From the NCBI RefSeq assembly GCF_008087625.1, contig NZ_CP042997.1, positions 5,084,001-5,148,000 on the forward strand: DNA of 64,000 nt, in the 5' to 3' direction. The translations under genes and the position numbers were made by a program. The notes beneath the pieces were generated by a model that saw only the letters and a list, made by a program, of their open reading frames with translations, was not told where the DNA came from and did no database searches. This document shows positions 1 to 64,000 of this stretch, one piece after another. The DNA comes from Aquisphaera giovannonii (lineage in GTDB: Bacteria > Planctomycetota > Planctomycetia > Isosphaerales > Isosphaeraceae). Position 1 is the stretch's first letter. Every line of letters starts with the position of its first letter.

Positions 1-1
1 C

Positions 2-1228
2 GTCGCGGAGTCGATCCCCGGTCGCGACTGGACGATCCCGGAGGTCGGGTGGATCTACTCGATCGCCCTGATCCTGCTCGGGCTCTCGGCCGCGGTGCTC
101 GGCCGGTGGGTGGAGCGCGTTGGGCCGAGGAAGACCATCGTCGCCAGCGCCGCCTGCTTCTGCGGCGGGCTGTGGCTGTCCGCCCTGGGCGTCTCCCTCC
201 ACAGCATCGGGCTGCTCTACCTGGGGTATGGGGTCCTCGGGGGGATTGGGCTGGGGCTCGGTTATATTGCGCCGGTCTCGACCCTGGTGAAATGGTTCCC
301 CGACCGGCCGGGCATGGCGACCGGCCTGGCCATCATGGGCTTCGGCGGCGGTGCCCTGATCGGTGCCCCGCTCGGCGTGGAGCTGATGGGGGCCTTCCGG
401 TCGGCCGGCTCGGTCGGCGTGGAGGAGGCCTTCCTGATCCTGGGCGTCGTCTATGGCGCCTTCATGCTCTTCGGCGCGTTCACGATCCGGGTGCCCGCGA
501 CCGGGTGGCGGCCGGAGGGGTATGTCCCCCCGGCGAGGCCGAGGCCGCTGGTCACGCATGCGGACGTCCACGTCGATCACGCCTGGAGGACGCGCCCGTT
601 CTGGCTCCTGTGGGCGGTCCTCTGCCTGAACGTCACGGCCGGGATCGGCATCCTCGGCCAGGCCTCGCTGATCTGCCAGGACATGTTCGGGGTCTCGGCG
701 TCGGTCGGCGGCGGGTTCGCGGGCCTGCTCAGCCTGTTCAACATGGGGGGCCGCCTCTTCTGGTCCTCGATCTCCGACCTGACCGGGCGGAAGGCCATCT
801 ACTGCGTCTTCTTCCTCCTGGGGGCGTGCCTCTACGCGATGATCCCCGCCGCCCAGCGGTCGCACAGCGTGGGCCTCTTCGTCGCGCTCACGGCGCTCAT
901 CATCTCGATGTACGGCGGGGGGTTCGCCACGACCCCCGCGTACCTCCGCGACCTCTTCGGCACCATGCACCTGGGGGCCATCCACGGCCGCCTGATCACC
1001 GCGTGGTCGATGGCGGCGGTCCTCGGCCCCCAGATGGTCAACTACCTCTCGACCTACCGGATCGGGCGAGGCGTGCCGAGGGCGGAGGCCTACAACGCGA
1101 CGATGTACCTGATGGCGGGCCTCCTCCTCGTCGGCCTGGCCTGCAACCTCCTCATCCGCCCGGTCGACGAGCGGTTCCACCACCGCGAGGCCCCCGCGCC
1201 CGGCCCCGCGCCGGCCGAGGCCGGGTGA
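2..1228 (+). CDS. MFS transporter, oxalate/formate antiporter (OFA)-like, 5' end outside window
   Basis: The reading frame is open from the first bases of the window, so the N-terminus is missing; about 408 residues remain. It shows the repeated hydrophobic helices of the major facilitator superfamily, the loop GRWVERVGPRKT after an early helix (the usual loop 2-3 position for MFS), and a second half beginning near the RTRPFWLLW segment. The late FATTPAYLRDLFG stretch resembles OFA-family carriers, which exchange small carboxylates across the inner membrane. Substrate cannot be told from sequence. A 58-residue membrane protein follows 42 bases later on the same strand and is probably co-expressed. 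The C-terminal tail is Pro/Ala-rich and looks cytoplasmic. MFS is secure; the OFA assignment is from general resemblance. Confidence 0.85.
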   Translation, partial: VAESIPGRDWTIPEVGWIYSIALILLGLSAAVLGRWVERVGPRKTIVASAACFCGGLWLSALGVSLHSIGLLYLGYGVLGGIGLGLGYIAPVSTLVKWFPDRPGMATGLAIMGFGGGALIGAPLGVELMGAFRSAGSVGVEEAFLILGVVYGAFMLFGAFTIRVPATGWRPEGYVPPARPRPLVTHADVHVDHAWRTRPFWLLWAVLCLNVTAGIGILGQASLICQDMFGVSASVGGGFAGLLSLFNMGGRLFWSSISDLTGRKAIYCVFFLLGACLYAMIPAAQRSHSVGLFVALTALIISMYGGGFATTPAYLRDLFGTMHLGAIHGRLITAWSMAAVLGPQMVNYLSTYRIGRGVPRAEAYNATMYLMAGLLLVGLACNLLIRPVDERFHHREAPAPGPAPAEAG

Positions 1229-1270
1229 CCCGATCCGTCCCTCCCCCCCGATCCGATCCGGAGCGAGCCC

Positions 1271-1447
1271 ATGGCCGACACCGAACGGAAGACCTCGCGG
1301 GAGTCCTCGACGCTGCGGATCGCGGCCTCCTGGCTGCTCGTGCTGATCCCGCTGGGATGGGGCGTCGTCCAGAGCGTGGCCAAGTCGGTGCCGCTGTTCC
1401 GGGCGTCCTCCGCCCCGGGGACGCCCCCCGCGAACGCCGGCCGCTGA
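1271..1447 (+). CDS. Small single-helix membrane protein, putative MFS transporter small subunit
   Basis: This short gene encodes 58 residues, starting MADTERKTSRESS and ending in an Ala/Pro-rich tail. One membrane helix is visible (LRIAASWLLVLIPLGWGVV), followed by an amphipathic stretch. A GGAG motif lies about 8 bases before the ATG. It begins 42 bases after the MFS gene on the same strand. Tiny proteins with a WLLV-PLGWGV helix are known directly downstream of OFA-type MFS genes in many bacteria and are annotated as MFS transporter small subunits. Function here is inferred from that arrangement; no biochemical role can be read from the sequence. Confidence 0.65.
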   Translation: MADTERKTSRESSTLRIAASWLLVLIPLGWGVVQSVAKSVPLFRASSAPGTPPANAGR

Positions 1448-1533
1448 CGGGGCGGGGCCCGACTCTACCCGTCGCAGGCCCCGGCGGCCCCCGGCGGGCT
1501 GACGCCGACGCCCGGCGCTCCGTGTCCGTCCCA

Positions 1534-2110
1534 TCAGTACGGCGTGGTCGAGCCCGGAGGCCCTCCGGCTCCCCCCCGGGCAACCTTATCGTTGCCGACA
1601 AATCGAGCCGGGTGGGCCTTCCGATCCCTCCCCCGACCGTGGCTGACCGCCCGACACATTTGTCCGCCTGGAGACGATGGACTCTCCCCTCCCCCCCGGT
1701 GGGGGAGGGTCAGGGAGAGGGGGGCAGGGCCCCTCGATCGCGGGACGAGGCTCCGAATCGGAGCAGGCCTCTCCCGAGGAACTGCTGCCCTCTGGCATGT
1801 CGGAGGCGGTCGCCCCCTCTCCCTAGCCCTCCCCCACCGGGGGGGAGGGGACAGGAGTGTTGCCTCCGGGGTGAAGGAATGTGTCGGGCGGCCAGCCCAC
1901 GGTGGGGGGAGGGGACCGGAATGGTCCCTCGCCTCGAGTTGTGGGTAGAGCAAAGCCCCGGCGACGGGGAGCGCCGGATCCGCTTCCCCCCTTACGAAGG
2001 GGGGATACAGGGGGGTGCTTGGATCGCCTCGGCCGGCCCGATCCACCCCCTCTCACTCCCCCTTCTTAAGGGGGAGAACCGGACCTTCGTTTCCCCTCGC
2101 GGGGCAGGAT
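1534..2110. repeat. Mosaic repeat block X, copy 1 (interrupted)
   Basis: The first part (about 1534-1587, containing CACGGCGTGGTCGAGCCC-like sequence) and the last part (about 1962-2110, with CTTACGAAGGGGG hairpins) match a continuous block at 32360-32560. In this copy about 380 bases separate the two parts, and that insert holds a G-rich inverted pair (1686-1850) inside a wider inverted repeat (about 1629-1672 against 1872-1915, sharing CCGCCCGACACATT). No gene is credible here: reading frames in both strands run through repeat DNA. The gap between the small membrane gene and the J-domain gene (1448-2135) consists almost entirely of this block. Confidence 0.7.
1686..1850. repeat. Paired G-quadruplex inverted element E1
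   Basis: Left arm 1686-1721 and right arm 1815-1850 are about 36 bases each and nearly perfect inverted copies. Each arm contains a small palindrome (CCTCCCCC..GGGGGAGG) and a GGGGGAGGG-TCA-GGG-AGA-GGG pattern, which fits the canonical four-run G-quadruplex rule; the two arms place it on opposite strands. Total span is 165 bases. Similar pairs occur at 14577-14738 and 31400-31564. Confidence 0.75.
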
Positions 2111-2135
2111 TCGGGGGCTCTCAGGGGACGGGCTC

Positions 2136-2948
2136 TCAGCGACCGGCCAGCCATTCCGTGGGGAGGGGCTCGTCGCGGGTCTGGAGGCTCAGCCGCAGGT
2201 CGTGGCCGCGCAGGCCGTCCCGCAGCGACTCGACGCCGATCTGCGCCTGCACCACGTTGGGGTAGCTGAGCCAGCCGACGAACTGGCCGTCCTCGATGCG
2301 GGACCGCGACCCCAGCACCGGCCCCCCCGCGCGCAGGCGTTCGAAGGCCTCGATCACCTCGTGGAGGGTCTCCGCCGCGTCCGGGAACTCCGCCGAGTGC
2401 TTCACCAGCGAGGTCCTCGGCCAGGAGACGACCAGGCAGACGCTCAGCGTGCTGTCGCCCGGGACTTCCGGATTCCCGTCGGGGCCCGCGGCGGCGGCGG
2501 ATCGGAGGTCGAAGCGGATCCAGATGAGCTCCGCGTCCACCGTCTGGAATTCCGCCCGCGAGGGGAGCCGGGACGATGCGGTCGGCGGCGCCGTGGCCGT
2601 CGCCTCCGCGGCGCCCGCCCCCGCTCCCCACGTCCCCGCGGGCCCGGTCCCGGTCGCGGCCGCGGCACTGCCGTCCCAGCCGCCCGCCGTCGGCGGCGGG
2701 CCGGGCGCCCACGCCGGGGGCGGCGGCGATGCCGCCGGCGCGAAACCCCCGCCGAGGCCCGCCATCTCGCTCGTGGCCGTGAGGATCTCGTGGGCCCGCC
2801 GCACCATCCGGAACGCCCACTCGTCGCCGCCGACGTCCGGGTGATGCTTCTTCGACTTCGCCCGGAAGGCCCGGTCGATCTCCTCGGCCGTCGCCCCGGG
2901 GCCCACCCCCAGGATCGTCCGGGGGTCGAGCGAGAAATGATGGTTCAT
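2136..2948 (-). CDS. J-domain (DnaJ-like) protein
   Basis: The N-terminus carries a J domain of about 65 residues with the invariant HPD tripeptide at residues 36-38 (KHHPDVGGDEW), which in this family stimulates the ATPase of an Hsp70 partner. The rest lacks the glycine/phenylalanine, zinc-finger and peptide-binding domains of full DnaJ. Instead there is an Ala/Pro-rich low-complexity linker (about residues 70-135) and a C-terminal alpha/beta region of about 130 residues that I do not recognise. I chose the ATG at 2948 rather than a GTG three codons upstream because the J-domain helix I follows directly. It stands alone, divergent from the M1 peptidase gene. It is a specialised co-chaperone rather than the general DnaJ; its client is unknown. 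Confidence 0.8.
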   Translation of the reverse strand: MNHHFSLDPRTILGVGPGATAEEIDRAFRAKSKKHHPDVGGDEWAFRMVRRAHEILTATSEMAGLGGGFAPAASPPPPAWAPGPPPTAGGWDGSAAAATGTGPAGTWGAGAGAAEATATAPPTASSRLPSRAEFQTVDAELIWIRFDLRSAAAAGPDGNPEVPGDSTLSVCLVVSWPRTSLVKHSAEFPDAAETLHEVIEAFERLRAGGPVLGSRSRIEDGQFVGWLSYPNVVQAQIGVESLRDGLRGHDLRLSLQTRDEPLPTEWLAGR

Positions 2949-3130
2949 GGACCGCACCGCCTGCCTGGCCGAAGGGAGAGACGAATTCCTTCATGGGTTC
3001 CACGCAAACGGGAGGCCGAAATCGCAAACCAGCATCCATGATGGCGCTGTTGAACTTGAGCCCCCCGCTCGAATGGGTTAAGACTCCCGCATTGGATAGG
3101 AAATTGCGGTCCGCGGGACCTCATGCAGGG

Positions 3131-6100
3131 ATGCAACGGTCGGCGGTGGTGCTAATGGGATGTGCACTTGCGGTCGCGGGCCTGCCGGCCCGGCCGGGCG
3201 ACGCGGCGCGCGCCCAGCCGCCGGCGGGGCGGGCGACGGCCTCGCCGCAGGTGCTGGCCTCGCCGCAGCGGCCGGCCGTGAACATCCCCCCGGGCCTGCC
3301 CCGGTACGACATCGCCGCGCGGATCGACCCCCGGGCGAAGCGGGTGGACGCCGTCGAGCGGGTGACGTTCACGAACCGGTCGAAGGTGCCGGTGACCGAG
3401 CTGGTCTTCCACGTCTACCCGCGCTACAAGGTGGAGGGCAAGGAGCGGCTCCGGCTCGCCCGGACGATGGAGATGCTCCGCCTCAGCCCGGAGGAGGCCC
3501 TGGACGACAAGGGGGACCGCCTGGCGGTCTCCGGGGTGGAGGTGGAGGGGGAGGCGCGGCCGGCGGCCTTCTCGTTCGACCCCGGGGATCCGACGATCCT
3601 GGTCGTGCCGCTGGCCCGGCCGGTCCCGCCGGGTGGCCGGGCCGTCGCCCGGGTGGGCTTCCTGGTGGACCTGCCGGAGAAGTGGGGGCGGTGGGGGACC
3701 TACCGCGAGGTGACCTACCTGGTGAACTGGTATCCCGTGCTGGCCCACCACGACGACCGGGGGTGGCAACGCACGCCCTTCGCCCCGTGGCATCAGCCGT
3801 TCTACCAGGATGCGGGGCATTATCACGTGAACGTGGACCTGCCGGCCGGGCAGGTCGTGGCGTCGTCCGGGCGCATCGTCGGCCGCGAGGAGGCCCCCGG
3901 CGGCTGGCAGCGGCTGCGGATCGACGCGGACCCCGTCCGGGACTTCGCCCTGGTCTGCTCCGCCCGGTTCCGGACCTGGGAGCGCACCGTGGGGGCGACC
4001 ACCGTCCGCGTCCACGGCTTCGACGAGCACGAGGCCAACGCCCGGCGGGCGCTCGACTACGCGTGCGAGGTCATCCCCCAGTACGAGAAGTGGTTCGGCC
4101 CCTATTCCGACACCGAGTTCGAGATCGCCCCGGCGTTCTTCGGCTGGAACGGCAACGAGTGCTCCGGCCTGGTGCTCCTGGACGACCGGGTGCTCCGCCT
4201 CCCCTCCGCCGGCCGGCGGTACATCGAGCACCTCGTGACCCACGAGACGATGCACCAGTGGTGGTACAACACCGTCGGCACCGACGGCTACGGCGAGACG
4301 TTCATGGACGAGGGGCTCGTGAACAGCTTCACCGCGCGGAGGCTGGACGCGAAGTACGGCCGCAACGGCCCGCTGATCACCTGGCCGGAGGGGCTGACGT
4401 GGCTCCCCACGATCGGCCGCGAGGACATGCGGATGGCCGGCTACTACGGCTGGAAGCGGAAGGGGGGATCCGGCCCGGTCATCCAGGACATGGGCCAGAT
4501 GGGGAACCTGATGGTCCTGTTCAGCCTCGCCTACGACCGCGGCGGCAAGGTCGTGGACATGATGTACAACCGCATGGGCGAGGAGCGGTTCTTCGCGTTC
4601 TTCCGCAAGCTCTATGCGGACTACAGCTTCAAAACCCTCTACTACGCCGACTTCAAGCGCGAGCTGGCCGCCTTCGACCCGAAGGGGGACTGGCCCGCGT
4701 TCCTGGAGGGCTGGCTGGAGGCGAGCCGGGAGACCGATTGGTCCGTGAAGAAGGTGGAGGTCGCCGCGCCGAGAGGAGGGGCCGTCGCCGCGGCCGGCGG
4801 CGGGACCCGGGCCGACCCGGAGGTCCGCCGCGTGACCGTGGAGGTCGAGCAGGAGGGGGAGCTGGCCGAGCCGACCGTCGTCCTCTGCAAGACCGCCGAG
4901 GGCGAGCTCCGCGTCCCCCTCTGGCCGGAGAAGGGGACCTACGAGGTCCCCGGCGCCCGGGTGGAGCGGATCGTCCGGCCGAGCGCGCAGGGCCCGGCCC
5001 CGGGCGGGGGCGGGGGCGAGGGCGAGGGGCCGAAGGCGACGGGTCAGGGCCGGGACCAGGGCCGGCCGCGATGGCGGGGGGGCCGGTGGGTCGTCACGCT
5101 GGACGCGCCCGGCGAGCCGACGCAGGTCGAGCTGGATCCCGACCACGCGCTGCTGGACTCGAACCCGGAGAACAACCGCTGGAAGCCCGAGATCGCCTGG
5201 CGGCTGACCCCGCTGATGACGCCGCTGGACATGTCGGGGCAGTTCCAGGCGTACGACCGGCCCTCGGTCGTGGCCGGGCCGTTCATCGACCAGTACGCCC
5301 GCGGCGGGGTGAAGGCCGGGGTGCAGCGGACGAACCGCTGGTCGGTGGTCGGCTGGGCGGGGACCGAGCCGGCGCTCCGGGAGGCGATCTTCGGCGGCGA
5401 GGCGACGCTCTTCCACACCCCCTCGACCAACTGGGCCACGGGGTTCTTCTACGAGCAGGGCCTGTACAACTTCTACAACGACAAGCGGCACTCCGGCGGC
5501 CGGTTCTACATGCGCAAGCGGCTGCTGGAGTCGTCCAGCTTCATCGTCGACGACCCGGTCTTCTTCGAGGTCTATTATGGGCTGGGCAACGAGTTCTGGC
5601 AGGGCGACGACGGCCGGCCGGTCAGCCAGTACCTGGGGGCCGTGGGGGTCCGCTACCGGCAGAACACCCAGTTCCCCTACTGGGACCCGGTCCAGGGCGA
5701 GCTGATCGACGTCTCGGCGGAATATGGGAATACCCTGATGGGATCGCAGCTCGACTACGCGCGGGTCGTGGGCCAGTACGGGCTGGTCCGCAAGGCGCCG
5801 GAGTCGTGGGGGATCTTCCCCAACAGCCGGTTCGCGCTGCGGGGCTACGGCGGCTGGTCCACGCCCGGCAACGCCACGCTCTTCCGCCTGGGCGGCGGCC
5901 AGCGGCTGCGGGCGCTCGACCTGACCTCGCTGGAGGGCTCGGCCGTCTGGCTGGTCACCGCCGAGTGGCGGTTCCCCATCTGGAGGGACATCGACCGCGA
6001 CGTGATCGACCACACGATCTCGTTCCGGCACCTGTACGGCGCGCTCTTCTACGACATCGGCCAGTCCTACCTGGGCGACCGCTGGGGCCCGATCGTCCAC

Positions 6101-6238
6101 GGGCCCGGCCTGGGCCTGCGCTGGGACGTCGTCCTCTTCTCCTTCCTCGAGCGCGCCACCCTCCGCCTGGACATCGCCCAGCCGGTCGGCGTCCGCGGCG
6201 GCCCGGTGCTCTGGTTCGGCATCAATCAGGTGTTCTGA
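3131..6238 (+). CDS. Secreted M1-family metallopeptidase with C-terminal outer-membrane barrel-like domain
   Basis: The 1035-residue product begins with a signal peptide (MQRSAVVLMGCALAVAG) and then an M1 aminopeptidase N-domain. The zinc site is complete: H371-E-T-M-H375, with the third ligand E394 exactly 18 residues further in GETFMDEG. A GNE motif (WNGNECSGL) stands where M1 enzymes have GxMEN. The last roughly 330 residues look like beta-barrel strands (alternating aromatics, GLGLRWD, FRHLYGALFYDIG) and the chain ends in phenylalanine, as many outer-membrane barrels do. A low-complexity Gly/Pro/Gln-rich linker lies near residues 615-650. An upstream in-frame ATG at 2993 would add 46 non-signal-like residues and was rejected. 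Peptidase identity is firm; the barrel is inferred from sequence texture. Confidence 0.85.
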   Translation: MQRSAVVLMGCALAVAGLPARPGDAARAQPPAGRATASPQVLASPQRPAVNIPPGLPRYDIAARIDPRAKRVDAVERVTFTNRSKVPVTELVFHVYPRYKVEGKERLRLARTMEMLRLSPEEALDDKGDRLAVSGVEVEGEARPAAFSFDPGDPTILVVPLARPVPPGGRAVARVGFLVDLPEKWGRWGTYREVTYLVNWYPVLAHHDDRGWQRTPFAPWHQPFYQDAGHYHVNVDLPAGQVVASSGRIVGREEAPGGWQRLRIDADPVRDFALVCSARFRTWERTVGATTVRVHGFDEHEANARRALDYACEVIPQYEKWFGPYSDTEFEIAPAFFGWNGNECSGLVLLDDRVLRLPSAGRRYIEHLVTHETMHQWWYNTVGTDGYGETFMDEGLVNSFTARRLDAKYGRNGPLITWPEGLTWLPTIGREDMRMAGYYGWKRKGGSGPVIQDMGQMGNLMVLFSLAYDRGGKVVDMMYNRMGEERFFAFFRKLYADYSFKTLYYADFKRELAAFDPKGDWPAFLEGWLEASRETDWSVKKVEVAAPRGGAVAAAGGGTRADPEVRRVTVEVEQEGELAEPTVVLCKTAEGELRVPLWPEKGTYEVPGARVERIVRPSAQGPAPGGGGGEGEGPKATGQGRDQGRPRWRGGRWVVTLDAPGEPTQVELDPDHALLDSNPENNRWKPEIAWRLTPLMTPLDMSGQFQAYDRPSVVAGPFIDQYARGGVKAGVQRTNRWSVVGWAGTEPALREAIFGGEATLFHTPSTNWATGFFYEQGLYNFYNDKRHSGGRFYMRKRLLESSSFIVDDPVFFEVYYGLGNEFWQGDDGRPVSQYLGAVGVRYRQNTQFPYWDPVQGELIDVSAEYGNTLMGSQLDYARVVGQYGLVRKAPESWGIFPNSRFALRGYGGWSTPGNATLFRLGGGQRLRALDLTSLEGSAVWLVTAEWRFPIWRDIDRDVIDHTISFRHLYGALFYDIGQSYLGDRWGPIVHGPGLGLRWDVVLFSFLERATLRLDIAQPVGVRGGPVLWFGINQVF

Positions 6239-6584
6239 CGGCCCGCGCCCGCGGCCGGATCCCGGGGCATCCGCCGGGCCCGGGCCCGGCGCGATCGGAC
6301 GGCGCGGGAGGTGGCGACGGCCGTGATCGCGATCGCGGACGCCGAGGAAGGCCCGGACGTCGCCGCCGACGCCGACACCTTCGACGATCGCGGAGCGGGC
6401 GGAAATCCCCCCCTCCCGCTCGGCGGGGGAGGGGACGCGAAGACGCGGACCGATCCGCGGGCGGCGATGGGCCAAGGGGGAGGAGGGACGGGGGAAGCCG
6501 CGCGTCCCGGGTCGCGAATCACGCCCGGCGCCTCCCCCGGGCCCAAGTTTGCCGGAGGCCGCGTGAGGGCCGCCGCACGAGCCC
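6239..6584. other. Intergenic, convergent gene ends
   Basis: This gap lies between the 3' ends of the M1 peptidase gene and the LolA-like gene. It is very GC-rich. A short palindrome (CTCCCGCTCGGCGGGGGAG, about 6413-6431) could act as a shared terminator but has no T-tract. I see no gene in it. Confidence 0.4.
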
Positions 6585-7847
6585 TCAACGGGCCGGCACC
6601 TTGTCGGCGGGCAGGTCGGCGGCGTGCAGGTCGCCGTAGATCCCGCGCCAGGTCTCCTTGCCCTTGGGCTTGCACCAGAAGAGGAGCTTGTCGGCGTCGC
6701 CGAGCTTGACGCCGTCGGGCCTGTAGCCGTACTGGCCGTCCACCGACGCGATGTACACCGCGGCGCGGGCGAAGAGCATGCTCATCCGCATGGCCTCGGC
6801 CATGTTGGAGTCCCTGGCGGGCTTGGCGCCCTGGCTCTCCCTGACGGTCTTCTCCCTGAGGACATTGGCGTAGGCCTGCCAGTCGTCGACCTGCTTCGGG
6901 AACGCGCCCCGGGACTCCGTCGCGTAATTGCGCAGCATCGCGATGAGTGCCGTCTCGGGCGTGCCGTCGTCCTCCTGGGTGCCGGCGGTCAGGTCCTGCT
7001 TCAGGACCTCATAGCCGGGCGGCGGGTCGAGGCGGAACAGGTCGTCTTCCAGCGGGGGATCGAGCCGGATGTCGGTCATCGTGGTGTGGCTCGTCTTGCC
7101 CGAGAAGGGGGCCGACTGGTCGACCCGGATGGGCAGGCGGGTCTTCGGGTCGACCCAGACGAGGGTCTCATGGCCGGGCTTCTCGGCGACGCGGAATCCC
7201 TTCGCCAGGACGTCGCCGATCCGCTTCTCGCCCAGGGCCTCGCCCTCGGCCGTGCCGAGCCTGCGGAACTCCTCAACGCCCTTGGTCGCGAGGTCGACCT
7301 CGCCGGGCTTCGGCTCGCCCGGCAGCCGGCCATCCAGGATCAGGGCGACCTTCCTGGCGGGATCGAGATACAGCCTCTTGCCGGCCTTGAAGTCCCAGAT
7401 GACGGCGATCGCCGGCGTGCCGACGACCTCCGTGCGGAGGAGGCCCGGCTGCTTGAAGGAGAGCCGAACCGGCGGCATCTTCGGCGAGTCGGGGATCTCG
7501 GTCGTCATCGTGTACGAGAGCGTCTGGGCGTCCCGGATCTTCTCCGCGACCTCGCGGAAGCTGACCGGGGCGCCGGGAAGCAGGGGGCTGCCGGCGAGGA
7601 ACAGCCCGCCGACGGCGATCATCACCGCGGCGGCGACCTTGAGCGTCACGAGCATGGCGTTTCTCCTGGATAGAGGGCGTGGGGGGGCCGAGGCCTCGGC
7701 GGCCTCGACCGCCTGAAGGGCGCGGGCGAGGGCCTCCGGCGAGGGCCCCTCCGGCACGGGCTCGGCGCGGAGGGCGTCCGCCGCCCGGGCGAGTCGGTCG
7801 CGGTCGTCCCCGGGACGCCCGGGGGTCGGATTCGCATCCGGTCTCAC
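6585..7847 (-). CDS. Membrane-anchored LolA/RseB-like protein, putative anti-sigma partner
   Basis: The gene encodes 420 residues and begins at a GTG whose bases overlap the stop codon of the ECF sigma gene (GTGA); AAAGGAG lies just upstream within that gene. Residues 1-63 are soluble and Ala/Pro-rich, residues about 65-87 form one membrane helix, and the rest is exported. The region FREVAEKIRDAQTLSYTM starts a LolA/RseB-like fold that continues to about residue 290 (KGFRVAEKPGHETLVWVD, LDPPLEDDLFRLDPPPGYEV). Planctomycete ECF operons often carry such single-helix proteins, with the cytoplasmic part placed to bind sigma. That role is inferred from operon position and topology; no known zinc anti-sigma motif is present. 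The last about 110 residues are unassigned. Confidence 0.7.
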   Translation of the reverse strand: MRPDANPTPGRPGDDRDRLARAADALRAEPVPEGPSPEALARALQAVEAAEASAPPRPLSRRNAMLVTLKVAAAVMIAVGGLFLAGSPLLPGAPVSFREVAEKIRDAQTLSYTMTTEIPDSPKMPPVRLSFKQPGLLRTEVVGTPAIAVIWDFKAGKRLYLDPARKVALILDGRLPGEPKPGEVDLATKGVEEFRRLGTAEGEALGEKRIGDVLAKGFRVAEKPGHETLVWVDPKTRLPIRVDQSAPFSGKTSHTTMTDIRLDPPLEDDLFRLDPPPGYEVLKQDLTAGTQEDDGTPETALIAMLRNYATESRGAFPKQVDDWQAYANVLREKTVRESQGAKPARDSNMAEAMRMSMLFARAAVYIASVDGQYGYRPDGVKLGDADKLLFWCKPKGKETWRGIYGDLHAADLPADKVPAR

Positions 7848-8410
7848 GACGGCTCCTTTCCCGCCGATGGCAGGACCGAGGGGGCATGCGAAGGCGGAGT
7901 GTGGTACGCCGCCAGCAGGGCCCGGAGCCGGGCCCGCGCCCTGTGGATCAGGACGCCGACGAGCCCGACGGAGACGCCCATCCGGCGGGCGACGTCGCGG
8001 TAGCCGAGCCCCTCCAGGCCGTGGAGGCAGAACGCCTCCGCCTGCCTCGCGGGGATGCGGCCCAGGGCGTCCCGGAGCGACTCCGCCAGCTCGTGCTCCT
8101 CGGCGACGTCCTCGGGCGGGGGCGAGGGATCCGGGAGGCTGTCCCAGGAGCCCGCCGCCTCGCGCCCGCCCGCCGACGCCCGCCGCCGGGCCCTCGCCCG
8201 CGCCCGCAGCCGGTCCACGGCGCGGGCCGTGGCCAGGCGGACGAGGAGGGCCCGCCAGCTCCGGACGTCCTCGCGCCGGGAGACCTCCACGGCCGCCAGG
8301 CACGCCTCCTGGAAGCACTCGTCGGCGTCGGCACGGTTGCCCACCAGGCGGTACGCCGCCCGCCAGGCCGCCGGCCCGTCGCCCTCGAGGATCTCCCGCC
8401 AGTCCGGCAT
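7844..8410 (-). CDS. ECF-family RNA polymerase sigma factor
   Basis: The 188-residue product has the two-domain ECF layout. Region 2 is visible at residues about 10-75 (AAYRLVGNRADADECFQEACLAAVE, then RSWRALLVRLATARAVDRLR). Region 4 is at about 120-170 (RIPARQAEAFCLHGLEGLGYRDVARRMGVSV then the DNA-binding helix HRARARLRALL). The linker is Arg/Ala-rich. ECF sigmas direct RNA polymerase to stress or surface-related promoters and are held inactive by a partner protein. Here the gene overlaps the next gene, a membrane-anchored LolA-like protein, by 4 bases, so translation is probably coupled. It lacks the long C-terminal extensions seen on some planctomycete ECFs. Confidence 0.9.
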   Translation of the reverse strand: MPDWREILEGDGPAAWRAAYRLVGNRADADECFQEACLAAVEVSRREDVRSWRALLVRLATARAVDRLRARARARRRASAGGREAAGSWDSLPDPSPPPEDVAEEHELAESLRDALGRIPARQAEAFCLHGLEGLGYRDVARRMGVSVGLVGVLIHRARARLRALLAAYHTPPSHAPSVLPSAGKEPS

Positions 8411-8939
8411 GGATCTCCCTTCCCCGTCACCGCCCGCTTGAGCGAATCTCCAGGAGAGGAGTCGCCCCGCGGCCGGTTCTTCTTACACCCCGAATTCTGA
8501 GGGCTCTCGGGGCGTCGCGGAAGGGGGCCGTCTGACGCCTGGCGCGGATGCGAAGCCCGCGGGCCGATCCCGCGCCGCGATCGGCCCCGAATCGCTCGGC
8601 GGGGTCCCGCGGGCGTGCCGATACCCCGTAGACGAACCAAGGAAACGGAGAGGAAGGGGCACGGACGAGCAGGCGACCGCGATCGTGAGATCGTGGTCCG
8701 GACGGGGCGCAGCCCCCCAGCCTCGCACGTCGGTGCGACCCGCCGACGCGCGGCGCGGCCCTTCGTCATGGTCAGGATGCCCTCTGCCAATCGTGCCGGC
8801 CAGCAGATCCGGCTCACGCCGGAGGCTGGGGGCTTCGCCCGTCCGAACCGCCCGCTGACGCGGGTGGTCAACGGAGCCATCGAAGGCGACCGCGGAACGG
8901 GTCATCCTCATCCCATTCTCCGGAGCGAGATCGACAACC
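8411..8939. other. Divergent intergenic region with inverted repeat
   Basis: This 529-base gap separates the ECF gene (minus) from the hydrolase gene (plus) and must hold both promoters. The only clear structure is an inverted repeat: 8699-8724 (ending GCAGCCCCCCAGCCTC) against 8822-8845 (GAGGCTGGGGGCTTCGCCC), about 24 bases with a few mismatches and spanning 147 bases. No credible gene is present; a long minus-strand frame here has the composition of a shadow. Confidence 0.5.
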
Positions 8940-10526
8940 ATGAACGCCGGCCGATTCCTCGATCTCTTCCGGGCCCTGCGACGGTCGTCCCGCGCGCCGA
9001 GGCGGCGCCCGCGGGCCTGCTCGCCCGCCCCCCTCGGCCTGGAGGCACGCATCGCGCTGAGCGGTGCGGGCGTCGCCCCGCCGCTCACCATGCTCTCGGC
9101 GACGACCGCCGACTCCAAGGGCGTCACCGTCACCTACCGCGTGGATACCCCGACCACCCCGACGTTCCGCGTCTACCGGTCCGCCGACCCGGGCCTCGAC
9201 GCCGGGGACAGCCTCGTCGGCGGTTACTCCGCGCAGGCGACGACGGCCGACGACGCCGGCAACCCGGCCGGCTCGGTCGGCACGCACACCCTGACGATCC
9301 CCCTCCCGGGCGGCCTGCCGATCAGCCCGTCGCGGCCGTACGTCCTCGTGGTCGCCGGGGACGCCCCCACGGCCGCGGCCGGCTCCGCGGACCTCGCCTC
9401 GTTCCGCAAGTTCTCGATCGCCGTCGTGACCCACGGGGCGCTCATCAACGGGAGCTGGAAGTACGGCCCGCCGTGGGAGCTGTCGACCGCGAAGGTCCTC
9501 CAGCGGGAGGGCTTCGACGCGGTGCTCCCGTTCAACTGGGCGTATCAGAGCGGCCAGCCCGGCAAGGCCCCGGCGCAGGGGCCCCGGCTCGCCGGCATGA
9601 TCCGCGAGATGGCCGAGTCCCTGCCCGCCGGCTCGCCGATCGACCTCCAGCTCATCGGCCACAGCGAGGGCAACGTGGTCAACACCCAGGCCATCGTCGC
9701 CCTGGAGGGATCCATGCCGCCGGGCCTGCGCGCCGGCTACCTGGTGGAGACGATGCTCGACCCGCACGCCGCCAGCAACAACGTCCCGGGCCAGGCGAGC
9801 GAGCGGAGCGGCCTGCTCGGCTCCCTCGCCCGGTCGCTGGTCCGCGACTACCAAGGCCGGGCAAATGACCCGCCGGCGTACGTCCCCGCGGGGGTGGACG
9901 CCGCGCAGGTCTTCTACCAGCACAGCAAGGCCGAGGTCCACAACCAGATCTACAACCTCTGGGGCCAGGTCCCGGTCGCGAACCTCGGCGACGCCCCGAT
10001 CGCCTACTACAACCTGACCGCCGCCGGGGCGGTGCACTCGGGCAGGTTCGGCGTCTCGCTCTGGTACCGCAACTTCGTCGCGCCGACGCTCGCGGAGCAG
10101 TCCCCGCTCATCCGCGAGCTGACGCTGACGGGCTCCGTCGAGGGCGGCACGACGGTCGCCTCGCCGGCCGCGACGCCGGGCCTCGCGGCCAATCCCCCGG
10201 CCGCCCGCCGGGCCGTCGCCTGGGGGACCACCCGGGCCCTGGCGTCGGGCTCGGTCACGTTCTCCGGCACCGCGGCGCCGGGCTCGCAGGTCCGCGTCTA
10301 CATGGGCCCGGCCGCGGACCCCTCGACGATCGCGCCCGCCGGGCGGACGACCGCCGACGCCTCCGGCCGCTGGACCTTCACGCGGCCCGCCCTGGCCGGC
10401 GGGACCTATCGCGCCGTGGCCATGTCCTACGCCAGGGGCCTCCAGACCCGGCCGGGGCTCGCGATCGTCCCCATGACGCCGCTCGGCCGCTTCACCGCGT
10501 CCGGGCGCCCTCGGGACGGAGCTTGA
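8940..10526 (+). CDS. Secreted alpha/beta-hydrolase-fold protein with planctomycete-type leader
   Basis: The 528-residue protein starts with an Arg-rich leader ending LGLEARIALSG, a degenerate form of the LExR..LLS leader found on many large exported planctomycete proteins. A beta-rich domain (about residues 35-155) is followed by an alpha/beta-hydrolase core: VVTHGALINGSW looks like the oxyanion-strand region and G240-H-S-E-G244 is the nucleophile elbow with Ser242. LDPHAASNN further on could carry the catalytic acid. The C-terminus (about 435-510) resembles a bacterial Ig-like domain (SGTAAPGSQVRVYM, ADASGRWTFT). It probably acts on lipid or ester substrates outside the cytoplasm, but the substrate is unknown. 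It stands alone, with REP palindromes downstream. Confidence 0.7.
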   Translation: MNAGRFLDLFRALRRSSRAPRRRPRACSPAPLGLEARIALSGAGVAPPLTMLSATTADSKGVTVTYRVDTPTTPTFRVYRSADPGLDAGDSLVGGYSAQATTADDAGNPAGSVGTHTLTIPLPGGLPISPSRPYVLVVAGDAPTAAAGSADLASFRKFSIAVVTHGALINGSWKYGPPWELSTAKVLQREGFDAVLPFNWAYQSGQPGKAPAQGPRLAGMIREMAESLPAGSPIDLQLIGHSEGNVVNTQAIVALEGSMPPGLRAGYLVETMLDPHAASNNVPGQASERSGLLGSLARSLVRDYQGRANDPPAYVPAGVDAAQVFYQHSKAEVHNQIYNLWGQVPVANLGDAPIAYYNLTAAGAVHSGRFGVSLWYRNFVAPTLAEQSPLIRELTLTGSVEGGTTVASPAATPGLAANPPAARRAVAWGTTRALASGSVTFSGTAAPGSQVRVYMGPAADPSTIAPAGRTTADASGRWTFTRPALAGGTYRAVAMSYARGLQTRPGLAIVPMTPLGRFTASGRPRDGA

Positions 10527-10614
10527 GGAATCGAGCGGGGTGCGTCGAGCGAGGCGCGGAGGTCGACTCAAGCGGTCAAGCCACGCCTTCCCCGGGCCGA
10601 GGACGTGAATCCGG

Positions 10615-10704
10615 CCCCGTGGGAGCCGGCTCCGCCCGGCGACCGGGTGAGCCGCGTCGGTCGAAGTCCACCCCGGTCGCCGGGCGGAGCCGGCTCCCAC
10701 GGGG
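10615..10704. repeat. Inverted pair of REP palindromes
   Basis: A forward copy (10615-10646) and an inverted copy (10673-10704) of a 32-base REP unit face each other across 26 bases. Each unit holds the perfect palindrome GGAGCCGGCTCC and a second imperfect one CCGGCGACCGG. The units match those around the RAYT gene at 55-56 kb except for GCCCGG in place of GTCCGG. The pair lies between the 3' ends of the hydrolase and YhaN-like genes and could form a long hairpin. The rest of 10527-10813 holds nothing I recognise. Confidence 0.85.
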
Positions 10705-10813
10705 CTCGCTCCTCGCCGTTGTTGTGATTCCCGCCCGGCCGTTTAACCTGCTGCGCATGCGTCCGCGCGTCCGCGCCCGCTTGGCGCAGCCGGCAGAAAC
10801 CTCTTCATCCACG

Positions 10814-13800
10814 TCACCGCTTCCGGCCGCGCCCGCGATTGAGCTTGAAGAGCTCTCCGGGGGGCTCGGCATCCGGCTCCGCCTCGGCCTTCGACGCGGC
10901 CTGCGCCTTCAGCTCGTGCAGCCTGTGGAGGAACACGACGCCCTCGCCGGCCGCGGAGGCCGCGGCCCCGGCGAGGTCGCAGATGCGGCCGTGGTGCGTG
11001 AAGAGGATCACCTGGGTGCGCCGGGAGAGGTCGGCGAGGATCCCCAGCGCGGCGGCGGCGCGGTCGTCGTCGAACTGGATGAGGATGTCGTCGACGACGA
11101 ACGGGATGGGCTCGTGCCGCTCCAGGTAGGCGTCCAGGCTGGCCAGGCGCAGGGCCAGGTAGAGCTGGTCCGCGGTGCCGAGGCTGAGGCCCTCCACGTC
11201 CACCGCGGCGCCGCCGGCGCGGACGGCCCGGAGGACGGCCCGGTCGTGCTCGTCGTAGTCCACCTTCACGCGGTCGAACGAGCCGAGGGTGAGCCGGCGG
11301 AAGAGCTCCGAGGCGCGGTCGATGACCGGCCCCTGGCTGCGCTCGCGGTAGCGCTCGATCGACTGGCGGAGGACCTCCGCGGCGAGCCGCAGCCGGGCGT
11401 ACTCCTCGACGTCCAGGGCGAGCCGGGCCTTCAGCTCCTCGGCCGCCTCCGCGGCCTCGGCCGCGCGCGAGGAGCCGTCCATCTTGGACAGGATCTCGCG
11501 GTGCCTTCCCAGCGCCTGATTGAGGGAGTCTCGCTCCACTTCGAGGGCGGCGATGCGGTCGTCCAGCTCCCGGATCTGCTCGGGGAGCCGGTCCACGTCG
11601 AGCGCCAGGGCGGCCGCGCGGAAGGCGTCCGGCGGCTCGCCGCCGCGGAGCCCCTCGAGCTGCTCGTCGCGCTCGCGGAGGTCCTCGCGGAGCCTCGCGG
11701 CCCTCGCCGAGCGTCGCTCGATGTCCGGGAGCTGGGCGGCGTCGTCGCAGCCGGCCTCGCGGCAGAGCGCCTCCAGCCGTCGCGACGCCTCGGCGGCCGC
11801 ATGCTCGGCGTCGCGGAGCCGGGCCCGCTCCCCGTCGAGCTGCTTCCGGACGGCCTTTCGCTCGGTCTCGACCTCCTCGGCCTCGCGGAGCCGCCGGAGC
11901 AGCTCCTGGGCGGCGGCCTCGATCGACGCGGGATCCGCCGCCTCGCCCGGGTCGAGGTCGGCCGCGGCGCGCCGGCAGGTGGCGCGGACGTCGGCCGCGA
12001 ATCGGCCGAGCTCGCGGCGGCGGCCTTCGATCCGCTCCCTCGCCTCGGCCGCGGCGGCGAGGCCCGCGGCCAGCTCGGCCGCGCGGGCCATCAGGTCCTG
12101 GGCGTCCTCCTCGGTCGCGTCCGCCGCCAGGCCCAGCGGCTCCACGGCCCTCGCCCACTGGCCCCGCCAGGCCGCCAGTTGGCCATCGAGCGCGACGACC
12201 CTGGACCGCTCCGCCTCGAGCTGCCGGGCGAGCCCCGCGGACGACTCGGCGAGCCGGGCGCGGCGCGATTCGACGCCGGCCAGCCGCTTCAGCTCCGCCT
12301 CGGCCCGGTCGCGGTCCGGGGAGAGCAGGGGGGGCCGCGAGGTGACGGTCGCCGGCGCCGCGTCGATGCTCAGCAGCTCGCGGAGGCGGTCGCGCAGCCG
12401 GTCGCGGCGGGCCTCCATGGCCTCCAGCTCCCGGCGCAGGGCCTCGACCTCGGCGGCCCTCCCCAGGACCTTCTCCCGCGTGTCGAGCCAGCCGAGCATC
12501 TCGCGGGGCGAGAGCGGCGGGGCGGCCAGGCCCCCCCAGGCGCCTTCCCAGCGGGCCCGGGCCTCGGCCTCGCGGCGCCCGAGGTCGGCCTCCTGGGCGG
12601 ACAGGAGCTCGATCCGCCGGGCGGCCTTGTGCAGGCCCGCCTGGGCATTCGCGTGCTGGACCACGCGGTCGAGCTCGCGGCGGAGGCGGTCGGCGGTGGC
12701 GTCGGCCCGCGAGGAGGCCTCCTCGAAGGCATCGGCCTCGCCGGGCCCCGGCGGACGCCGGGCCTCCCAGCCCTCACGGACGCGCGACCAGAGGGCGTCG
12801 CGGGCGTCGCGGTCGCGCCGCAGGTCGTCCTCGCCGGGGACGTCCCCGGCGACCCGTCGCAGCCGCTCGACGGCGGCCTCGGCCTCGGCCTTCTCCTCGG
12901 CCGCCTTGCGGAGGTCGCGGCGGAGCTGCTCGCGGTCCGCCTCGACTCGGCCGAGCTCGCCGTCGGCCCGCTCGATCGTCTCGACGCCCGGCACGCGGGC
13001 CGCGGCTAGGGCGTCCATCGGGCCCGCCCAGAGCGGCAGCCCCGCGAGCGATCGCGCGGCCTGGCGCTCGGCCTGGGCCAGCCTCTCGCGGGCCGCGTCG
13101 ATGGCGGCGTCGAGGTCGCCCTGGTCCCTCGCCTGCTTGAGGGCCAATTCCAGCGGCGACGCGTCGGCGGGCGGCGGCAGGCGGTCGAGCTCGGCTCGTT
13201 CGGCCTCGTGCCGGGCCTCCAGGTCCGCGACCGCCGCGGCGGCCTGCTGCCTCGCGGCGTCCAGCTTCGCGCGTTCGGTCGCCAGGCGCTGGATCGTCGC
13301 CTTCTGGGACCGGGTCAGCTTGAGCCGGTCGGCGGCGGCCCGGAGCGACTCCAGGTCGGGCTCGCGCCCGCGATCGTCGATGAGGTCGGGCCACGACTCG
13401 GCGACCCGGTCGCGGGCGTCGCGGAGGGAGAGGCGGAGGCGGGCCTCCTCGTCGGGCAGCTCCGCGCGGGCCTTGCGGGCGGCGCCCATCGCCTCGCGCA
13501 GGCGGTCGATCGCGTCGGCCTCCGCGAGCAGCCCCGCGGGGGCGGAGAGGCCCTCGGCCCGCCGCTCCAGGCCGTCGATCTCGGAGCGGGCCCGCCGGAT
13601 CGCCAGCCCGGCGGACTCGAGCCCGCGCCGGGCGTCGTCCCGCTCCTTCGCGAACGACTCGCCGAGCGCGGGGACGTCGCCCAGGGCGTCGAGCTCCCCG
13701 GACGCGGCGTGCCGGCGGGCGAGGATGGGCAGGGCCTCCTTCAGCCGATCCAGCCGCCGGCGCGCGGCGCGGTCGTCGGCCAGCCGGGCCTCGATCTCGG

Positions 13801-14464
13801 CGAGGCGGGCGGTGGCCTCGCGGAGCTTCGCCTCGTTCTCGACCCACTCCGCGCTGCGGAGCGAGTGCGACTTGCGGGCCTCCTCGGCCTCCTTGATCGC
13901 GGCGAGGCCGGCGTTGATCCGCGGCTTCTGGCCCGAGGGCTTGAACAACCCCTCGAGCTCGCCGTCGAGCTCGCGCTGCACGCCCATCAGGTCCTTGAGC
14001 CCGCCGCCGGCCTGGAAGAGCATGGCGCCGAGGTCCCCGCCCCCTTCGAGGATCGCCTTGCCCCCCTGCACGAGCTCGTCGTGGCCGAGCGCGAACCGGC
14101 CCTGGAACTCGGCCTCGCCCAGCCCCTTCAGGAACGGCGAGAGCGACTCGTCCTTCAGGGCGGTCTCGCCGTCCGCGGCCAGCAGCGTCGCGCGCAGCCC
14201 CTTCCGGCGGACGAAGCGGAGCTCCTCGCCGGAGCGGCTGCGCACCGCCATGCCGACGCGCATCGACGTGTGGGCGTGAATGAAGTTGTCCGACGACCGC
14301 ACGGGGATGCCGAAGAGCGCCTGCTGCAGGGCACGCAGCGACGACGACTTGCCGGCCTCGTTCGGCCCGTAGACGACGTGCAGCCCCTCGCTCCCGGCGG
14401 AGAGGTCCAGCGTCACGTCGGTGAACGGGCCGAAGGCCAGGAGCGAGAGCTCGAGGATCTTCAT
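10814..14464 (-). CDS. AAA-type SMC/SbcC-like ATPase (YhaN family)
   Basis: The 1216-residue protein has an N-terminal ATPase half-site with Walker A GPNEAGKS at residues 33-40, about 900 residues rich in Ala, Arg, Glu and Leu that read as coiled coils, and a C-terminal half-site with signature LSLGTADQLYLALRLA, Walker B PFVVDDILIQFDDDR and a switch histidine in ILFTHHG. This is the SbcC/Rad50/YhaN architecture. Such proteins pair with an SbcD/YhaO metallophosphoesterase to open blocked DNA ends. The likely partner lies at 16580-17839 on the same strand, with a dipeptidase gene and a 379-base repeat-bearing gap between them. No zinc-hook CxxC is seen mid-coil, which favours YhaN over true SbcC. 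ATPase identity is firm, pathway inferred. Confidence 0.88.
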   Translation of the reverse strand: MKILELSLLAFGPFTDVTLDLSAGSEGLHVVYGPNEAGKSSSLRALQQALFGIPVRSSDNFIHAHTSMRVGMAVRSRSGEELRFVRRKGLRATLLAADGETALKDESLSPFLKGLGEAEFQGRFALGHDELVQGGKAILEGGGDLGAMLFQAGGGLKDLMGVQRELDGELEGLFKPSGQKPRINAGLAAIKEAEEARKSHSLRSAEWVENEAKLREATARLAEIEARLADDRAARRRLDRLKEALPILARRHAASGELDALGDVPALGESFAKERDDARRGLESAGLAIRRARSEIDGLERRAEGLSAPAGLLAEADAIDRLREAMGAARKARAELPDEEARLRLSLRDARDRVAESWPDLIDDRGREPDLESLRAAADRLKLTRSQKATIQRLATERAKLDAARQQAAAAVADLEARHEAERAELDRLPPPADASPLELALKQARDQGDLDAAIDAARERLAQAERQAARSLAGLPLWAGPMDALAAARVPGVETIERADGELGRVEADREQLRRDLRKAAEEKAEAEAAVERLRRVAGDVPGEDDLRRDRDARDALWSRVREGWEARRPPGPGEADAFEEASSRADATADRLRRELDRVVQHANAQAGLHKAARRIELLSAQEADLGRREAEARARWEGAWGGLAAPPLSPREMLGWLDTREKVLGRAAEVEALRRELEAMEARRDRLRDRLRELLSIDAAPATVTSRPPLLSPDRDRAEAELKRLAGVESRRARLAESSAGLARQLEAERSRVVALDGQLAAWRGQWARAVEPLGLAADATEEDAQDLMARAAELAAGLAAAAEARERIEGRRRELGRFAADVRATCRRAAADLDPGEAADPASIEAAAQELLRRLREAEEVETERKAVRKQLDGERARLRDAEHAAAEASRRLEALCREAGCDDAAQLPDIERRSARAARLREDLRERDEQLEGLRGGEPPDAFRAAALALDVDRLPEQIRELDDRIAALEVERDSLNQALGRHREILSKMDGSSRAAEAAEAAEELKARLALDVEEYARLRLAAEVLRQSIERYRERSQGPVIDRASELFRRLTLGSFDRVKVDYDEHDRAVLRAVRAGGAAVDVEGLSLGTADQLYLALRLASLDAYLERHEPIPFVVDDILIQFDDDRAAAALGILADLSRRTQVILFTHHGRICDLAGAAASAAGEGVVFLHRLHELKAQAASKAEAEPDAEPPGELFKLNRGRGRKR

Positions 14465-14576
14465 GATCGGGCGGCGACTTTCGTGTCAGGGCGTGGCGCT
14501 GGGGTGGCGGCAGTGGGGATTTGGGGCTCCTTCGAAGCTGGGCGTCACCCGCAACCTGGGGCCACGGCTCTCTGGT

Positions 14577-14738
14577 CCCCTCCCCCCTGGTGGGGGAGGG
14601 TTAGGGAGAGGGGGCGACCGCCTACGACACCCGGGATAGCCCAGATCCAACTCACCATTTTCAATCAGCACTTCGTCTCACATGCAACGGCCCGCCCGAT
14701 CCCCCTCTCCCTAACCCTCCCCCACCAGGGGGGAGGGG
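14577..14738. repeat. Paired G-quadruplex inverted element E2
   Basis: Left arm 14577-14612 and right arm 14703-14738 are perfect or near-perfect inverted 36-base copies, each with GGGGGAGGGTTAGGGAGAGG. The span is 162 bases, close to E1 and E3. The sequence just inside the left arm (GGCGACCGCCTACGACA) matches the sequence just inside the right arm of E1 in inverse, so the element has distinguishable ends. It fills most of the gap 14465-14843 between the YhaN-like and dipeptidase genes. Confidence 0.8.
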
Positions 14739-14843
14739 ATAGGAAGTCGGCTCGTCCTCACCTATGGCGAACGATAGGCCTGCAAGGGGGAGGTTCAGCC
14801 CTCAGCTCTTCCCCCTGCGATCCGCGGCTCCTACGACAAGTCC

Positions 14844-16508
14844 TCAATGATCCGTCTCCCCGGCCTGCTTCGCCTCCGGCAGCTTGAACTGCTCGGGGCG
14901 GCTCTTGACGACCTCGCGGAGCCACTCGGGGGAATACCCCGGCGCGGAGGGGTGGCCCTTGCCGGTCTTCAGGTATCCGTCCACGTGCTTCGTCAGGATG
15001 GACGAGGCGAGGTCCTGCCAGCGGCGGAAGACGGACTCGCCGGTGGACACGGAGTAGTTGGTGAGGAACGTGGACGCGAGCGCCGGGTCGGTCGCCGCGA
15101 GCTTGGCGGCGGCCTCCTCGATCACCGGCTGCATCTTGAGGAGGGCGGCCTCCTGCTCCTCTTGCGCCTTGCGGACGTCGGGGTAGACCCGCGACCAGCG
15201 GTCGTACGCCAGGTTGGAGACGAGGTTGGTCACCCACCAGGCGGAGTCCCACGAGAACTTCTGGTAGTCGCCCCGCTCGTAGGCGGCCGGGAGGGCGCCG
15301 ATGGAGCAATAGAGCGGCGTGAAGCACGAGGTGGAGGCCTCGTCCGGCGTGAACCAGGTCACGCCGCCGATGGCGTCCGGCAGCCCCTTGCGGCCCTGGG
15401 TGACGACCACGAAGCCGGCCTGCTGCGTGGAGATCGGCCGCTCCCACATGTACCGCTTCTGATCGACCGCGAACGTCAGGTCGCGGAGCCTCAGGGGGCT
15501 GCCGAAGGGGCCGGCGTCGATCCCCTTCGTCATGTCGTACGGCGTGCCCTCGAAGTGGTCGCGCATCAGGGCCATCACGTCGGAGACGGCCAGGGGCTTA
15601 TCCGGCTTCACGAAGAGCGGGTAGTCCTCCGCCCCCTCGACGCCGCGGAAGTACGCGTCCGAATAATTCTGGCTGGGCGCCGCGCGGCGGCAGACGCTCC
15701 AGACCCGCCCGGCGCAGGCGCGCTTCTGGGACGGCCCCTGGTCGGGGTGGTACGCATCCCGGTAGCTGAACGGCCGGCCGGAGTCGGTCCGGTAGTAGCC
15801 CTTCTCGACGGCGAACGAGATCACGTCCGGGGAGTAGAGCCAGTTGTCGGGGTCGTTGAGCGGGAACGTGGTGATCCGGCTCATGTTGGCATGCGAGGTG
15901 ATGTACCCCTCCGGGACGCGGGCGGCGACCCAGACGATCCCCTTCCTGCCGGGCCCCTTGCCGATCAGCTCCATGATCCAGGCCTCGTTCGCGTCGGCGA
16001 TCGAGATCGTCTCGCCGGAGGAGCCGTAGCCGTACTCCTTGCAGAGGGCGTCGATCGTGGCGATGGCCTCGCGGGCCGTCTTCGCCCGCTGGAGGGTCAG
16101 GAGCATCATCGCGTCGTAGTCGAGCTGCCCCTTGCGGTCGACGAGCTCGCGGCGGCCGCCGGTGGTCGTCTCGCCGAGGGAGAGCTGGTGCTCGTTCATC
16201 AGGCCGACGACCGTGTACGTCGTCTCGGCCTGGCGGACCTGGCCGCGGACCTCGTCGTCCTCCCAGCCGCGGACGTCCACCATCGCACCCGGGGCGTGCT
16301 TGCCGCCCGGGACGCGGAGGAGCCGCGGCATGAAGGGCGCGTCGGCCGAGTACGTGATGATCACCGAGCCGTCCTTCGACGCGCCCCGGCTGACGAGGAT
16401 GCTCGTGCAAGCCCGAACGGGGGGCAGGGCCGCGACCAGGACCGCGCCGGCCGCGGCCCAGGCGGCGGCCCTCGGGGTGGCCCACCGGCCACGAAGCGTT
16501 CGCAACAT
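14844..16508 (-). CDS. Secreted C69-family dipeptidase
   Basis: The 554-residue protein has a signal sequence (AAAWAAAGAVLVAALPP) ending just before C34-TSILVSRGASKDGSV. Family C69 enzymes are N-terminal nucleophile hydrolases in which this cysteine becomes residue 1 after processing, so the predicted cleavage site fits catalysis. The conserved Ntn-type continuation (ITYSADAPFMPRLLRVPGG, later FAVEKGYYR and DLTFAVDQKRYMWERPIS) supports the family. Length is normal for secreted C69 peptidases. It most likely degrades dipeptides in the periplasm. It sits between the SbcD-like gene (70 bases upstream) and the YhaN-like gene, in the same direction; there is no functional reason for that placement. 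Confidence 0.88.
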   Translation of the reverse strand: MLRTLRGRWATPRAAAWAAAGAVLVAALPPVRACTSILVSRGASKDGSVIITYSADAPFMPRLLRVPGGKHAPGAMVDVRGWEDDEVRGQVRQAETTYTVVGLMNEHQLSLGETTTGGRRELVDRKGQLDYDAMMLLTLQRAKTAREAIATIDALCKEYGYGSSGETISIADANEAWIMELIGKGPGRKGIVWVAARVPEGYITSHANMSRITTFPLNDPDNWLYSPDVISFAVEKGYYRTDSGRPFSYRDAYHPDQGPSQKRACAGRVWSVCRRAAPSQNYSDAYFRGVEGAEDYPLFVKPDKPLAVSDVMALMRDHFEGTPYDMTKGIDAGPFGSPLRLRDLTFAVDQKRYMWERPISTQQAGFVVVTQGRKGLPDAIGGVTWFTPDEASTSCFTPLYCSIGALPAAYERGDYQKFSWDSAWWVTNLVSNLAYDRWSRVYPDVRKAQEEQEAALLKMQPVIEEAAAKLAATDPALASTFLTNYSVSTGESVFRRWQDLASSILTKHVDGYLKTGKGHPSAPGYSPEWLREVVKSRPEQFKLPEAKQAGETDH

Positions 16509-16579
16509 CCGTCTCTCCTTGATGACCTGGCGGCCGTCTCCCCGCTGGAGTATCCCAGGCGGGGCGGCCGGCGGTCAAC

Positions 16580-17839
16580 TCAACGCCGCCGCAGGCGGTC
16601 CAGGAGGAGGGGGCCGACCTGGTCGAGCAGGTCGCGGAGGCGGGCGGCGGAGTCGAAGCCCTCCTTCATCTCCGCCGGCAGCTTGCGGACGAGGTCGTCG
16701 AGCGCCCGGCTGCGGAGCGCCTCGAGCCTCGCGTCGTCGCCGCGGAGCTCGTCCAGGAACGCGGCGAGCTCCGCGAGCGGGGCGTCCGCCATGAGCTCCT
16801 CGGAGAGCTCGCGCGGGGGCCTCGTGCGGAAGAGGACCTTCTCCACCCAGACCCGACCGTCGCCGGCGTGGATCGCCGCCTGGCGGATCTCGTTGGTCCA
16901 CCGGGCGGCCTGCGAGGCGAGCGCGGCGTGGGCCTCGGACGTCCCGGAGACCTCGACGCGGAGGGCCAGGAGGCGGTCGTCGTTGGCGGCGATCCGGGCG
17001 TCCAGCTCGTCCTGGAACCGGGCGACCACGGCGTCGCCGTCGCGGTCGGCCGAGGCGTCCAGTCTGCAGGTCTCCCAGCGGACGACGTCCAGCCAGCGCG
17101 GCTCGGCGGAGGCCACCTCGAGGTGCTGGTCCACCGTGACCAGCATGCAGCCCTTGGGCCCGGTCTCCCGGGCGTGGCGGCCCTGGATGTTGCCCGGGAA
17201 GACGACCCAGGGATCCTCCTCGATCAGGACCTCTCGCTTGTGGATATGTCCGAGTGCCCAGTATCCATACTCCCGCGTGCGGAGGTCCTCCAGGGTGCAC
17301 GGGGCGTAGTTGTCGTGCCCCTCCCGGCCGTTCACGCCGGTGTGCAGCAGGCCGAGGTTGAAGCACCCCGCGATCCGATTGGGGTAGGCCTTCGCCAGGT
17401 TGTCCCACACCGCCTGCCTGGCGAAGCTCTGCGCGTGGATCGCCACCCCCAGGTCGTCGAGGACCTCGGTCCCGGGCGAGTCGGCGTCGAACATCGTGAC
17501 GTTGTCGGCCAGGCGCAGGTCGCGGGTCATCTTGTTCTGGGCGTCGTGGTTCCCGCGGATCATGTAGACCTTGATGCCGGCCTCGCGGAGCCGCTGCATC
17601 TGCTTGCCGAAGAACAGCCCGGTGTTGTAGTCGGGCCAGTCGCCGTCGTAGAGGTCCCCCACGATCACCACGAACGCGACCCGCTCCCGGACCGCCAGCG
17701 CGACGAGGTTCTCCAGGGCCCTGCGCGTCGCCCCCCGGCACTCCGCTACCGGCGCACCCTCGTACCGGTCCAGCCCGAGCTGGGGGCTGTCCAGGTGGAT
17801 GTCCGCCGCGTGCAGGAACTTGAAGGTCGAGGTGGACAT
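16580..17839 (-). CDS. SbcD/YhaO-like DNA repair exonuclease (metallophosphoesterase)
   Basis: The 419-residue protein carries all calcineurin-like metal-site motifs in order: ADIHLDSP near residue 11, VGDLYD, RGNHDA, LLHTG and ALGHIHKRE. These bind the two metals used by SbcD/Mre11-type nucleases. After about residue 270 comes a helical C-terminal region that, in SbcD, contacts the ATPase partner. The ATG at 17839 gives a start immediately before the first metal motif with GAGG 11 bases upstream; a longer frame would add 37 unrelated residues. The partner ATPase is probably the YhaN-like gene at 10814-14464. Together they would process DNA ends or hairpins, which is notable given the many palindromes nearby. 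Confidence 0.88.
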   Translation of the reverse strand: MSTSTFKFLHAADIHLDSPQLGLDRYEGAPVAECRGATRRALENLVALAVRERVAFVVIVGDLYDGDWPDYNTGLFFGKQMQRLREAGIKVYMIRGNHDAQNKMTRDLRLADNVTMFDADSPGTEVLDDLGVAIHAQSFARQAVWDNLAKAYPNRIAGCFNLGLLHTGVNGREGHDNYAPCTLEDLRTREYGYWALGHIHKREVLIEEDPWVVFPGNIQGRHARETGPKGCMLVTVDQHLEVASAEPRWLDVVRWETCRLDASADRDGDAVVARFQDELDARIAANDDRLLALRVEVSGTSEAHAALASQAARWTNEIRQAAIHAGDGRVWVEKVLFRTRPPRELSEELMADAPLAELAAFLDELRGDDARLEALRSRALDDLVRKLPAEMKEGFDSAARLRDLLDQVGPLLLDRLRRR

Positions 17840-17999
17840 GGAGGCTGCTACCTCGAGAGTCCCTGGTTCGTAGAGCCTCGCCGGCCCCGGGGGCCGCAAC
17901 ACCTCAAGTGTACAGACATTCCGGAGTTTTTCCAGGCCGATCGCGGCCATCCGGGAGGAGGGTTATGCGGGCTGAAACGATCTCGGCAGGAGCGCCAAG

Positions 18000-18150
18000 C
18001 CCCGTGGGAGCCGGCTCCGACCGGCGACCGCGCAGGCCTCGGCCTGGATGTCGGGCCGTGGCAGTTCGGCTAACCCCGTGGGAGCCGGCTCCGCCCGGCG
18101 ACCGGGTGAGCCGTGGCCTGCCCAGTCGCCGGGCGGAGCCGGCTCCCACA
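18000..18150. repeat. Three REP palindromes, two forward and one inverted
   Basis: Forward REP units at 18000-18031 (with GACCGG) and 18074-18105 (with GCCCGG) and an inverted unit at 18123-18150. Each contains GGAGCCGGCTCC. They lie upstream of the SbcD-like gene and downstream of an ankyrin remnant. A decayed unit is visible near 18350-18385 (GGTCGCCAGGCGGAAACGG). Confidence 0.85.
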
Positions 18151-18154
18151 CTGG

Positions 18155-18619
18155 TCAATGTCGAAGGCCGAAGTGGTCGAAGGCCCTCAATGTTTCGCGC
18201 CGGCGACGGGTGGCTGTGGTGGAAGCGCAGCGACACCACGGTCGGGCGGGCCGGCGCGAGGACCGGAGCCCCGTTGGCAGGCCGAGGCGATCCCGTGGCA
18301 TCGCCTTCGGCTCTGCCACAGCCACCCTGACGCAGGAGCCGTGGCCTGCGTGGTCGCCAGGCGGAAACGGTTCCTGCCGCGGCCCCAGGAGGCGGACCAT
18401 GGCGGCCTGGCCGTCACCCGCGGCTATCATCAGGGCCGTGATCCTCGTCCTGTCGCGTCCCGATTTGATGTCCTTGCCTTGGTCCAGGAACTCGAGCACG
18501 GCGGCCTCGTCGCCGCGCTCGACCGCGGCGAACCATTCCTTGATCGCCTGCTCGCGTTCCATCCTCCGCCGATGTTCCTGCTCTCCTTCCTCTTCCCAGG
18601 CCAAGAGGCACCTCCCCAT
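18155..18619 (-). pseudogene. Ankyrin-repeat protein remnant running into REP DNA
   Basis: From the ATG at 18619 the frame reads like an ankyrin protein: EQAIKEWFAAVERGDEAAVL followed by EFLDQGKDIKSGRDRTRITALMIAA, with the helix-turn-helix and ALMIAA core of an ankyrin unit. After about 77 residues (near 18390) the sequence stops resembling ankyrin and runs through a decayed REP unit, a GGGTGGCTGTGG/CCACAGCCACCC inverted repeat (18206-18217 and 18317-18328) and other repeat DNA before a stop. The simplest reading is a gene whose 3' part was replaced by repeat insertion. A short functional ankyrin protein cannot be excluded. Confidence 0.5.
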
Positions 18620-18783
18620 CGCTCTTCGAGAAGCCGGAGCCCCCGCGTGCGTCCCTGGTGAGGGTTCCGCCCGGAGTTTATGATTGCGGAACAATCCTAC
18701 CGCCGAAAAGCCCGCCGGGTCCTCGGGCCGGCCCCCCAAGCTCGCACTCAATCTCGATCTCGATTCCTGGAGCGGCAAGACGA

Positions 18784-21354
18784 ATGGATGGCGCGGAGCA
18801 TGACCCCGTCGCGATGATGGCCGAGCTGGCGCGGAGCATGAAGCCGGAGCGGCGGGCGAGGTTCCTGGACGCGGCCTGCGGCGGCAACCCGGCGATGCGG
18901 GCGGCGGTCGAGGCCCGGCTCGCGAGCGCACTTCCCATGCCCGAGCCCCCGCTCCCGGAGGACGCGACGATCGCGGACGGCATGTTCGAGCCGAAACGGC
19001 CCGACGCCGGGCCGGCCCCGGCGCCGGAGGAGCGGGCGGAGGGCCGGGACGAGCCGGCCGCGGAGGCCGACTTCCTGGACAGCCTGGCCCTCGAGGCCGT
19101 CTCCGAACCACCGGGCGAGGCGGGCGAGGCGTCACAGATCCGCGAGTCGGACGACGCGGCGGCGGACGCCTCCGCCCCCACGATCCTGGCCTACTGCGAG
19201 GCCCGCAAGCTCGACGCCGAGGACCGGCTGCGGCTGGTGGAGAGGCTCTGCCGGGCGATCGACGAGGACCATCGCCGGGGGCGGATCCGCGGCGGCCTGG
19301 CGCCGGGCGAGGTCCGCATCGCCGCCGGCGGCACGCCCCGGCTCCTGGCGAAGGCGGGGGGCGAGGGCGGGGCCGATGCCGGCGACCTCCGATACGCGAG
19401 CCCCGAGCAGGTCCTCGGCGAGCCCGCGACGACGGCGACGGACGTCTACGGGCTGGGCATGGTGCTCTACGAGGTGCTCACCGGGCGGTATCCGTATCGG
19501 CAGGCGAAGGAGGGCGACGCGGCGTCGATCGCCCGGGCCGTCTCCGAGGAGTCCCCCGAGCGGCCGAGCCGCGCGGCCCCCCGGTCGATCGCCCGGCACC
19601 TGGACGACGACCTGGACATGGTCGTGCTGCACGCCCTCCAGAAGGAGCCGGGGCACCGCTACGGCACGGCCGGGCCGCTCGCCGACGACATCGACCGGTT
19701 CCTCCGCGGCCGCCCGGTGACGGCCGTGCCCGAGGGCCGGCTCGCCCGCCTGAAGCGGCTCGCCCGCAGGCATCCGGCGGCCGTCGTCCTGGGCGGGCTG
19801 GGCACCCTGGCGGTCCTCCTGGGGCTGGCCGCGGCGCTCGTCGCGCTGGCCCGGTCGCAGCGGGCCCAGGGGCGGTCCGAGACGTCCTACCGGACGGCCC
19901 GGCAGGCGATCGAGGAGCAGTTCGCACGGATCGAGGACGAGCCGGCGCTCGACGTGCCCGAGCTCCGCCCCGCGCGGTTCGCCCTGCTCGGCTCGCTGCT
20001 GCACTACTACGAGTCGGCGGCCGCCCGGGGCGAGGACGCCCGCGATCGACGCGGCGACGCGCAGGCGGCGGAGGACGCGGCCCGGGCCCGGATGAGGCTC
20101 GCGCAGATCCACCGGCTGCTCGGCGTGGGCGACCTGGCGGCCTGGCAGTACGAGCAGGCCCTGGACGCCTACGAGGGCCTCATCGCCGCGAGGCCCGGGC
20201 ACTCCGAGTTCCAGGAGGACCTGATCCGGATCCTCACCGACCTGGGCGGGCTGCTGATCCCCCGCCGGGACCGGCACGAGCAGGCCCGCCAGGTGCTGGA
20301 GCGGGCGAGGTCCATGCTCGAGGGCGAATCCGCGCCGAAGCTCGTCGGCAAGGCCCGGTCCCGCGCGCTGGGCGAGGCCCTCGCGGCGATCGCGACGCTG
20401 GAGGGCGCGGAGGACCGGCTCGGACCGGCGCGGGCCGCCTGGCGGAGGGCGATCGAGATCGAGACCGCATTGACCGCGGCGAAGCCCCCCCGGGTGGACG
20501 ACCTCGCCGCCCTCGCGTCCGCCCAGGTGGGGCTCGGGCGCTCGCTCGCCGCCTCGCCGGAGACGGCGGCCGACGGGATCGCGGCCATCCGCAAGGGGCT
20601 GGAAATCCGCGAGGACATCGTGAAGACCAACCCGGCGCGCGTCGACCAGATCGAGCAGCTCGCCATCGAGCAGAGCGGCCTGGCGACGCTCCTGCAGTCG
20701 GCGGGGCAGGTCGACCCGGCCATCGAGGCGGCCACGCAGGCGGCCGCCACGTTCGAACGGCTCGACCGCCGGTTCCCCGAGAACACGCCGTACCAGTCGG
20801 GGCTGTACCTCGTCCACGACCTGCTCACCCGCCTCCAGAACAAGAAGGGGGAGATCGCCGCGGCCCTCGGGCACGCCAACCGGGCCCGCGCCGTGCTCGA
20901 GTCGCTCGCCGCCCGCAACAAGGGGGAGCGGATGTTCGCGATCGACCTCTCGCGCTCTCATAACTTCATCGGCCGCCTCCTCCGCCAGGAGGGCAAGTAC
21001 CCGGAGGCCCTGGCGGCCTTCCAGCGCGCGGTGGACGTGCTCGAGAGCCTGAAGTCGCTCGACCCGGCGAACAGCTACCAGCTCGGCGTGAACCTCGCCC
21101 TCTGCGTCCCGCTGATCGGCGTCCCCGAGGGCGGCCACACCGAGATGCTCGACGACGACCCCAAGCTCTCCCCGGCCGACCGACTCCGCCGCAAGCTCTA
21201 CGGCGAGCGAGCGATCGCCGCCCTCGAGAAGGCCGCCGAAGGGAAGGGAGCCGACATCGAAGCATTAAACAAGGACCCGGACCTGGACGCGATCCGCGGA
21301 AGGCCGGCGTTCCAGGCGATCGTCAAGAAGCTGGAGGATCCACGGAAGGGATGA
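18784..21354 (+). CDS. Truncated pseudokinase with membrane helix and TPR domain
   Basis: The 856-residue protein looks like a planctomycete Ser/Thr kinase with the catalytic parts missing. A helical region (AYCEARKLDAEDRLRLVERL) aligns with the C-lobe helix before the catalytic loop, but HRDLKPxN is replaced by RIRGGLAPGEVRI and there is no DFG. The glycine loop, the VAIK lysine and the whole N-lobe are absent. The activation-segment end is intact (YASPEQVLGEPATTATDVYGLGMVLYE, about residue 202). One membrane helix follows at about 330-352, then TPR-like repeats to the end. The ATG at 18784 has GGAG about 11 bases upstream. It probably works as a scaffold, not an enzyme. Kinase ancestry is clear; the role is not. 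Confidence 0.8.
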   Translation: MDGAEHDPVAMMAELARSMKPERRARFLDAACGGNPAMRAAVEARLASALPMPEPPLPEDATIADGMFEPKRPDAGPAPAPEERAEGRDEPAAEADFLDSLALEAVSEPPGEAGEASQIRESDDAAADASAPTILAYCEARKLDAEDRLRLVERLCRAIDEDHRRGRIRGGLAPGEVRIAAGGTPRLLAKAGGEGGADAGDLRYASPEQVLGEPATTATDVYGLGMVLYEVLTGRYPYRQAKEGDAASIARAVSEESPERPSRAAPRSIARHLDDDLDMVVLHALQKEPGHRYGTAGPLADDIDRFLRGRPVTAVPEGRLARLKRLARRHPAAVVLGGLGTLAVLLGLAAALVALARSQRAQGRSETSYRTARQAIEEQFARIEDEPALDVPELRPARFALLGSLLHYYESAAARGEDARDRRGDAQAAEDAARARMRLAQIHRLLGVGDLAAWQYEQALDAYEGLIAARPGHSEFQEDLIRILTDLGGLLIPRRDRHEQARQVLERARSMLEGESAPKLVGKARSRALGEALAAIATLEGAEDRLGPARAAWRRAIEIETALTAAKPPRVDDLAALASAQVGLGRSLAASPETAADGIAAIRKGLEIREDIVKTNPARVDQIEQLAIEQSGLATLLQSAGQVDPAIEAATQAAATFERLDRRFPENTPYQSGLYLVHDLLTRLQNKKGEIAAALGHANRARAVLESLAARNKGERMFAIDLSRSHNFIGRLLRQEGKYPEALAAFQRAVDVLESLKSLDPANSYQLGVNLALCVPLIGVPEGGHTEMLDDDPKLSPADRLRRKLYGERAIAALEKAAEGKGADIEALNKDPDLDAIRGRPAFQAIVKKLEDPRKG

Positions 21355-21368
21355 GGAAAGGGAACGGG

Positions 21369-22041
21369 CAAGAAATGCGAAACAACCAAATGCATTGAAC
21401 CACGGAAAACACGGAAAGCACGGAAGGGGATGAGGAGTAAAGGGGAGGAGAGGAGAGGGGAAAGAGCCTCCAGGAAGAGTCAGGAAATTTGGGGGAGAGC
21501 TGGGAGGAGCGGATGCCAGGTACTAAGGTTTAGGTAGGGGGTGACCGATGAGGGTCGAGGCACGGTGAGGGCCTGGCGATGGGTGGGCTGATCTTTGAGG
21601 AGGAGACGTTTCGGATCCGAGGGGCGGTGTTCGAGGTCTATCGCGAGATGGGGAGCGGGTATGCGGAGCCGGTGTATCAGGAATGCCTGAGGATGGAATT
21701 GACCTCCCAGAAGATCCCGTTCATCGCCCAGCCGGAGCTGCGGATTCGCTACAAGGGCGAGGTCCTGGCCCAGTTCTACAAGCCGGATTTTATCTGCTAC
21801 GACCACATCGTCATCGAGTTGAAGGCCGCCCGGGCCCTCGCGCCGGAACACGAGGCGCAACTCATGAACTACCTGAAGGCCACCGGCATGAAGCTCGGCC
21901 TCCTCATCAACTTCGGCGCCCACCCCAGGGCCGAGATCAAACGCATCGCACATTGATCCCCGCCGACCCAACCCTACATCCCCTCTTCCTCCCCTTCCGT
22001 GCTTTCCGTGGTTCAATGCATTCCGTATTTCGCATTTCTTG
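21369..22041. mobile_element. GxxExxY gene cassette bounded by terminal inverted repeats
   Basis: A 62-base left arm (21369-21430) and a 52-base right arm (21990-22041) are inverted copies. Both run CAAGAAATGCGAAA, a 6-7 base variable spot, then ATGCATTGAACCACGGAAA and GCACGGAAGGGGA; the left arm has one extra 9-base ACGGAAAAC-type unit. The only gene between them is the GxxExxY gene. The right arm ends 6 bases short of the amidohydrolase stop codon. A solo copy of the arm lies at 23405-23443. Mobility is inferred. Confidence 0.7.
21579..21956 (+). CDS. GxxExxY protein (PD-(D/E)XK nuclease-like fold)
   Basis: The 125-residue protein has the defining motif G27-Y-A-E30-P-V-Y33 and a PD-(D/E)XK-like core: D70 in KPDFICYD and E80-L-K82 in IVIELKA. 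Families with this signature (GxxExxY, DUF-level annotation) are frequent in planctomycetes and are often surrounded by ACCACGGA-type repeats. Length is normal. It sits alone inside the inverted repeats at 21369-22041, with more than 150 bases of repeat DNA on the 5' side. Nuclease activity has not been shown for the family to my knowledge; the fold-based inference is moderate. The start ATG follows GAGGGCCTGGCG. Confidence 0.85.
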   Translation: MGGLIFEEETFRIRGAVFEVYREMGSGYAEPVYQECLRMELTSQKIPFIAQPELRIRYKGEVLAQFYKPDFICYDHIVIELKAARALAPEHEAQLMNYLKATGMKLGLLINFGAHPRAEIKRIAH

Positions 22042-22047
22042 AATTTT

Positions 22048-23352
22048 CTAGTCTTTGTCCCTTCCGTGGATCGTCCCGGCCTTCATCACCAGTCGGACGC
22101 GGCGGAGGGCCTTGATGTCGCAGGTCGGGTCGCCGTCGACGGCGACGAGGTCGGCCAGGAGGCCGTTCCGGATCGAGCCCAGTCGGTGGTCGAGGCGCAG
22201 GGCCTTCGCGGCGTCGGAGGTCGCGGCGCGGAGGGATTCGGCGGGGGTCATGCCGAGGGCGGTGAGCAGCTCCAGCTCGCGGGCGCCGTCGCCGTGGGAA
22301 AACACGCCGATGTCGCTGCCGTTGACGATCGTCACGCCGGCCTCGCGGGCCTGCGTGAGCAGCCTGCGGAGCCTGGCCAGGCCATCGGGCTCCGGCGTCT
22401 CGTTCAGGGTCCAGCCCTTGTACCGGGTGGCGCCGGCCTCGGCGGCGGCGAGCGTGGGGCAGAGGGCGACCTTGCGCTCGGCCATCAGGCGGAAGACCTC
22501 GGGGTCGCCGCCGTAGCCGTGCTCGATCGTCGCCACGCCGGCCATGGCCGCCCGGCGCATGCCCTCGCGGGACGAGGCATGCGCGGCGACGAGCCGGCCC
22601 TGGGAGCGGGCCGTCTCGACGATGAGCGAGAGCTCCTCGGCGCTGAACGAGGGCAAGACCTCCTTGCCGCCCATCGCCGCGTCCGCATACACCTTGATCC
22701 AGTCCGCCCCCTTGCCGATCTGGTCGCGGACGACCCGGATCAGGGCATCATGCCCGTCGGCCTCCTCCGCCCCCTGGGGGATCTCCCACTCCGGGGCGAA
22801 CCCCTTCGGCGCGTACGAGCCCGTCGCCACGATCGCGCGGGTCGTGACGAGCATCCGCGGCCCCGGCACGATCCCCTGCGCCACCGCGTCGCGGAGCCCG
22901 ACGTCCGCGTACCCCGCGCCCTCGGTGCCCAGGTCGCGGATCGTGGTGAAGCCCGAGAGCAGGTCGCTCCTCAGGTGGTTCGTCGCCCGGCAGACGCGCA
23001 AGGCCAGCGGCTCCTTGAGCACCTGGTCATTCCAGAGCGTCTCGTTGTACGGGTGGAGCAGCACGTGCGTATGCGCGTCGATGAGCCCGGGGATCACCGT
23101 CGCCCCGGGCAGCTCCACCACCTTCGCCCCCTCCGGCACCTTCACCTCGCCCGCCGGCCCCGCCGCCTCGATGACCTCCCCCCGGACCACCACGACCCAG
23201 CCCTCGACCGCCCCCTTCCCGAGCCCGTCGAAGACCCGCGCGGGCCGGAGCACGACCGCCGGCTCCTCCGCCCGGGCGGGGAGCCCACCGATCACCAGGC
23301 ACGCCGCGATCAACGAACCACAGCAACCCATCCGAATGATCTTCATGGCCAT
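22048..23352 (-). CDS. Secreted metal-dependent amidohydrolase
   Basis: The 434-residue protein has a signal peptide (MKIIRMGCCGSLIAACLVIGG) and the metal-binding series of the amidohydrolase superfamily: H94-T-H96 in DAHTHV, the lysine in DWIKVYADA, histidines in VAAHAS and TIEHGYGG, and the aspartate in IVNGSDIG. The overall order matches imidazolonepropionase-like/Xaa-Pro dipeptidase-type amidohydrolases, which hydrolyse amide bonds in cyclic or peptide substrates. Substrate cannot be deduced. The stop codon lies just outside the right arm of the GxxExxY cassette. Upstream is a solo cassette arm and then the PVC-type gene. Confidence 0.87.
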   Translation of the reverse strand: MAMKIIRMGCCGSLIAACLVIGGLPARAEEPAVVLRPARVFDGLGKGAVEGWVVVVRGEVIEAAGPAGEVKVPEGAKVVELPGATVIPGLIDAHTHVLLHPYNETLWNDQVLKEPLALRVCRATNHLRSDLLSGFTTIRDLGTEGAGYADVGLRDAVAQGIVPGPRMLVTTRAIVATGSYAPKGFAPEWEIPQGAEEADGHDALIRVVRDQIGKGADWIKVYADAAMGGKEVLPSFSAEELSLIVETARSQGRLVAAHASSREGMRRAAMAGVATIEHGYGGDPEVFRLMAERKVALCPTLAAAEAGATRYKGWTLNETPEPDGLARLRRLLTQAREAGVTIVNGSDIGVFSHGDGARELELLTALGMTPAESLRAATSDAAKALRLDHRLGSIRNGLLADLVAVDGDPTCDIKALRRVRLVMKAGTIHGRDKD

Positions 23353-23404
23353 CCCGCCCGGTGAAGTTGGCTGCTCCCCATCTCCTCCTCACTCCCTCCC
23401 TACT

Positions 23405-23443
23405 TCCCCTTCCGTGCCTTTCCGTGTTTTCCGTGGTTCAATG
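23405..23443. repeat. Solo copy of the GxxExxY cassette arm
   Basis: This 39-base stretch, read on the minus strand, begins CATTGAACCACGGAAAACAC and ends GCACGGAAGGGGA. It matches the left arm at 21391-21430 with a single inserted G. No second arm and no gene accompany it, so it may be a scar or an independent copy. It lies in the 100-base gap between the amidohydrolase and the PVC-type gene. Confidence 0.75.
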
Positions 23444-23452
23444 TCTTCATCT

Positions 23453-26400
23453 TCATTCCCCATGCCCCTTCCGTTCGTGCCCCGCTCCACTTCCGTGGAC
23501 GTGATGCCCGTGCCCGCGGAAGAGGGCATGGTCCGGGTCCCCGCCCGCCGCCACGTACGCGACCAGGTCCAGGATCTCCTCGCGGGTCAGCCGGTCGAGG
23601 AGCCCCTTGGGCATGATCGAGGCCGTGGACGGCTTGCGGGCCTCGATCTCCGACTTCTTGATGACCTTCGGCTCGGTGCTGGCGAGCGGGTTCTCGACGA
23701 GGCTCACCGAGTCCGGGGTCTCGGCGACGATCAGGCCGGACGCGACCTGGCCGCTCTCGAGCTCGAAGAGGTACGCCTGGTACTTCTCGTTGATCTTCGC
23801 CGAGGGCTCGAGGATGTTGCGGAGCAGCTCCTCGGGCGACTGGCGGGGCTCGAGCTTCGACAGGTCCGGGCCGAACTCCTTGCCGACGCCGCCGAGCTTG
23901 TGGCACGAGGCGCACGACGCCGACTGGAAGAGCTGCTTGCCCGCGGCGAACGACCGGTCGTTGCCGAGCCCGCGGACCGAGGCCGCCAGGTCGTCGAAGG
24001 CCCACTCCGTCCGCGGCCGGGTGGAGCGAAGCAGCTCGTCCTTCGCTGGCATCGGGTGGGCGGCCAGGTAGCCCTCGGGCGAGGCCAGGTACTCGTCCAG
24101 GTCCTGCACGACGTAGAGCGCCCCGTACATCCGCCGCCAGTGGCCGGGATACGTGCAGACATAAGGATGCACGCCGATCTCGCTCGGCGCGGTGAAGGAG
24201 ATCTTCTGCGACTCGCGGGGCTGGAGGAGCCTGCTGGCGAGGAGGATCTTGTCGGACTGCGGGACGTACTGGCGGCGGATGGCGTCGGGGCCGGAGGCGG
24301 TGGCCTCGGCGAGGAGCCCGACCTCCTCCAGGCTGCCGGGCCGGGTCACGACGAAGTTGTGGGGCATCGTGTCGCCGTTCTCGAACAGGATCTCGACGGG
24401 CTTGCCGGCCTGGACGACCAGGCGGTCCACGTCGTATCGCATCTGCTCGAGCACGGTGCCGACGCGGAGGACGCGGACGCCCAGCGCGGAGAGCTCCTTG
24501 CGGGCGGCCCTCGCGCGGTCGGCCGGCAGGAGCGCCGCGAGGGCGTCGCCGAGCTGGAGGGCGTCGAGCGCGGCGGGCGACGTGCGGTCGCCCGCGGGGA
24601 TCGCCCGGATCTGGCCGAGGATCGCGGCCAGCAGCGCGGGGGCCTCGTCCGCCGGCCAGGTCGCGGCGGGGATCTTCTGGAGGGCGAGTATCGCGGCGTG
24701 GCGGTCGACGCCGTCGCGGATGAACCGCGCCAGGGTGCGGAAGGTCTCCGCCTCGTGGCCGCGGATCGTGGTCAGCGCCTGCATCGCCGCGCGGCGGATC
24801 GAGCCCTCGGGGTTCTCGCCGCCGATCGCGAACGCCGCCCTCGGGGCGGGGGCCGGGTTGCCGGCCTTCCGGTAGACGGGCCGGCGGCCGGCGTCCAGGA
24901 CCTCGAGCGTGAAGCCGCGGAGGCGGCGGCCGAGGTCGCCGTCGGTCCGGTTGTGGACGACCACGGCGTCGATCGGCAGCTCGGCGCCGAGGTCGAGCTC
25001 CCACCAGGGGCGGGGCGTGTCCTCCTCGGTGTGGGTCTGGCCCTCGTCGTCGAACGAGCCGCTGGCGTTGCCGTCGATCGCGCGGGCGGCGTCGCCGTCG
25101 TTCGCGGTGCTGGACTGCCTGGCCTTGCCGCCGCGGGCGACGTTGCGGCCGTCGCTGAGGACCTCCACCTCGGCGAGGGTCAGCGTGCCGGTCCGGGGGA
25201 GCTCGATGCGGACGTATCGGCCGGCCACGCCCGGCTTCTCGCCCCCCGCGGAGGGATGGAGCAGGGGCTCGATCCTGGGATAGAGCGCCGCGCGGCGGTC
25301 GGGGTCGCGGATCAGGGGGACGGCCGCGAGCAGGTCGCGGAGCGTCGTCGAGGACCTCGCCGCGAGGTCCCACGCGCGGTCGGCCGAGCCGTCGGCCGCG
25401 ACGATCGCCGCGAACCCGAGCTGGCGGAGCGAGGGGGAGCGCGACTCGGCGGCGAGGCGCTCGAGGTCGCCGCGGACCGGGGCCAGGTCGGCCGGGCTGC
25501 GCTCGGCGAGGATCCGGGCGAGCTCGACGACGGCGGCCTCATTCGGGCTGCCGCCACCGGCGTCGCGGGCGCGGAGGGCGTCGATCAGGGCGCGGGGCTC
25601 CGGCTTGCGGTCCAGCCTCGCCAGGTCGGCGAGGGCCATCCGGCGGACCTCCTCGCGGATGCCCGGGCGGAGGAGGATCTCCAGGAGGACGCCTCGCGAG
25701 CGTTGCATCTTGAGCAGGGCCTCGGTGTCCACCGTGCCCAGGAAGTAGCGGGCGCCGGCGTCGCTCCGGATCTCGACCGGGCGGCCCTCGGCGATGGCCC
25801 GCTTGACGATGGGCATGAGCGCCCGCAGGGTCTCGCCGCGGGTGTATTCGATGTAGTAATCCGAGGGATGCTCGGCCGTGATCAGGGCGACCTCCAGGGC
25901 CTCCGGGTCGTCGAAAAAGCTGGCCGCGCGGACGGCCTCCAGGCGGACCCTGGGCGCGGGATCGGCCGCCAGCTTCGCCAGCCGGGCCAGGGCGTCCGGG
26001 ACGCGGGCCCTGGCGTTGCAGAGGACGCGGGTCGCGGCGGCCCGGGCGCGGAAGTCCTTCGCGGCGAGCAGCCGGTCGAGCAGCGCCACGTCCACGGCGT
26101 CGTGGAACTGCGTCAGCCAGAGGGCCTCCAGCAGGTGATGCTCGAAGTCCGGGTCGGCCGGCTCCAGGCGCCCCTCCCAGGCCTTGAGCGCGGCGAGGAC
26201 GTCGGCCGTGGGCCGCGCGCCGAGCTCGATCTTGGCGCGGTAGCGGACGCGGTCGTCGCGGTCCTTCAGGAGGTCGAGCAGCGTCTCGATGGGCTCGCCG
26301 GCGACCTTCGCGGGGGAGGCCAGCGGCCGGCCCTCGTAGGTGACGCGGTAGACGCGGCCGTGGCTGCGGTCGCGGCTCGGGTCGCGGAGGTTGTGCTGCA

Positions 26401-28438
26401 TGTGGCCGATGAGCGGGTTCTGCCAGTCGAGGAAGTAGATCGCCCCGTCCGGGCCCACCTCGATGTCCACCGGGCGGAAATTCGTGTCGTCGGAGAAGAC
26501 GATCGGCTCCTGCTCGACGGCCGTGAAGCCGGAGCCCGCATCCTGATATTTGTAGCGGTGGATGCCCTGGAAGCCGATCACGTTGGCGACCAGCAGGTCC
26601 CCCTGCCAGTCGTCGGGGAAGTGGCGGCTGGAGAGGATCTCGGTCCCGCCGCAGGGTCGGCTGCGCTGCTTGAAGTAGGGCTGCATCGGCGCGTGCTTCT
26701 CCGGGTACTCCAGGTGGCCGGAGAAGGCGGTGCCGTAGTAGTTGACGTTGCCCGTGCCGTCGGTGACGAAGTCCTGGCCCCAGCGGTCGAAGACGTGGCC
26801 GTGCGGGTTGGCGAAGCCGTACGTGACGTAGACCTCGAACTTCTGCGTCCGCGGCTCGTAGCGGAAGACGCCGGCGTTGGCGCAGCGGACCGGCGGGCCG
26901 TACGGCGTCTCCACCTGCGTGTGGTGGAAGGTCCCCTCCTGGAAGTAGACGGCGCCGGCGGGGTCGAGGCGGAAGCTGTTGGACGTGTGGTGGGTGTCGG
27001 CGGAGTCGAGGCCGGAGAGCACCCGCTCGCGGGTGTCCGCCCGGTCGTCGCCGTCGGTGTCCTTCAGGAGCATGAGGTCCGGCGCCTGGGCGACGAGGAC
27101 GCCGCCGGGGATCAGCTCGAAGCCGGTCGGGCAGTGCAGGTGGTCGGCGAAGGTGATCTGCCTGTCCGCCCTGCCGTCGCCGTCGGTGTCCTCCAGGATG
27201 AGGATCTTGTCGTTCATCTCCTCCTTGGGCTTCCAGTGCGGGTAGGTCGGCCAGCAGGCGACCCAGAGGCGGCCCTTCGTGTCGAACGACATCTGCATGG
27301 GCTTGGCCAGGTCCGGGAACTCCTTCTCGGAGGCGAACAGGTTGATCTTCAGGCCCTTGCCCAGGGTCATCTTCGCGATCGCCTCCTCGCCCCCCAGGAG
27401 CACGTGCTCGCCGTTGGGTCCGGCGCCCGGCTTGTTGGTCTTCACGGGGATGAACGGCGGCGTGTTGCCGTCGTCCACGCGGCGGTCGCCCCCCTTGGCG
27501 ACGGTCCAGATCCGCCGGTCGCGGTTGGCGGTCATCACGTCCAGGACCTCGAGCTCGCGGTCCATGACCACCCGGTTGGTCTGGCCGTCCACGAACTTCA
27601 GGTCGGCGCGGCCGCCGTACATCGAGTAGCCATCCACCGTCCGATAGCGGTTGAACCAGATGAAGTCCTTGTCCAGCACGGCCTGGCGGAGCCGCTCGAA
27701 GGCCGCCGCGTCCCGCTTGAAGACGGGGCCGTCGGGGAAGAGGGCCCGGTCGATGATCGCCGCGAGCATCCGGTCGCCGTCGGCCGTCAGGTGGATGCCG
27801 TTGATCGTGTACGGCCGGCTCGCGCCTTCATACATCGCCTTCGTGGGATGGAAGAGGTCCACGAAGGTGACGCCCTTCTCGCGGGCCACCTCGGCCATGA
27901 GTGCCGTCGTCCGCTCCAGGCGGGCGTTGTTGGCCTTGCCGTCGGGCAGCGAGCGGTCGTGCAAGTCTTCATGCGCGATCGGCGAGAAGAGGACCAGCCG
28001 CGGGGCCGACGAGCCGTTGTACTTCTGCGCGAGGGCGTGGCCGAGGAACGCGGCGAGGTCCTTCCGCAGCTTCGCGGGGTCGCCGAACGACTCGTTGTAG
28101 CCGAAGAAGGCGAAGATCACGTCGGCCTTCACGCGGGCGAGCCACTCGTCGGGCGTGCCGAAGTCCTTGGAGCGGAGCCGGACCGTGAGCTCGTCGGCCG
28201 CGTAGCCGAGGTTGCGGAACGTCAGGTCGTCGCCGGCGAACCGCGCCTGGAGGTGGGTCTCCAGCCAGCCGTCGTGCTGCATCCGGTCGGCCAGGGTGTT
28301 GCCGATCAGGGCGACGCGGTCCCCCTTGCGGATCTCGAAGTTCCCGGCGCGGAGGGGCAGGGGGGACGCGACGAAAAGGGCGAGGAGGGCCGCGAGGGCC
28401 GGGCCGCGGCGGAGCTGCGGCCGTCGGGAGCTTGCCAT
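23453..28438 (-). CDS. Giant PVC-type dehydrogenase: SGNH, propeller, HEAT, discoidin, cupredoxin and cytochrome c domains
   Basis: This 1661-residue exported protein has a signal peptide (RGPALAALLALFVASPLPLRA) and, in order: an SGNH/GDSL-like domain (about 30-240; ALIGNTLADRMQHDGW, FFGYNESFG, NGIHLTADG); the PVC-type membrane-bound dehydrogenase propeller (about 340-690; NLFASEKEFPDLAKP, ILEDTDGDGRAD); HEAT-like repeats (about 700-1060); a discoidin/F5-8C-like domain (about 1070-1190; WWELDLG); a cupredoxin domain (about 1340-1450) with ligands in MPHNF and YVCTYPGHWRRM; and one heme site CASCHK near 1508 in a C-terminal c domain. The classical SGNH serine is replaced (GNTL), as is usual in this planctomycete group. 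The tail is His-rich. It probably oxidises sugars or their derivatives and passes electrons through copper to heme. Substrate is inferred only. Confidence 0.85.
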   Translation of the reverse strand: MASSRRPQLRRGPALAALLALFVASPLPLRAGNFEIRKGDRVALIGNTLADRMQHDGWLETHLQARFAGDDLTFRNLGYAADELTVRLRSKDFGTPDEWLARVKADVIFAFFGYNESFGDPAKLRKDLAAFLGHALAQKYNGSSAPRLVLFSPIAHEDLHDRSLPDGKANNARLERTTALMAEVAREKGVTFVDLFHPTKAMYEGASRPYTINGIHLTADGDRMLAAIIDRALFPDGPVFKRDAAAFERLRQAVLDKDFIWFNRYRTVDGYSMYGGRADLKFVDGQTNRVVMDRELEVLDVMTANRDRRIWTVAKGGDRRVDDGNTPPFIPVKTNKPGAGPNGEHVLLGGEEAIAKMTLGKGLKINLFASEKEFPDLAKPMQMSFDTKGRLWVACWPTYPHWKPKEEMNDKILILEDTDGDGRADRQITFADHLHCPTGFELIPGGVLVAQAPDLMLLKDTDGDDRADTRERVLSGLDSADTHHTSNSFRLDPAGAVYFQEGTFHHTQVETPYGPPVRCANAGVFRYEPRTQKFEVYVTYGFANPHGHVFDRWGQDFVTDGTGNVNYYGTAFSGHLEYPEKHAPMQPYFKQRSRPCGGTEILSSRHFPDDWQGDLLVANVIGFQGIHRYKYQDAGSGFTAVEQEPIVFSDDTNFRPVDIEVGPDGAIYFLDWQNPLIGHMQHNLRDPSRDRSHGRVYRVTYEGRPLASPAKVAGEPIETLLDLLKDRDDRVRYRAKIELGARPTADVLAALKAWEGRLEPADPDFEHHLLEALWLTQFHDAVDVALLDRLLAAKDFRARAAATRVLCNARARVPDALARLAKLAADPAPRVRLEAVRAASFFDDPEALEVALITAEHPSDYYIEYTRGETLRALMPIVKRAIAEGRPVEIRSDAGARYFLGTVDTEALLKMQRSRGVLLEILLRPGIREEVRRMALADLARLDRKPEPRALIDALRARDAGGGSPNEAAVVELARILAERSPADLAPVRGDLERLAAESRSPSLRQLGFAAIVAADGSADRAWDLAARSSTTLRDLLAAVPLIRDPDRRAALYPRIEPLLHPSAGGEKPGVAGRYVRIELPRTGTLTLAEVEVLSDGRNVARGGKARQSSTANDGDAARAIDGNASGSFDDEGQTHTEEDTPRPWWELDLGAELPIDAVVVHNRTDGDLGRRLRGFTLEVLDAGRRPVYRKAGNPAPAPRAAFAIGGENPEGSIRRAAMQALTTIRGHEAETFRTLARFIRDGVDRHAAILALQKIPAATWPADEAPALLAAILGQIRAIPAGDRTSPAALDALQLGDALAALLPADRARAARKELSALGVRVLRVGTVLEQMRYDVDRLVVQAGKPVEILFENGDTMPHNFVVTRPGSLEEVGLLAEATASGPDAIRRQYVPQSDKILLASRLLQPRESQKISFTAPSEIGVHPYVCTYPGHWRRMYGALYVVQDLDEYLASPEGYLAAHPMPAKDELLRSTRPRTEWAFDDLAASVRGLGNDRSFAAGKQLFQSASCASCHKLGGVGKEFGPDLSKLEPRQSPEELLRNILEPSAKINEKYQAYLFELESGQVASGLIVAETPDSVSLVENPLASTEPKVIKKSEIEARKPSTASIMPKGLLDRLTREEILDLVAYVAAGGDPDHALFRGHGHHVHGSGAGHERKGHGE

Positions 28439-28668
28439 GTCGGTAGGTTCCTCGGCTTCGGGGCGGGGCGGGGCGGGGGCGGCGAGATCCGTCGCGGCGA
28501 GGCGTGACGTGAGGCCCATTTTGGGGAGGGCCGGCCGAGATTGCAATCCGCCTCGGCCGGCCCATCTTCATCAAGACCTCATTGGACACGCCGGCCGCGA
28601 TCGACCAGCATGGGCGGCTTGGTCCCTGGCGATTACGTCCCTTCGCGGCCCGTGGAGTCGTAGATCCG

Positions 28669-31245
28669 ATGCGAGGATGGCCCCGGAAGAATGCATTGAT
28701 GGCGAGCATGGCGGCCTGGTTCGCGGCGTCCCTCGCGCCCGGAGTGGCCCCGGCGCAGGAGGCCCCGGCCTACGCCGGCGCGCACGCCGACGGGTTCCTG
28801 CTGCCCAGCGGGTGGAAGCTGAAGCCGGCGGGCGAGCACGTCGCCTTGACGGACCTGCCGCTCAACATCGTGCCCCTGGCCGACGGCCGGCACGCCCTCG
28901 TCGCGACGGGCGGGTACAACGCCCACGAGCTCTCGGTGATCGACCTCGCGGCCCGCAAGGTCGTCGATCGCCGCGAGGAGCGCGAGAGCTGGTTCGGCCT
29001 CGCGGTCGCGGCCGAGGACGCGGGGGCCGGGGCGAGGATCTGGTGGTCCGGCGGGGGCGGCGATCGGCTGCATCGGCTCCGCCTGGCGGGGGGTCGGCTG
29101 GACGCGGCGGGGCCGCTCGCGTTCGAGCGCGAGGGCGGGGAGGCGGCGAAGCCGGCGCGGAAGAAGGTGGCGGCGCACTTCCGCAGCGGGCTCGCATTCG
29201 ACCCGGCTCGCAAGGTGCTCTACTCGCTGGACATCGAGGCCGGGCAGATCGAGGCGATCGACCCGGCGACGGGCAAGGCGGGGGCCCCCGTCGCGGCCGG
29301 AACGCGGCCGTATGACGTGGTCGTCTCGCGGACCGGGACGCAGCTCCTCGTCTCCGACTGGGCCGAGCGGGCGGTCCTGGTGCTGGATCCGGCCTCGCTC
29401 CGCACCGTGGCGCGGATCGCCGTCGGCGAGCACCCCAACCAGATGGCCGTCCACCCGAAGGACGACCGGGTCTTCGTCGCCTGCGGCTCGAGCGACTGCG
29501 TCTCCGTGATCGACGCCCGGCGCGGGGTCGTCATCGAGACGATCCACACGGCCCTCTTCCCGAGGGCGCCGGAGGGGTCCACGCCGGATGCGCTGGCGAT
29601 TGCGCCCGACGGGCGGACGCTGTTCGTCGCGAATGCCGACAACAACGACGTCGCGGTGATCGACGTGGCCGAGCCGTCGCGGAGCCAGGTGAAGGGGTTC
29701 ATCCCGACCGGCTGGTATCCGTCGGCGATCGCCGTGAGCCGGGACGGCAAGGACCTCCTCGTGGGCGTCGGCAAGGGGCTCCGGAGCAAGGCCAACCCGA
29801 TCCCCTCGGCGATGCTCGGCGAGGCCAAGGCCGAGCTCCTGGCGAAGGCCCGCGCCGAGATGACGCGGAAGAACACCGACCGCGACCCGAGGCACCCCCA
29901 CGTCGGCGCCACGCTCTCCGGGGCGCTCTCGATCGTGCCGATCCCGGACGACCGGGCGCTCGCGGCGTACACGGAGACGGTGTACCGGAATTGCCCCTAT
30001 TCCGACGCCATGCTGACCGACGCCCCGCACCCGAGGAAGACGGCCATCCCGACGAAGGTGGGCGACCCGTCGCCGATCAAGCACGTCCTGTACATCATCA
30101 AGGAGAATCGGACCTATGATCAGGTCTTCGGCGACATGCCGCGGGGCAACGGCGACCCGTCGCTGGTGATGTTCGGCCGGGACGTGACGCCGAACCACCA
30201 CAAGCTCGCGGAGGAGTTCGTCCTGCTGGACAACCTCTACTGCAACGGGCACGTCTCGGCCGACGGCCACCCCTGGTCCACCATGGCCTACGCCACGGAC
30301 TTCACCTCCCGGAACTGGATGCTCAGCTACTCCGACCGCAAGGCGATCGGCGACGACGACGAGGGCGAGCTGACGAACGCCCCCTCGGGCTACCTGTGGG
30401 ACGCCTGCGCCCGAGCCGGGCTGTCCTATCGCAACTACGGCGAGGCCGGGCGGCGGGTGAGCCGGCCCGACGGGACGTTCCACATCGAGGGGGCGGTGCC
30501 CGGCCTGGTCGGGCACATGAGCCCGGACTTCGGCGCCCCGCGAGAGAAGGGGAAGCCGGTCCGCGACACCGACCGGGCCGAGGCCTTCCTCCGCGAGCTG
30601 GCCGGGTTCGAGAAAGACGGCGACCTCCCGCGGCTGATGATCATGAGCCTGGGCGAGGACCACACCACGGGCACACGCCCGGGGACGTTCACGCCGAGGG
30701 CCTGCGTGGCGAGCAACGACCTGGCGCTAGGCCGGATCGTCGAGGCCGTGTCCCGGAGCAGGTTCTGGCCCGAGACGGCGATCTTCGTGATCGAGGACGA
30801 CGCCCAGAACGGGCCGGACCACGTGGACGCCCACCGGACGATCGGCCTGGTGATCAGCCCCTACACGCGTCGCGGGATCCTGGACAGCACCCAGTACAGC
30901 ACGGTGAGCATGATCCGGACGATGGAGCTGATCCTCGGGCTGTCGCCCCTCTCGCAGTACGACGCCGCCGCGCGGCCGATGTTCGAGTGCTTCGACGACG
31001 AGGCCGACTTGAAGCCCTACGCGGCCACGCCGCCGGGGATCGACGTCGACGAGGTCAACCGGCCCGACGCCTACGGCGCCGAGCGGTCCGCGAAGATGGA
31101 CTTCGACGAGTACGATCGCATCGACGACTTCGAGCTGAACGAGATCCTCTGGCGGTCGATCAAGGGCAAGGACGCGCCGATCCCCCCGGCCGTCCGCCGG
31201 GCCATCGCGTACCGGCAGGCTTCGTCGCCGGAGAAGCCGCGCTGA
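28669..31245 (+). CDS. YVTN beta-propeller fused to phosphoesterase (PF04185-like)
   Basis: The 858-residue exported protein starts MRGWPRKNALMASMAAWFAA, a signal peptide with a basic n-region. Residues about 50-430 are YVTN/NHL-type propeller repeats (LVATGGYNAHELSVIDL, VAVGEHPNQMAVHPKDDRVFVA-like units, DALAIAPDGRTLFVAN). Residues about 470-800 are a phosphoesterase of the acid phosphatase/phospholipase C-like family: KHVLYIIKENRTYDQVFGDM, HVSADGHPWST and FVIEDDAQNGPDHVDAHRT are its metal and phosphate motifs. Enzymes of this family hydrolyse phosphate esters outside the cytoplasm. A second ATG at 28699 has a slightly better SD but loses the basic residues. The gene is divergent from the PVC-type gene across 230 bases. 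Confidence 0.88.
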   Translation: MRGWPRKNALMASMAAWFAASLAPGVAPAQEAPAYAGAHADGFLLPSGWKLKPAGEHVALTDLPLNIVPLADGRHALVATGGYNAHELSVIDLAARKVVDRREERESWFGLAVAAEDAGAGARIWWSGGGGDRLHRLRLAGGRLDAAGPLAFEREGGEAAKPARKKVAAHFRSGLAFDPARKVLYSLDIEAGQIEAIDPATGKAGAPVAAGTRPYDVVVSRTGTQLLVSDWAERAVLVLDPASLRTVARIAVGEHPNQMAVHPKDDRVFVACGSSDCVSVIDARRGVVIETIHTALFPRAPEGSTPDALAIAPDGRTLFVANADNNDVAVIDVAEPSRSQVKGFIPTGWYPSAIAVSRDGKDLLVGVGKGLRSKANPIPSAMLGEAKAELLAKARAEMTRKNTDRDPRHPHVGATLSGALSIVPIPDDRALAAYTETVYRNCPYSDAMLTDAPHPRKTAIPTKVGDPSPIKHVLYIIKENRTYDQVFGDMPRGNGDPSLVMFGRDVTPNHHKLAEEFVLLDNLYCNGHVSADGHPWSTMAYATDFTSRNWMLSYSDRKAIGDDDEGELTNAPSGYLWDACARAGLSYRNYGEAGRRVSRPDGTFHIEGAVPGLVGHMSPDFGAPREKGKPVRDTDRAEAFLRELAGFEKDGDLPRLMIMSLGEDHTTGTRPGTFTPRACVASNDLALGRIVEAVSRSRFWPETAIFVIEDDAQNGPDHVDAHRTIGLVISPYTRRGILDSTQYSTVSMIRTMELILGLSPLSQYDAAARPMFECFDDEADLKPYAATPPGIDVDEVNRPDAYGAERSAKMDFDEYDRIDDFELNEILWRSIKGKDAPIPPAVRRAIAYRQASSPEKPR

Positions 31246-31399
31246 GCGGAGCAGAGCAGAGCAGGGAATCGCGGAGTGGAGCTCGGCATGAGGAGCGTCT
31301 CCGCGTGGCCCCTGGTCCTCGCATGCCGAGGGTAGGCGGAGTTGGCTCTCCCTCCTGCGAAGCTCCACGTCGCCCGCAAGTGGGAGCCCCAATTTCTGT

Positions 31400-31564
31400 C
31401 CCCTCTCCCGCTCGGCGGGAGAGGGCCAGGGTGAGGGTCTCCCGTCCCAGGTTCCCCGGCGCTCCCTTGGCACTGGAGACGCCTCGCCCTCGCCCCTTTG
31501 GTCCTTCGTCATCGAAGGCCCATTCCACCCTCACCCCGCCCCTCTCCCGCCGAGCGGGAGAGGG
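31400..31564. repeat. Paired G-quadruplex inverted element E3
   Basis: Left arm 31400-31437 (CCTCTCCCGCTCGGCGGGAG palindrome then GGGCCAGGGTGAGGG) and right arm 31528-31564 are inverted copies spanning 165 bases. The palindrome differs from E1 and E2, but the layout and the four-run G pattern on opposite strands are the same. It sits in the 517-base gap between the convergent phosphoesterase and lipoprotein genes; I see nothing else in that gap. Confidence 0.75.
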
Positions 31565-31762
31565 AGAGATCTTCTCGCCTCCTGCTCAGGATTATGAACG
31601 CCCCAACGCACCGACGAGCGCCGGCGATCCCGTGGCGTTGCGTGAGACTGCCGGCTCCCCCCCGTCCAGACGGAACGCGGGGCGCAACGAGCGGGAGCAG
31701 GGGGGCGGCGGCATGCGTTCGTCCCATGCCGCCGCCCGGCCGCCCGGCGTCGGGCCGTCAGG

Positions 31763-32209
31763 TCACATCGCGGAGAAGGACTCGCCAACGTCCTCGCCGC
31801 CGACCTTCATGCGGACCTCGCCCTGGAGGCCCGTCGGATAGGGCCCGGGCGCGGAGACGAAGCGGCCGGGCTCCTTGTCGTCGGGCTTCAGCGGGACGGG
31901 CGTGGTCTTGCCGGCCGCGTCGAGGTTGACGACGACGTCGGTCGGCGGCGGGCTCATGGGCGTGGCGGCGTCCGGGCCGAAGACCATGACGACGAGGCTC
32001 CGCGCCGCGTTCTTCTTCCGGCCGGCCGCGCCGGCGGGGCCCTCGGCCTTGATCGTGAAGAAGCCGACGTTCTTCAGGCGGGTCATGGCGCCGCCGGACG
32101 GGGCGGGCTTGACCATGACGCCCGGCGAGCTGTCGCCGCACCCGGCGGCGATCATGGCCGCGGACGCGGCCGCGGAAATCAGGACGATTGTCGGGACGAT
32201 CCGGCGCAT
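31763..32209 (-). CDS. Small exported lipoprotein, unknown function
   Basis: The 148-residue product begins MRRIVPTIVLISAAASAAMI followed by AAGCGDSS, a good lipobox with Cys as the lipidation site. AGGAG lies 11 bases before the ATG. The mature part (SLVVMVFGPDAATPMSPPPTDVV-like, then LKPDDKEPGRFVSAPGPYPTGLQGEVRM) has a beta-sandwich feel and resembles small planctomycete lipoproteins commonly encoded next to DUF1559 genes. I do not recognise a specific family. It follows the DUF1559 gene on the same strand, separated by 374 bases of repeat DNA. Confidence 0.7.
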   Translation of the reverse strand: MRRIVPTIVLISAAASAAMIAAGCGDSSPGVMVKPAPSGGAMTRLKNVGFFTIKAEGPAGAAGRKKNAARSLVVMVFGPDAATPMSPPPTDVVVNLDAAGKTTPVPLKPDDKEPGRFVSAPGPYPTGLQGEVRMKVGGEDVGESFSAM

Positions 32210-32359
32210 CGGCGGAGGGGCTCCTGAGCCCGGTGGGCGGGCTCGGTGGAAGGTCGGCGTGATCGATCGGGTACGCGGGGTTGGGTTCCCGGAAGCGGTC
32301 CCGCCCGGCCCCGCGCCGACGGTTGGCGCGGGGCCGGGCGGCTCACTCAGTGTCGGCCC

Positions 32360-32560
32360 CATAAGCACGGCGTGGTCGAGCCCGGAGGCCTCCCGGCTTC
32401 CCCCAGGCAACGGGGGAGGCCGGATCCGATTCCCCCCTTACGAAGGGGGAATGCAGGGGGGTGCATTCGATGGCCTCGGCCGGCCCGATCCACCCCCTCT
32501 AACTCCCCCTTCGTAAGGGGGAGAACCGAACCTTCTCTTCCCCTCGCAAAGGGGGATTTG
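32360..32560. repeat. Mosaic repeat block X, copy 2 (continuous)
   Basis: This is the uninterrupted form of the block found at 1534-2110. It opens with GCACGGCGTGGTCGAGCCCG and carries paired hairpins of the CCCCCCTTACGAAGGGGG type at about 32436 and 32500. It lies between the DUF1559 and lipoprotein genes and accounts for most of 32210-32583. Confidence 0.7.
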
Positions 32561-32583
32561 GTGGGCTCTTATGGGCCGGCTTC

Positions 32584-33729
32584 TCAGTACGAATCGGCGC
32601 TGATGACCTCGCCGTTGGACTTGGTCCCCAGGGCCCACCAGGTCTGCGGCGAGATCGTGTCCTTGATGAACTTGACGCTGCCGTCCACGAACAGGGCGTT
32701 CACGCCGCCGGGGTGCATGCTCGTGGCCGGGAGCGAGTTGCTGCCGTTGTCGCTCTGGCTGGGGTTGCCCTGCCCCCGGCAGACGTTGAACGGGTACTTG
32801 TGGTCGTTGGGCGTCTGGGCGACGTTGAAGGCCGAGCCCTCGGAGAACGAGGCCCAGCGGTAGCCGCGGTGGCTCGTGATCTGGATCGAGGCCCCGTTGC
32901 TCCACTCCGCGGCGCAGGCCTGGAGGCTGTTCTGGATTCCCTGGATGTTGGCGGCGCTGGAGGTGAAGTCGTCCACCTCGAACTTCGCGGCGGCGATCAC
33001 GATGCCGTTGCCGCGGTAGTGGCTGCCCGGCGTGCCGGTGCCGACGCCGCGGCCGTGGTTGCTCTCATTCCCCTTGTTGTCGCCGACGAGGGCCTCGGCG
33101 AAGAGGAGCGTGTTGGAGGTGCCGTCGGTGTCGCTGCGGATCCCGTAGGCGGCCCAGACGGCGAACATGCCGGTGCTGCCGTTGCCGTCGGCGTTCTGCA
33201 TGCTGGAGACCGCGGCGAAGGTCGTGTTCGGCGCCGTCGGCCAGTCGGTGGTCGTGCCGTAGCAGGCGTGGTAGTTGTTGATGTTGGACTGGCCGACGTT
33301 CGGGTCGGACGGGCACATGTAGGCGTTCACGATCGTGCCGATGACCGTGTAGTTCTCCGGCGCCGGGGTGGCGTCGTGGATCTCCTCGGCCATGTTGAAG
33401 TTGATCGCGTTGTACAGGGCCTGCTGCTCCACGAACGGGAGCGAGGTCGCCAGGGCGCTCCAGCCCCGCCAGTCGGCGTAGCCCGGGCAGCCCGAGGAGG
33501 GGTCGGAGTTGCAGTTCTTCGACGCCCCCATCGGGAAGGTGTCGTTCACGCTGTGGTAGTTGTGCATCGCCAGCCCGATCTGCTTCAGGTTGTTGGTGCA
33601 CTGCATCCGCCGGGCCGCCTCGCGGGCCGACTGCACGGCCGGCAGCAGGAGCGCGATCAGCACGGCGATGATCGCGATCACCACCAGCAGCTCGATCAGG
33701 GTGAATCCGCGCGAGACTCGTCTCTTCAT
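32584..33729 (-). CDS. DUF1559 protein (type II pseudopilin-like)
   Basis: The 381-residue protein begins [20 protein letters not shown], a prepilin peptidase signal with cleavage expected between G and F and the E5-equivalent glutamate present. The hydrophobic helix is followed by the conserved DUF1559 block [19 protein letters not shown] and ends with the family's C-terminal [15 protein letters not shown] motif. DUF1559 proteins are a large planctomycete family whose paralogs number in the tens to hundreds per genome; their assembly role is not settled. GAGG lies 6 bases before the ATG. Length is typical. The gene precedes a small lipoprotein gene, a common pairing. Confidence 0.93.
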
Positions 33730-34072
33730 CGTGGTCCTCGGTGTCCCGATCCCGGCCGCCGTTTCGGCACGCCCGGGTCGGTGGTCGCGGGGCAGGTCGA
33801 AGTCCGCCCGCCGGCGCGGCGGGCGACGACGCGTCGTCGCATCGCCCCGGCCGCGACGCCGGCGGCAGGGCGACATCCTAGGCGCCCGCCGTGAAGGCGC
33901 GATGAAAATGCTCGTTGGCTCGGGTGAAGACGGGCCCGATCGCCCGCTTTTCCCCCGCCCGCGGGCGAGGAATCGCAATTTATTGATAGGAACACGGCAA
34001 GAACATGAAAATCCTCGCGTTCCCGGATGACGCGAGGGAGGGGGCGGGAGTCGGGTCGGGGCGGGGCGGGGC
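33730..34072. other. Intergenic region with AT-rich patch and terminator
   Basis: Between the DUF1559 start and the hybrid kinase stop. An AT-rich patch (about 33975-34012, GCAATTTATTGATAGG) stands out in the GC-rich background and is the probable DUF1559 promoter area, though I cannot align clean -35/-10 boxes. The terminator hairpin of the kinase operon is at 34013-34037. Confidence 0.4.
34007..34037 (-). terminator. Rho-independent terminator of the phytochrome operon
   Basis: Read on the minus strand, CCTCGCGT pairs with ACGCGAGG (8-bp stem, 9-base loop, 34013-34037) and is followed by ATTTTC. It lies 36 bases after the hybrid kinase stop codon. Confidence 0.6.
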
Positions 34073-36142
34073 CTACCTGGCCTTGCGGGCGAGGTCGAGG
34101 ATGCGGAGGAGCTCGTCGATCTCGACGGGCTTGACCAGGTGGTGCTGGAAGCCGGCCTCCTCGGCGCGGCGGCGGTCGTCGACCTGGCCGTAGCCGGTGA
34201 CGGCGGCGAGGTAGGGGGCGTCGTCGCCGAGCTCGGCGCGGATGGCGCGGGCCGCCTCGTAGCCGTTGAGGCGGGGCAGGCCGATGTCGAGGAAGGCGAC
34301 GTCGGGGCGGAAGTCCCGCGCGGCCTCCACGGCGGCGGCGCCGTCGTGGGCCACGCGGACCTCGTGGCCGAGGGCCCGGAAGAGCATGGCCAGGGCCTGC
34401 GCCCCGTCGGCGCAGTCGTCCACGACGAGGAGCCGCGTGGGGCCGGCCGACGGCCGGGCGGCGGGCCGCGGCGCGGCGGCGGGGGGGCCGGCGCGGGCGA
34501 CGGGGAGGCGGACGGTGAACGTGGTGCCCTTGCCCGGCCCGTCGCTGTGCGCCTCGACGGTGCCGCCGTGCTGCTCGGTGAGGGTGCGGACCAGGGTCAG
34601 GCCGATGCCGAGGCCGCCGCGGGATCGGTCGAGGGACCGGTCGGCCTGGGCGAAGAGGTCGAAGACCCGCGGGAGCATCTCGCCGTCGATGCCGACGCCG
34701 GTGTCGGCGACCCGGACCACGGCGGTCTCCGGGCAGCCGTCGGGGCCCTCCTCGACGCGGACCGAGACCGAGACGCGGCCGCCGGGGTCGGTGTACTTGG
34801 AGGCGTTGTTCAGCAGGTTGGCGAGGACCTGGTCCAGCCGCGTCGGGTCGGCGTCCATGGGGATCGTCCCGGCGGGCAGGTCGAGCGTCAGCTCCTGGGA
34901 ATGGGACTCGGCGAGCGGCCTGGCGGCGTCCACCGCGCGGGCGACGATCGGCGCCAGGTCCACCGGCTGCCGCTTCAGCGTGATCTTGCCGCGGGTGATC
35001 CGGGAGACCTCCATCAGGTCGTCCACCAGGCGGGCCAGGTGCTTGATCTGGCCGTCGGCGATGTCCAGGGCGGTCCGCGCCGCCTCGGGCAGGGGGCCGG
35101 ACCGCCGCAGGATGTGCAGCGAGGTCACCACCGGGGCCAGCGGGTTGCGGAGCTCGTGCGCCAGCATGGCGAGGAACTCGTCCTTGCGCCGGTCGGCCTC
35201 GGCGAGCTGGTCGGCGCGGTGGCGGGCCTCGGCCTCCAGCCGCTCCAGGACGCGGACCCGCTGCTCCTCCTGGACCCGCCGGGCGGCCATCCGCTGGATC
35301 GCCTGCTCGACCTTGGAGCGGAGGCTCTCGCCGCCGAGCCGGCCCTTGACGAGGTAGTCCGCGGCGCCCCGCTTCAGCGCCCGGACGGCGATGGCCTCGT
35401 CGCCGCGGCCGGTCAGCATGAGGACCGGGAACGGCGTGATGCCGGTGCCGCCGGTCAGCTCGTGGAGGAACTCCAGGCCGTCCAGGTCCGGCAGCGAGTA
35501 GTCCAGGATCAGGCAGTCGAGCCCGGCGGAGCGGCACAGGGCCAGGGCCTCGCCGCCGGTCGCCTCCTCGAGGATCCGGTAGCTCGGGCCGCCGGAGCCC
35601 GCGCCCTGGGTCAGGGCGCGGCGGGCGGCCACGCGGTCCTCCGGCGAGTCGTCCACGATGAGGATGAGCCGCTCGTGGTTGGGGCCGGAGTCCATCGCCG
35701 CGCGGTGGGCCCGCTCCAGCTCCGCCCGCCGCCGCTCGAGGGCCGGCCGGTCCTCGAACTTGGCGATGGCCTCGGCCACGGCCTGGCGGAGCTGGCCGGG
35801 GGTGTACTGGCCCTTGACCAGGTAGTCCACGGCCCCGCGCTTCATCGCCTGCACGGCGACCGCCTCGCTCCCCCGGCCGGTGAGCATGATCATGGCGAAG
35901 GGGGCCACGCCGGTGCCGCCGGTCAGCCGCTCGAGGACCTCCAGGCCGTCCATCCCCTGGAGCCGGAAGTCCAGCAGCAGGCAGTCCGGCGGCTCGTCGC
36001 GGAACGACGCCGCGGCCTCGTCGTAGGACGCGAACTCGGCGAACCGATACCGGTCGGGGCCGTCGGCCAGGTGCCGCTGCACCGCCGCGCGGTCCTCCGG
36101 GGTATCGTCGATCACGGCGATCAGCCGGCCGGGACGCGTCAT
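34073..36142 (-). CDS. Hybrid histidine kinase, REC-REC-HisKA-HATPase-REC
   Basis: The 689-residue cytoplasmic protein has no sensor or membrane segment. It carries receiver domains at about 5-125 (phospho-acceptor D58) and 157-285 (D214), a dimerisation domain with H329 in [10 protein letters not shown], an ATPase domain at about 430-545 ([18 protein letters not shown]), and a third receiver at about 560-685 (D619 in [14 protein letters not shown] switch lysine). The two front receivers have the YLVKG form often found in single-domain relays. It starts 15 bases after the single-domain regulator gene, so it is the last gene of the heme oxygenase-phytochrome operon. Signal probably enters by phosphotransfer to its front receivers. 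Confidence 0.92.
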
Positions 36143-36157
36143 TGGGACCTCATCCGA

Positions 36158-36598
36158 TCACCCCACGGGGAGCGCGACGGTGTCGAGCCAGTAGCTCTTG
36201 AGGGTCTCCACCGTCTTCAGGAAGTCGTCGAATCGGACCGGCTTGACGATGTAGCTCGACGCCCCGGTCCGGTAGCAGAGGTCGATGTCCGCGGGGTTGG
36301 ACGAGGTGCTCAGCACCACCACCGGCAGGACGCGCAATTCGCCGTCGGCCTTCAGGTGGTCCAGCACCTCGCGGCCGTCGGTCCCCGGCAGGTTCAGGTC
36401 CAGGAGCATCACGGCCGGCCGGACCGACGGGGGGTCGGCGTACCGGCCGCGGCGGAAGAGGTAGTCCAGGGCCTCGTCGCCGTCGCAGCAGCGGTGCACC
36501 GGGTTGGTGATCCCGGTCTTGCGGAAGGCGCGGCGGATCGCCTCGAAGTGCTCGTCGCTATCCTCGACGACGAGTATGAGTTGTCGTGGATCCGGCAT
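36158..36598 (-). CDS. Single-domain response regulator, Rcp1-like
   Basis: The 146-residue product is a lone receiver domain: acidic pocket VVEDSDE at 11-17, phospho-acceptor D67 in MLLDLNLPGTDG, and switch lysine K119 in YIVKPV. It closely follows the Rcp1 pattern of phytochrome-linked regulators, including the long loop before D67 and the KTVETLKSYWLDTV tail. It starts 8 bases after the phytochrome kinase stop. It is the natural phosphoryl acceptor of that kinase and lacks an output domain, so output must pass to another protein, most simply the hybrid kinase encoded next. Confidence 0.92.
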   Translation of the reverse strand: MPDPRQLILVVEDSDEHFEAIRRAFRKTGITNPVHRCCDGDEALDYLFRRGRYADPPSVRPAVMLLDLNLPGTDGREVLDHLKADGELRVLPVVVLSTSSNPADIDLCYRTGASSYIVKPVRFDDFLKTVETLKSYWLDTVALPVG

Positions 36599-36606
36599 CG
36601 TCGGAC

Positions 36607-38844
36607 CTAACTCCCGAGCGTGAAGTAGAACGTCGCCCCCTCTCCTGGGGGCGATTCGACCCATATGCTACCACCGTGCCGCTCCACGATCTTCTTCGCG
36701 AACGCGAGCCCAGCGCCGGTCCCCCCGCCGAACTTGTCGCGGCCGTGGAGCCGCTTGAACATCCGGAAGATCGCGTGGCGGTGCTTCTCCGGCACGCCGA
36801 TGCCGTTGTCCCTGACGTAGAAGACCGGCCGCCGGTCGGGGCCGTCCACGGGCTCGCGGTAGCCGATCTCCACCCGCTTCGCCGGCCGGTCGTTGTACTT
36901 GACCGCGTTGGTGATCAGGTTCTTCAGGAGGATCTCCGCCTGCGTCCGGTCGCAGCGGACCACCGGCAGGGGGCGGGGGACGACGACCTCGACGGCCTCG
37001 CGGCCGAGCGTCAGCCGGAGCAGCTCGAGCACCCCGGAGAGGACCTCCCCCATGTCGGTCGGCTCGACGGCCAGGTCCACCCGGCCCAGCCGCGAGTAAT
37101 GCAGCAGGGATTCGACGATGTCCTCCAGCCGCTGGGAGAGCCGGACCAGGGTCTCCAGCTTGTCCCTGCCCTCGGCGTCCAGCCGGTCGGCGTAGTCCTC
37201 CATGACGAACGTGGCGTAGTTGTGGATGCCCCGCAGCGGCTCCTTCAGGTCGTGAGAGGTGATGAACGCGAACGAGTCCAGGTCCGCGTTGCTCCGCTCG
37301 AGCTCGGCGTTGAGCCGGGTCAGCTCCTCGGCCCGGCGGACGACCACCGCCATGATGGCGTCCCGGAGCATCCGCGCCGCGTCCACCTCCCACGGCCGCC
37401 AGGGGAGGCTCCGCTGCTTGACGACCTCCTGCCAGAGCGCGAACGACCGCCGCGGGCTGAGCAGGCCGAACGGGTCCTCGCCCTCGACGGGCTTGCGCGG
37501 GTCGCCGCCCCAGTCCACCGTCCGGATCGCCTCCGGCCGGAACCAGAGGACGTGGTGGCCCTGGATCCGCGAGGTGCTGATGGCGACCAGCCCGCTGGCC
37601 ACGTCGGCGAATTCGGCCGCCTCCGGGCAGAGCCCGGCCAGGCCGTCGGTGTGGAAGACCTCGCCGTCGGCGTGGATCCGCAGCCAGGAGACCAGCCGCT
37701 TGACCTGCCCCTCCGTCGGCGTGACGCCGGTCAGCGTGCACGAGCCGTCGTGGACGACCGCCGCGCCGGCGGCCCCGGTCAGGGCCAGCAGGTCCTCCCC
37801 CGGCAGGCCCCGCTCCAGGTCGCCCTCGGCGCTCATCCGCTGGAGGAGCCGCTCGCGGACGTCGTGCAGCCGGGCGCGGTGCTCGGCCCCCTGCATGTCC
37901 TCCTTGACGGCGATCTGCGCGGAGACGAGCTCGCCGAGGAAGACGCAGGCGTCCCGGACCCCCGCCGGCAACCGCCGGGGCCCCGCGTAGTGGAGGCACG
38001 ACAGCAGGCCCCAGAGCCGCCCTTCCCGCATCAGGGAGACGGACATCGAGGCCCGCACCCCCATGTTCTTCAGGTACTGGATGTGGACCGGCGAGACCCC
38101 GCGGAGGATGGCCAGCGAGAGGTCCAGCGGCCGGCCGGTCCGCGGGTCCATCTCCGGGACCAGCGGGGACGGCTCCGCGGCCACGTCGGCGATCATCCGG
38201 ATCGGGCTGAGGTGGTAGATCCGCCGGGCGGGCTCGGGGATGTCGCTGGCGGGGAAGTGCAGGCCCAGGAGCGGCTCCAGGTCGTCGCGCTTGGCCTCGG
38301 CGTAGACGAGGCCGTTCCAATCGTCGTCGAACCGGTAGACGGTGACCCGGTCGTAGCCGGTGAGGTCCCGCATCTCGGCGGCGGCGACGCGGCAGAACTC
38401 CTCGAGCGAGCCGGCGGCCAGCAGCCGGCCCATCGCCGTGCGGACGGATCGGTAATCGGCCTGGATCGTCGGGCCGGCGTCGCGGGCGTCCTCCAGCTCG
38501 AGGATCAGGGCCCCGTCGTGCCGGTGCGCCGTGGCGTCGAGCGGCCGGCCGCGGGACGACAGCCGGAGCGGCCCGTCCCGGAGGTCCGCCGACCCGAGCC
38601 ACCGCCGGCAACGCTCGCGGTCCTCGCCGTCGAACAGCGAGGGGGCGGGCCGGCCCGCGAGCTCCTCCGCCGGGAGGCCCAATAGCCCCGCCGCGTTGGC
38701 GCTCGCCTGGACGACGGACAGGTCCGTCTCGCGGAGGGCCAGGACCACCCCGTGCGGCTGCACGCGGCCCGGGATGTGGATGGGCTCGCGGTCGCAGTTG
38801 GACAGGTCCACGACGTGGCCGGTCGCATCCTGGGCGGCCTTCAT
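36607..38844 (-). CDS. bphP: Bacteriophytochrome sensor histidine kinase
   Basis: The 745-residue protein has the PAS-GAF-PHY-HisKA-HATPase order of bacteriophytochromes. The biliverdin-binding cysteine is C17 in DLSNCDREPIHIPG. The GAF domain has the chromophore motif SDIPEPARRIYHLSPIRMI, and the PHY domain has SPRRSFALW, the PRxSF tongue. The phospho-acceptor is H531 in SHDLKEPLRG, and the ATPase domain shows DNGIGV and GGTGAGLAFAKKI. Its ATG overlaps the heme oxygenase stop by 4 bases (ATGA). It should sense red/far-red light with biliverdin made by its neighbour and phosphorylate the regulator encoded 8 bases downstream. No membrane segment is present. Confidence 0.95.
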   Translation of the reverse strand: MKAAQDATGHVVDLSNCDREPIHIPGRVQPHGVVLALRETDLSVVQASANAAGLLGLPAEELAGRPAPSLFDGEDRERCRRWLGSADLRDGPLRLSSRGRPLDATAHRHDGALILELEDARDAGPTIQADYRSVRTAMGRLLAAGSLEEFCRVAAAEMRDLTGYDRVTVYRFDDDWNGLVYAEAKRDDLEPLLGLHFPASDIPEPARRIYHLSPIRMIADVAAEPSPLVPEMDPRTGRPLDLSLAILRGVSPVHIQYLKNMGVRASMSVSLMREGRLWGLLSCLHYAGPRRLPAGVRDACVFLGELVSAQIAVKEDMQGAEHRARLHDVRERLLQRMSAEGDLERGLPGEDLLALTGAAGAAVVHDGSCTLTGVTPTEGQVKRLVSWLRIHADGEVFHTDGLAGLCPEAAEFADVASGLVAISTSRIQGHHVLWFRPEAIRTVDWGGDPRKPVEGEDPFGLLSPRRSFALWQEVVKQRSLPWRPWEVDAARMLRDAIMAVVVRRAEELTRLNAELERSNADLDSFAFITSHDLKEPLRGIHNYATFVMEDYADRLDAEGRDKLETLVRLSQRLEDIVESLLHYSRLGRVDLAVEPTDMGEVLSGVLELLRLTLGREAVEVVVPRPLPVVRCDRTQAEILLKNLITNAVKYNDRPAKRVEIGYREPVDGPDRRPVFYVRDNGIGVPEKHRHAIFRMFKRLHGRDKFGGGTGAGLAFAKKIVERHGGSIWVESPPGEGATFYFTLGS

Positions 38845-39470
38845 GATCGCCCCCCGGTCTCCGCCGAGGGGCCCGCGGCCGCTCCCGCCATCGGCGCGGC
38901 GGGCTCGCCGGGGCCGACCCAGGCCTCGAAGGCCTCGAACGTGGCGGCGGCGAAGGCCAGGGCGTCGCCCAGGTCCCCCGGCGCGACGGCCGCCTCGGCG
39001 GCCTCGCGGAACGAGGCCCACATCCGGCCGGTGTCCGCCCCGTAGCTCGCGTAGAACGCCAGCCCGGGGCCGGAGAGCCCGAGCGCCTTCTGCACGTGCT
39101 TGCGGACGAACTGCCCGCCCAGCGTGGCCCCCTCCATCACGTAGAGGCAGCCGATCGCCCCGGCCGTCGTCGCCGGCCGGGGCAGGAAGTCGCACCTCGG
39201 CAGCGCCTCGACCTCGTCCGGCCCGCGCCCGAGGAAGGCGAGGTCCGCCATGAGCATGGGCGTCTTGCGGCGCGCGGGGAGGTCCAGCCCGAGGCCGTCC
39301 AGCGCCCGCATCGCGGCGAGGCGATCCTCGAAGGGCCGATAGAAGCCGTACAACCGGCCGAGCAGCCCCGCGTAGGACTCCGCGTCGCGCGTCCGACGCA
39401 GGAGATCGACGGCCCCCTCCACCCGCCGGTGGAGGTGCTCGGTGTGCGTCTTCAATTCGGCGAGTATCAT
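38841..39470 (-). CDS. bphO: Biliverdin-producing heme oxygenase
   Basis: The 209-residue protein has the heme oxygenase pattern LKTHTEHLHRRVE, in which H14 is the predicted proximal heme ligand, followed by LLGRLYGFYRPFE and the distal helix region CLYVMEGATLGGQFVRKHV. It opens heme to biliverdin, the chromophore of the phytochrome encoded by the overlapping next gene. The last about 25 residues are Ala/Pro/Gly-rich and look like a disordered tail. The ATG has AGGA 7 bases upstream and a plausible promoter is at 39533-39562. It is the first gene of the four-gene operon. Confidence 0.95.
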   Translation of the reverse strand: MILAELKTHTEHLHRRVEGAVDLLRRTRDAESYAGLLGRLYGFYRPFEDRLAAMRALDGLGLDLPARRKTPMLMADLAFLGRGPDEVEALPRCDFLPRPATTAGAIGCLYVMEGATLGGQFVRKHVQKALGLSGPGLAFYASYGADTGRMWASFREAAEAAVAPGDLGDALAFAAATFEAFEAWVGPGEPAAPMAGAAAGPSAETGGRS

Positions 39471-39532
39471 GTGCCGTCCTTGCTCGATCGGGCTGGGCGG
39501 CCCCGGGCGGCAGCTCCTTTGGGATCGAGGTT

Positions 39533-39562
39533 AGCCTACTTCCCCGCGAAAGCCGCCGTCAA
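39533..39562 (-). promoter_or_regulatory. Candidate sigma70-type promoter of the phytochrome operon
   Basis: On the minus strand TTGACG (39562-39557) and TAGGCT (39538-39533) are 18 bases apart, about 62 bases before the heme oxygenase start. The -35 box is good, the -10 box is weak. Confidence 0.4.
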
Positions 39563-40565
39563 GGGCCGGCGCAGGCCCCCAACCATGGGCCGGCGAGGCG
39601 GCCCGATACCCCCGTCGTCCCCCGCCCGGTGGCTTTGGTCGTCGCCCGCACGACCGAACCCACCACGCCGCTTGTCCAATCCCCGCATTAACTTACATCC
39701 ACAGACCCGATCCCGGCCGCGGCCATCATTCCTGCATCTCGTTGCTCCACGCCCTCGATCGTTGCCGAGGCACGACGGCCCCGGCGACGCCGCGTTCCCT
39801 CCTAGCGAACCGTATTCCATTCGTGTCTTGTGTGCCATCCGTGCCATCCGTGCCATCTCGAGGCGGATCCTCCGTGGCTTTGCTCGTCATCCGCAAACGC
39901 CGCGACGAAATTGACGCTTCCTATTTCCAAATAATGACTTGCGTACTATTCCGCCCCGCTTCGTCGGGAGTTTCCCGGTTCCCGGGGCCCCGACCTGGGA
40001 CCTCGGCGAGGCCTCCGGGTGGCTCGGCCATTGCCTCTCCGACCCGGGCCGTAGAGTCAAAGCATGAGTGGTGGCGCGGCGGGCCCGCCACGCCCGGACC
40101 GTCGCGGGCCCGTGCCGACCGACGGGGCCGGCCGGGGCCCGGGTCGTCCGCCTCGAGATGATGCCCCCCGCCGCAACCGGCCCCCGGTCCGTCCGCCGGC
40201 CCGCGCCCACCCCGCGCGGGCCGGCTTACTGCTCCTCGACCCCCGAATCCGGATTGTCAAAGAGCGGCGCCGGGGCCCGCGTCCGGCACGCCCCCCTCGT
40301 CCCACGATCCGCGCCGCACCGCCGCCGGTTTCGGCGTGACGTCCGGCCCCGATGATCGGCCGAACCACGAGGGCCGGTCCGCCCGCCCGGGCGGCGGCCG
40401 CTGGCCGGCCGGAGGTGCGGAACGGACCGCGGCCCCGCTATTTATGACTAGCGCTATATTTTGCGTTTTCCGACGGTCCGCCTCCCGGATTTGCAAACCG
40501 ATCTTTTGCGTCCGCGACCCGATCGACGTACCCTGCGAACGTACGGGCCCGGGAGCGAGCGAACG
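39563..40565. other. Long gap with no supported gene
   Basis: About 1 kb without a credible gene. Overlapping frames on both strands at 39.5-40.5 kb have shadow composition (runs of Arg, Pro, Gly) and no recognisable domain. A tandem GTGCCATCC stretch (about 39838-39868) is present, of the kind common in planctomycete intergenic DNA. AT-rich patches lie at about 39915-39950 and 40435-40520. Confidence 0.5.
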
Positions 40566-40964
40566 TCAACGGTGCGGGGGCGGGGACGCCCGACGGCGTG
40601 CGAAGGAGAGCCCGGCGAGGACGCCCGGGATCGGGCCCAGCGTCTGGGGCGTGAAGAAGGCGATCGCGATGGCCATCCCGATGCCCCCGCCGACCATGTA
40701 GCCGAGGAACCCCCCAGCGACGATCCAGGCCCCGTTGACCAGGCGGGCGGGGAGGTCACCCACGCCGAGGGGCGCGAAACGTGCCGCCAGGCGGCCGCCC
40801 GGCCAGGCGCCGGCGAAGGCGCCGACGACCGTCACGACGAGCGCGATCGCGGGGAGGGCCAGGGCCAGGACGGTCTCCCAGGCGATCCCGTTCGGGGCCC
40901 GGCGTCTCATGCGGCCGGCCAGGGTCGCGGCCACGCCGAGGACGCCGGCGAACATCCCGAGCAC
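40566..40964 (-). CDS. Small integral membrane protein, unknown function
   Basis: About 132 residues with three or four hydrophobic segments: MLGMFAGVLGVAATLAG, LALALPAIALVVTVVGAF and a Gly-rich stretch FLGYMVGGGIGMAIAIAFF, ending in a basic tail. Upstream in frame the sequence continues GILGAVLGM, so the true start may lie a little further out. No family is recognised. It lies just downstream of, and may be co-transcribed with, the 95-residue hypothetical gene. Confidence 0.55.
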   Translation of the reverse strand: MLGMFAGVLGVAATLAGRMRRRAPNGIAWETVLALALPAIALVVTVVGAFAGAWPGGRLAARFAPLGVGDLPARLVNGAWIVAGGFLGYMVGGGIGMAIAIAFFTPQTLGPIPGVLAGLSFARRRASPPPHR

Positions 40965-41025
40965 GGCGCCGAGGATGCCCCCGACGCGACGCCCCGCCCC
41001 CGGCCTCGATGGCGGGCCGCGCCCA

Positions 41026-41313
41026 TCACGGTCGCGGCGGGGAGGGTCGCGAGGCGAAGGGGCGGGACGTCATCGGCGAGAGGATCCGCCGGAGCTCGAC
41101 CGCCTCTCCCCAGAGCGCCGGCCGGTCCGCCGCCGGGGCGATCCCGGCCACGGCGAGGGCCAGGGTCCCGCCGGCCGACCGCACCTGCCAGCCGGGATGC
41201 CTCGCCATCGCGACCGGCCCCGCCTCGAACGACAGCCCGAACGCCCGGGCGACCTCGCGGAGTTCCTGGCAATGCCCGCGAGTAAGTCCGTCGACCGGGA
41301 CGTCGCGGGCCAT
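41026..41313 (-). CDS. Hypothetical protein, 95 residues
   Basis: From the ATG at 41313 the frame gives MARDVPVDGLTRGHCQELR and a mixed alpha/beta composition (ELREVARAFGLSFEAGPVAM, LALAVAGIAPA, VELRRILSPM), which looks coding, unlike the Arg/Pro-rich shadows beside it. No domain is recognised. The next gene on the strand starts about 60 bases downstream. Weak support. Confidence 0.45.
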   Translation of the reverse strand: MARDVPVDGLTRGHCQELREVARAFGLSFEAGPVAMARHPGWQVRSAGGTLALAVAGIAPAADRPALWGEAVELRRILSPMTSRPFASRPSPPRP

Positions 41314-41565
41314 CGCATCAGTCCTCCCCGTCTCGTCTCCCGCCTGGCAGGCCGGAGGACTCCGGCCGCCGCGATCCGGACCGTCGCACCCGCACATCTT
41401 AACACGAAGGAGGCGGGAAATCGGGCGGATGGGCGGCGCCGTGCTGGAGGGCCGGCGCCCGGGGGGATAGACTCGCGGACGGGATCGCCCGGCGACACCT
41501 CGAAGCCGGGCGGCGACCGATGGACTGGCCGACGGAGGGGGGGCGGTTCACGCGGAGGATGCCTC

Positions 41566-42999
41566 ATGCCTGGGATCGCGATCGTCGTGCGGTGCCTCAT
41601 GCTCGGCAGCATCCTGGCCGGGGCCGTGTCCGCGTCCCCGACGGCATGCGCCCAGGGCAGGCGTGAGGCGAGGGGGCCGCTCCGGGTCCACCCGACGAAC
41701 CCACGCTACTTCACGGACGGGAGCGGCCGGGCGATCTACCTGACCGGGTCGCACACCTGGGCGAACCTCCAGGACCAGGGGCCGGCGGACCCGCCGAAGG
41801 CGTTCGACTTCGACGGCTACCTCGACTTCCTCGTCGAGCGGCACCACAACGTCATCCGGCTCTGGGCCTGGGAGCAGGCGCGCTGGGCCCCCTGGTCCGA
41901 CGGCAAGGGATCGAACCCGTCCGACTGGTTCGTGCAGCCGGTCCCGTACGCCCGCACCGGGCCGGGCAACGCGCTGGACGGCAGGCCGAAGTTCGACCTC
42001 GACCGGTTCGACGACGCCTACTTCGACCGGCTCCGCACGCGGGTCCGGCGGGCCGGCGGGCGGGGGATCTACGTCTCGGTGATGCTCTTCCAGGGCTGGA
42101 GCTCGGCCAAGGAATGGCTGGGCGGCACGCCCTGGCGCGGGCACCCGTACCACCCCGAGAACAACATCCAGGGCTGGAGCGGCAACCGGACGGGGACCAG
42201 CGGCCCGGCTCTCGACGACCCGGGCGTCCGCGAGCGGCAGGCCGCGTACATCCGCAAGGTGGTCGACACGCTGGACGACCTGGACAACGTGCTCTACGAG
42301 GTGGCCAACGAGGGGGGCTACCGGGACTGGGACCTCTTCGTCGTGAATGCCGTGCACGCCTGCGAGAAGAGCAGGCCGAAGCAGCACCCGGTCGGCCTGA
42401 CCGGCCACGGCGCGGAGTCGAACGACGAGATGATGGCGAGCCCCGTCGAGTGGTTCTCGCCGGGTTCCAGCCAATGGCCCGACCTCAAGACCGACCCGCG
42501 GGCCGTCGACGGCAGGAAGGTGAGCCTGCTGGACACCGACCACGTCTTCGGCGTCGGCGGCGACCGCGAGTGGGTCTGGAAGGCGTTCCTGCGGGGCCAC
42601 AACGTCCTGTTCATGGACCCCTACGGCGACCCCGCCTGGGATCCGGTCCTCGCGGCCCAGGGCGTGGGCTCGCCGGGCGCCGAGGGGGCCCGCCGGGCGA
42701 TGGGGCAGGCCCGGCGCTTCGCCGAGCGCATGGACCTCGCCGCCTCCCGCCCCGCCGGCGAACTGGCCTCGACCGGCTACTGCCTGGCCGTCCCGGGCCG
42801 CGAGTACCTGGCCTACCTCCCCGACGGAGGCCCCGCGACCGTGGACCTCTCCGCGGCGAAGGGCAAGCTCTCCGTCGAATGGTCCCGCCCCATCGAGGGC
42901 AACCCCACCCCCGGCGAGGCCGTCGAGGGCGGCGGCAGGCGTACCCTCAAGGCCCCCTTCGCCGGCGACGCCGTCCTCTACCTCCGGGCCACGCCCTGA
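41566..42999 (+). CDS. Secreted glycoside hydrolase-like TIM-barrel protein
   Basis: The 477-residue product has a signal peptide (VVRCLMLGSILAGAVSA) and GGAGG just before the ATG. The mature part opens LRVHPTNPRYFTDGSGRAIY, the opening typical of DUF4038/cellulase-like glycosidases, followed by barrel strands HHNVIRLWAWEQ and GGRGIYVSVMLFQGW. NVLYEVANEGGY (E249) matches the acid/base Asn-Glu of clan GH-A. A small beta domain closes the protein (LAVPGREYLAYLPDGGPATV), as in DUF4038-type enzymes. The second catalytic glutamate cannot be assigned with confidence (WFSPGSSQW and LLDTDHVFG are near its expected place), so activity is uncertain. It probably trims a plant or algal polysaccharide outside the cell. 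Confidence 0.75.
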   Translation: MPGIAIVVRCLMLGSILAGAVSASPTACAQGRREARGPLRVHPTNPRYFTDGSGRAIYLTGSHTWANLQDQGPADPPKAFDFDGYLDFLVERHHNVIRLWAWEQARWAPWSDGKGSNPSDWFVQPVPYARTGPGNALDGRPKFDLDRFDDAYFDRLRTRVRRAGGRGIYVSVMLFQGWSSAKEWLGGTPWRGHPYHPENNIQGWSGNRTGTSGPALDDPGVRERQAAYIRKVVDTLDDLDNVLYEVANEGGYRDWDLFVVNAVHACEKSRPKQHPVGLTGHGAESNDEMMASPVEWFSPGSSQWPDLKTDPRAVDGRKVSLLDTDHVFGVGGDREWVWKAFLRGHNVLFMDPYGDPAWDPVLAAQGVGSPGAEGARRAMGQARRFAERMDLAASRPAGELASTGYCLAVPGREYLAYLPDGGPATVDLSAAKGKLSVEWSRPIEGNPTPGEAVEGGGRRTLKAPFAGDAVLYLRATP

Positions 43000-43038
43000 G
43001 GACGCGGGCGGGCCCGCGCGGCTCATGTGCGGCGACCA

Positions 43039-44013
43039 TCAGGGCCGAGTCTTCGGGACGGCCAGGAAGCCGTGGCTCCCCTCCTTGTCTTCATAGCGGC
43101 CCACGATGTGCCCCGCGGCGTTGATCCCGGCCGCCTGGGTCTCCTTCGCGCCGGGGAAGTCGAATGGGGAGAGCTTGCCCTTCGCGTCCCGGACGAAGCT
43201 GCGATGGAGTCCGAAGGCGGGGTCGAGGTTGAGGTAGATCCCGACGATGACGCCCTCGTCGTTGATCGCCCGGGCCTCCGTGAGCGTCGTCTTCGGCCAG
43301 TCGATGAGGGTGGGCTTGCCCTTCTCGTCCAGGAGGAGCCCGCGCCTCGAGAGCGTGATGTCGAGGAAGTGCCCGACCACCCGTTCCCCGGAGTTGATAC
43401 CCAGGTAGGAGTTCGAGCCGTATGCGGGCAGGACTCGGAACCCGCCGTCCTCCTGCCGGACGAAATCCCGCGGCCGGCCCCTCCCGTCCGTGTCGGATCC
43501 GAGGATGACGCCCCGGTCGTTGATGGCCGCGGGGATGGGCCTGGAATTGGGCGCGTCCGGCTTGAGCGTGAGCCGGGCGAACCGCCCGTCCGGCTCGCGG
43601 ACGAATCCGAACAGCGCCTTCTCATCGACGGCGGTGCCGACGATCTGCCCCCGGGCGTTGATCCCCATGAGCCGGGTGAATCGACCGTCGGGGTGATCGA
43701 TGACGGCGATCCGGCCGTCCACGCCCCTCAGGGCACCATGGACGGAGGCGTCCGCGAGGCCGCCGCCATGATATTCCCCGACGATCTGCCCCTTGCCGTT
43801 GATCGCCTGGGGCAGGAACATCTCCCCCTTGGGGCCCGCCAGCGTCGTGAATGTATACGCGTCCTCCGCCGCGGTCGAATCGGCCGCCGCGGCGGCGAGC
43901 AGGATCGCCGCGACGGCCGCGAGGAGCCCCCGGGAGAGGGGCCCTCCACGCGGGACGCCAACGTCGCGAAGCGATCGCCCGCCATGCTCCGGATAGCCGG
44001 TCGTCGTGATCAT
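43039..44013 (-). CDS. Secreted HAF-repeat protein
   Basis: The 324-residue protein has an N-terminal export segment (GLLAAVAAILLAAAAADSTA) and five or six repeats of about 45 residues whose core is AIN..G.IVG.Y: QAINGKGQIVGEY, GINARGQIVGTA, AINDRGVILGSD, GINSGERVVGHF, AINDEGVIVGIY, GINAAGHIVGRY. This is the HAF family, presumed beta-propeller-like repeats in extracellular proteins of unknown function. It ends 40 bases from the hydrolase-like gene on the opposite strand. Confidence 0.85.
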   Translation of the reverse strand: MITTTGYPEHGGRSLRDVGVPRGGPLSRGLLAAVAAILLAAAAADSTAAEDAYTFTTLAGPKGEMFLPQAINGKGQIVGEYHGGGLADASVHGALRGVDGRIAVIDHPDGRFTRLMGINARGQIVGTAVDEKALFGFVREPDGRFARLTLKPDAPNSRPIPAAINDRGVILGSDTDGRGRPRDFVRQEDGGFRVLPAYGSNSYLGINSGERVVGHFLDITLSRRGLLLDEKGKPTLIDWPKTTLTEARAINDEGVIVGIYLNLDPAFGLHRSFVRDAKGKLSPFDFPGAKETQAAGINAAGHIVGRYEDKEGSHGFLAVPKTRP

Positions 44014-44360
44014 GGATGGCGCCCCCGATTGCGACGGATGGCAGGGGGCGGTTCTGCTCGTGCCGAGCCCCGCCGCGATCCGCCGACCCCGCCGCCATTG
44101 CCGGCGCTCTCGCGACGGACGTCCTCCCTCCCCGTCCGCGGCGCCCGCGCCGGCTGGCGGGGATTGTAGCGAGATGTCGCCGGGTACGTCACCGCCTCGC
44201 GTCCATGGTCCCGATCGGGCCGATCGAGGGATACTCCGGTGGGCTCGACGGTGCGGAGGGTGGACGAGCGACGACGATGCGGAGTGCAGGTTGAACCCGT
44301 CGGGAGAGTAGACTCGCGGGCCGGGGATGCCGGAAGGGCGGGGGAACCGGGAGGTGAACT
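44014..44360. other. Divergent intergenic region
   Basis: This gap between the HAF-protein start (minus) and the SUKH-protein start (plus) should contain two promoters. I see no strong boxes, repeats or genes in it. Confidence 0.35.
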
Positions 44361-44996
44361 ATGGAAGGAGAGGACGAGCAGGGGCCGGACCTGGAGCTGA
44401 ATGACGTCTCGTTCGTCGGCCCGCCACCGGATGACGACGAGGTCCTCGAACGGCTCCCCGCCGAGCTCGCCGGCCTGCTGCGGCAGGTCAACGGCTTCAT
44501 CCAGTTCGGCGGCGGCCTGCACGTGCGGGGGGCCTGCCTCGGGCCGCCCTGGCACTCCCTGCGGGACGCTTGGGACGGGGAGCACGCGTTCCATCGCCAC
44601 TACCCGAACGTCCGCCCCGGGGATGTCCCCTTCGCCGAGGATTGCCTGGGCGACCAGTTCCTCCTCCGCGACGGCGCCGTGCTCCGCCTCCGTGCCGAGA
44701 CGGGCGAACTGGAGGCGAAGGGCCAGGACCTTTTCGGATTCCTCCGCGCCGCGCAGGCCGATCCGAGGGGATCCCTGTCTCTCGAGCCGCTTATCCGATT
44801 TGAGCGCGAAGGCGGCGAGCTGGAACCGGGGCAACTCCTGGCGGCATACCCCCCCTTCTGCACCAGCGAAGCGGCCGACGGCGTCCGCCTCGCGGCGGTC
44901 CCCGCCGACGAGCGGCGGCGGTCCCTGGCCGTCCTCGCCGCGCGGATCCGGGATGTTCCCGATGGGGTGAGCATCGTCTTCCGGGTTGCGCCCTGA
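44361..44996 (+). CDS. SMI1/KNR4 (SUKH)-like protein
   Basis: The 211-residue product has a SUKH-type layout: LERLPAELAGLLRQVNGFIQFGGGLHVRG is the characteristic helix and loop (LP..L...NGF..FGGGL), then FAEDCLGDQFLLRDGAVLRL is the conserved strand pair. SUKH domains serve as immunity proteins to contact-dependent toxins or as binding scaffolds. No toxin gene or Rhs element is nearby, so an immunity role has no support from context. GGAGGTG precedes the ATG by 7 bases. It converges with the CBS-NhaA gene. Confidence 0.75.
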   Translation: MEGEDEQGPDLELNDVSFVGPPPDDDEVLERLPAELAGLLRQVNGFIQFGGGLHVRGACLGPPWHSLRDAWDGEHAFHRHYPNVRPGDVPFAEDCLGDQFLLRDGAVLRLRAETGELEAKGQDLFGFLRAAQADPRGSLSLEPLIRFEREGGELEPGQLLAAYPPFCTSEAADGVRLAAVPADERRRSLAVLAARIRDVPDGVSIVFRVAP

Positions 44997-45021
44997 GAGT
45001 CGGATCTTGCGGGGGATCGCA

Positions 45022-46716
45022 TCACGCCCGGGGGGGCATCCCGTCCCGCCCCGGGGCCCTCGAGGGCAGGAAGGCGATCAGCAGCAGGCAACCGAGGATG
45101 GCGCTGGCCGCCGAGCCGACGAGCACGCCGATCTTGGCCTCGTCGAGCAGGGGGCCGTCGAGCGCCAGGCCGGCGATGAACAGGGACATCGTGAACCCGA
45201 TGCCGCCGAGGCAGCCGGCGCCGATCATCGCCCTCCAGTCGACCCCGTCCGGCAGCCGGGCCCAGCCCATCCGGACCGACAGGGCGCTGAACAGGACGAT
45301 CCCGATCGGCTTCCCGAGCACCAGGCCGGCGGCCACCGCCAGGGCGATCGGGGTGGCCAGCGCCTGGGCCTCGACCCGGACGCCGGCGTTGGCCAGGGCG
45401 AAGAGGGGCATGATCGCGAAGGCGACCCAGGGATGCAGCGCGTGCTCCAGCCGCTCCGCGGGGGAGGCCAGCTCCGGCGTCTCCTCCGGCGTCCCCCGCC
45501 GGATGCCCCGCAGGCGGCCGTTCAGGTCGTGGATGACGTCGAGGACGAGGCCCCGCCCGGTCGGGGGGCGCGTCGGGGTGAGCAGGCCGAGCAGGACTCC
45601 GGCGACGGTCGGATGGACGCCCGACTTCAGGAAGCCCAGCCAGATCGCCGCCCCGAGGGCGGCGTGGACGGTCGCGCTGCGCACGCCGAGCCAGCGGAGC
45701 AGGGGGACCAGGCCGAGCCCCGCGCCGGCGAGGGCCAGCGTGCCGAGGTCGAGCTGCCCGCTGTAGGCGACGGCGATGACGAGCACCGCGCCGATGTCGT
45801 CGGCGATGGCCAGGGTCAGCAGCAGGACCTTCAGCCCGCTGGGCACGCGGGGCCCCAGCAGCGTGAGGAAGCCCACCACGAAGGCGATGTCCGTGGCCAT
45901 CGGCACGCCCCAGCCGCGCCAGCCCGGCCGGCCCCAGAGGCAGAGCGCGTAGACGGCCGCCGGGACCACCATCCCCCCGACGGCGGCCAGGACCGGCAGG
46001 AGCGCCTTGCGCGGGTCGGCCAGCTCGCCGGAGACGATCTCGCGCTTGATCTCCAGCCCCACGACGAAGAAGAAGAGCGTCATCAGCCCGTCGCCGATCC
46101 AGTCCCGCAGCGACTCGACCAGCGAGGAGTCCCCGAACGTCAAGCCGGCGTGGGTCTCCCAGAAGGCATGGAAGGACTCCGAGTAAGGGGAGTTCGCCAG
46201 CAGGAGGGCGGCCGCCGTGGCGGCCAGCAGGACCAGGCCGCCGGACGACTCGACCTGCATGAAGCGCGCGACCGGCTGCACCAGGCGGCCGACCACCGTG
46301 GCCCGCTCCAGGCGCCTCAGATCCTCCTTGTAAGGCTCCACGTCCAGCACGCCGAGGAGCCGGCCGCCCTCGTCCACGACCGGGAGGGCCAGGAGCCGGT
46401 ACTGGATGAAGAGCCGGCAGGCGTCGAGGACGGTGGCCGACGCCGGCAGGGTGACCGCATCCGGGACCATGAGGCCGGCCACGGCCGCCTCCGGGGGGCT
46501 CAGGAGCAGCCGCCGCGCCGGCACCACGCCGAGCAGGCGGCCGTCCTCGTCCGTGACGTAGAAGTAGACGGCGCCGTCCGAGGGCGGATGCCGGCGGAGC
46601 CGGTCCAGCGACTGGGCGACCGTCTCGTCGGCGAGGAGCGGGACGAACTGCCGGTGCATCCGGCCGGTCGCCGGCTCTTTCAGGTGGGCCATCGGCTGTG
46701 GTGGCACGTGTGTCAT
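45022..46716 (-). CDS. CBS-domain pair fused to NhaA Na+/H+ antiporter
   Basis: The 564-residue protein begins with about 145 soluble residues that form two CBS-like units (AVYFYVTDEDGRLLGVVPARRLL and DACRLFIQYRLLALPVVDEGGRLLGVL). A complete NhaA antiporter follows from about residue 150: FFFVVGLEIKREIV, MATDIAFVVGFLTLLG (D276 equals E. coli D133) and LAIADDIGAVLVIAVAYS (D306 and D307 equal D163 and D164, the cation and proton site). GIGFTMSLFIAGLA is the conserved late helix. NhaA trades two protons for one sodium ion. CBS pairs usually bind adenine nucleotides, so the fusion suggests energy-charge control. The product is longer than the about 390-residue classical enzyme. It is convergent with the SUKH gene. 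Confidence 0.92.
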   Translation of the reverse strand: MTHVPPQPMAHLKEPATGRMHRQFVPLLADETVAQSLDRLRRHPPSDGAVYFYVTDEDGRLLGVVPARRLLLSPPEAAVAGLMVPDAVTLPASATVLDACRLFIQYRLLALPVVDEGGRLLGVLDVEPYKEDLRRLERATVVGRLVQPVARFMQVESSGGLVLLAATAAALLLANSPYSESFHAFWETHAGLTFGDSSLVESLRDWIGDGLMTLFFFVVGLEIKREIVSGELADPRKALLPVLAAVGGMVVPAAVYALCLWGRPGWRGWGVPMATDIAFVVGFLTLLGPRVPSGLKVLLLTLAIADDIGAVLVIAVAYSGQLDLGTLALAGAGLGLVPLLRWLGVRSATVHAALGAAIWLGFLKSGVHPTVAGVLLGLLTPTRPPTGRGLVLDVIHDLNGRLRGIRRGTPEETPELASPAERLEHALHPWVAFAIMPLFALANAGVRVEAQALATPIALAVAAGLVLGKPIGIVLFSALSVRMGWARLPDGVDWRAMIGAGCLGGIGFTMSLFIAGLALDGPLLDEAKIGVLVGSAASAILGCLLLIAFLPSRAPGRDGMPPRA

Positions 46717-47253
46717 TCTCGGAGATTCGGGAGATCGTCAAGTTGTGGGGGACCTCACCGGCAGGCCCTCCGGCCCGCGGAAAAGGCGTTCGCAAGGCAG
46801 ACATGCCGCTCCATCGCGGCGATCCGCAGGCGTCACCCTTCGCCCCTGAGGTAGCAAGATCGGGCCCGACGCCGCAAGACGGAAGGACCTCACGCGGGAT
46901 GTCCCGAGGCGGGAGGACGGAGCGACGGCGCGCGGGCTACCAACCGCCGCCGTTGGTGATGAAGAGCTTCAGATAGAGCTCATTCTCGGACGTGTGGGCG
47001 GACCGTCTTCGATACATGACCTCACCGGATAGCAGGTTGAGAACCGGGTCCGGCCCAATTTACCCGGGCAAGCCGCGCCATTCAACGGCGGCGCCCGTCG
47101 GCCCGGGGCCGAGCCTCCGGCGGACCATCCCGCGCGTCCATCCCCCACACCGATGCCTATGCCGCCGCCGAGGCCGGGTCGTGGGCGTCGGGCTTGACGC
47201 GGGCGAAGGCCGCGGCGCCACCAGTCACGCGTGCGGTCGACCCGGAAGGCCCA
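46717..47253. other. Intergenic, no gene recognised
   Basis: About 540 bases upstream of the YwgA-like promoter, divergent from the antiporter start. Small frames here have no recognisable content. I see no repeat. Confidence 0.4.
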
Positions 47254-47281
47254 TTGACCAGGCGGGGACAAATGCTATACT
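47254..47281 (+). promoter_or_regulatory. Strong extended -10 promoter of the YwgA-HD pair
   Basis: TTGACC (47254-47259), a 16-base spacer, and TATACT (47276-47281) preceded by TG (TGCTATACT). This fits an extended -10 sigma70 promoter well. The predicted start is near 47288, leaving a leader of about 68 bases before the ATG at 47356. It is the clearest promoter in the window. Confidence 0.7.
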
Positions 47282-47355
47282 CATGTCTATCATGGGATGG
47301 TTTGCGCCTGGCGAGTCCCCCTCCGGGGCTGGCATCCTCGTTGAGGACGTTGTGT

Positions 47356-47871
47356 ATGAACCGCTACCAGCTTGCGAAGGTCGTGAACTGGGCGGGGACG
47401 CTCGAGACCCGCAAGCGGATGCAGAAGGTGATTTACCTGCTGCAGGTTGCGGGTTGTCCGCTCGGCGCCAGTTACACGCTGCACCATTACGGCCCGTATT
47501 CGCAGGACGTTGCCCGCTTGACCGACGAGATGGTCCAGGCGGGCCTGCTGACCGAGCGGACGACTTCGAACGGGGTCGGCCAGCAATATTCCTACAGCCT
47601 GTCGGACGCTGCGAGCCGCAACCTCACCGAGCTGGAATCGTCCGCGAGCCGGGGCCCGTCGTCCGGCCTCGATGCGATCCTGTCGGAGAAGCGGTGGCTC
47701 CTGGAACAGGATCTGAAGGACCTGGAGTACGCCTCCACGATCGTCTTCTTCCGACAGCAGGGCCATGACTGGCCCTCGGCCGTGGAGAAGATGTGCCGGT
47801 TCAAGGGCCTGGCGAAGGGGAGCCAGGTCGTGGAGCGGGCCGACGCCCTGGCCCGAAGAGTCGTCGCATGA
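47356..47871 (+). CDS. YwgA-like protein, related to SocA/Panacea antitoxin fold
   Basis: The 171-residue product starts MNRYQLAKVVNWAG, with LETRKRMQKVIYLLQVAG and YTLHHYGPYSQDVARLTDEM following. That combination (K..KL.YL.. helix, then YGPYS) is typical of YwgA proteins and of the SocA/Panacea antitoxin domain. The rest is helical (ILSEKRWLLEQDLKDLEYAS). GAGG lies about 9 bases before the chosen ATG; an upstream frame would start inside the promoter. The next gene, an HD-domain phosphohydrolase, begins 18 bases after the stop. The same pairing (ywgA with the HD gene ywfO) occurs in Bacillus, from memory. Molecular function is not established. Confidence 0.75.
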   Translation: MNRYQLAKVVNWAGTLETRKRMQKVIYLLQVAGCPLGASYTLHHYGPYSQDVARLTDEMVQAGLLTERTTSNGVGQQYSYSLSDAASRNLTELESSASRGPSSGLDAILSEKRWLLEQDLKDLEYASTIVFFRQQGHDWPSAVEKMCRFKGLAKGSQVVERADALARRVVA

Positions 47872-47889
47872 CCGCAACCGGGGGCGGGA

Positions 47890-49215
47890 ATGTCCTCGAA
47901 GATCATCCGCGATCCGCTTTACAACTACATCAGCATCGATGCCGACGAGGACGGGTGGCTCATCGAGCTGCTCGATAGCCCCGAGGTCCAGCGTCTGCGG
48001 CGGATCCACCAACTGGGCGTCAGCTACCTGACCTATCCCGGCGCGGACCACAACCGCCTGGCGCACAGCCTCGGCGTCCTCCACCTGATGCAGCAGGCGT
48101 TCCAGCGCCTCCGCCAGGTCCACAAGGGGGCGGACATCAACCGGGGTCGCGAGCCGGTCCTGGCCGCGGCCCTCGTGCACGACGTGGGGCACGGGCCGTT
48201 CTCGCATCTCTTCGAACCCTGCCTCGGGATCGACCACGAGTCCTGGTCCAGGGCCGTCATCCTGGACGAAGAGACGGCCGTCCACAGGGTCCTGAAGCGG
48301 GTCGATCGTTCCCTGCCCCGGACGGTCGCCGACCTCATCGACGCCGACAACCAGGACCATCCCGCCTGGCAGAAATACCTCCTGTCCAGCCAGCTCGACA
48401 TGGACCGGCTGGACTACCTGCGACGGGACAGCCTCTTCACGGGGGCGGGTTACGGGCACTTCGACTGGTATCGACTGCTCAACACCTTCGAGATCTACGA
48501 GGCGGGCGACTCGGGCAAGGACATCGTCTGGGCCGAGAAGAGCCAGCTTGCCATCGAGGAATTCATCTACGCCCGGTTCTACATGTATCACAACGTCTAT
48601 CTTCACAAGACGACGCGGGGGTTCGAGAAGCTCCTCGAGGCGATGTGGGGCAGGGCGAGGCGCCTCCACGACGACGGGACCGAGGTCCTGCTCGTGCCGG
48701 CGATCCGGGATTTCTGGGGATCGGCCTCCCCGTCCGTCCGCCAGTACCTGGCGATGGAAGAGTTCACCGTACTCCAGCAGATTCAGAACTGGACGGGCCA
48801 TCCCGACCGGTCGCTGGGCGACCTGGCCCGGAGATTCCTCGGCCGGCAGCGGTTCGCGATGGTCGAGGCCCCCGATTTCCGAGGCGCCCTGGCGCCGGAC
48901 TACGAGGGCTGCAAGGCGGCCCTGATGGAGCTCGTCGGTTCCAGGGCGGAGTACGACCCGCCGGAGATGTACTGCCTCGAGGATCGGGTGAAGGCGAAGT
49001 ACAACCAGCCCTACTTCCCCGAGAAGGAGGACGACGAGCAGAGCGTCAAGAACGCCATCCGGATCCTCGTCGAGGATTCGAGCACGCCGATCGAGGTGTC
49101 GAAGCGGCTCGATCGGCTGAAGGCCGTGACCGAGGTCCCCGAGGAGAAGGTCCGATACTACGTCCCGAAGGATCTCCAAGAGGCCGCCCGGCGTCTCCTC
49201 GCCGGCTGGAAGTGA
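47890..49215 (+). CDS. HD-domain dNTP triphosphohydrolase-like protein (YwfO family)
   Basis: The 441-residue protein has the HD metal site H59 (RLAHSLG), H97-D98 (VHDVGHGPFSH) and D172 in DMDRLDYLRRDS, the last motif being diagnostic for the SAMHD1/dGTPase-like branch. The opening VQRLRRIHQLGVSYLTYPGADHNR also fits. These enzymes remove triphosphate from deoxynucleotides, in several cases under allosteric nucleotide control, and can starve phages of dNTPs. A helical C-terminal half of about 230 residues continues to KDLQEAARRLLAGWK. It follows the YwgA-like gene by 18 bases, so the two are one transcript from the promoter at 47254. Confidence 0.9.
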   Translation: MSSKIIRDPLYNYISIDADEDGWLIELLDSPEVQRLRRIHQLGVSYLTYPGADHNRLAHSLGVLHLMQQAFQRLRQVHKGADINRGREPVLAAALVHDVGHGPFSHLFEPCLGIDHESWSRAVILDEETAVHRVLKRVDRSLPRTVADLIDADNQDHPAWQKYLLSSQLDMDRLDYLRRDSLFTGAGYGHFDWYRLLNTFEIYEAGDSGKDIVWAEKSQLAIEEFIYARFYMYHNVYLHKTTRGFEKLLEAMWGRARRLHDDGTEVLLVPAIRDFWGSASPSVRQYLAMEEFTVLQQIQNWTGHPDRSLGDLARRFLGRQRFAMVEAPDFRGALAPDYEGCKAALMELVGSRAEYDPPEMYCLEDRVKAKYNQPYFPEKEDDEQSVKNAIRILVEDSSTPIEVSKRLDRLKAVTEVPEEKVRYYVPKDLQEAARRLLAGWK

Positions 49216-49243
49216 GCGAGCGACGATGAACGTCGCGGCGACT

Positions 49244-49711
49244 TCACCCGTCCGGCCGGGGCGGCTCCCGCAGGGCGCGGACGATGCCGGCCGCGAACGG
49301 GCTGAACTCCTCCGGCCAGGAGCCGCGGAACTCCTCCGTGATGGTGCCGCGTGGGATCTTCCGCCCAAGCAGGATCTCCAGGCGGAGGATGAGATCCAGC
49401 AGGTCCGGCCCCGGCCGCTGCATCCGCCAGAGATCCGCCATGCGATCCTCGGGGCGGATGGCCTCGCGCGGGACGCCGATGCCTCCCGCCAGGCACCGCC
49501 GGGCCGCGAGCCAGACCGGCGCGTCGGCCGCGGAGGCCTGCTGGACGCGGAGGAAGTCCGCGTCCGCCAGCGGGGGCCGCTCCTCCACCATCCGGCGACT
49601 CTGCCGCCTGCACCATCGGCCCCGGCCGGAGGGTTCCTTGATGAGCCAGATTGGCGAGTACAGCATGAAGCCAATGGCCTTCAGCACGACGAGCAACATT
49701 CGTTTCAACAT
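49244..49711 (-). CDS. Membrane-anchored protein with acyl-carrier-like domain
   Basis: The 155-residue protein starts MLKRMLLVVLKAIGFMLYSP, a single hydrophobic helix with basic ends, then a soluble part: ADADFLRVQQASAADAPVWL, ARRCLAGGIGVPREAIRPED, and DLLDLILRLEILLGRKIP. The last segment resembles helix II and III of acyl carrier proteins (D.LDL...LE...G..IP), but the DSL serine that carries phosphopantetheine is replaced by DLL, so it would not be modified. No family name is certain. It is convergent with the HD gene and 51 bases after the MATE gene on the same strand. Confidence 0.55.
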   Translation of the reverse strand: MLKRMLLVVLKAIGFMLYSPIWLIKEPSGRGRWCRRQSRRMVEERPPLADADFLRVQQASAADAPVWLAARRCLAGGIGVPREAIRPEDRMADLWRMQRPGPDLLDLILRLEILLGRKIPRGTITEEFRGSWPEEFSPFAAGIVRALREPPRPDG

Positions 49712-49762
49712 GGTGCGTGGCCCATCGAGCGATCGGTGCGGGGGGGTGCTCATCTCGTTCGT

Positions 49763-51157
49763 TCACGCCGCCGGCTCGGCCGCCGCGTGGGCCCCGTGCT
49801 CGCCGCGGGCGAGGGCCCCGGCGCGGCGGAACCAGGCGCGGAGGAGGTAGAGGCCGGAGGAGCCCAGGCCCAGGGCCAGGCCGACCCAGAGGCCGACGAC
49901 GCCGTAGCCGAAGATGAAGCCGAGGAGGTAGCCCAGGGGCAGGCCGATCACCCAGTGCGCGACCAGGTTGACCACCATCGGCGTGTGGGTGTCCCCGGCG
50001 CCCCGCATGGTCCCGGTCGAGACGCCCTGGAGGCCGTCGAAGAGCTGGAAGGCCGCGGCGACGAGCATCAGGGTCGAGGCCCGGCCGATCACGTCCGGAT
50101 CCGTCGTGAAGAGCGAGGCCAGCACCCCGGGCACCAGCGCCATCACGGTCCCGGAGGCGGCCATGAACCCCACGCCCAGCACCAGGGCCGTCCAGCCGGC
50201 GCGGCCCGCCGCGGCGGGCTCGCCGCGTCCCAGCGCCTGGCCCACCCGCACGGCGCCGGCGGAGGCCAGGCCCAGCGGGATCATGAACGTCACGCTCGAG
50301 ACGTCCAGGACGATGTGATGCGCCGCCAGGGCCGCCGGGTCGAGCGTCCCGGCCAGCATCGTCGCCGCGGCGAAGACGCCGACCTCCAGCGTCGCGTGCA
50401 GGGCCGCCGGCACCCCCAGCCTCAGGAGCCGCCAGAGCCTCGCGGCCCGCGGCCGGAACGAGGCCCCGAACAGGCCGGTCCGGTGTCGCAGGTCATGGTA
50501 GGCCGCATAGGCGGCGAGCACCCCGGCCATGTAGGCCCGCGAGATCGTCGTCGCCCAGCCCGATCCGGCCACGCCCATCGCCGGGAGCCCGAGGTGGCCG
50601 TCGATGAGCAGCCAGTCGCCGACCGCGTTGATGAGGTTCGCGCTCAGGAATGCGAACATCACCGGCCGGACCAGGCCCATCCCCTGGAGATATCGGCGGA
50701 GGGCCGCGTAGAAGAAGAGCGGGACCGTGCCCCAGGTCGTCGCCCTGAGGAACGGGAGCGCGCCGGCCAGGACCGCGGGATGCGCCCCCATCCGGCCCAA
50801 CAGGGGTTCGCAGCCGAGCAGGACGAGCATGACCGCCGGGCCGATCAGCAGGACGAGGTAGATGGACTGAACGAACCATGCATGGCATTCATCCAGCCGC
50901 TTCGCGCCGAAGGACTGGGAGACCAGGGTGTCGAGGCCGAGCAGGAGGCCGATGCCGAAGATGGAGGCCGCGAAGAAGAGCGCATTGCCCAGGCTCACGG
51001 CGCCGATGGCCTCCGCCCCGAGGCGGCCGACGAACATGGTGTCGACGATGCCCATGCTCATCCAGCCGAGCTCGGCCAGCACGACCGGCCCGGCGAGGGC
51101 CAGCATGGGGCCGAGCTCGCCTCGAATCCCGCGCTTCCAGTGAATCCAGCCCTGCAT
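49763..51157 (-). CDS. MATE-family multidrug/metabolite exporter
   Basis: The 464-residue membrane protein has the twelve-helix, two-half pattern of MATE carriers. It begins near MQGWIHWKRGIRGELGPMLA, and helix 1 contains AGPVVLAELGWMSMGIVDTM followed by FVGRLGAEAIGAVSLGN, the MATE signature; the second half repeats a related pattern (LRLGVPAALHATLEVGVFAA). The family exports cationic compounds with Na+ or H+ antiport. The chosen ATG at 51157 removes an Arg/Pro-rich extension. The C-terminal tail is short and charged. Confidence 0.92.
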   Translation of the reverse strand: MQGWIHWKRGIRGELGPMLALAGPVVLAELGWMSMGIVDTMFVGRLGAEAIGAVSLGNALFFAASIFGIGLLLGLDTLVSQSFGAKRLDECHAWFVQSIYLVLLIGPAVMLVLLGCEPLLGRMGAHPAVLAGALPFLRATTWGTVPLFFYAALRRYLQGMGLVRPVMFAFLSANLINAVGDWLLIDGHLGLPAMGVAGSGWATTISRAYMAGVLAAYAAYHDLRHRTGLFGASFRPRAARLWRLLRLGVPAALHATLEVGVFAAATMLAGTLDPAALAAHHIVLDVSSVTFMIPLGLASAGAVRVGQALGRGEPAAAGRAGWTALVLGVGFMAASGTVMALVPGVLASLFTTDPDVIGRASTLMLVAAAFQLFDGLQGVSTGTMRGAGDTHTPMVVNLVAHWVIGLPLGYLLGFIFGYGVVGLWVGLALGLGSSGLYLLRAWFRRAGALARGEHGAHAAAEPAA

Positions 51158-51620
51158 CTCTGCCGATCCTGTCTGTCTCGAGGCGATTCCGAGGCTCCCG
51201 GGCGGGCATGCCCCGCCGCCCGGTCGGGCGCGACGCCGGGCCCCCGCGCGGGACGGATGCCGGCCCCGGCACGGCACCCACGCCTCGGGCGCGGCGGCAC
51301 GGGCCGGGATCCCCGGCCAGACGCCCGCCGGGCGCCCCGGGTTCGCGGCCCGCCGGGCCATCCCGCCGGCCCGCGGTTTGCTGCGTCCCTTTCATGTTGC
51401 ACCGGGGCCGCGGCCGATGCCGGCGGATTTCCGAGAAGACGCGATTTCGACGGATTATCGCCATTGATTTGCGTATAGTATTGTTGCGAGCCCGAGATTG
51501 CTTGAGATCAAGGCCGTTCCGGCGGTTGGCGAGCCTTGACGTGACCCGGGCATGTCCATTCCGAGTCGAGTCCAACCAGCCGCTTCCTCCTTATCGATTG
51601 AGAGATCGACGAGGCCGGTG
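51158..51620. other. Divergent intergenic region
   Basis: This gap lies between the MATE start and the start of the hypothetical gene on the plus strand. An AT-rich patch at about 51440-51490 (CCATTGATTTGCGTATAGTA) is the only promoter-like area. I see no gene or repeat in it. Confidence 0.35.
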
Positions 51621-52130
51621 ATGATGTCCCGATCCGAGACCCGCAACAATCGCCCCGAGCCCGAGCCCCTGGTGGAGACGGATTCCCGGTTCCCCTCCGG
51701 GCCCTGGTGCGGGTTCTTCCTGATGCCGCACCAGCCGGGCAGGCACATGATGGAGCTCCAGCTCACCTTCCGCCAGGGGGTGATGACGGGCGAGGGCCGC
51801 GACATGATCGGCCCGTTCCTGATCAAGGGCCGCTACCAGGTCGAGGACGGCCAGTGCTGGTGGTCCAAGCGGTACGTCGGCAAGCACGACGTCCACTACC
51901 GCGGCTACAACGAGGGCAAGGGCATCTGGGGCCTCTGGGAGATCCCGCCGTCCTACAAGGGGGGCTTCCACATCTGGCCCGAGGCCATGGGCGACCCGAC
52001 CAAGCAGAAGCTCGCGGAGTCGATCGAGGAGCCCCAGGACGCGCCGCCCGTCGAGGCGCCCGCGGAGGAGCTCGTCCCCGCCGGCGCCGGGGCCGATGCC
52101 GGCTTCGACGTGAGCGTGGCCGCCTTCTAA
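51621..52130 (+). CDS. Hypothetical protein, 169 residues, planctomycete-type
   Basis: The product begins MMSRSETRNNRPEPEPLVET and has a central conserved-looking region rich in aromatics: GPWCGFFLMPHQPGRHMMEL, QLTFRQGVMTGEGRDMIGPF, CWWSKRYVGKHDVHYRGYNE, GIWGLWEIPPSYKGGFHIWP. The pattern suggests a beta-sandwich or barrel with a Gly-rich loop. The C-terminal 45 residues are acidic and Pro/Ala-rich, ending FDVSVAAF. GAGG sits 6-7 bases before the tandem ATGs. I recognise no named family. A MITE-like element starts 7 bases after its stop. Confidence 0.7.
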   Translation: MMSRSETRNNRPEPEPLVETDSRFPSGPWCGFFLMPHQPGRHMMELQLTFRQGVMTGEGRDMIGPFLIKGRYQVEDGQCWWSKRYVGKHDVHYRGYNEGKGIWGLWEIPPSYKGGFHIWPEAMGDPTKQKLAESIEEPQDAPPVEAPAEELVPAGAGADAGFDVSVAAF

Positions 52131-52137
52131 TGCGGGA

Positions 52138-52400
52138 TTAACCACAGAGGCACAGAGGACACTGAGAAGACCATACCGAGAAGAGACAGACCTCAGTAAG
52201 GAGTGGAGAGAGAGGATGCGGCAAATCTGGCCGGCGCCAGGCATCTCATTGCCTTGAGGGCGGCCTGATGCTGCATTCTGAAGCAGAATATGGGCGCGAC
52301 AGCCCACCTCATGCTTTCAAATGCATTCTCTTTTCCTTACCTGACTTTCGCTGACTTCTCCGCATGGTCTTCTCTGTGTCCTCTGTGCCTCCGTGGTTAA
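52138..52400. mobile_element. 263-bp MITE-like element with 37-bp terminal inverted repeats
   Basis: Left arm 52138-52174 and right arm 52364-52400 match at 35 of 37 positions in inverse: TTAACCAC(A/G)GAGGCACAGA then GGACAC(T/A)GAGAAGACCAT. The interior of about 190 bases has no gene. The outermost base motif at each end is TTAA. The right arm contains the stop codon of the Ser/Thr kinase gene. The core CCACAGAGGCACAGAGG is a familiar intergenic repeat in several bacterial groups; transposition is inferred. Confidence 0.75.
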
Positions 52401-53728
52401 TTCCCCCCCAGCAGGCCGGCCCAGCGGCGGCGGGGCGGGGGGGGGCCGCCGCCGATCCAGCGGCGGAGGTCGGCGGCGAGGGCGCGGCAGGAGGGGTAGC
52501 GCCGCTCCGGGCGCTTGGCCATGGCCTTCTGGCAGATGGAGGCGAGCGCCCGGGGGACCTCCGGCGCCACGGTCCGGGCCGACGGCGGCTGGTGATGGAT
52601 GGCGTGGAAGAGGACGTAGGTGGGCGGCCCGTGGAACGGGGGCCGGCCGCAGAGGAGCTCGTAGAGGACCGCCCCCAGGCTGTACTGGTCGCTGGCGGGC
52701 AGCGCGCCGTCCTGGCCCCCGCGGGCCTGCTCGGGGGCGAGGTACGCCGGGGTGCCCAGGATCCGGCCCGGCGGCAGAGGGACCTCGCCGGATTCGGGGT
52801 GGTAGGCGATCCCGAAGTCCATGAGGTAGACCTGCCCCTCGCGGTCGATCCGGACGTTCGCCGGCTTCACGTCGCGGTGGACGATCCCCCGGTCGTGGGC
52901 GTGCGCGAGCGCCTCGGCGAGCTCGGCGACGACCGCCGCGGCGGTGGCGAAGGGGACCGGGCCGGCGGCCATCCGCTCGGCCAGGCTCTGGCCCTCGACG
53001 AGGGCCATCGCGATGTAGGGCCGATCGCCCTCCCGGCCGGCCTCGTAGATCGGCACGATCCGGGGGTGGCGGAGCCTGGCGAGGACCCTCGCCTCGGCCA
53101 GGAACCGGTCGACGCCTCGGGAGCTCGGAGCGACCTCCTCGCGCGGCAGCTTGAGCGCGACCTGGCGGCGGAGCAGGGGGTCGAAGGCGCGATGGACCGT
53201 CGCGTGATGGCCCTCGCCGAGGACCTCGATCAGCTCGAACCGGCCGAGCCGCGGGACCGCGGCGATCGCCCCGCTCCCGTCCCGCCCCGGATCGGGCCCG
53301 CGCCCCGGATCGCGGTCGTCGCGGCCGAGCGGGCCGATGTAGACCTCGCCGCTCTCCTGGAGCTCCAGGGCGAGCCCGTGCCCGTGCCCAAGCCCAGGCC
53401 CAGGTCCCGGGGTCCAGGATTCCTCGGCCCTGGCGCCGAAGGCGAAGGCCAGGAACTCGCCGCTGTCGGGCCCGGGCGACGCGGGCGCCGGCCGGGCCCC
53501 GGCCGCGTCCCCCGCCGGATCGGTCGCGGCGCCCCGCCGGGCGACCGGCGACCAGCGCCGGGGCAGGGGGCCGAGCACCGTCGTCCAGCCCGAGTCCGAG
53601 GCCCCGGCGCCCGCCGCGGGGAGCTTCGTCAGGCATCGCGGGCAGCGGAAGATCCGGCCCAGCGGATCCTCCCCGAGGACCGTGGTCCGCCCGCACATGC
53701 GATTCGGGCATTGCACCATCGCGGCCAT
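52397..53728 (-). CDS. Ser/Thr protein kinase with N-terminal zinc ribbon-like motif
   Basis: The 443-residue protein opens with a possible zinc site, C7-PNRM-C12 and C29-PR-C32, then an Ala/Pro/Gly-rich linker. The kinase domain (about 165-430) is complete: glycine loop LGEGHHATVHRA, VAIK-type VALKLP, catalytic loop VHRDVKPANVRI, MDFGIAY and GTPAYLAPEQA. It has no membrane helix or C-terminal sensor, unlike many planctomycete kinases. The ATG at 53728 has GGAG 8 bases upstream. The last residues GGN and the stop codon come from the arm of the MITE-like element, so the original C-terminus may have been longer. Confidence 0.92.
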   Translation of the reverse strand: MAAMVQCPNRMCGRTTVLGEDPLGRIFRCPRCLTKLPAAGAGASDSGWTTVLGPLPRRWSPVARRGAATDPAGDAAGARPAPASPGPDSGEFLAFAFGARAEESWTPGPGPGLGHGHGLALELQESGEVYIGPLGRDDRDPGRGPDPGRDGSGAIAAVPRLGRFELIEVLGEGHHATVHRAFDPLLRRQVALKLPREEVAPSSRGVDRFLAEARVLARLRHPRIVPIYEAGREGDRPYIAMALVEGQSLAERMAAGPVPFATAAAVVAELAEALAHAHDRGIVHRDVKPANVRIDREGQVYLMDFGIAYHPESGEVPLPPGRILGTPAYLAPEQARGGQDGALPASDQYSLGAVLYELLCGRPPFHGPPTYVLFHAIHHQPPSARTVAPEVPRALASICQKAMAKRPERRYPSCRALAADLRRWIGGGPPPPRRRWAGLLGGN

Positions 53729-54242
53729 CTCGCCCTCTCCTGCATCCTCCTCCGCCCGCCCGCCCGGCGAGGGCTCCATCGCCCCGGTGCATCAGGCGAG
53801 CCGGCGACCCCATCCTACCGCCCCGCCCGGCGCCCGCCTCGCCATGCCCGGCGGGACGATGCGCGATGCGATGCGGGCATCCTTCATTCCTTCGTTGCGC
53901 AAGTATCTTTTATCATTTTGTGGACTGTATATTGGTGCCGGCGGCCCCGCAAGCGTGAAAATCGGGAGAATCCCGACGCCCGGGCGGCAAGTCCCCTAAG
54001 GCCGCCACAGCTTTCCCCGCCCGCCTCGTCCGCGCCCCCGGGCCGCGCCGCGGATGCTCGCGAGGGCCCCTGCGACGATCGCTGCATGCGGGCCCCGGGC
54101 CCCCTCGCCAAGCCCGGACGGCGCCGGGTAGAGTATCCTCAAGGAGGACGCGGCCCCGGGCCTGCCGGCCCGGTCGCGACCCCGTGCTTCCGATCCCGCC
54201 CCGCATTGGGGCGGGGCGAGTCCACGAGGGCGAAGGTCAACG
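53729..54242. other. Divergent intergenic region before trpC
   Basis: 514 bases between the kinase start (minus) and trpC. An AT-rich patch at about 53885-53935 (TATCTTTTATCATTTTGTGG) likely holds kinase and/or trpC promoter elements; no box pair fits well. I see no attenuator or leader peptide and no gene. Confidence 0.35.
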
Positions 54243-55046
54243 ATGGGGACGAGCATACTCGACGAGATCGTCGCTTCCAAGCGCCGGGAGGTCGCCTCGG
54301 CGCGGCGGTGGATGCCGCTGGAGGAGCTGGAGGCCCAGGCGGCCGAGGCGCCGCCGCCGCGGGACTTCCGCGCGGCGCTCGCGGCCCCCGGCCCGATCCG
54401 GCTGATCGCCGAGGTCAAGAAGGCCAGCCCGTCGGCCAAGGTCATCCGCGAGGACTTCGACCCGATCGCCATCGCCCGGGCGTATCAGGAGCACGGCGCG
54501 GCCTGCATCAGCGTCCTCACCGACGCCCCCTACTTCCAGGGCCACCTCTCCTACCTGGCCCGGATCCGCGCCTCGGTGGCGATCCCGCTGCTTCGCAAGG
54601 ATTTTCTCATCGATGAATATCAGGTCGTCGAGGCGAGGCTCGCGGGGGCCGACGCCGTCCTGCTGATCGCGGAGATCCTCGACGACGCGACGATGGCCGC
54701 GCTGTTGCAGCGGGCGCGGGGCCTGGGGATGGCGGCGCTGGTGGAGCTGCACGACGCGGCGAACCTGCCGCGGGTGCTGGCCTGCGGGGCCGACCTCGTG
54801 GGCATCAACAACCGCGACCTCCACGCGTTCCGGACCGACCTGGAGCACACGCTGAGGCTCCGGGACGAGGTCCCGCCGGGCGTCCTGCTCGTCAGCGAGA
54901 GCGGCATCCGCACCCGCGAGGACGTCCTCCGCCTGGAACGCGCCGGCGTCTCCGCCATCCTCGTCGGCGAGTCCCTGATGCGCTCCCCGGACGTCGGCGC
55001 CGCCGTGGACGAGATCCTCGGCCTGGGCGCCGAAGCGACGGCCTGA
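54243..55046 (+). CDS. trpC: Indole-3-glycerol phosphate synthase
   Basis: The 267-residue TIM barrel has the family motifs in place: LIAEVKKASPS at about 54-64 (catalytic Lys and phosphate loop), LLRKDFLIDEYQ at 117-127 with the catalytic lysine K119, GINNRDL and VSESGIRT. The enzyme closes the indole ring in tryptophan biosynthesis. Length is normal for a single-domain TrpC. No other trp gene is in the window, so the pathway is scattered, as often in planctomycetes. The first REP unit of the RAYT region begins 20 bases after the stop codon. Confidence 0.97.
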   Translation: MGTSILDEIVASKRREVASARRWMPLEELEAQAAEAPPPRDFRAALAAPGPIRLIAEVKKASPSAKVIREDFDPIAIARAYQEHGAACISVLTDAPYFQGHLSYLARIRASVAIPLLRKDFLIDEYQVVEARLAGADAVLLIAEILDDATMAALLQRARGLGMAALVELHDAANLPRVLACGADLVGINNRDLHAFRTDLEHTLRLRDEVPPGVLLVSESGIRTREDVLRLERAGVSAILVGESLMRSPDVGAAVDEILGLGAEATA

Positions 55047-55065
55047 AGGCGAGGGAGGGCCTTCT

Positions 55066-55407
55066 CCCCGTGGGAGCCGGCTCCGTCCGGCGACCGGGCG
55101 GGCCCGGGCCCGCGAAAGGTCCCCGTGGGAGCCGGCTCCGTCCGGCGACCGGGTGAGGCCCCGGCCGACGCGGAGGCCGAGCCACGACTCATCCGCCCGC
55201 CCCGTGGGAGCCGCCTCCGTCCGGCGACGGGAGCAGCCCCTGGTCACCGGGCATCTCCCCGTGGGAGCCGGCTCCGTCCGGCGACCGGGTGAGCCCCGGC
55301 CGACGCGGAGGCCGAGCCACGACTCATCCGCCCGCCCCGTGGGAGCCGGCTCCGTCCGGCGACCGGGTGAGCCCCGGCCGACGCGGAGGCCCCTTGGGAG
55401 CCGGCCC
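55066..55407 (+). repeat. Modular REP array, left of RAYT
   Basis: Five REP units in the forward direction at 55066, 55121, 55200 (variant GCCGCCTCCG), 55257 and 55335, and a partial one near 55390. The 32-base unit starts CCCCGTGGGAGCCGGCTCCG. Between units are three recurring linkers: A (about 48 bases, with GACGCGGAGGCCGAGCC), B (about 23, with CCCGGGCCCGCGAAAGG) and C (about 26, with CCCCTGGTCACCGGGC). The array ends at the RAYT 3' end. Confidence 0.9.
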
Positions 55408-55409
55408 AT

Positions 55410-55952
55410 TCAATCTCGAGTTCGCCAGCCCCACCACCAATCCCAGTCCAGCAGGTGCCTTCGGCTCGGGTGGGCGCTGGAGAAGGGCCAGTCCTCCGGC
55501 GCGGTGACGAGGCCTCGTCGAACGGGGTTGTACTCGAGATACTCCGCATAGGCCAGGGCCTCGTCGTCATCCCGGCAGCGATGGTCGTGGAATCCGTCGT
55601 CTTGCCAGACGGTGCCATCCAGGGCCAAGAGGTCCCGGATGCGATTCGCCGTGTAGGAGTTGGACCGCCTCAGGATCTCGGAGAGCGACGGGCCGGGCAG
55701 CAAGGTGAACAGCACGTGAAAATGCTCGGGCAGCACGACGAAGGCCAGAAGTTTGATGGACTCGCGCGTGCGGAAGTACGCCAACGAGTCGATCACGACC
55801 TCCGCCGCCACGGCTCGGGCGAGCAAGGGCCTTCGGTGTTCCGTGCACTTGCTGATGAAGTAGGTCTCCCACGGTGCGGAGACTCGTCCCTTGCGGAGAT
55901 CCCGGGAATGCGGCCGCCGGCGCATGTCAGGAGTCTCGAGATGAAGGTTCAC
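55410..55952 (-). CDS. REP-associated tyrosine transposase (RAYT)
   Basis: The 180-residue protein has the Y1/HUH hallmarks of IS200-like RAYT enzymes: the HUH pair H77-F-H79 in LPEHFHVLF, the likely nucleophile Y100 in RRSNSYTANRI, and the C-terminal NPVRRGLVTAPEDWPFSSA that marks the RAYT group. RAYTs nick and join single-stranded REP hairpins and are domesticated or slow-moving relatives of IS200/IS605 transposases. The start may be the GTG at 55952 or the ATG at 55925 (MRRRPHSRDLRKGRVS). A hairpin at 55944-55979 covers the GTG. It stands between two REP arrays pointing towards it from both sides and belongs to no operon. Confidence 0.93.
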   Translation of the reverse strand: MNLHLETPDMRRRPHSRDLRKGRVSAPWETYFISKCTEHRRPLLARAVAAEVVIDSLAYFRTRESIKLLAFVVLPEHFHVLFTLLPGPSLSEILRRSNSYTANRIRDLLALDGTVWQDDGFHDHRCRDDDEALAYAEYLEYNPVRRGLVTAPEDWPFSSAHPSRRHLLDWDWWWGWRTRD

Positions 55953-55979
55953 GGACCGACTTGGCCCCGGGTGAACCTT
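55944..55979. promoter_or_regulatory. Hairpin over the RAYT start region
   Basis: AAGGTTCAC (55944-55952) pairs with GTGAACCTT (55971-55979), 9 perfect bases and an 18-base loop. It overlaps the GTG start codon and the space before it, so it could limit translation or serve as a binding site for the transposase itself. This is inference from position only. Confidence 0.4.
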
Positions 55980-56015
55980 AGAACGAGATCACTCACCGGA
56001 TCGCCATAGGCTCAC

Positions 56016-56506
56016 CCGGTCGCCGGACGGAGCCGGCTCCCACGGGGCGGGCGGATGTGTCGTGGCTCGGCCTCCGCGTCGGCCGGGGCCTCACCCGGTC
56101 GCCGGACGGAGCCGGCTCCCACGGGGACCTTTCGCGGGCCCGGGCTCACCCGGTCGCCGGACGGAGCCGGCTCCCACGGGGAGATGCCCGGTGACCAGGG
56201 GCTGCTCCCGTCGCCGGACGGAGGCGGCTCCCACGGGGCGGGCGGATGAGTCGTGGCTCGGCCTCCGCGTCGGCCGGGGCTCACCCGGTCGCCGGACGGA
56301 GCCGGCTCCCACGGGGCGGGCGGATGAGTCGTGGCTCGGCCTCCGCGTCGGCCGGGGCCTCACCCGGTCGCCGGACGGAGCCGGCTCCCACGGGGACCTT
56401 TCGCGGGCCCGGGCTCACCCGGTCGCCGGACGGAGCCGGCTCCCACGGGGAGATGCCCGGTGACCAGGGGCTGCTCCCGTCGCCGGACGGAGCCGGCTCC
56501 CACGAG
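56016..56506 (-). repeat. Modular REP array, right of RAYT
   Basis: Eight REP units in the inverted direction, starting near 56016, 56096, 56151, 56208 (variant with GGAGGCGGCTCC), 56285, 56365, 56420 and 56478. Linkers follow the order A, B, C, A, A, B, C, with the same three linkers as on the left side. The last unit ends CCCACGAGAATT instead of CCCACGGGG. The rest of 55953-56553 holds nothing else. Confidence 0.9.
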
Positions 56507-56553
56507 AATTGGCTCTGAAGGGCGCTGTGTGGGGCCGGGGGCCCTTCCAACCT

Positions 56554-58530
56554 TCATCGCGATGCGGACGCCTCCGCGGCCTTCTCCGGGTGGATGCGGA
56601 TGAAGTGGTCGGTGAAGGGGGTGTGGGGGACGGCGTCGCGGACGGTGGGCATGTGGCAGGCGATGCAGCCGGAGCGGGGGTTCACCGGGCAGCTCGGCGC
56701 TTGGGGCGCGGCCGCCAGGTCGAATCGCCTGGACCGCCGCCTGGGGGCGGCCTTCGCCGGGGGCGGCGGCCCGGAGTTGCCGGGGTGGCAGGTCAGGCAC
56801 CGGGCCTCGTAGTGGGCCGGCGAGGTCTCGGCGTTGCGGTGGGGGTCGTGGCAGGTCACGCAGTCGAGCCGGTCGCCGCTCTCGGTGTAGCAGCGGCTCC
56901 AGGTGAGCGTCGCGCCCTGGAAGCGGACCGAGGCCGGGTCGTTGCGGTCCACCGGCTTGTTGGAAGGGGCGTGGCACTGGGCGCAGATCTTCACGACGGG
57001 CGCGCCGGAGGCCAGGGCGGGGCGGGCGATCGCCGGGTCTCGGAATCCGGCGGCGACGGCGAGCACGTGGTTGCCCCCGGGGCCGTGGCACTTCTCGCAG
57101 CCGATCGCCGGGTCGGCGGCCTCCGGGCCCGCGGCCTCGATCACGGCGCGGGGGTTCGTGACATGGCAGTCGAAGCAGCGGCGGACCTGGTCCTCGGTCT
57201 CGGGCACGCCGAGGAAGCCGACCGGGACGGGGGGATGGGGCGGCTGCCCGGCGGTCACGGCCCAGAAGGGCTCGCGGCCTCGGCCCTCGTGATACTGGGA
57301 GAGCCGCAGCTCGAACGCGCCGCCCGACGCGTCGCGGCCGACGAACGTCCGGCCCCGGTCGCCCGAGCCGAACGCGTACTGGGCGACCGCCCTGTACACC
57401 TCGCCGGCGGTCCGCGTCTCCTGCTCCAGCCGGCCGCCCGCCACGCGGAGCGTGTGCCGGACCGAGGCGTCGACCGGGTCCGGGAAGCCGGGCGGGGGGA
57501 GGGCCTCCGCCGGGAGGGCCGCCGGCGGCGAGTACGTCCTCGCGTGCCGCGAGGCGCCCTGGGCGCGGGCGATCTCCGCGTGGCATCCGGCGCACTTCGC
57601 GGCGCCGACGAAGGGCGACGGGTCGATCCGCGTCGGGTCCTCCTCGGCGAAGGGCCCCGCGGCCTCCAGCGCGGCCTTCGCCGCGGGCAGGTCCCGGCCC
57701 TGCAGGTAGGCGCGGCTGAACAGCCAGGACAGCTCCGGGTCGGCCGTCATGCCGGCGCCGGGGTGGCCGGCGCCGGAGCCGGCGGCCGGCCCGCCCGCCA
57801 GCGACCGGAGCGACTCCAGGGCATCCGCGGGCCGGCCGGCGCGGAGCCAGGCGCGGGCGAGGTCCTTGCGGAGGGCCCGCATCGGCGCCGCGCCGGCGGC
57901 CTCGGCCGGCGCGCGGTCCACGGCGATCGCCCAGGCCTCGGCGGCCCCGAGGGCGTCGTTGCGGTCGGACCGAAGCTGGCCGAGGACGCGATGGGCCTCC
58001 GCCTCCCAGCCGGGCTGGTTGGCCAGGGCCTTCGCGGCCGCCTCCGCCTCCGCCTGCCGGTTGGCCGCGAGGTCGAGCCGCATCAGGGCGGCGAGCGCCT
58101 CGGGGTAGTCCGGTTCGACCCGCAGGGCGCGGCGCCAGGTCGCGACCGCCTCGGGCCTCCTGCCGGAGCGGAGAAGCGAGAGGCCCAGGAGGTAGAAGTC
58201 CTCGGCCGCCAGCGTCGCGGGGTCGAGCCGCGTGAACAGCGACACCGCCGGCTCGTCGCGGCCGAGCCGCGCGGAGGCCTTCGCCAGCAGCCGGACGGCG
58301 GCGGGATCCTCGCCGGCCCCCCCGGCCTTCCCGGCGAGCCGCTCGCGGGCCAGCCGCGCGGCGCCTTCCCAGTCCTTCGCCGCGTAGGCCCGCTCCGCCT
58401 CCGACGTGGCGGGGCCCCGGCCGGTGCCCCGCCACCGGCCCGCGGCCGCCAGGGCCAGCGCCAGGCCGGCGACCAGGAAGGCCGCCAGGGTGAGCACTCC
58501 GCGCCGTCGATGTCGTCCGGGTGATCCCAT
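56554..58530 (-). CDS. Membrane-anchored heptaheme c-type cytochrome with TPR region
   Basis: The 658-residue protein has one N-terminal helix (VLTLAAFLVAGLALALAAAG), then TPR-like repeats (about 40-290), then seven heme-binding CxxCH sites from about residue 305: CAGCH, CFDCH, CEKCH, CAQCH, CVTCH, CLTCH and CIACH. The spacing and the CxxCH-only pattern resemble the tetra/octaheme NrfA-like or DmsE-type periplasmic cytochromes, but I cannot match a named enzyme. The heme part is expected in the periplasm. It is the last gene of the minus-strand operon ending at 56554, 76 bases after the CRTAC1 gene. Confidence 0.88.
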   Translation of the reverse strand: MGSPGRHRRRGVLTLAAFLVAGLALALAAAGRWRGTGRGPATSEAERAYAAKDWEGAARLARERLAGKAGGAGEDPAAVRLLAKASARLGRDEPAVSLFTRLDPATLAAEDFYLLGLSLLRSGRRPEAVATWRRALRVEPDYPEALAALMRLDLAANRQAEAEAAAKALANQPGWEAEAHRVLGQLRSDRNDALGAAEAWAIAVDRAPAEAAGAAPMRALRKDLARAWLRAGRPADALESLRSLAGGPAAGSGAGHPGAGMTADPELSWLFSRAYLQGRDLPAAKAALEAAGPFAEEDPTRIDPSPFVGAAKCAGCHAEIARAQGASRHARTYSPPAALPAEALPPPGFPDPVDASVRHTLRVAGGRLEQETRTAGEVYRAVAQYAFGSGDRGRTFVGRDASGGAFELRLSQYHEGRGREPFWAVTAGQPPHPPVPVGFLGVPETEDQVRRCFDCHVTNPRAVIEAAGPEAADPAIGCEKCHGPGGNHVLAVAAGFRDPAIARPALASGAPVVKICAQCHAPSNKPVDRNDPASVRFQGATLTWSRCYTESGDRLDCVTCHDPHRNAETSPAHYEARCLTCHPGNSGPPPPAKAAPRRRSRRFDLAAAPQAPSCPVNPRSGCIACHMPTVRDAVPHTPFTDHFIRIHPEKAAEASASR

Positions 58531-58606
58531 AGATCAATCGTGCCAGGATCGCGGCGGAATGTCGATGTCGCTCGACGGCCCGCGGCCCCGCGGCCCCGCG
58601 GCGGGC

Positions 58607-61006
58607 TCACCGGGCCGCGGGCGGCGGGATCGGCTTGCGGGGGATGACGCGGTATTCGGCCTTGCCCTCGGTGATCTCGATCGACTGGTCCCCCTTCACG
58701 TCGCGGAAGGTCTGCACGCCGCCGGTGCCCGGCCAGCGGACCTCCAGCGAGTCCGCCGACCTCGCCGCGCCCAGGCCGATGACCGCGGCCAGGCCGTTGC
58801 CCCCGAAGCTCGAGCCGTTGCCGACGAGCCGCAGGCGCGTGGACGGCTTGCCGTCGGGGCCGCGGACGACGGCCCGGACCTCCGCCCCGATGGCCGCGCG
58901 GTTGGAGCGGGTGCCGACCAGCTTCACGGTCAGCGAGCGGTTGGCGTTGCCGGGGTTCAGGAAGAGCTGGTTGTGCGCCTTGTCGCCGGGCGTCGCCCCG
59001 CCGGCGCCCAGGAAGATGTCGAGGTCCCCGTCGTCGTCCCAGTCGGCCATGGAGACCCCGTGGCCCTTCTGGAGGTGGCCGGTGCCGCTGGAGGGCGTCA
59101 CGTCCTCGAAGCGGGCGCCCCCGACGTTGCGGAGCAGGACGTTGGGCACGACGTAGAAGCAGGCCGGCTGGCCGGTGCCGAGGTAGGCGTCGAGATATCC
59201 GTCGTTGTCGATGTCGCCGAAGTTGGAGCCCATGACCACCCAGACCCGGTCGAGGCCCGCGTCCTTGGTGACGTCGCGGAATCCGGCCGGGCCCTCGTTG
59301 CGGTAGAGCCGCGGCCGCTCGCCGCCGCCCGCCTCATTGAGGCGGCTGCGGACGATGTCGGAGAGGGAGGAGCCGAAGCCGGTGCAGTAGATGTCCAGGC
59401 GGCCGTCGTTGTCGTAGTCCCAGAACCAGCAGGAGAAGCTGCGGATCGGCTCGGCGACGCCCAGCGTCCGGGCGACGTCGGTGAAGGTGCCGTCGCCGTT
59501 GTTGCGATAGAGGCGGTTCTCCGAGCCCGAGTTCGAGACGTAGAGGTCGATCTTGCCGTCCCCGTCGTAGTCGCCCCAGGCGGCGCCCTTGGCCCGGCGC
59601 TGGTTGGTGACGCCGGCGACCTCGGCGACGTCGGCGAAGGTGCCGTCGCCGTTGTTGCGGTAGAGGCGGCAGTAATTGCGGGCGTCGGAGTTGCCCTGGT
59701 AGCTGTAGGAGCCGGCGGACGCCCCCCCCGCGCCGGAGACGTACTCGCCGCAGGCGTAGAGGTCCAGCTTGCCGTCGTTGTCGTAGTCGCCCCAGGCGAC
59801 GGACTGGCAGGCGATCGGCGTCCCGAGCCCGGCGGCCATGGTCACGTCGTCGAAGCGGCCCTTGCCGTCATTGCGCAGGAGCGAGAGGCGGAACGGCTTC
59901 TCCCAGCCCCCCCGCATGAGGATCACGTCGAGGTCGCCGTCGTTGTCGAAGTCCGCCTGGTTGCAGTTCAGCGCGGCGACCTGGTCCTCGAGGTTGGCGT
60001 CGGTGCGCTCCTCGAAGTGGCCGTCGCCCTTGTTGAGGTAGAGGTGGCACCCCTCCTCGGGGTCGGACGTCGAGGTGAACACGTCGATGCGGCCGTCGCC
60101 GTCGAAGTCGTCGGTGATGGTGCCGCCGGCCATGTTCTCGCGCGGGTCCAGGCCGGCCGCGGGGGCGACGTTGGGGAAGCGGCCGATGGTGCCGACGGGG
60201 CCGGCCGGCTCGATCGGCACCCGCAGGTCCGGCGGGACGGCGTCGGGGTACTCGCCCAGGGTCATCGCGGCGACGCTGTAGAGCCAGCGGACGCCCAGGT
60301 CCTCGGGCCGGGCCTTCAGGTAGGCGGCGAAGTGCCGCATCGCGCCGCGGGAGCCGGCGGGGCGGGTGTGGACGACGCTGGCGGCCAGGGGGAAGATGCA
60401 GCTCTCCTCGCGGCAGCAGGCCACGCAGTTGTCCACCTCGCCGCGGCGGAGCGAGGCGACGCCCAGCAGGGCCTCGTAGTTGGCCTGCGTCAGCTCGCCG
60501 CGGTCGGGCTCCGAGTCGCGGGCGGCCTCGAACTCCTTCACGGCCTCGTCGAACTTCCCCTCGTACATGAACAGGCCGCCGATCGCCAGGTGGAGCTGGG
60601 TGACCTGGAGCGGGGCGTCGGGGCTGTCCGGCGGGACGTGGGCCAGGACGTTCCGCAGGTAGTCCACCCCGCGGCGGGCCCGGCCGCCCACGTTGGCCCG
60701 GATCGCCGGCAGCGACGCCTGGTCCGAGTCCTCGTCGGTGAACTTGACGCCGAAGAAGTAGCCGCTGTCGTCGAACCAGCCCTCGCCGTAGAGCTGCGGG
60801 GTGCCGTCGGGCCTCAGGTTCCACGGCTTCGCGGAGGGGGCCTTCGGCCTGGCCGGCGCGGCGGCCCTGGTTGAGGAGGCCGTCGCCGGCCTCGGGCGCG
60901 ACCCCTCCTCCGCGGTCGTCACGAGCACATACGAGGCCCCGGCCGCCACGGCGGCGAGCGCCGCCAGGATCAGCCCGCCGCGCAGGGCGGCCTTGAAGCT
61001 CGGCAT
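58607..61006 (-). CDS. CRTAC1 family protein with FG-GAP repeats and ASPIC/UnbV domain
   Basis: The 799-residue protein has an N-terminal membrane anchor (GGLILAALAAVAAGASYVLV), a TPR-like helical part (about 90-240; GGLFMYEGKFDEAVKEFEAA), about seven FG-GAP/VCBS repeats carrying DxDxDG calcium loops (DFDGDGRIDVF, DFDNDGDLDVILM, DYDNDGKLDLYACG, DYDGDGKIDLYVS) and a C-terminal ASPIC/UnbV domain (LEVRWPGTGGVQTFRDVKGD). Such proteins form integrin-like beta propellers on the cell surface or in the periplasm. A CxxCC cluster (CVACCREESC, about 200) is in the TPR part. It lies 40 bases after the TPR gene and 76 before the heptaheme gene. Confidence 0.92.
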   Translation of the reverse strand: MPSFKAALRGGLILAALAAVAAGASYVLVTTAEEGSRPRPATASSTRAAAPARPKAPSAKPWNLRPDGTPQLYGEGWFDDSGYFFGVKFTDEDSDQASLPAIRANVGGRARRGVDYLRNVLAHVPPDSPDAPLQVTQLHLAIGGLFMYEGKFDEAVKEFEAARDSEPDRGELTQANYEALLGVASLRRGEVDNCVACCREESCIFPLAASVVHTRPAGSRGAMRHFAAYLKARPEDLGVRWLYSVAAMTLGEYPDAVPPDLRVPIEPAGPVGTIGRFPNVAPAAGLDPRENMAGGTITDDFDGDGRIDVFTSTSDPEEGCHLYLNKGDGHFEERTDANLEDQVAALNCNQADFDNDGDLDVILMRGGWEKPFRLSLLRNDGKGRFDDVTMAAGLGTPIACQSVAWGDYDNDGKLDLYACGEYVSGAGGASAGSYSYQGNSDARNYCRLYRNNGDGTFADVAEVAGVTNQRRAKGAAWGDYDGDGKIDLYVSNSGSENRLYRNNGDGTFTDVARTLGVAEPIRSFSCWFWDYDNDGRLDIYCTGFGSSLSDIVRSRLNEAGGGERPRLYRNEGPAGFRDVTKDAGLDRVWVVMGSNFGDIDNDGYLDAYLGTGQPACFYVVPNVLLRNVGGARFEDVTPSSGTGHLQKGHGVSMADWDDDGDLDIFLGAGGATPGDKAHNQLFLNPGNANRSLTVKLVGTRSNRAAIGAEVRAVVRGPDGKPSTRLRLVGNGSSFGGNGLAAVIGLGAARSADSLEVRWPGTGGVQTFRDVKGDQSIEITEGKAEYRVIPRKPIPPPAAR

Positions 61007-61046
61007 CGCAGGTTCTCCGCAGTTGGGCCCCGCCGGGGCGGGGGCC

Positions 61047-62315
61047 TCAGGACCGATCCGCCAGGGCGTTGTAGGCCTCCTTCAGCCGGGCCCAACCTAG
61101 CTTCCCGCAGAGGTCCGCCACCTTCCGCATGGCGGCCGGCACGTCGGGGTCGGCCGGCGGCTGGTGGTTGTCCCGGGCGGCCTGGGCGATGAGGAGCTTG
61201 CCGAACGAGGACCGCAGGGCGGAGCGGGCGTCGCGCAGCTCGTCGGCCCGCTTGCGGTCCTCCTCGGCGGCCTCGCGATGCCCCAGCCGCTGCTCCATCT
61301 GCGCCGCGCGGTAGCGGGAGGCCATGGAGTAGGGGTTCAGCTCCAGGGCCTTGCGGTAGTCCCGCAGCGCCCCCTCCCAGTCCTCGGCCTTCTCCTTGAG
61401 GAGGCCGCGGTGCCGCCAGGCCTCGGGCTCGTCGTCGGCCGCCGCCGGGGGCCTTTCCAGCAGGGCGGCCCAGCCCTCCTGGTCGCCGCTATCATAGAGC
61501 ATCGTCAGGTAGTCCCGCCACGCCCGGGCGTCGCCCGGCCGCCCCGCCAGGCAGGCCCGGAAGTCGCGCGCGGCCTCGTCCTTGCGGTTCAGGGCGGCGA
61601 GGGCGCGGGCCCGGGCGCGGAGGGCCTCCCAGTCGGTCGGGTCGGCGGCCACGTAGCGCTCGAGGATCGGCAGCGAGGCCGCCGGGGCGACCCGCTCCAG
61701 CTCGCTGTTGATGCGCATGCCCAGCAGGCGATACCGGCGATCGGGGCCGACGCGGTCGTAGGTCTCCCAGATGACGTCGGCCGCGTCGTCCCAGCGGTCC
61801 TCGGTCGCATAGATGCCCAGGAGCTGGTCGCTGGCGGCGTCCAGGACGTCCGGCGGGGTCGGGTGCAGCGGGTCGTCCTTGATGAGGGGGAGCCAGCACG
61901 CCTCGGCGTCCTTGGCCCGCTGGGCCACGAGGTAGGACTGCCCCTCGCGGAAGGCCACCTCGGGCTTGTCGGGCCACCAGAAGGGGACCTCGTGCAGCTC
62001 CCGGGCGCAGCCGATCGGGTCGTCCAGGGCGCCCAGGGTCCGGGCCAGCATCAGCCGGGACTCGACGTCCCGGGGGGACCGCCGCAGCCGCTCGCGGAGC
62101 GCGGCGGCGGCCTCGCGATACTGCTCGCGACGCATGAGCCCCTCGATCGCCGCCGGGCTCATCACGGGCCGGGTGTCGCGCCAGTACCACCAGGCGTCGA
62201 GGACGAAGAGCGCGGCGCAGAGGGCCAGGATCGCCGACGCCGCCCGGCCCCGGCGGGGCGAGGCGACGGCGGGGGCCGGCGCGGGCGTGATCGGGGCGGA
62301 TTGGGTGGTCGTCAT
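61047..62315 (-). CDS. Membrane-anchored TPR protein A
   Basis: The 422-residue protein has one helix (RAASAILALCAALFVLDAWW) followed by TPR repeats to the end (YREAAAALRERLRRSPRDVE, LRDYRKALELNPYSMASRYR). The ATG at 62315 places the helix close to the N-terminus. It has no enzymatic motif. It is one of three consecutive TPR genes in the operon and presumably a periplasmic scaffold for the cytochrome or CRTAC1 protein. Gap to the next gene is 40 bases. Confidence 0.85.
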   Translation of the reverse strand: MTTTQSAPITPAPAPAVASPRRGRAASAILALCAALFVLDAWWYWRDTRPVMSPAAIEGLMRREQYREAAAALRERLRRSPRDVESRLMLARTLGALDDPIGCARELHEVPFWWPDKPEVAFREGQSYLVAQRAKDAEACWLPLIKDDPLHPTPPDVLDAASDQLLGIYATEDRWDDAADVIWETYDRVGPDRRYRLLGMRINSELERVAPAASLPILERYVAADPTDWEALRARARALAALNRKDEAARDFRACLAGRPGDARAWRDYLTMLYDSGDQEGWAALLERPPAAADDEPEAWRHRGLLKEKAEDWEGALRDYRKALELNPYSMASRYRAAQMEQRLGHREAAEEDRKRADELRDARSALRSSFGKLLIAQAARDNHQPPADPDVPAAMRKVADLCGKLGWARLKEAYNALADRS

Positions 62316-62377
62316 CGGGGGTCGGTCGCCGGGTGCGGGAGCCGTCGCGACTCCCGAGGGCGCCCTAGGGTTCGATG

Positions 62378-63640
62378 TTACTTGAGCCTCTCCAGCGCGG
62401 CAAGGCTGGTGGGGTCGCCCGGGGCGTCGCGGAGCACCAGGCGGTGCCAGGCGCGGGCCTCGTCGAGGCGGCCGACGCGCTCCCGGAGCGACGCCAGCTT
62501 GTGGTAGAGGGCCGGGCGGGGCGTCACGCCGAGCGTCGGCTCGTCCATGGCCTCCTTGCGGGCGTCGGCGAGCCGGGACTCCGCGTCCTTGAAGTCCCTG
62601 AGGCGGTCGTCCGCGCGGCGGAGCTCCTCCGCGTCGCCGGAGGCCCGCGCGGCCAGCCGGAGCCGGTAGAGCGTCGCCCCGTCGTAGGGCCGGAATTCGA
62701 GGGCCCGCCGGTACATCCGGATCGCCGTCGGCCAGTCGCGGTCGCCGTCCGCCACGGCGCCCAGGAAGCGGGCGAACCGGGGATCCTCGCGGAGCGCCCC
62801 GGGGAGCCGGGCGACCTCCGCCTTGAGCTGCTCCGGCCGGTGGGCGTCCATCAAGGCGGCGAGCCAGGTCTCGCGGGCCTGGGGCGAGTCGGGGTTCCGG
62901 TCCAGCAGGCCCTTGAGGACCTCCAGCCCCCGGTCCGCCTCGCCGCTGCGGAGCAGCGCGAAGCCCACGGCCATCCCCAGCCGCAGGTTCGACGGATCCG
63001 CCTTCCAGGCCGGCTCGAACGTCTGCACCCGCGAGCCGTTGTCGATGTGCTCGACCTCCATCCGCACCATCTCCAGCAGCAGCCGGACCCGGTCGCGCGG
63101 ATGGGGCTCGTGCTCGAAGAGCCGCATCCCCAGCTCGTGCGCCTCGTCGTTCCGCCCCTCGAAGTCCAGCAGGTCCAGCAGGGCCCACCCGGCCTCGGGC
63201 ACGCGCGGATCCAGCTCCAGGGCCCGATACCAGAGGGCCTCGGCGGCGCCGTATTCCTTCAACTGGTAGCGGGCCTTGCCCTCGGAGAAGCGGAGCAGGG
63301 CCTCCTCCTCGCGCGTCTTCGGGCGGAGTCGGCCGAGGTGCTCGAGGGCGGCCTCCGGCCTCGGGTCGGGCCGGTCCATGGAGAACTGCGCCATGAGGAG
63401 GTGGGCCTTCGGGTCCCCGGGGTCGTCCCGGAGGCGGTCCGAGAGCAGGGCCTCGGCCCTGTCGAACTCGCCCCGCCGAGCCAGGGCGCAGATCTCCGCC
63501 AGGTCCGGCGTCGCGGCGTGCCAGAAGGAGAAGGCCAGGGCGCCGCCCCCGGCCAGCGCGATCAGGGCCGCCAGGAAGATCCGGACGCGGACGCCGGGCG
63601 TCCCCCCCGCCGGTGCCAGGTCAGCGGACTCACCCGCCAT
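62378..63640 (-). CDS. Membrane-anchored TPR protein B
   Basis: The 420-residue protein starts MAGESADLAPAGG, has one helix (RIFLAALIALAGGGALAFSF) and TPR-type repeats (FDRAEALLSDRLRDDPGDPK, AAEALWYRALELDPRVPEAG, LDEARAWHRLVLRDAPGD). It is related in layout to TPR protein A, which follows it by 62 bases. It probably anchors in the inner membrane with the repeats outside. No catalytic site is visible. Confidence 0.85.
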   Translation of the reverse strand: MAGESADLAPAGGTPGVRVRIFLAALIALAGGGALAFSFWHAATPDLAEICALARRGEFDRAEALLSDRLRDDPGDPKAHLLMAQFSMDRPDPRPEAALEHLGRLRPKTREEEALLRFSEGKARYQLKEYGAAEALWYRALELDPRVPEAGWALLDLLDFEGRNDEAHELGMRLFEHEPHPRDRVRLLLEMVRMEVEHIDNGSRVQTFEPAWKADPSNLRLGMAVGFALLRSGEADRGLEVLKGLLDRNPDSPQARETWLAALMDAHRPEQLKAEVARLPGALREDPRFARFLGAVADGDRDWPTAIRMYRRALEFRPYDGATLYRLRLAARASGDAEELRRADDRLRDFKDAESRLADARKEAMDEPTLGVTPRPALYHKLASLRERVGRLDEARAWHRLVLRDAPGDPTSLAALERLK

Positions 63641-63661
63641 CGCGATGCCCCCCGGAGCGGA

Positions 63662-64000
63662 TCAGAGCGCGTAGCGCGGCCATGGCTCCTTCCCCTTGCG
63701 GGCCGACGTCGAGCGGTCCCGGAGCTCGCGGATCTCGCCCTCGAGCCGCTCCGACTCGTCCCGGTGGCCCAGCAGGCGATGGGCCGCCGCGAGCTCGTGG
63801 AGCACGTCCATGCGCCCGGGGGCCCGACGGCGGGCGACCTCGAGGTGCTCGCGGGCCGCGTCGAACCGCTTCCGCGTGATCTCGACCTTGCCGAGCTCGT
63901 ACAGGGACGTCACGTCCGTCGGGTCCCATTCGGCCGCCTGCTTGAAGCAGGACTCGGCCTCGTCGAGCCGGCCCTCCTGGAAGTAGGCCCGCCCCAGGAT
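63662..64000 (-). CDS. TPR protein C, 5' end outside window
   Basis: The frame is open to the end of the window, so only the last about 112 residues are present. They read as TPR units: ILGRAYFQEGRLDEAESCFK, VEITRKRFDAAREHLEVARR, VLHELAAAHRLLGHRDESER, and end KGKEPWPRYAL. The gap to TPR protein B is 21 bases, so it heads or continues the same operon. Nothing can be said about its N-terminus. Confidence 0.8.
   Translation of the reverse strand: MLGRAYFQEGRLDEAESCFKQAAEWDPTDVTSLYELGKVEITRKRFDAAREHLEVARRRAPGRMDVLHELAAAHRLLGHRDESERLEGEIRELRDRSTSARKGKEPWPRYAL

Follow-up and report, generated by a model that had tools for sequence, protein, structure and literature searches.

A GxxExxY gene of Aquisphaera giovannonii between inverted iteron arms, and a possible REPIN/RAYT-like repeat system built around a predicted nuclease

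The GxxExxY gene of Aquisphaera giovannonii described here is enclosed by two inverted arms of short iterons, and analysis confirmed that the cassette with its inverted ends is real, general and far wider than first described. The account that we favour, with modest confidence, is that of a selfish repeat system resembling REPIN/RAYT and centred on GxxExxY as a PD-(D/E)XK nuclease. The cassette would be the gene-bearing member of a repeat family whose unit is a pair of inverted arms, each with about 23–26 nt of iterons and roughly 20 nt of sequence outside them. In the majority of copies the arms enclose just a short spacer, and one copy per arm class encloses the gene for the predicted nuclease. 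Each GxxExxY protein would recognise its own arm class, probably on an extruded hairpin or cruciform, or on single-stranded arms during replication. It would then cut or process the arms, and this processing would keep gene-less pairs alike and let them multiply. GxxExxY would take the role that RAYT has for REPINs, with an unrelated enzyme. The use of DNA rather than RNA as substrate, its binding and cutting, the route of copying and the spread of the elements are all steps that we infer.

The window, meaning the whole stretch of 64,000 nt that was analysed (contig NZ_CP042997.1, positions 5,084,001 to 5,148,000, forward strand), holds the following features.

21333–21351, plus strand: left outer inverted motif, GGAGGATCCACGGAAGGGA; 19 nt, 95% complementary to 22058–22076
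21369–21430, plus strand: left class-A arm, AT-rich in its outer part and with three 9-nt iterons, CACGGAAAA/CACGGAAAG/CACGGAA
21579–21956, plus strand: GxxExxY gene, 125 aa; predicted Cas4/lambda-exonuclease-like PD-(D/E)XK nuclease, with G..E..Y, D, ExK and Q...Y conserved
21990–22041, minus strand: right arm, class A, inverted, with two iterons
22058–22076, minus strand: right outer inverted motif, partner of GGAGGATCCACGGAAGGGA
23405–23443, minus strand: solo class-A arm with three iterons; matches the left arm exactly over 26 nt
39838–39853, minus strand: short CATCCGTGCCATCCGTG arm with two units; class-C arms occupy the corresponding intergenic region in the sister species (G002)
52127–52404, strand. 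(unstranded): class-B (CACAGAGG) gene-less arm pair; other breakpoint of an inversion relative to G002

Most of the original prediction about the layout of the cassette held. The inverted ends (21389–21429 and 21982–22022) are 41 nt long and 85% complementary, and each arm has an outer AT-rich stretch followed by CACGGAAnn iterons with a 9-nt period. The predicted difference of one unit is present, with three such units in the left arm and two in the right, and beyond the iterons both arms have the same 14 bases, CAAGAAATGCGAAA. The solo arm was likewise found where it had been placed, some 1.4 kb away. GxxExxY is the sole gene within the arms, as had been claimed, and it matches both family profiles (TIGR04256, E 2.3e-41; PF13366, E 2.2e-41); the cassette encodes no known transposase. 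The earlier description had missed the outer inverted motif, which stands outside both arms. Its left copy overlaps the 3′-terminal codons of the ORF upstream, and similar motifs, TCCACGGA, flank many gene-less pairs externally.

A BLAST search with the window cassette gave 85 matches across the A. giovannonii genome. A strict search for the three-unit arm finds it 46 times there and the reversed pattern not once, which places the window arm beyond chance; a wider pattern detected 163 arm triplets, again against 0 in its reversed control. Chance or low complexity was rejected as a source of the arms, given reversed-pattern controls of 0 to 8 matches altogether and 5 reversed arms against 151. 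Four GxxExxY genes occur in the genome, all four between inverted arms, and the arm class differs at each.

Class A: window gene, unit CACGGAA
Class B: locus L011, unit CACAGAG
Class C: locus L009, unit CACGGAT with a 9-nt period
Class D: locus L012, unit CACGGAT with a 10-nt period

The arms are 43 nt long at 93% in L012 and 40 nt at 98% in L011, and L009 sits amid a cluster of pairs. Among the 100 triplets listed out of the 163, 36 were of class A, 47 of B, 11 of C and 5 of D, with 1 mixed; the mixed one apart, every listed triplet belongs to one of the four gene-associated classes. The sister species carries two GxxExxY genes, orthologues of the B and D loci, and its 58 arms divide into 38 of B, 14 of C, 5 of D and 1 mixed. 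As that genome has no A gene and no A arm (0/58), the class A gene and its arms are jointly absent. Class C arms persist there without their gene, including at the orthologous site, and this can be read either as decay after gene loss or as independence of arm and gene.

The arms of A. giovannonii are mostly without a gene (163 triplets against 4 genes), an outcome that the original prediction had itself named as speaking against it, and the transposon reading is upheld only in part, a plain transposon with terminal inverted repeats being unsupported. The gene-less arms usually form convergent pairs about 50–260 nt apart; matches to the window arm are for the greater part gene-less convergent pairs with 150–260 nt between them. 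Such pairs often have the outer sequence AATACAAATACATTTAACC in common, and their interiors are unrelated, save for one weak match and a few very short ones. Unrelated interiors are odd for recent copies and count against the favoured account. The pairs were also considered as relics of GxxExxY cassettes, and this was rejected when tblastn found 0 matches in 18 gene-less interiors. The two arms of one element resemble each other more closely than they do the arms of other elements (35.3 vs. 27.0; 0/5,000 permutations; p <= 0.0002; n = 16), an effect that is absent from the interiors of these pairs. The same concordance was seen in genome G039 (29.1 vs. 17.7; n = 19) and in genome G035 (n = 18).

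All of 52 gene-less pairs for which neighbours were assessed are extragenic, with 21 between convergent genes, 30 between tandem genes and 1 between divergent genes, an avoidance of divergent promoters; the gene strands were called by a simple codon-position rule. Four gene-less examples fold into near-perfect hairpins (z -13.8 to -19.7), and arms directly adjoin stop codons. In G035, 67 arm matches are listed, mostly near-identical gene-less hairpins, several of them nested or stacked. Of the two GxxExxY genes in that genome, one has the same arms as these hairpins (55 nt, 95%); between the hairpin copies, the arms are shared and the centre is partly similar. At three places in that genome (L176, L180 and L182), one arm is stacked on one or both sides of the hairpin (++ / --), as if stems lengthen through duplication. 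In G039, elements are nested in elements of a different arm class (L369 and L377); in two elements there, an outer CACAGAG pair surrounds arms whose class is that of gene L067. An Rfam scan of the repeats in the loci examined assigned no family; a mir-999 match to one gene-less hairpin (L371:528-621; 58.1 against a cut-off of 58) was taken as a chance hairpin match.

The association of arms and gene extends well outside this genus, in keeping with what had been predicted of GxxExxY genes elsewhere. Across many phyla, 170 of 198 loci have arms by either of two measures, a strong inverted repeat or a correctly directed three-unit arm; 28 have them by neither, a point against the favoured account. 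An inverted-repeat score of at least 15 between the sequences upstream and downstream of the gene was obtained at 4/4 loci of A. giovannonii, at 23/29 loci of relatives (two of which, L050 and L070, duplicate A. giovannonii loci and are left out of the 198-locus count), and at 76/89 of the phylum sample, in which 60 loci were hand-picked, non-randomly, from the listed, higher-scoring part of the phylum search. The cross-phylum set gave 49/76, or 50/76 in the run with the within-locus control, where the coordinates differed slightly. It began as 80 named loci, 4 of them at contig ends and unscored, from Bacteroidota, Chloroflexota, Acidobacteriota, Cyanobacteria, Alphaproteobacteria, Dojkabacteria, Methanosarcinales and others. 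Controls were low throughout, with 8/961 windows elsewhere in the same loci scoring as inverted repeats and 1/29 ParE toxin genes from the same 40 genomes scoring at least 15 (29 scored of 30 loci). Both arms have at least three units in the stated direction at 72/198 loci and in the opposite direction at 11, where the wrong-way arms probably stem from neighbouring pairs; reversed sequence gave 3 three-unit arms upstream and 1 downstream. One further record, L387 (NZ_OY725952.1), is labelled a plasmid and carries thrA, radA and other chromosomal-looking genes; it is probably a mislabelled chromosomal contig.

The family is patchy, with 139 of the phylum's 294 genomes carrying it, and arms tend to go with it. 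Among 40 genomes, arms were found in 17 of the 21 with GxxExxY (847 matches) against 6 of the 19 without it (42 matches), with a Fisher p of 0.0034 and a rank-test p of 1.2e-4; here G020, which has only a below-cut-off match, is counted as gene-less. Some zeros in gene-bearing genomes are to be expected, since the search pattern misses CGC-type arms. The 6 gene-less genomes with arms are open to the same two readings, arms decaying once the gene is lost or arms independent of it, and to that extent count against the favoured account.

Further support comes from the iteron itself. Aligned by eye with the outermost unit first, it reads CRCRRAN (R = A/G), with about three units per arm repeating every 8–12 nt and TTAAC or TTCAC usually preceding the first. 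Among 122 loci whose arms are canonical, G stands at the seventh position in 100 and some other base in 22. When this state (G or not) was mapped onto a phylogeny of the proteins from these 122 loci, a tree of few columns and many open forks, it required 3 changes, against a mean of 20.5 after shuffling and with 0/500 shuffles as low. The tree takes in loci where the iterons of both arms are canonical, and omits 30 inverted-repeat loci with other units as well as L050 and L070. Paralogues within one genome track the protein clade and not the genome, as with B against A, C and D in A. giovannonii, and this disfavours base composition as the cause of the pattern.

The enclosed protein belongs clearly to its family. 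It scores above the curated cut-offs of both the PF13366 profile (140.8 bits vs. 35) and the TIGR04256 profile (141.3 vs. 22), and these are its only matches in Pfam and NCBIfam, respectively, at E <= 0.001. A structure model of high confidence (pLDDT 94.8, pTM 0.87) has as its top solved fold SSO0001 (4ic1; Foldseek E 6.9e-5, VIA Z 10.2, 4.3 A over 100 residues), which we take to be a Cas4 protein. Lambda-type exonucleases are also among the best solved folds and Holliday junction resolvases rank lower, in a ranking that re-compares Foldseek's own matches and covers the folds on that list. Conserved positions include G, G, E and Y in the motif that names the family, alongside D58, E68 and Q82, with K70 and Y86 nearly so (L043 numbering); the residues follow the order G..E, D, ExK, Q...Y. 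On this modelling, GxxExxY is predicted to be a Cas4/lambda-exonuclease-like PD-(D/E)XK nuclease. A profile search of PDB sequences gave no match at E <= 1. In two orthologous pairs between A. giovannonii and G002, dN is 0.12–0.14 and dS 0.6–0.9 (dN/dS about 0.15–0.2), and this low ratio indicates that the protein is kept by purifying selection. An origin as a phage gene was also considered and set aside, as tblastn with one GxxExxY protein gave 0 matches in 50,697 phage records; a scan of viral contigs for relatives found none at the sensitivity used. The original suggestion that the product acts on the ends is in harmony with the covariation and the Cas4-like fold, while cleavage as such is something that we infer.

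Evidence on mobility is mixed. In Bacteroides finegoldii, a 478-nt cassette whose arms begin one base past the radA stop codon lies between radA and a gene for an FAD-dependent protein. In Parabacteroides distasonis 13 nt separate these two genes, and a different ORF occupies the site in Phocaeicola massiliensis. At this one Bacteroidales site, arm, gene and arm are either all there or all missing, as expected of the single unit first proposed, and the arms form the ends of the element; because the genomes are of different genera, neither the direction of the change nor the exact junction is fixed. A search for an empty site had also been suggested for the window cassette, and G002 does not supply a simple one, its region being inverted with breakpoints at repeats and its contig ending near the site. 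The inversion spans about 30 kb (window 21356–52127; L163/L164), with one breakpoint at the GxxExxY element and the other at the class-B element; a single case of breakpoints at repeat elements is only suggestive. The L009 site of G002 has no GxxExxY; it carries class-C arms, and within the class-C element lies an insert resembling a group II intron (L198:2290-2965; RF00029, 48 bits).

Genome G010 has six copies (L200–L205) of a unit of about 600 bp made up of arms and GxxExxY, several with disrupted reading frames. Outside the arms, five of these copies have imperfect terminal repeats, GGCTCnTC...AATCnGTGGGTG, and 8-bp or near 8-bp AT-rich duplications that belong to these outer ends border three. 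One copy is itself interrupted by about 2.2 kb. Imperfect ends with 8-bp AT-rich duplications resemble those of ISL3-type elements; the unit may be a non-autonomous element of that kind, and another transposase probably moved it. This is the clearest copying that was found, in the sole multi-copy gene-bearing unit with sharp ends, and it was probably carried out by an ISL3-like element acting in trans, which counts against the favoured account. The G010 family was therefore rejected as proof of self-mobility, its mobile unit ending outside the arms. Target duplications at the arms themselves, also named at the outset as something to look for, were not seen in the copies read.

Arms of this general kind enclose other genes as well. 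In a case that parallels GxxExxY with other arms, genes of the PF05635 family (23S rRNA IVS / four-helix bundle) in relatives (L217–L246) lie between inverted arms of tandem heptamers (AGCGGTC, AGTTTTC, GTAGGCA and others) in 19 of the 28 places scored out of 35. At L134:3228-4053, an iteron pair surrounds a GIY-YIG-like gene (MUG113/T5orf172; MUG113 E 9.3e-13) and a second ORF with a weak match to an HNH-associated repeat. At L078:686-1217, a pair located beside a GxxExxY gene encloses an ORF of 154 aa that reads like a PD-(D/E)XK nuclease and has no Pfam family at E <= 0.1. With other nuclease-like ORFs and PF05635 also found within arms, inverted arms may be a broader hallmark, which weighs against the favoured account.

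Other explanations bear on these same observations. One that we consider rather doubtful, though worth keeping in view, is that inverted iteron pairs are a platform of the host, colonised by small nuclease genes that home in the manner of intron homing endonucleases. The nuclease would cut gene-less pairs of its own class, and repair from a gene-bearing pair would follow, copying the gene in or evening out both arms; arm class would serve as a specificity tag, and GxxExxY, the GIY-YIG/MUG113 gene with its HNH-associated repeat and the PD-(D/E)XK-like ORF would share one type of platform. Homing fits the class-C site, where both sister genomes have arms and one has the gene, the presence of other nuclease-like genes in arms, and the likeness maintained between the arms of a pair. 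An unlikely alternative, passive cargo, has arms and GxxExxY as an inert or self-protecting hairpin cassette moved in trans by ordinary transposases, with a protein inactive on the arms. It draws on the six G010 copies, their outer repeats and duplications, and on the lack of any target duplication at the arms themselves. It leaves unexplained, however, why arm sequence tracks the protein tree, why the arm classes of A. giovannonii are those of its genes and why class A is co-absent from G002; moreover, the ISL3-like outer ends are confined to G010 among the loci read in detail.

It is also improbable, in our estimation, that the gene-less pairs sit at the 3′ ends of genes as terminators working in both directions or as hairpins for RNA processing, with a domesticated GxxExxY processing them and selection, not selfish spread, keeping them. 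The orientation of neighbouring genes, with 1 divergent case in 52, would suit such a host function, as would the near-perfect hairpins and the arms that adjoin stop codons. Yet the family is patchy in the phylum and present or absent at one and the same site, G039 has nested elements of differing classes, and the bursts in G035 are recent. Least probable, and by our reckoning very much so, is that the arms form an RNA stem cut by RNase III, with the insert removed from transcripts as in the intervening sequences (IVS) of 23S rRNA. The layout of a small ORF within a long stem is the same, the IVS protein family PF05635 does lie between inverted arms at 19/28 loci tested, and the Coxiella IVS is described as having a terminal stem of 28 bp that RNase III cuts (PMC4990558). 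Against this, the GxxExxY cassettes read lie between protein genes, no rRNA match was found in the window, the iterons have spacers of 1–5 nt as opposed to the tandem heptamers of PF05635, and covariation of arm and protein is not predicted.

The REPIN/RAYT-like account would have consequences for more than one genome. GxxExxY is annotated in many bacterial phyla and in archaea, and a cognate, countable DNA signal for each gene makes it a testable system. If true, the account would explain a large class of intergenic repeats of the CACAGAG/CACGGAT type across phyla, and self-maintaining repeat populations would be a general outcome rather than the quirk of one transposase family. In the literature searched, which included few subscription journals, no role was described for GxxExxY of PF13366/TIGR04256, and neither its repeat arms nor a link of repeat and nuclease was found; the association of GxxExxY with arms looks undescribed there.

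Several known systems invite comparison. Cas4 (SSO0001) and lambda-type exonucleases have the nearest solved folds to the modelled protein, and the order G..E, D, ExK, Q...Y is conserved in GxxExxY, which is nevertheless much shorter and without a PDB sequence match at the threshold given above. MITEs and IS elements likewise have short inverted ends, intergenic locations, many gene-less copies and a gene in the larger copy. GxxExxY elements differ from them in having no known transposase and no target duplication seen at the arms, and from MITEs in that the gene-less copies of A. giovannonii share their ends and have unrelated interiors. The 23S rRNA IVS with its S23 protein (PF05635) resembles the cassette as a small ORF within a long inverted stem, and is described as patchy and as a selfish element (PMC4990558); the cassette protein, however, is of PF13366, the arms are others and the site is outside rRNA.

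The closest likeness is to REPIN-RAYT. As set out in two papers, REPINs are inverted repeat doublets with a less conserved spacer, extragenic and hairpin-forming; there is one repeat class per enzyme gene, the gene adjoins repeats, most repeats are gene-less, and the repeats co-evolve with the enzyme (PMC3116915, PMC8266576). GxxExxY arms resemble REPIN-RAYT, or REPtrons with TnpA-REP, in being hairpin-forming extragenic doublets with a variable spacer, in their four classes for four GxxExxY genes, in the genes that adjoin arms, in the preponderance of gene-less arms and in the covariation of arms with the protein. They differ in that the arms are iterons with a period of 8–10 nt enclosing the gene symmetrically, and in that the predicted enzyme is a Cas4-like PD-(D/E)XK nuclease and not an HUH/Y1 tyrosine protein. 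Should the favoured account hold, the REPIN-RAYT arrangement would have been invented a second time, around an unrelated enzyme.

Follow-up and report, generated by a model that had tools for sequence, protein, structure and literature searches.

REP-associated tyrosine transposases (RAYTs, TnpAREP) are flanked by inverted REPs, and modular REP clusters lie beside one third of the RAYTs examined (Nunvar 2010, PMC2817692); co-evolution of RAYTs with REPs and a correlation between RAYT presence and REP number were reported in the same study. In Pseudomonas fluorescens SBW25, REPINs were described, with a REPIN cluster adjoining each of the three RAYTs (Bertels and Rainey 2011, PMC3116915), as were tandem arrays of 12 REPs in direct orientation, in which two spacings alternate. 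A TnpAREP together with its cognate REPs forms a REPtron (PMC8266576, PMC6006769), the biochemistry of which has been described (PMC8266576). From Planctomycetes, GTAG/CGTC REP families have been reported (PMC3733652).

The locus studied here lies in the window, i.e. the whole stretch of 64,000 nucleotides of the Aquisphaera giovannonii chromosome that was analyzed. Like a REPtron, it has a REP-associated RAYT and GTRG-headed hairpins that stand on both sides of the gene and are dispersed genome-wide, but the E. coli REPtron carries three inverted REP pairs, whereas 13 units run in one direction per side here. With BIMEs beside RAYTs (PMC2817692) it shares recurring inter-REP modules and an inversion of the REPs between the two sides. 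BIME modules, however, alternate REP and inverted REP head-to-tail, whereas each side here is a run of direct REPs in a single orientation with three linkers. The SBW25 arrays (PMC3116915) are likewise direct, with up to 12 REPs, alternating fixed linkers and near-identical arrays in opposite orientations, but they lie far apart (~2.5 and 4.1 Mb), whereas both arrays here flank one RAYT. Judged by REP shape against the published description, the units resemble those of TnpAREP subclass 2.5 / group 3 (Marinomonas Mb; PMC8266576, PMC6006769) in their two-base gap between foot and stem and their short 5-bp stem; foot, spacer, and stem add up to 11 nt (published range, 10-13), and the six-base loop CTCCGT is a difference from the short REPs of that group. 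The locus is very probably a REPtron, in which a single-copy, selected RAYT has cognate REPs on both sides, REPINs spread, and the arrays grew by block duplication.

The RAYT gene and its two REP arrays

The protein was matched to NF047646 (NCBIfam REP-associated tyrosine transposase, REP_Tyr_transpos) with 112.6 bits (cutoff 80), to Pfam PF01797 (Y1_Tnp) with 29.7 (cutoff 23), and to the E. coli TnpAREP structure, PDB 4er8, with E=1.2e-9. An alternative ATG start lies nine codons inside the GTG start. The first-pass annotation had described an intact open reading frame with catalytic residues H77, H79, and Y100. The frame is intact and the two histidines of the HUH motif stand, but the tyrosine has to be replaced: in an alignment of eight RAYTs, residue 100 was variable, whereas H77, H79, and Y138 were invariant. 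By this alignment, Y138 is the catalytic tyrosine and pairs with Y115 of E. coli TnpAREP, the residue altered in the catalytic mutant (PMC8266576). The home genome (G000) holds one copy of the gene, and its seven further RAYT-like matches are just 27-45% identical; as in a REPtron, a single RAYT goes with this REP type. Alongside at least one of these seven genes (511 kb; e.g. L133:4045-4725), a different hairpin family, GTAGGGTGCGTCTCGACGCACC, was seen. In comparison with close RAYTs, differences at third codon positions are about double those at second positions, implying that the protein is under selection. The RAYT is a tame, transposase-like, single-copy gene.

As evident from Table 1, cores were located at five plus strand positions to the left of the RAYT and at eight minus strand positions to its right, in agreement with the earlier count of opposed full units, from which the truncated sixth unit beyond the five full ones on the left had been omitted. 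The GTGG heads face outward on both sides. GGAGCCGGCTCC, previously assigned to every unit, was found in 11 of the 13 full units, and GGAGCCGCCTCC is present in 2 of the 13. Each unit was named by the linker that follows the REP, read in REP orientation, and the letters may therefore differ from those used earlier. The order is A-C'-B*-C-C(truncated) on the left and B-A-C'-C-B*-A-C'-D on the right. In B*, the core GCCGGC has changed to GCCGCC, and linker B comes next on both sides; the sharing of linkers between the two sides, and of a variant unit beside the same linker, had thus been read correctly.

Table 1. Positions of genes and REP units in the window
Feature	Positions	Strand	Remarks
Dispersed REPIN	10619-10700		head-out REP pair, 58-bp offset
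Single REP, then REPIN	18004-18149		48-bp-offset REPIN
trpC	54243-55046	+	indole-3-glycerol phosphate synthase; array begins ~20 bp past stop
Left REP 1	55070-55093	+	then linker A variant
Left REP 2	55125-55148	+	then linker C' (1 base longer than C)
Left REP 3	55204-55227	+	variant core GCCGCC (B*), then linker B
Left REP 4	55261-55284	+	then linker C
Left REP 5	55339-55362	+	then truncated linker C
Truncated sixth left REP	55390-55405	+	CCCCTTGGGAGCCGGC; few bases off RAYT stop codon
RAYT / TnpAREP	55410-55952	-	180 aa, GTG start 55952; NF047646, PF01797, and 4er8 matches plus alignment
Right array	55996-56504		240-nt block twice, 97% identical, 269-bp offset
Right REP (unit D)	56020-56043	-	closest to RAYT 5' end
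Right REP	56099-56122	-	linker C', with ACACATCC variant
Right REP	56154-56177	-	linker A
Right REP	56211-56234	-	variant core GCCGCC (B*), linker B
Right REP	56289-56312	-	linker C
Right REP	56368-56391	-	linker C'
Right REP	56423-56446	-	linker A
Outermost right REP	56480-56503	-	normal core, linker B
TPR/multihaem cytochrome-like protein gene	56554-58530	-	end 50 bp from array

The REP hairpin and its copies in the genome

The REP hairpin is composed of foot, spacer, stem, loop, and stem (GTGG-GA-GCCGG-CTCCGT-CCGGC), and hairpins of this kind with a GT(A/G)G foot flank the gene, as they do in a REPtron. A pattern search for alternative stems of the home REP found none in the home genome, and evidence of covariation was therefore drawn from relatives. 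In the REPs beside the related RAYTs of two relatives, G018 and G045, GTRG and the GA spacer are unchanged, the loop is largely so, and the stems are altered compensatorily (GCCGG/CCGGC, GGGGG/CCCCC, GGGAG/CTCCC, GGAGG/CCTCC, and GGCGG/CCGCC among the home, G018, and G045 REPs). Across eight variants from the three genomes, the stem was 100% paired and three of the five pairs were changed on both sides, as against 77.6% paired in shuffles, control numbers that serve only as a guide with eight sequences that are few and related. The functional hairpin is most likely the GCCGG/CCGGC stem with the CTCCGT loop, as this pattern of substitutions suggests. The GGAGCCGGCTCC palindrome was also considered as the functional hairpin but was not retained, for want of support: all four of the pairs tested in it were invariant, whereas the GCCGG/CCGGC stem covaries. 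Invariance as such speaks neither for nor against the palindrome.

Mapping of REPs across the genome, as proposed in the first-pass annotation, was done by pattern search. It revealed 280 copies (≤3 mismatches) and 0 with the reversed-pattern control; the same REPs are dispersed genome-wide, again as in a REPtron. Individual positions were obtained for 153 of the 280. In clusters of these, 30 simple two-REP pairs were head-out and 0 were head-in. The offsets of the head-out pairs cluster at 48, 58, and ~112-122 bp, most being 48 or 58. The dispersed head-out pairs are REPINs: they are inverted, their heads point outward, and their spacer is fixed and partly conserved. The spacer is asymmetric, one arm continuing as CCGGGTGAGCC and the other roughly as CCGCGCCGGCC. 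Nine array units have tails of the CCGGGTGAGCC kind (≤1 mismatch) and three B-type units have another tail; the unit at 55070 is equally far from both kinds, and no array unit is clearly of the CCGCGCCGGCC kind.

Tandem REP arrays were also found at 8.363 Mb, where degenerate REPs separate six exact ones, and at 5.327 Mb (three REPs), with no RAYT known to adjoin them. In the former (L134:13380-13850), intact REPs alternate with degenerate ones (e.g. GCAGCARCCGCC) at a 93-bp period; two further RAYT-like genes are located 8-10 kb away. The distribution of the two commonest exact REP forms is uneven. Neither occurs in a 1.67-Mb arc (G000:C1:6355121-8028791), and both are nearly missing from ~1.5-3.9 Mb, with a gap at 2166500-3406853. 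When 94 clusters were placed uniformly 20,000 times, neither of these two largest gaps was matched. The REP-poor arcs are roughly symmetric in the chromosome, and GC sampled there seems slightly lower; no replication axis was obtained from GC skew samples.

Relatives and other RAYT loci

When 45 genomes of the family were searched for a close RAYT, only G018 (57%) and G045 (54%) were found to carry one beyond the home genome, and both genes are flanked by same-type REPs with altered stems or loop. The main-type REPs of G018 share one orientation before and after its RAYT, and the inverted partners carry other stems. A broadened REP pattern yielded 144 copies in G018, 97 in G043, 72 in G006, 25 in G044, 21 in G002, and 3 in G045. 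G002 belongs to the same genus. An unrelated gene follows its trpC, with no RAYT there, and its REPs are few and diverged (37 REPs); elsewhere, a 35-residue RAYT remnant that has lost the HUH motif adjoins a REP. Alignment of the G002 stretch after trpC with the 3' end of the cytochrome gene gave a score of 46 (maximum of 36 in 200 shuffles), which is suggestive of an unoccupied site. In the draft assembly of G006, 111 REPs (≤3 mismatches) were counted and a close RAYT was not found, pointing to either an assembly gap or REPs that persist without a RAYT. Because G006 keeps these REPs without a close RAYT and G045 has its RAYT with just three REPs of exactly this form, the numbers of RAYTs and REPs track each other imperfectly. 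A search among GTDB contigs found no related loci.

About 48 RAYT-like loci, some of them duplicates, were surveyed in a crude scan that sought recurring GTRG hairpins up to 1 kb away, and the home locus had the most units. At L054:1238-2260 (G027, another family), a RAYT is accompanied by ~10 GTGGCCCAGATTGCTTGCCAATCTGGG repeats, four before and six after, ~62 bp apart and nearly all in one direction across both sides. In L151 (G002), the units stand ~86 bp apart as ++ and ---, opposed just as at the home locus, and L143 has five flanking units. The large ordered cluster at the gene had been regarded as unusual. This did not hold for its kind, given the published modular clusters and 12-REP arrays and the 10- and 5-unit examples in the survey. 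No other array in the survey is as large as the opposed one of 13 units, which stands at the high end in number; its layout recurs and is not a new kind.

Growth of the arrays

The three linkers were joined with N spacers and used as a query against the genome, a search that the first-pass annotation had called for. No other good match to A, B, or C was obtained in 10.5 Mb, the next best being E=0.003 over 23 bases. As the linkers are unique to the locus, we deduced that the array grew by local duplication and not by repeated insertion of dispersed REPs. The duplicated block of the right array comprises C'-A-B and part of the first unit. Together with the unique linkers and the derived core mutation on both sides, this duplication bears out the local amplification suggested earlier. 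Two inverted arms link the sides, one 186 nt long with 94% complementarity and one of 144 nt with 99%; in view of these arms and of the REP copy number against the control, the arrangement is not due to chance. Inverted blocks common to the sides and the mutation carried by both uphold the earlier view that the sides go back, as rearranged copies, to a single ancestral array.

By analogy with the enzymes of E. coli, Stenotrophomonas, and Marinomonas, the RAYT, a HUH/Y1 single-strand endonuclease, would bind the REP hairpin as single-stranded DNA with the GTGG foot as a guide. It would then cleave and rejoin beside the REP, and head-out REP pairs would spread through the genome; the RAYT most likely spreads hairpin repeats of the flanking type in this way. 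The two arrays would be its local cognate REP set, enlarged as complete REP+linker blocks were duplicated in tandem, whether through slippage, through unequal exchange involving near-identical REPs, or through cleavage and rejoining between REPs by the RAYT. Blocks common to both sides may have arisen by inverted exchange or conversion.

Enlargement by the RAYT and enlargement by ordinary recombination are both likely. The latter stays in play because tandem arrays exist away from any RAYT; since no RAYT is known beside the 8.363- and 5.327-Mb arrays, arrays do not necessarily depend on one for their growth. It is quite possible, if somewhat short of an even chance, that the arrays are passive parts of the REPtron, formed by replication slippage, unequal recombination, and gene conversion of near-identical GC-rich repeats with the RAYT uninvolved. 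The doubling of whole REP+linker blocks would fit such an origin, as would the two distant arrays, but no array found elsewhere in the genome is as large as the one at the RAYT, and L054, L151, and L143 are RAYT loci with arrays too. In a more active version, which we consider improbable, the RAYT builds its own opposed uniform arrays by cutting and rejoining between direct REPs and by copying blocks across the sides, and the array would be the source of half-REPINs (a REP with the GGGTGAGCC-side spacer) that give rise to the dispersed head-out pairs.

In enterobacteria, REPs are known to serve as terminators and gyrase sites. Arrays occupying both intergenic gaps between the convergent trpC and cytochrome-like genes might likewise be mainly structural, as cruciforms or as supercoil or termination elements independent of the RAYT. 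This is very unlikely: the analysis turned up no sign of the structural role suggested earlier, the folding energy of a single unit did not set it apart from shuffles (z -0.18), and variant units persist although their stem is broken. Least probable of all is an IS200/IS605-like element that has REPs as its boundaries and still moves autonomously as a unit. REPs do bound the gene in inverted orientation, the element is missing after trpC in G002, where a trace of the end of the cytochrome gene may persist, and the G018 and G045 RAYTs lie in other contexts. A difference in location across genera can, however, reflect horizontal transfer, and the protein fits the REP-associated family, scoring 23.3 as an IS200/IS605 transposase against a 55-bit cutoff. 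An IS200/IS605 transposon pairs its transposase with a multicopy mobile unit, whereas a single copy was found in this genome.

As a REPtron, the locus provides a clear RAYT-REPIN system in a deep-branching planctomycete with a 10.5-Mb genome. Its array is tagged: linkers and a core mutation present on both sides document how a REP array grew at a RAYT. G018, G045, G002, and G006, in which the RAYT is kept, kept, broken, and not found, respectively, form a natural series for the question of whether REP populations need their RAYT.
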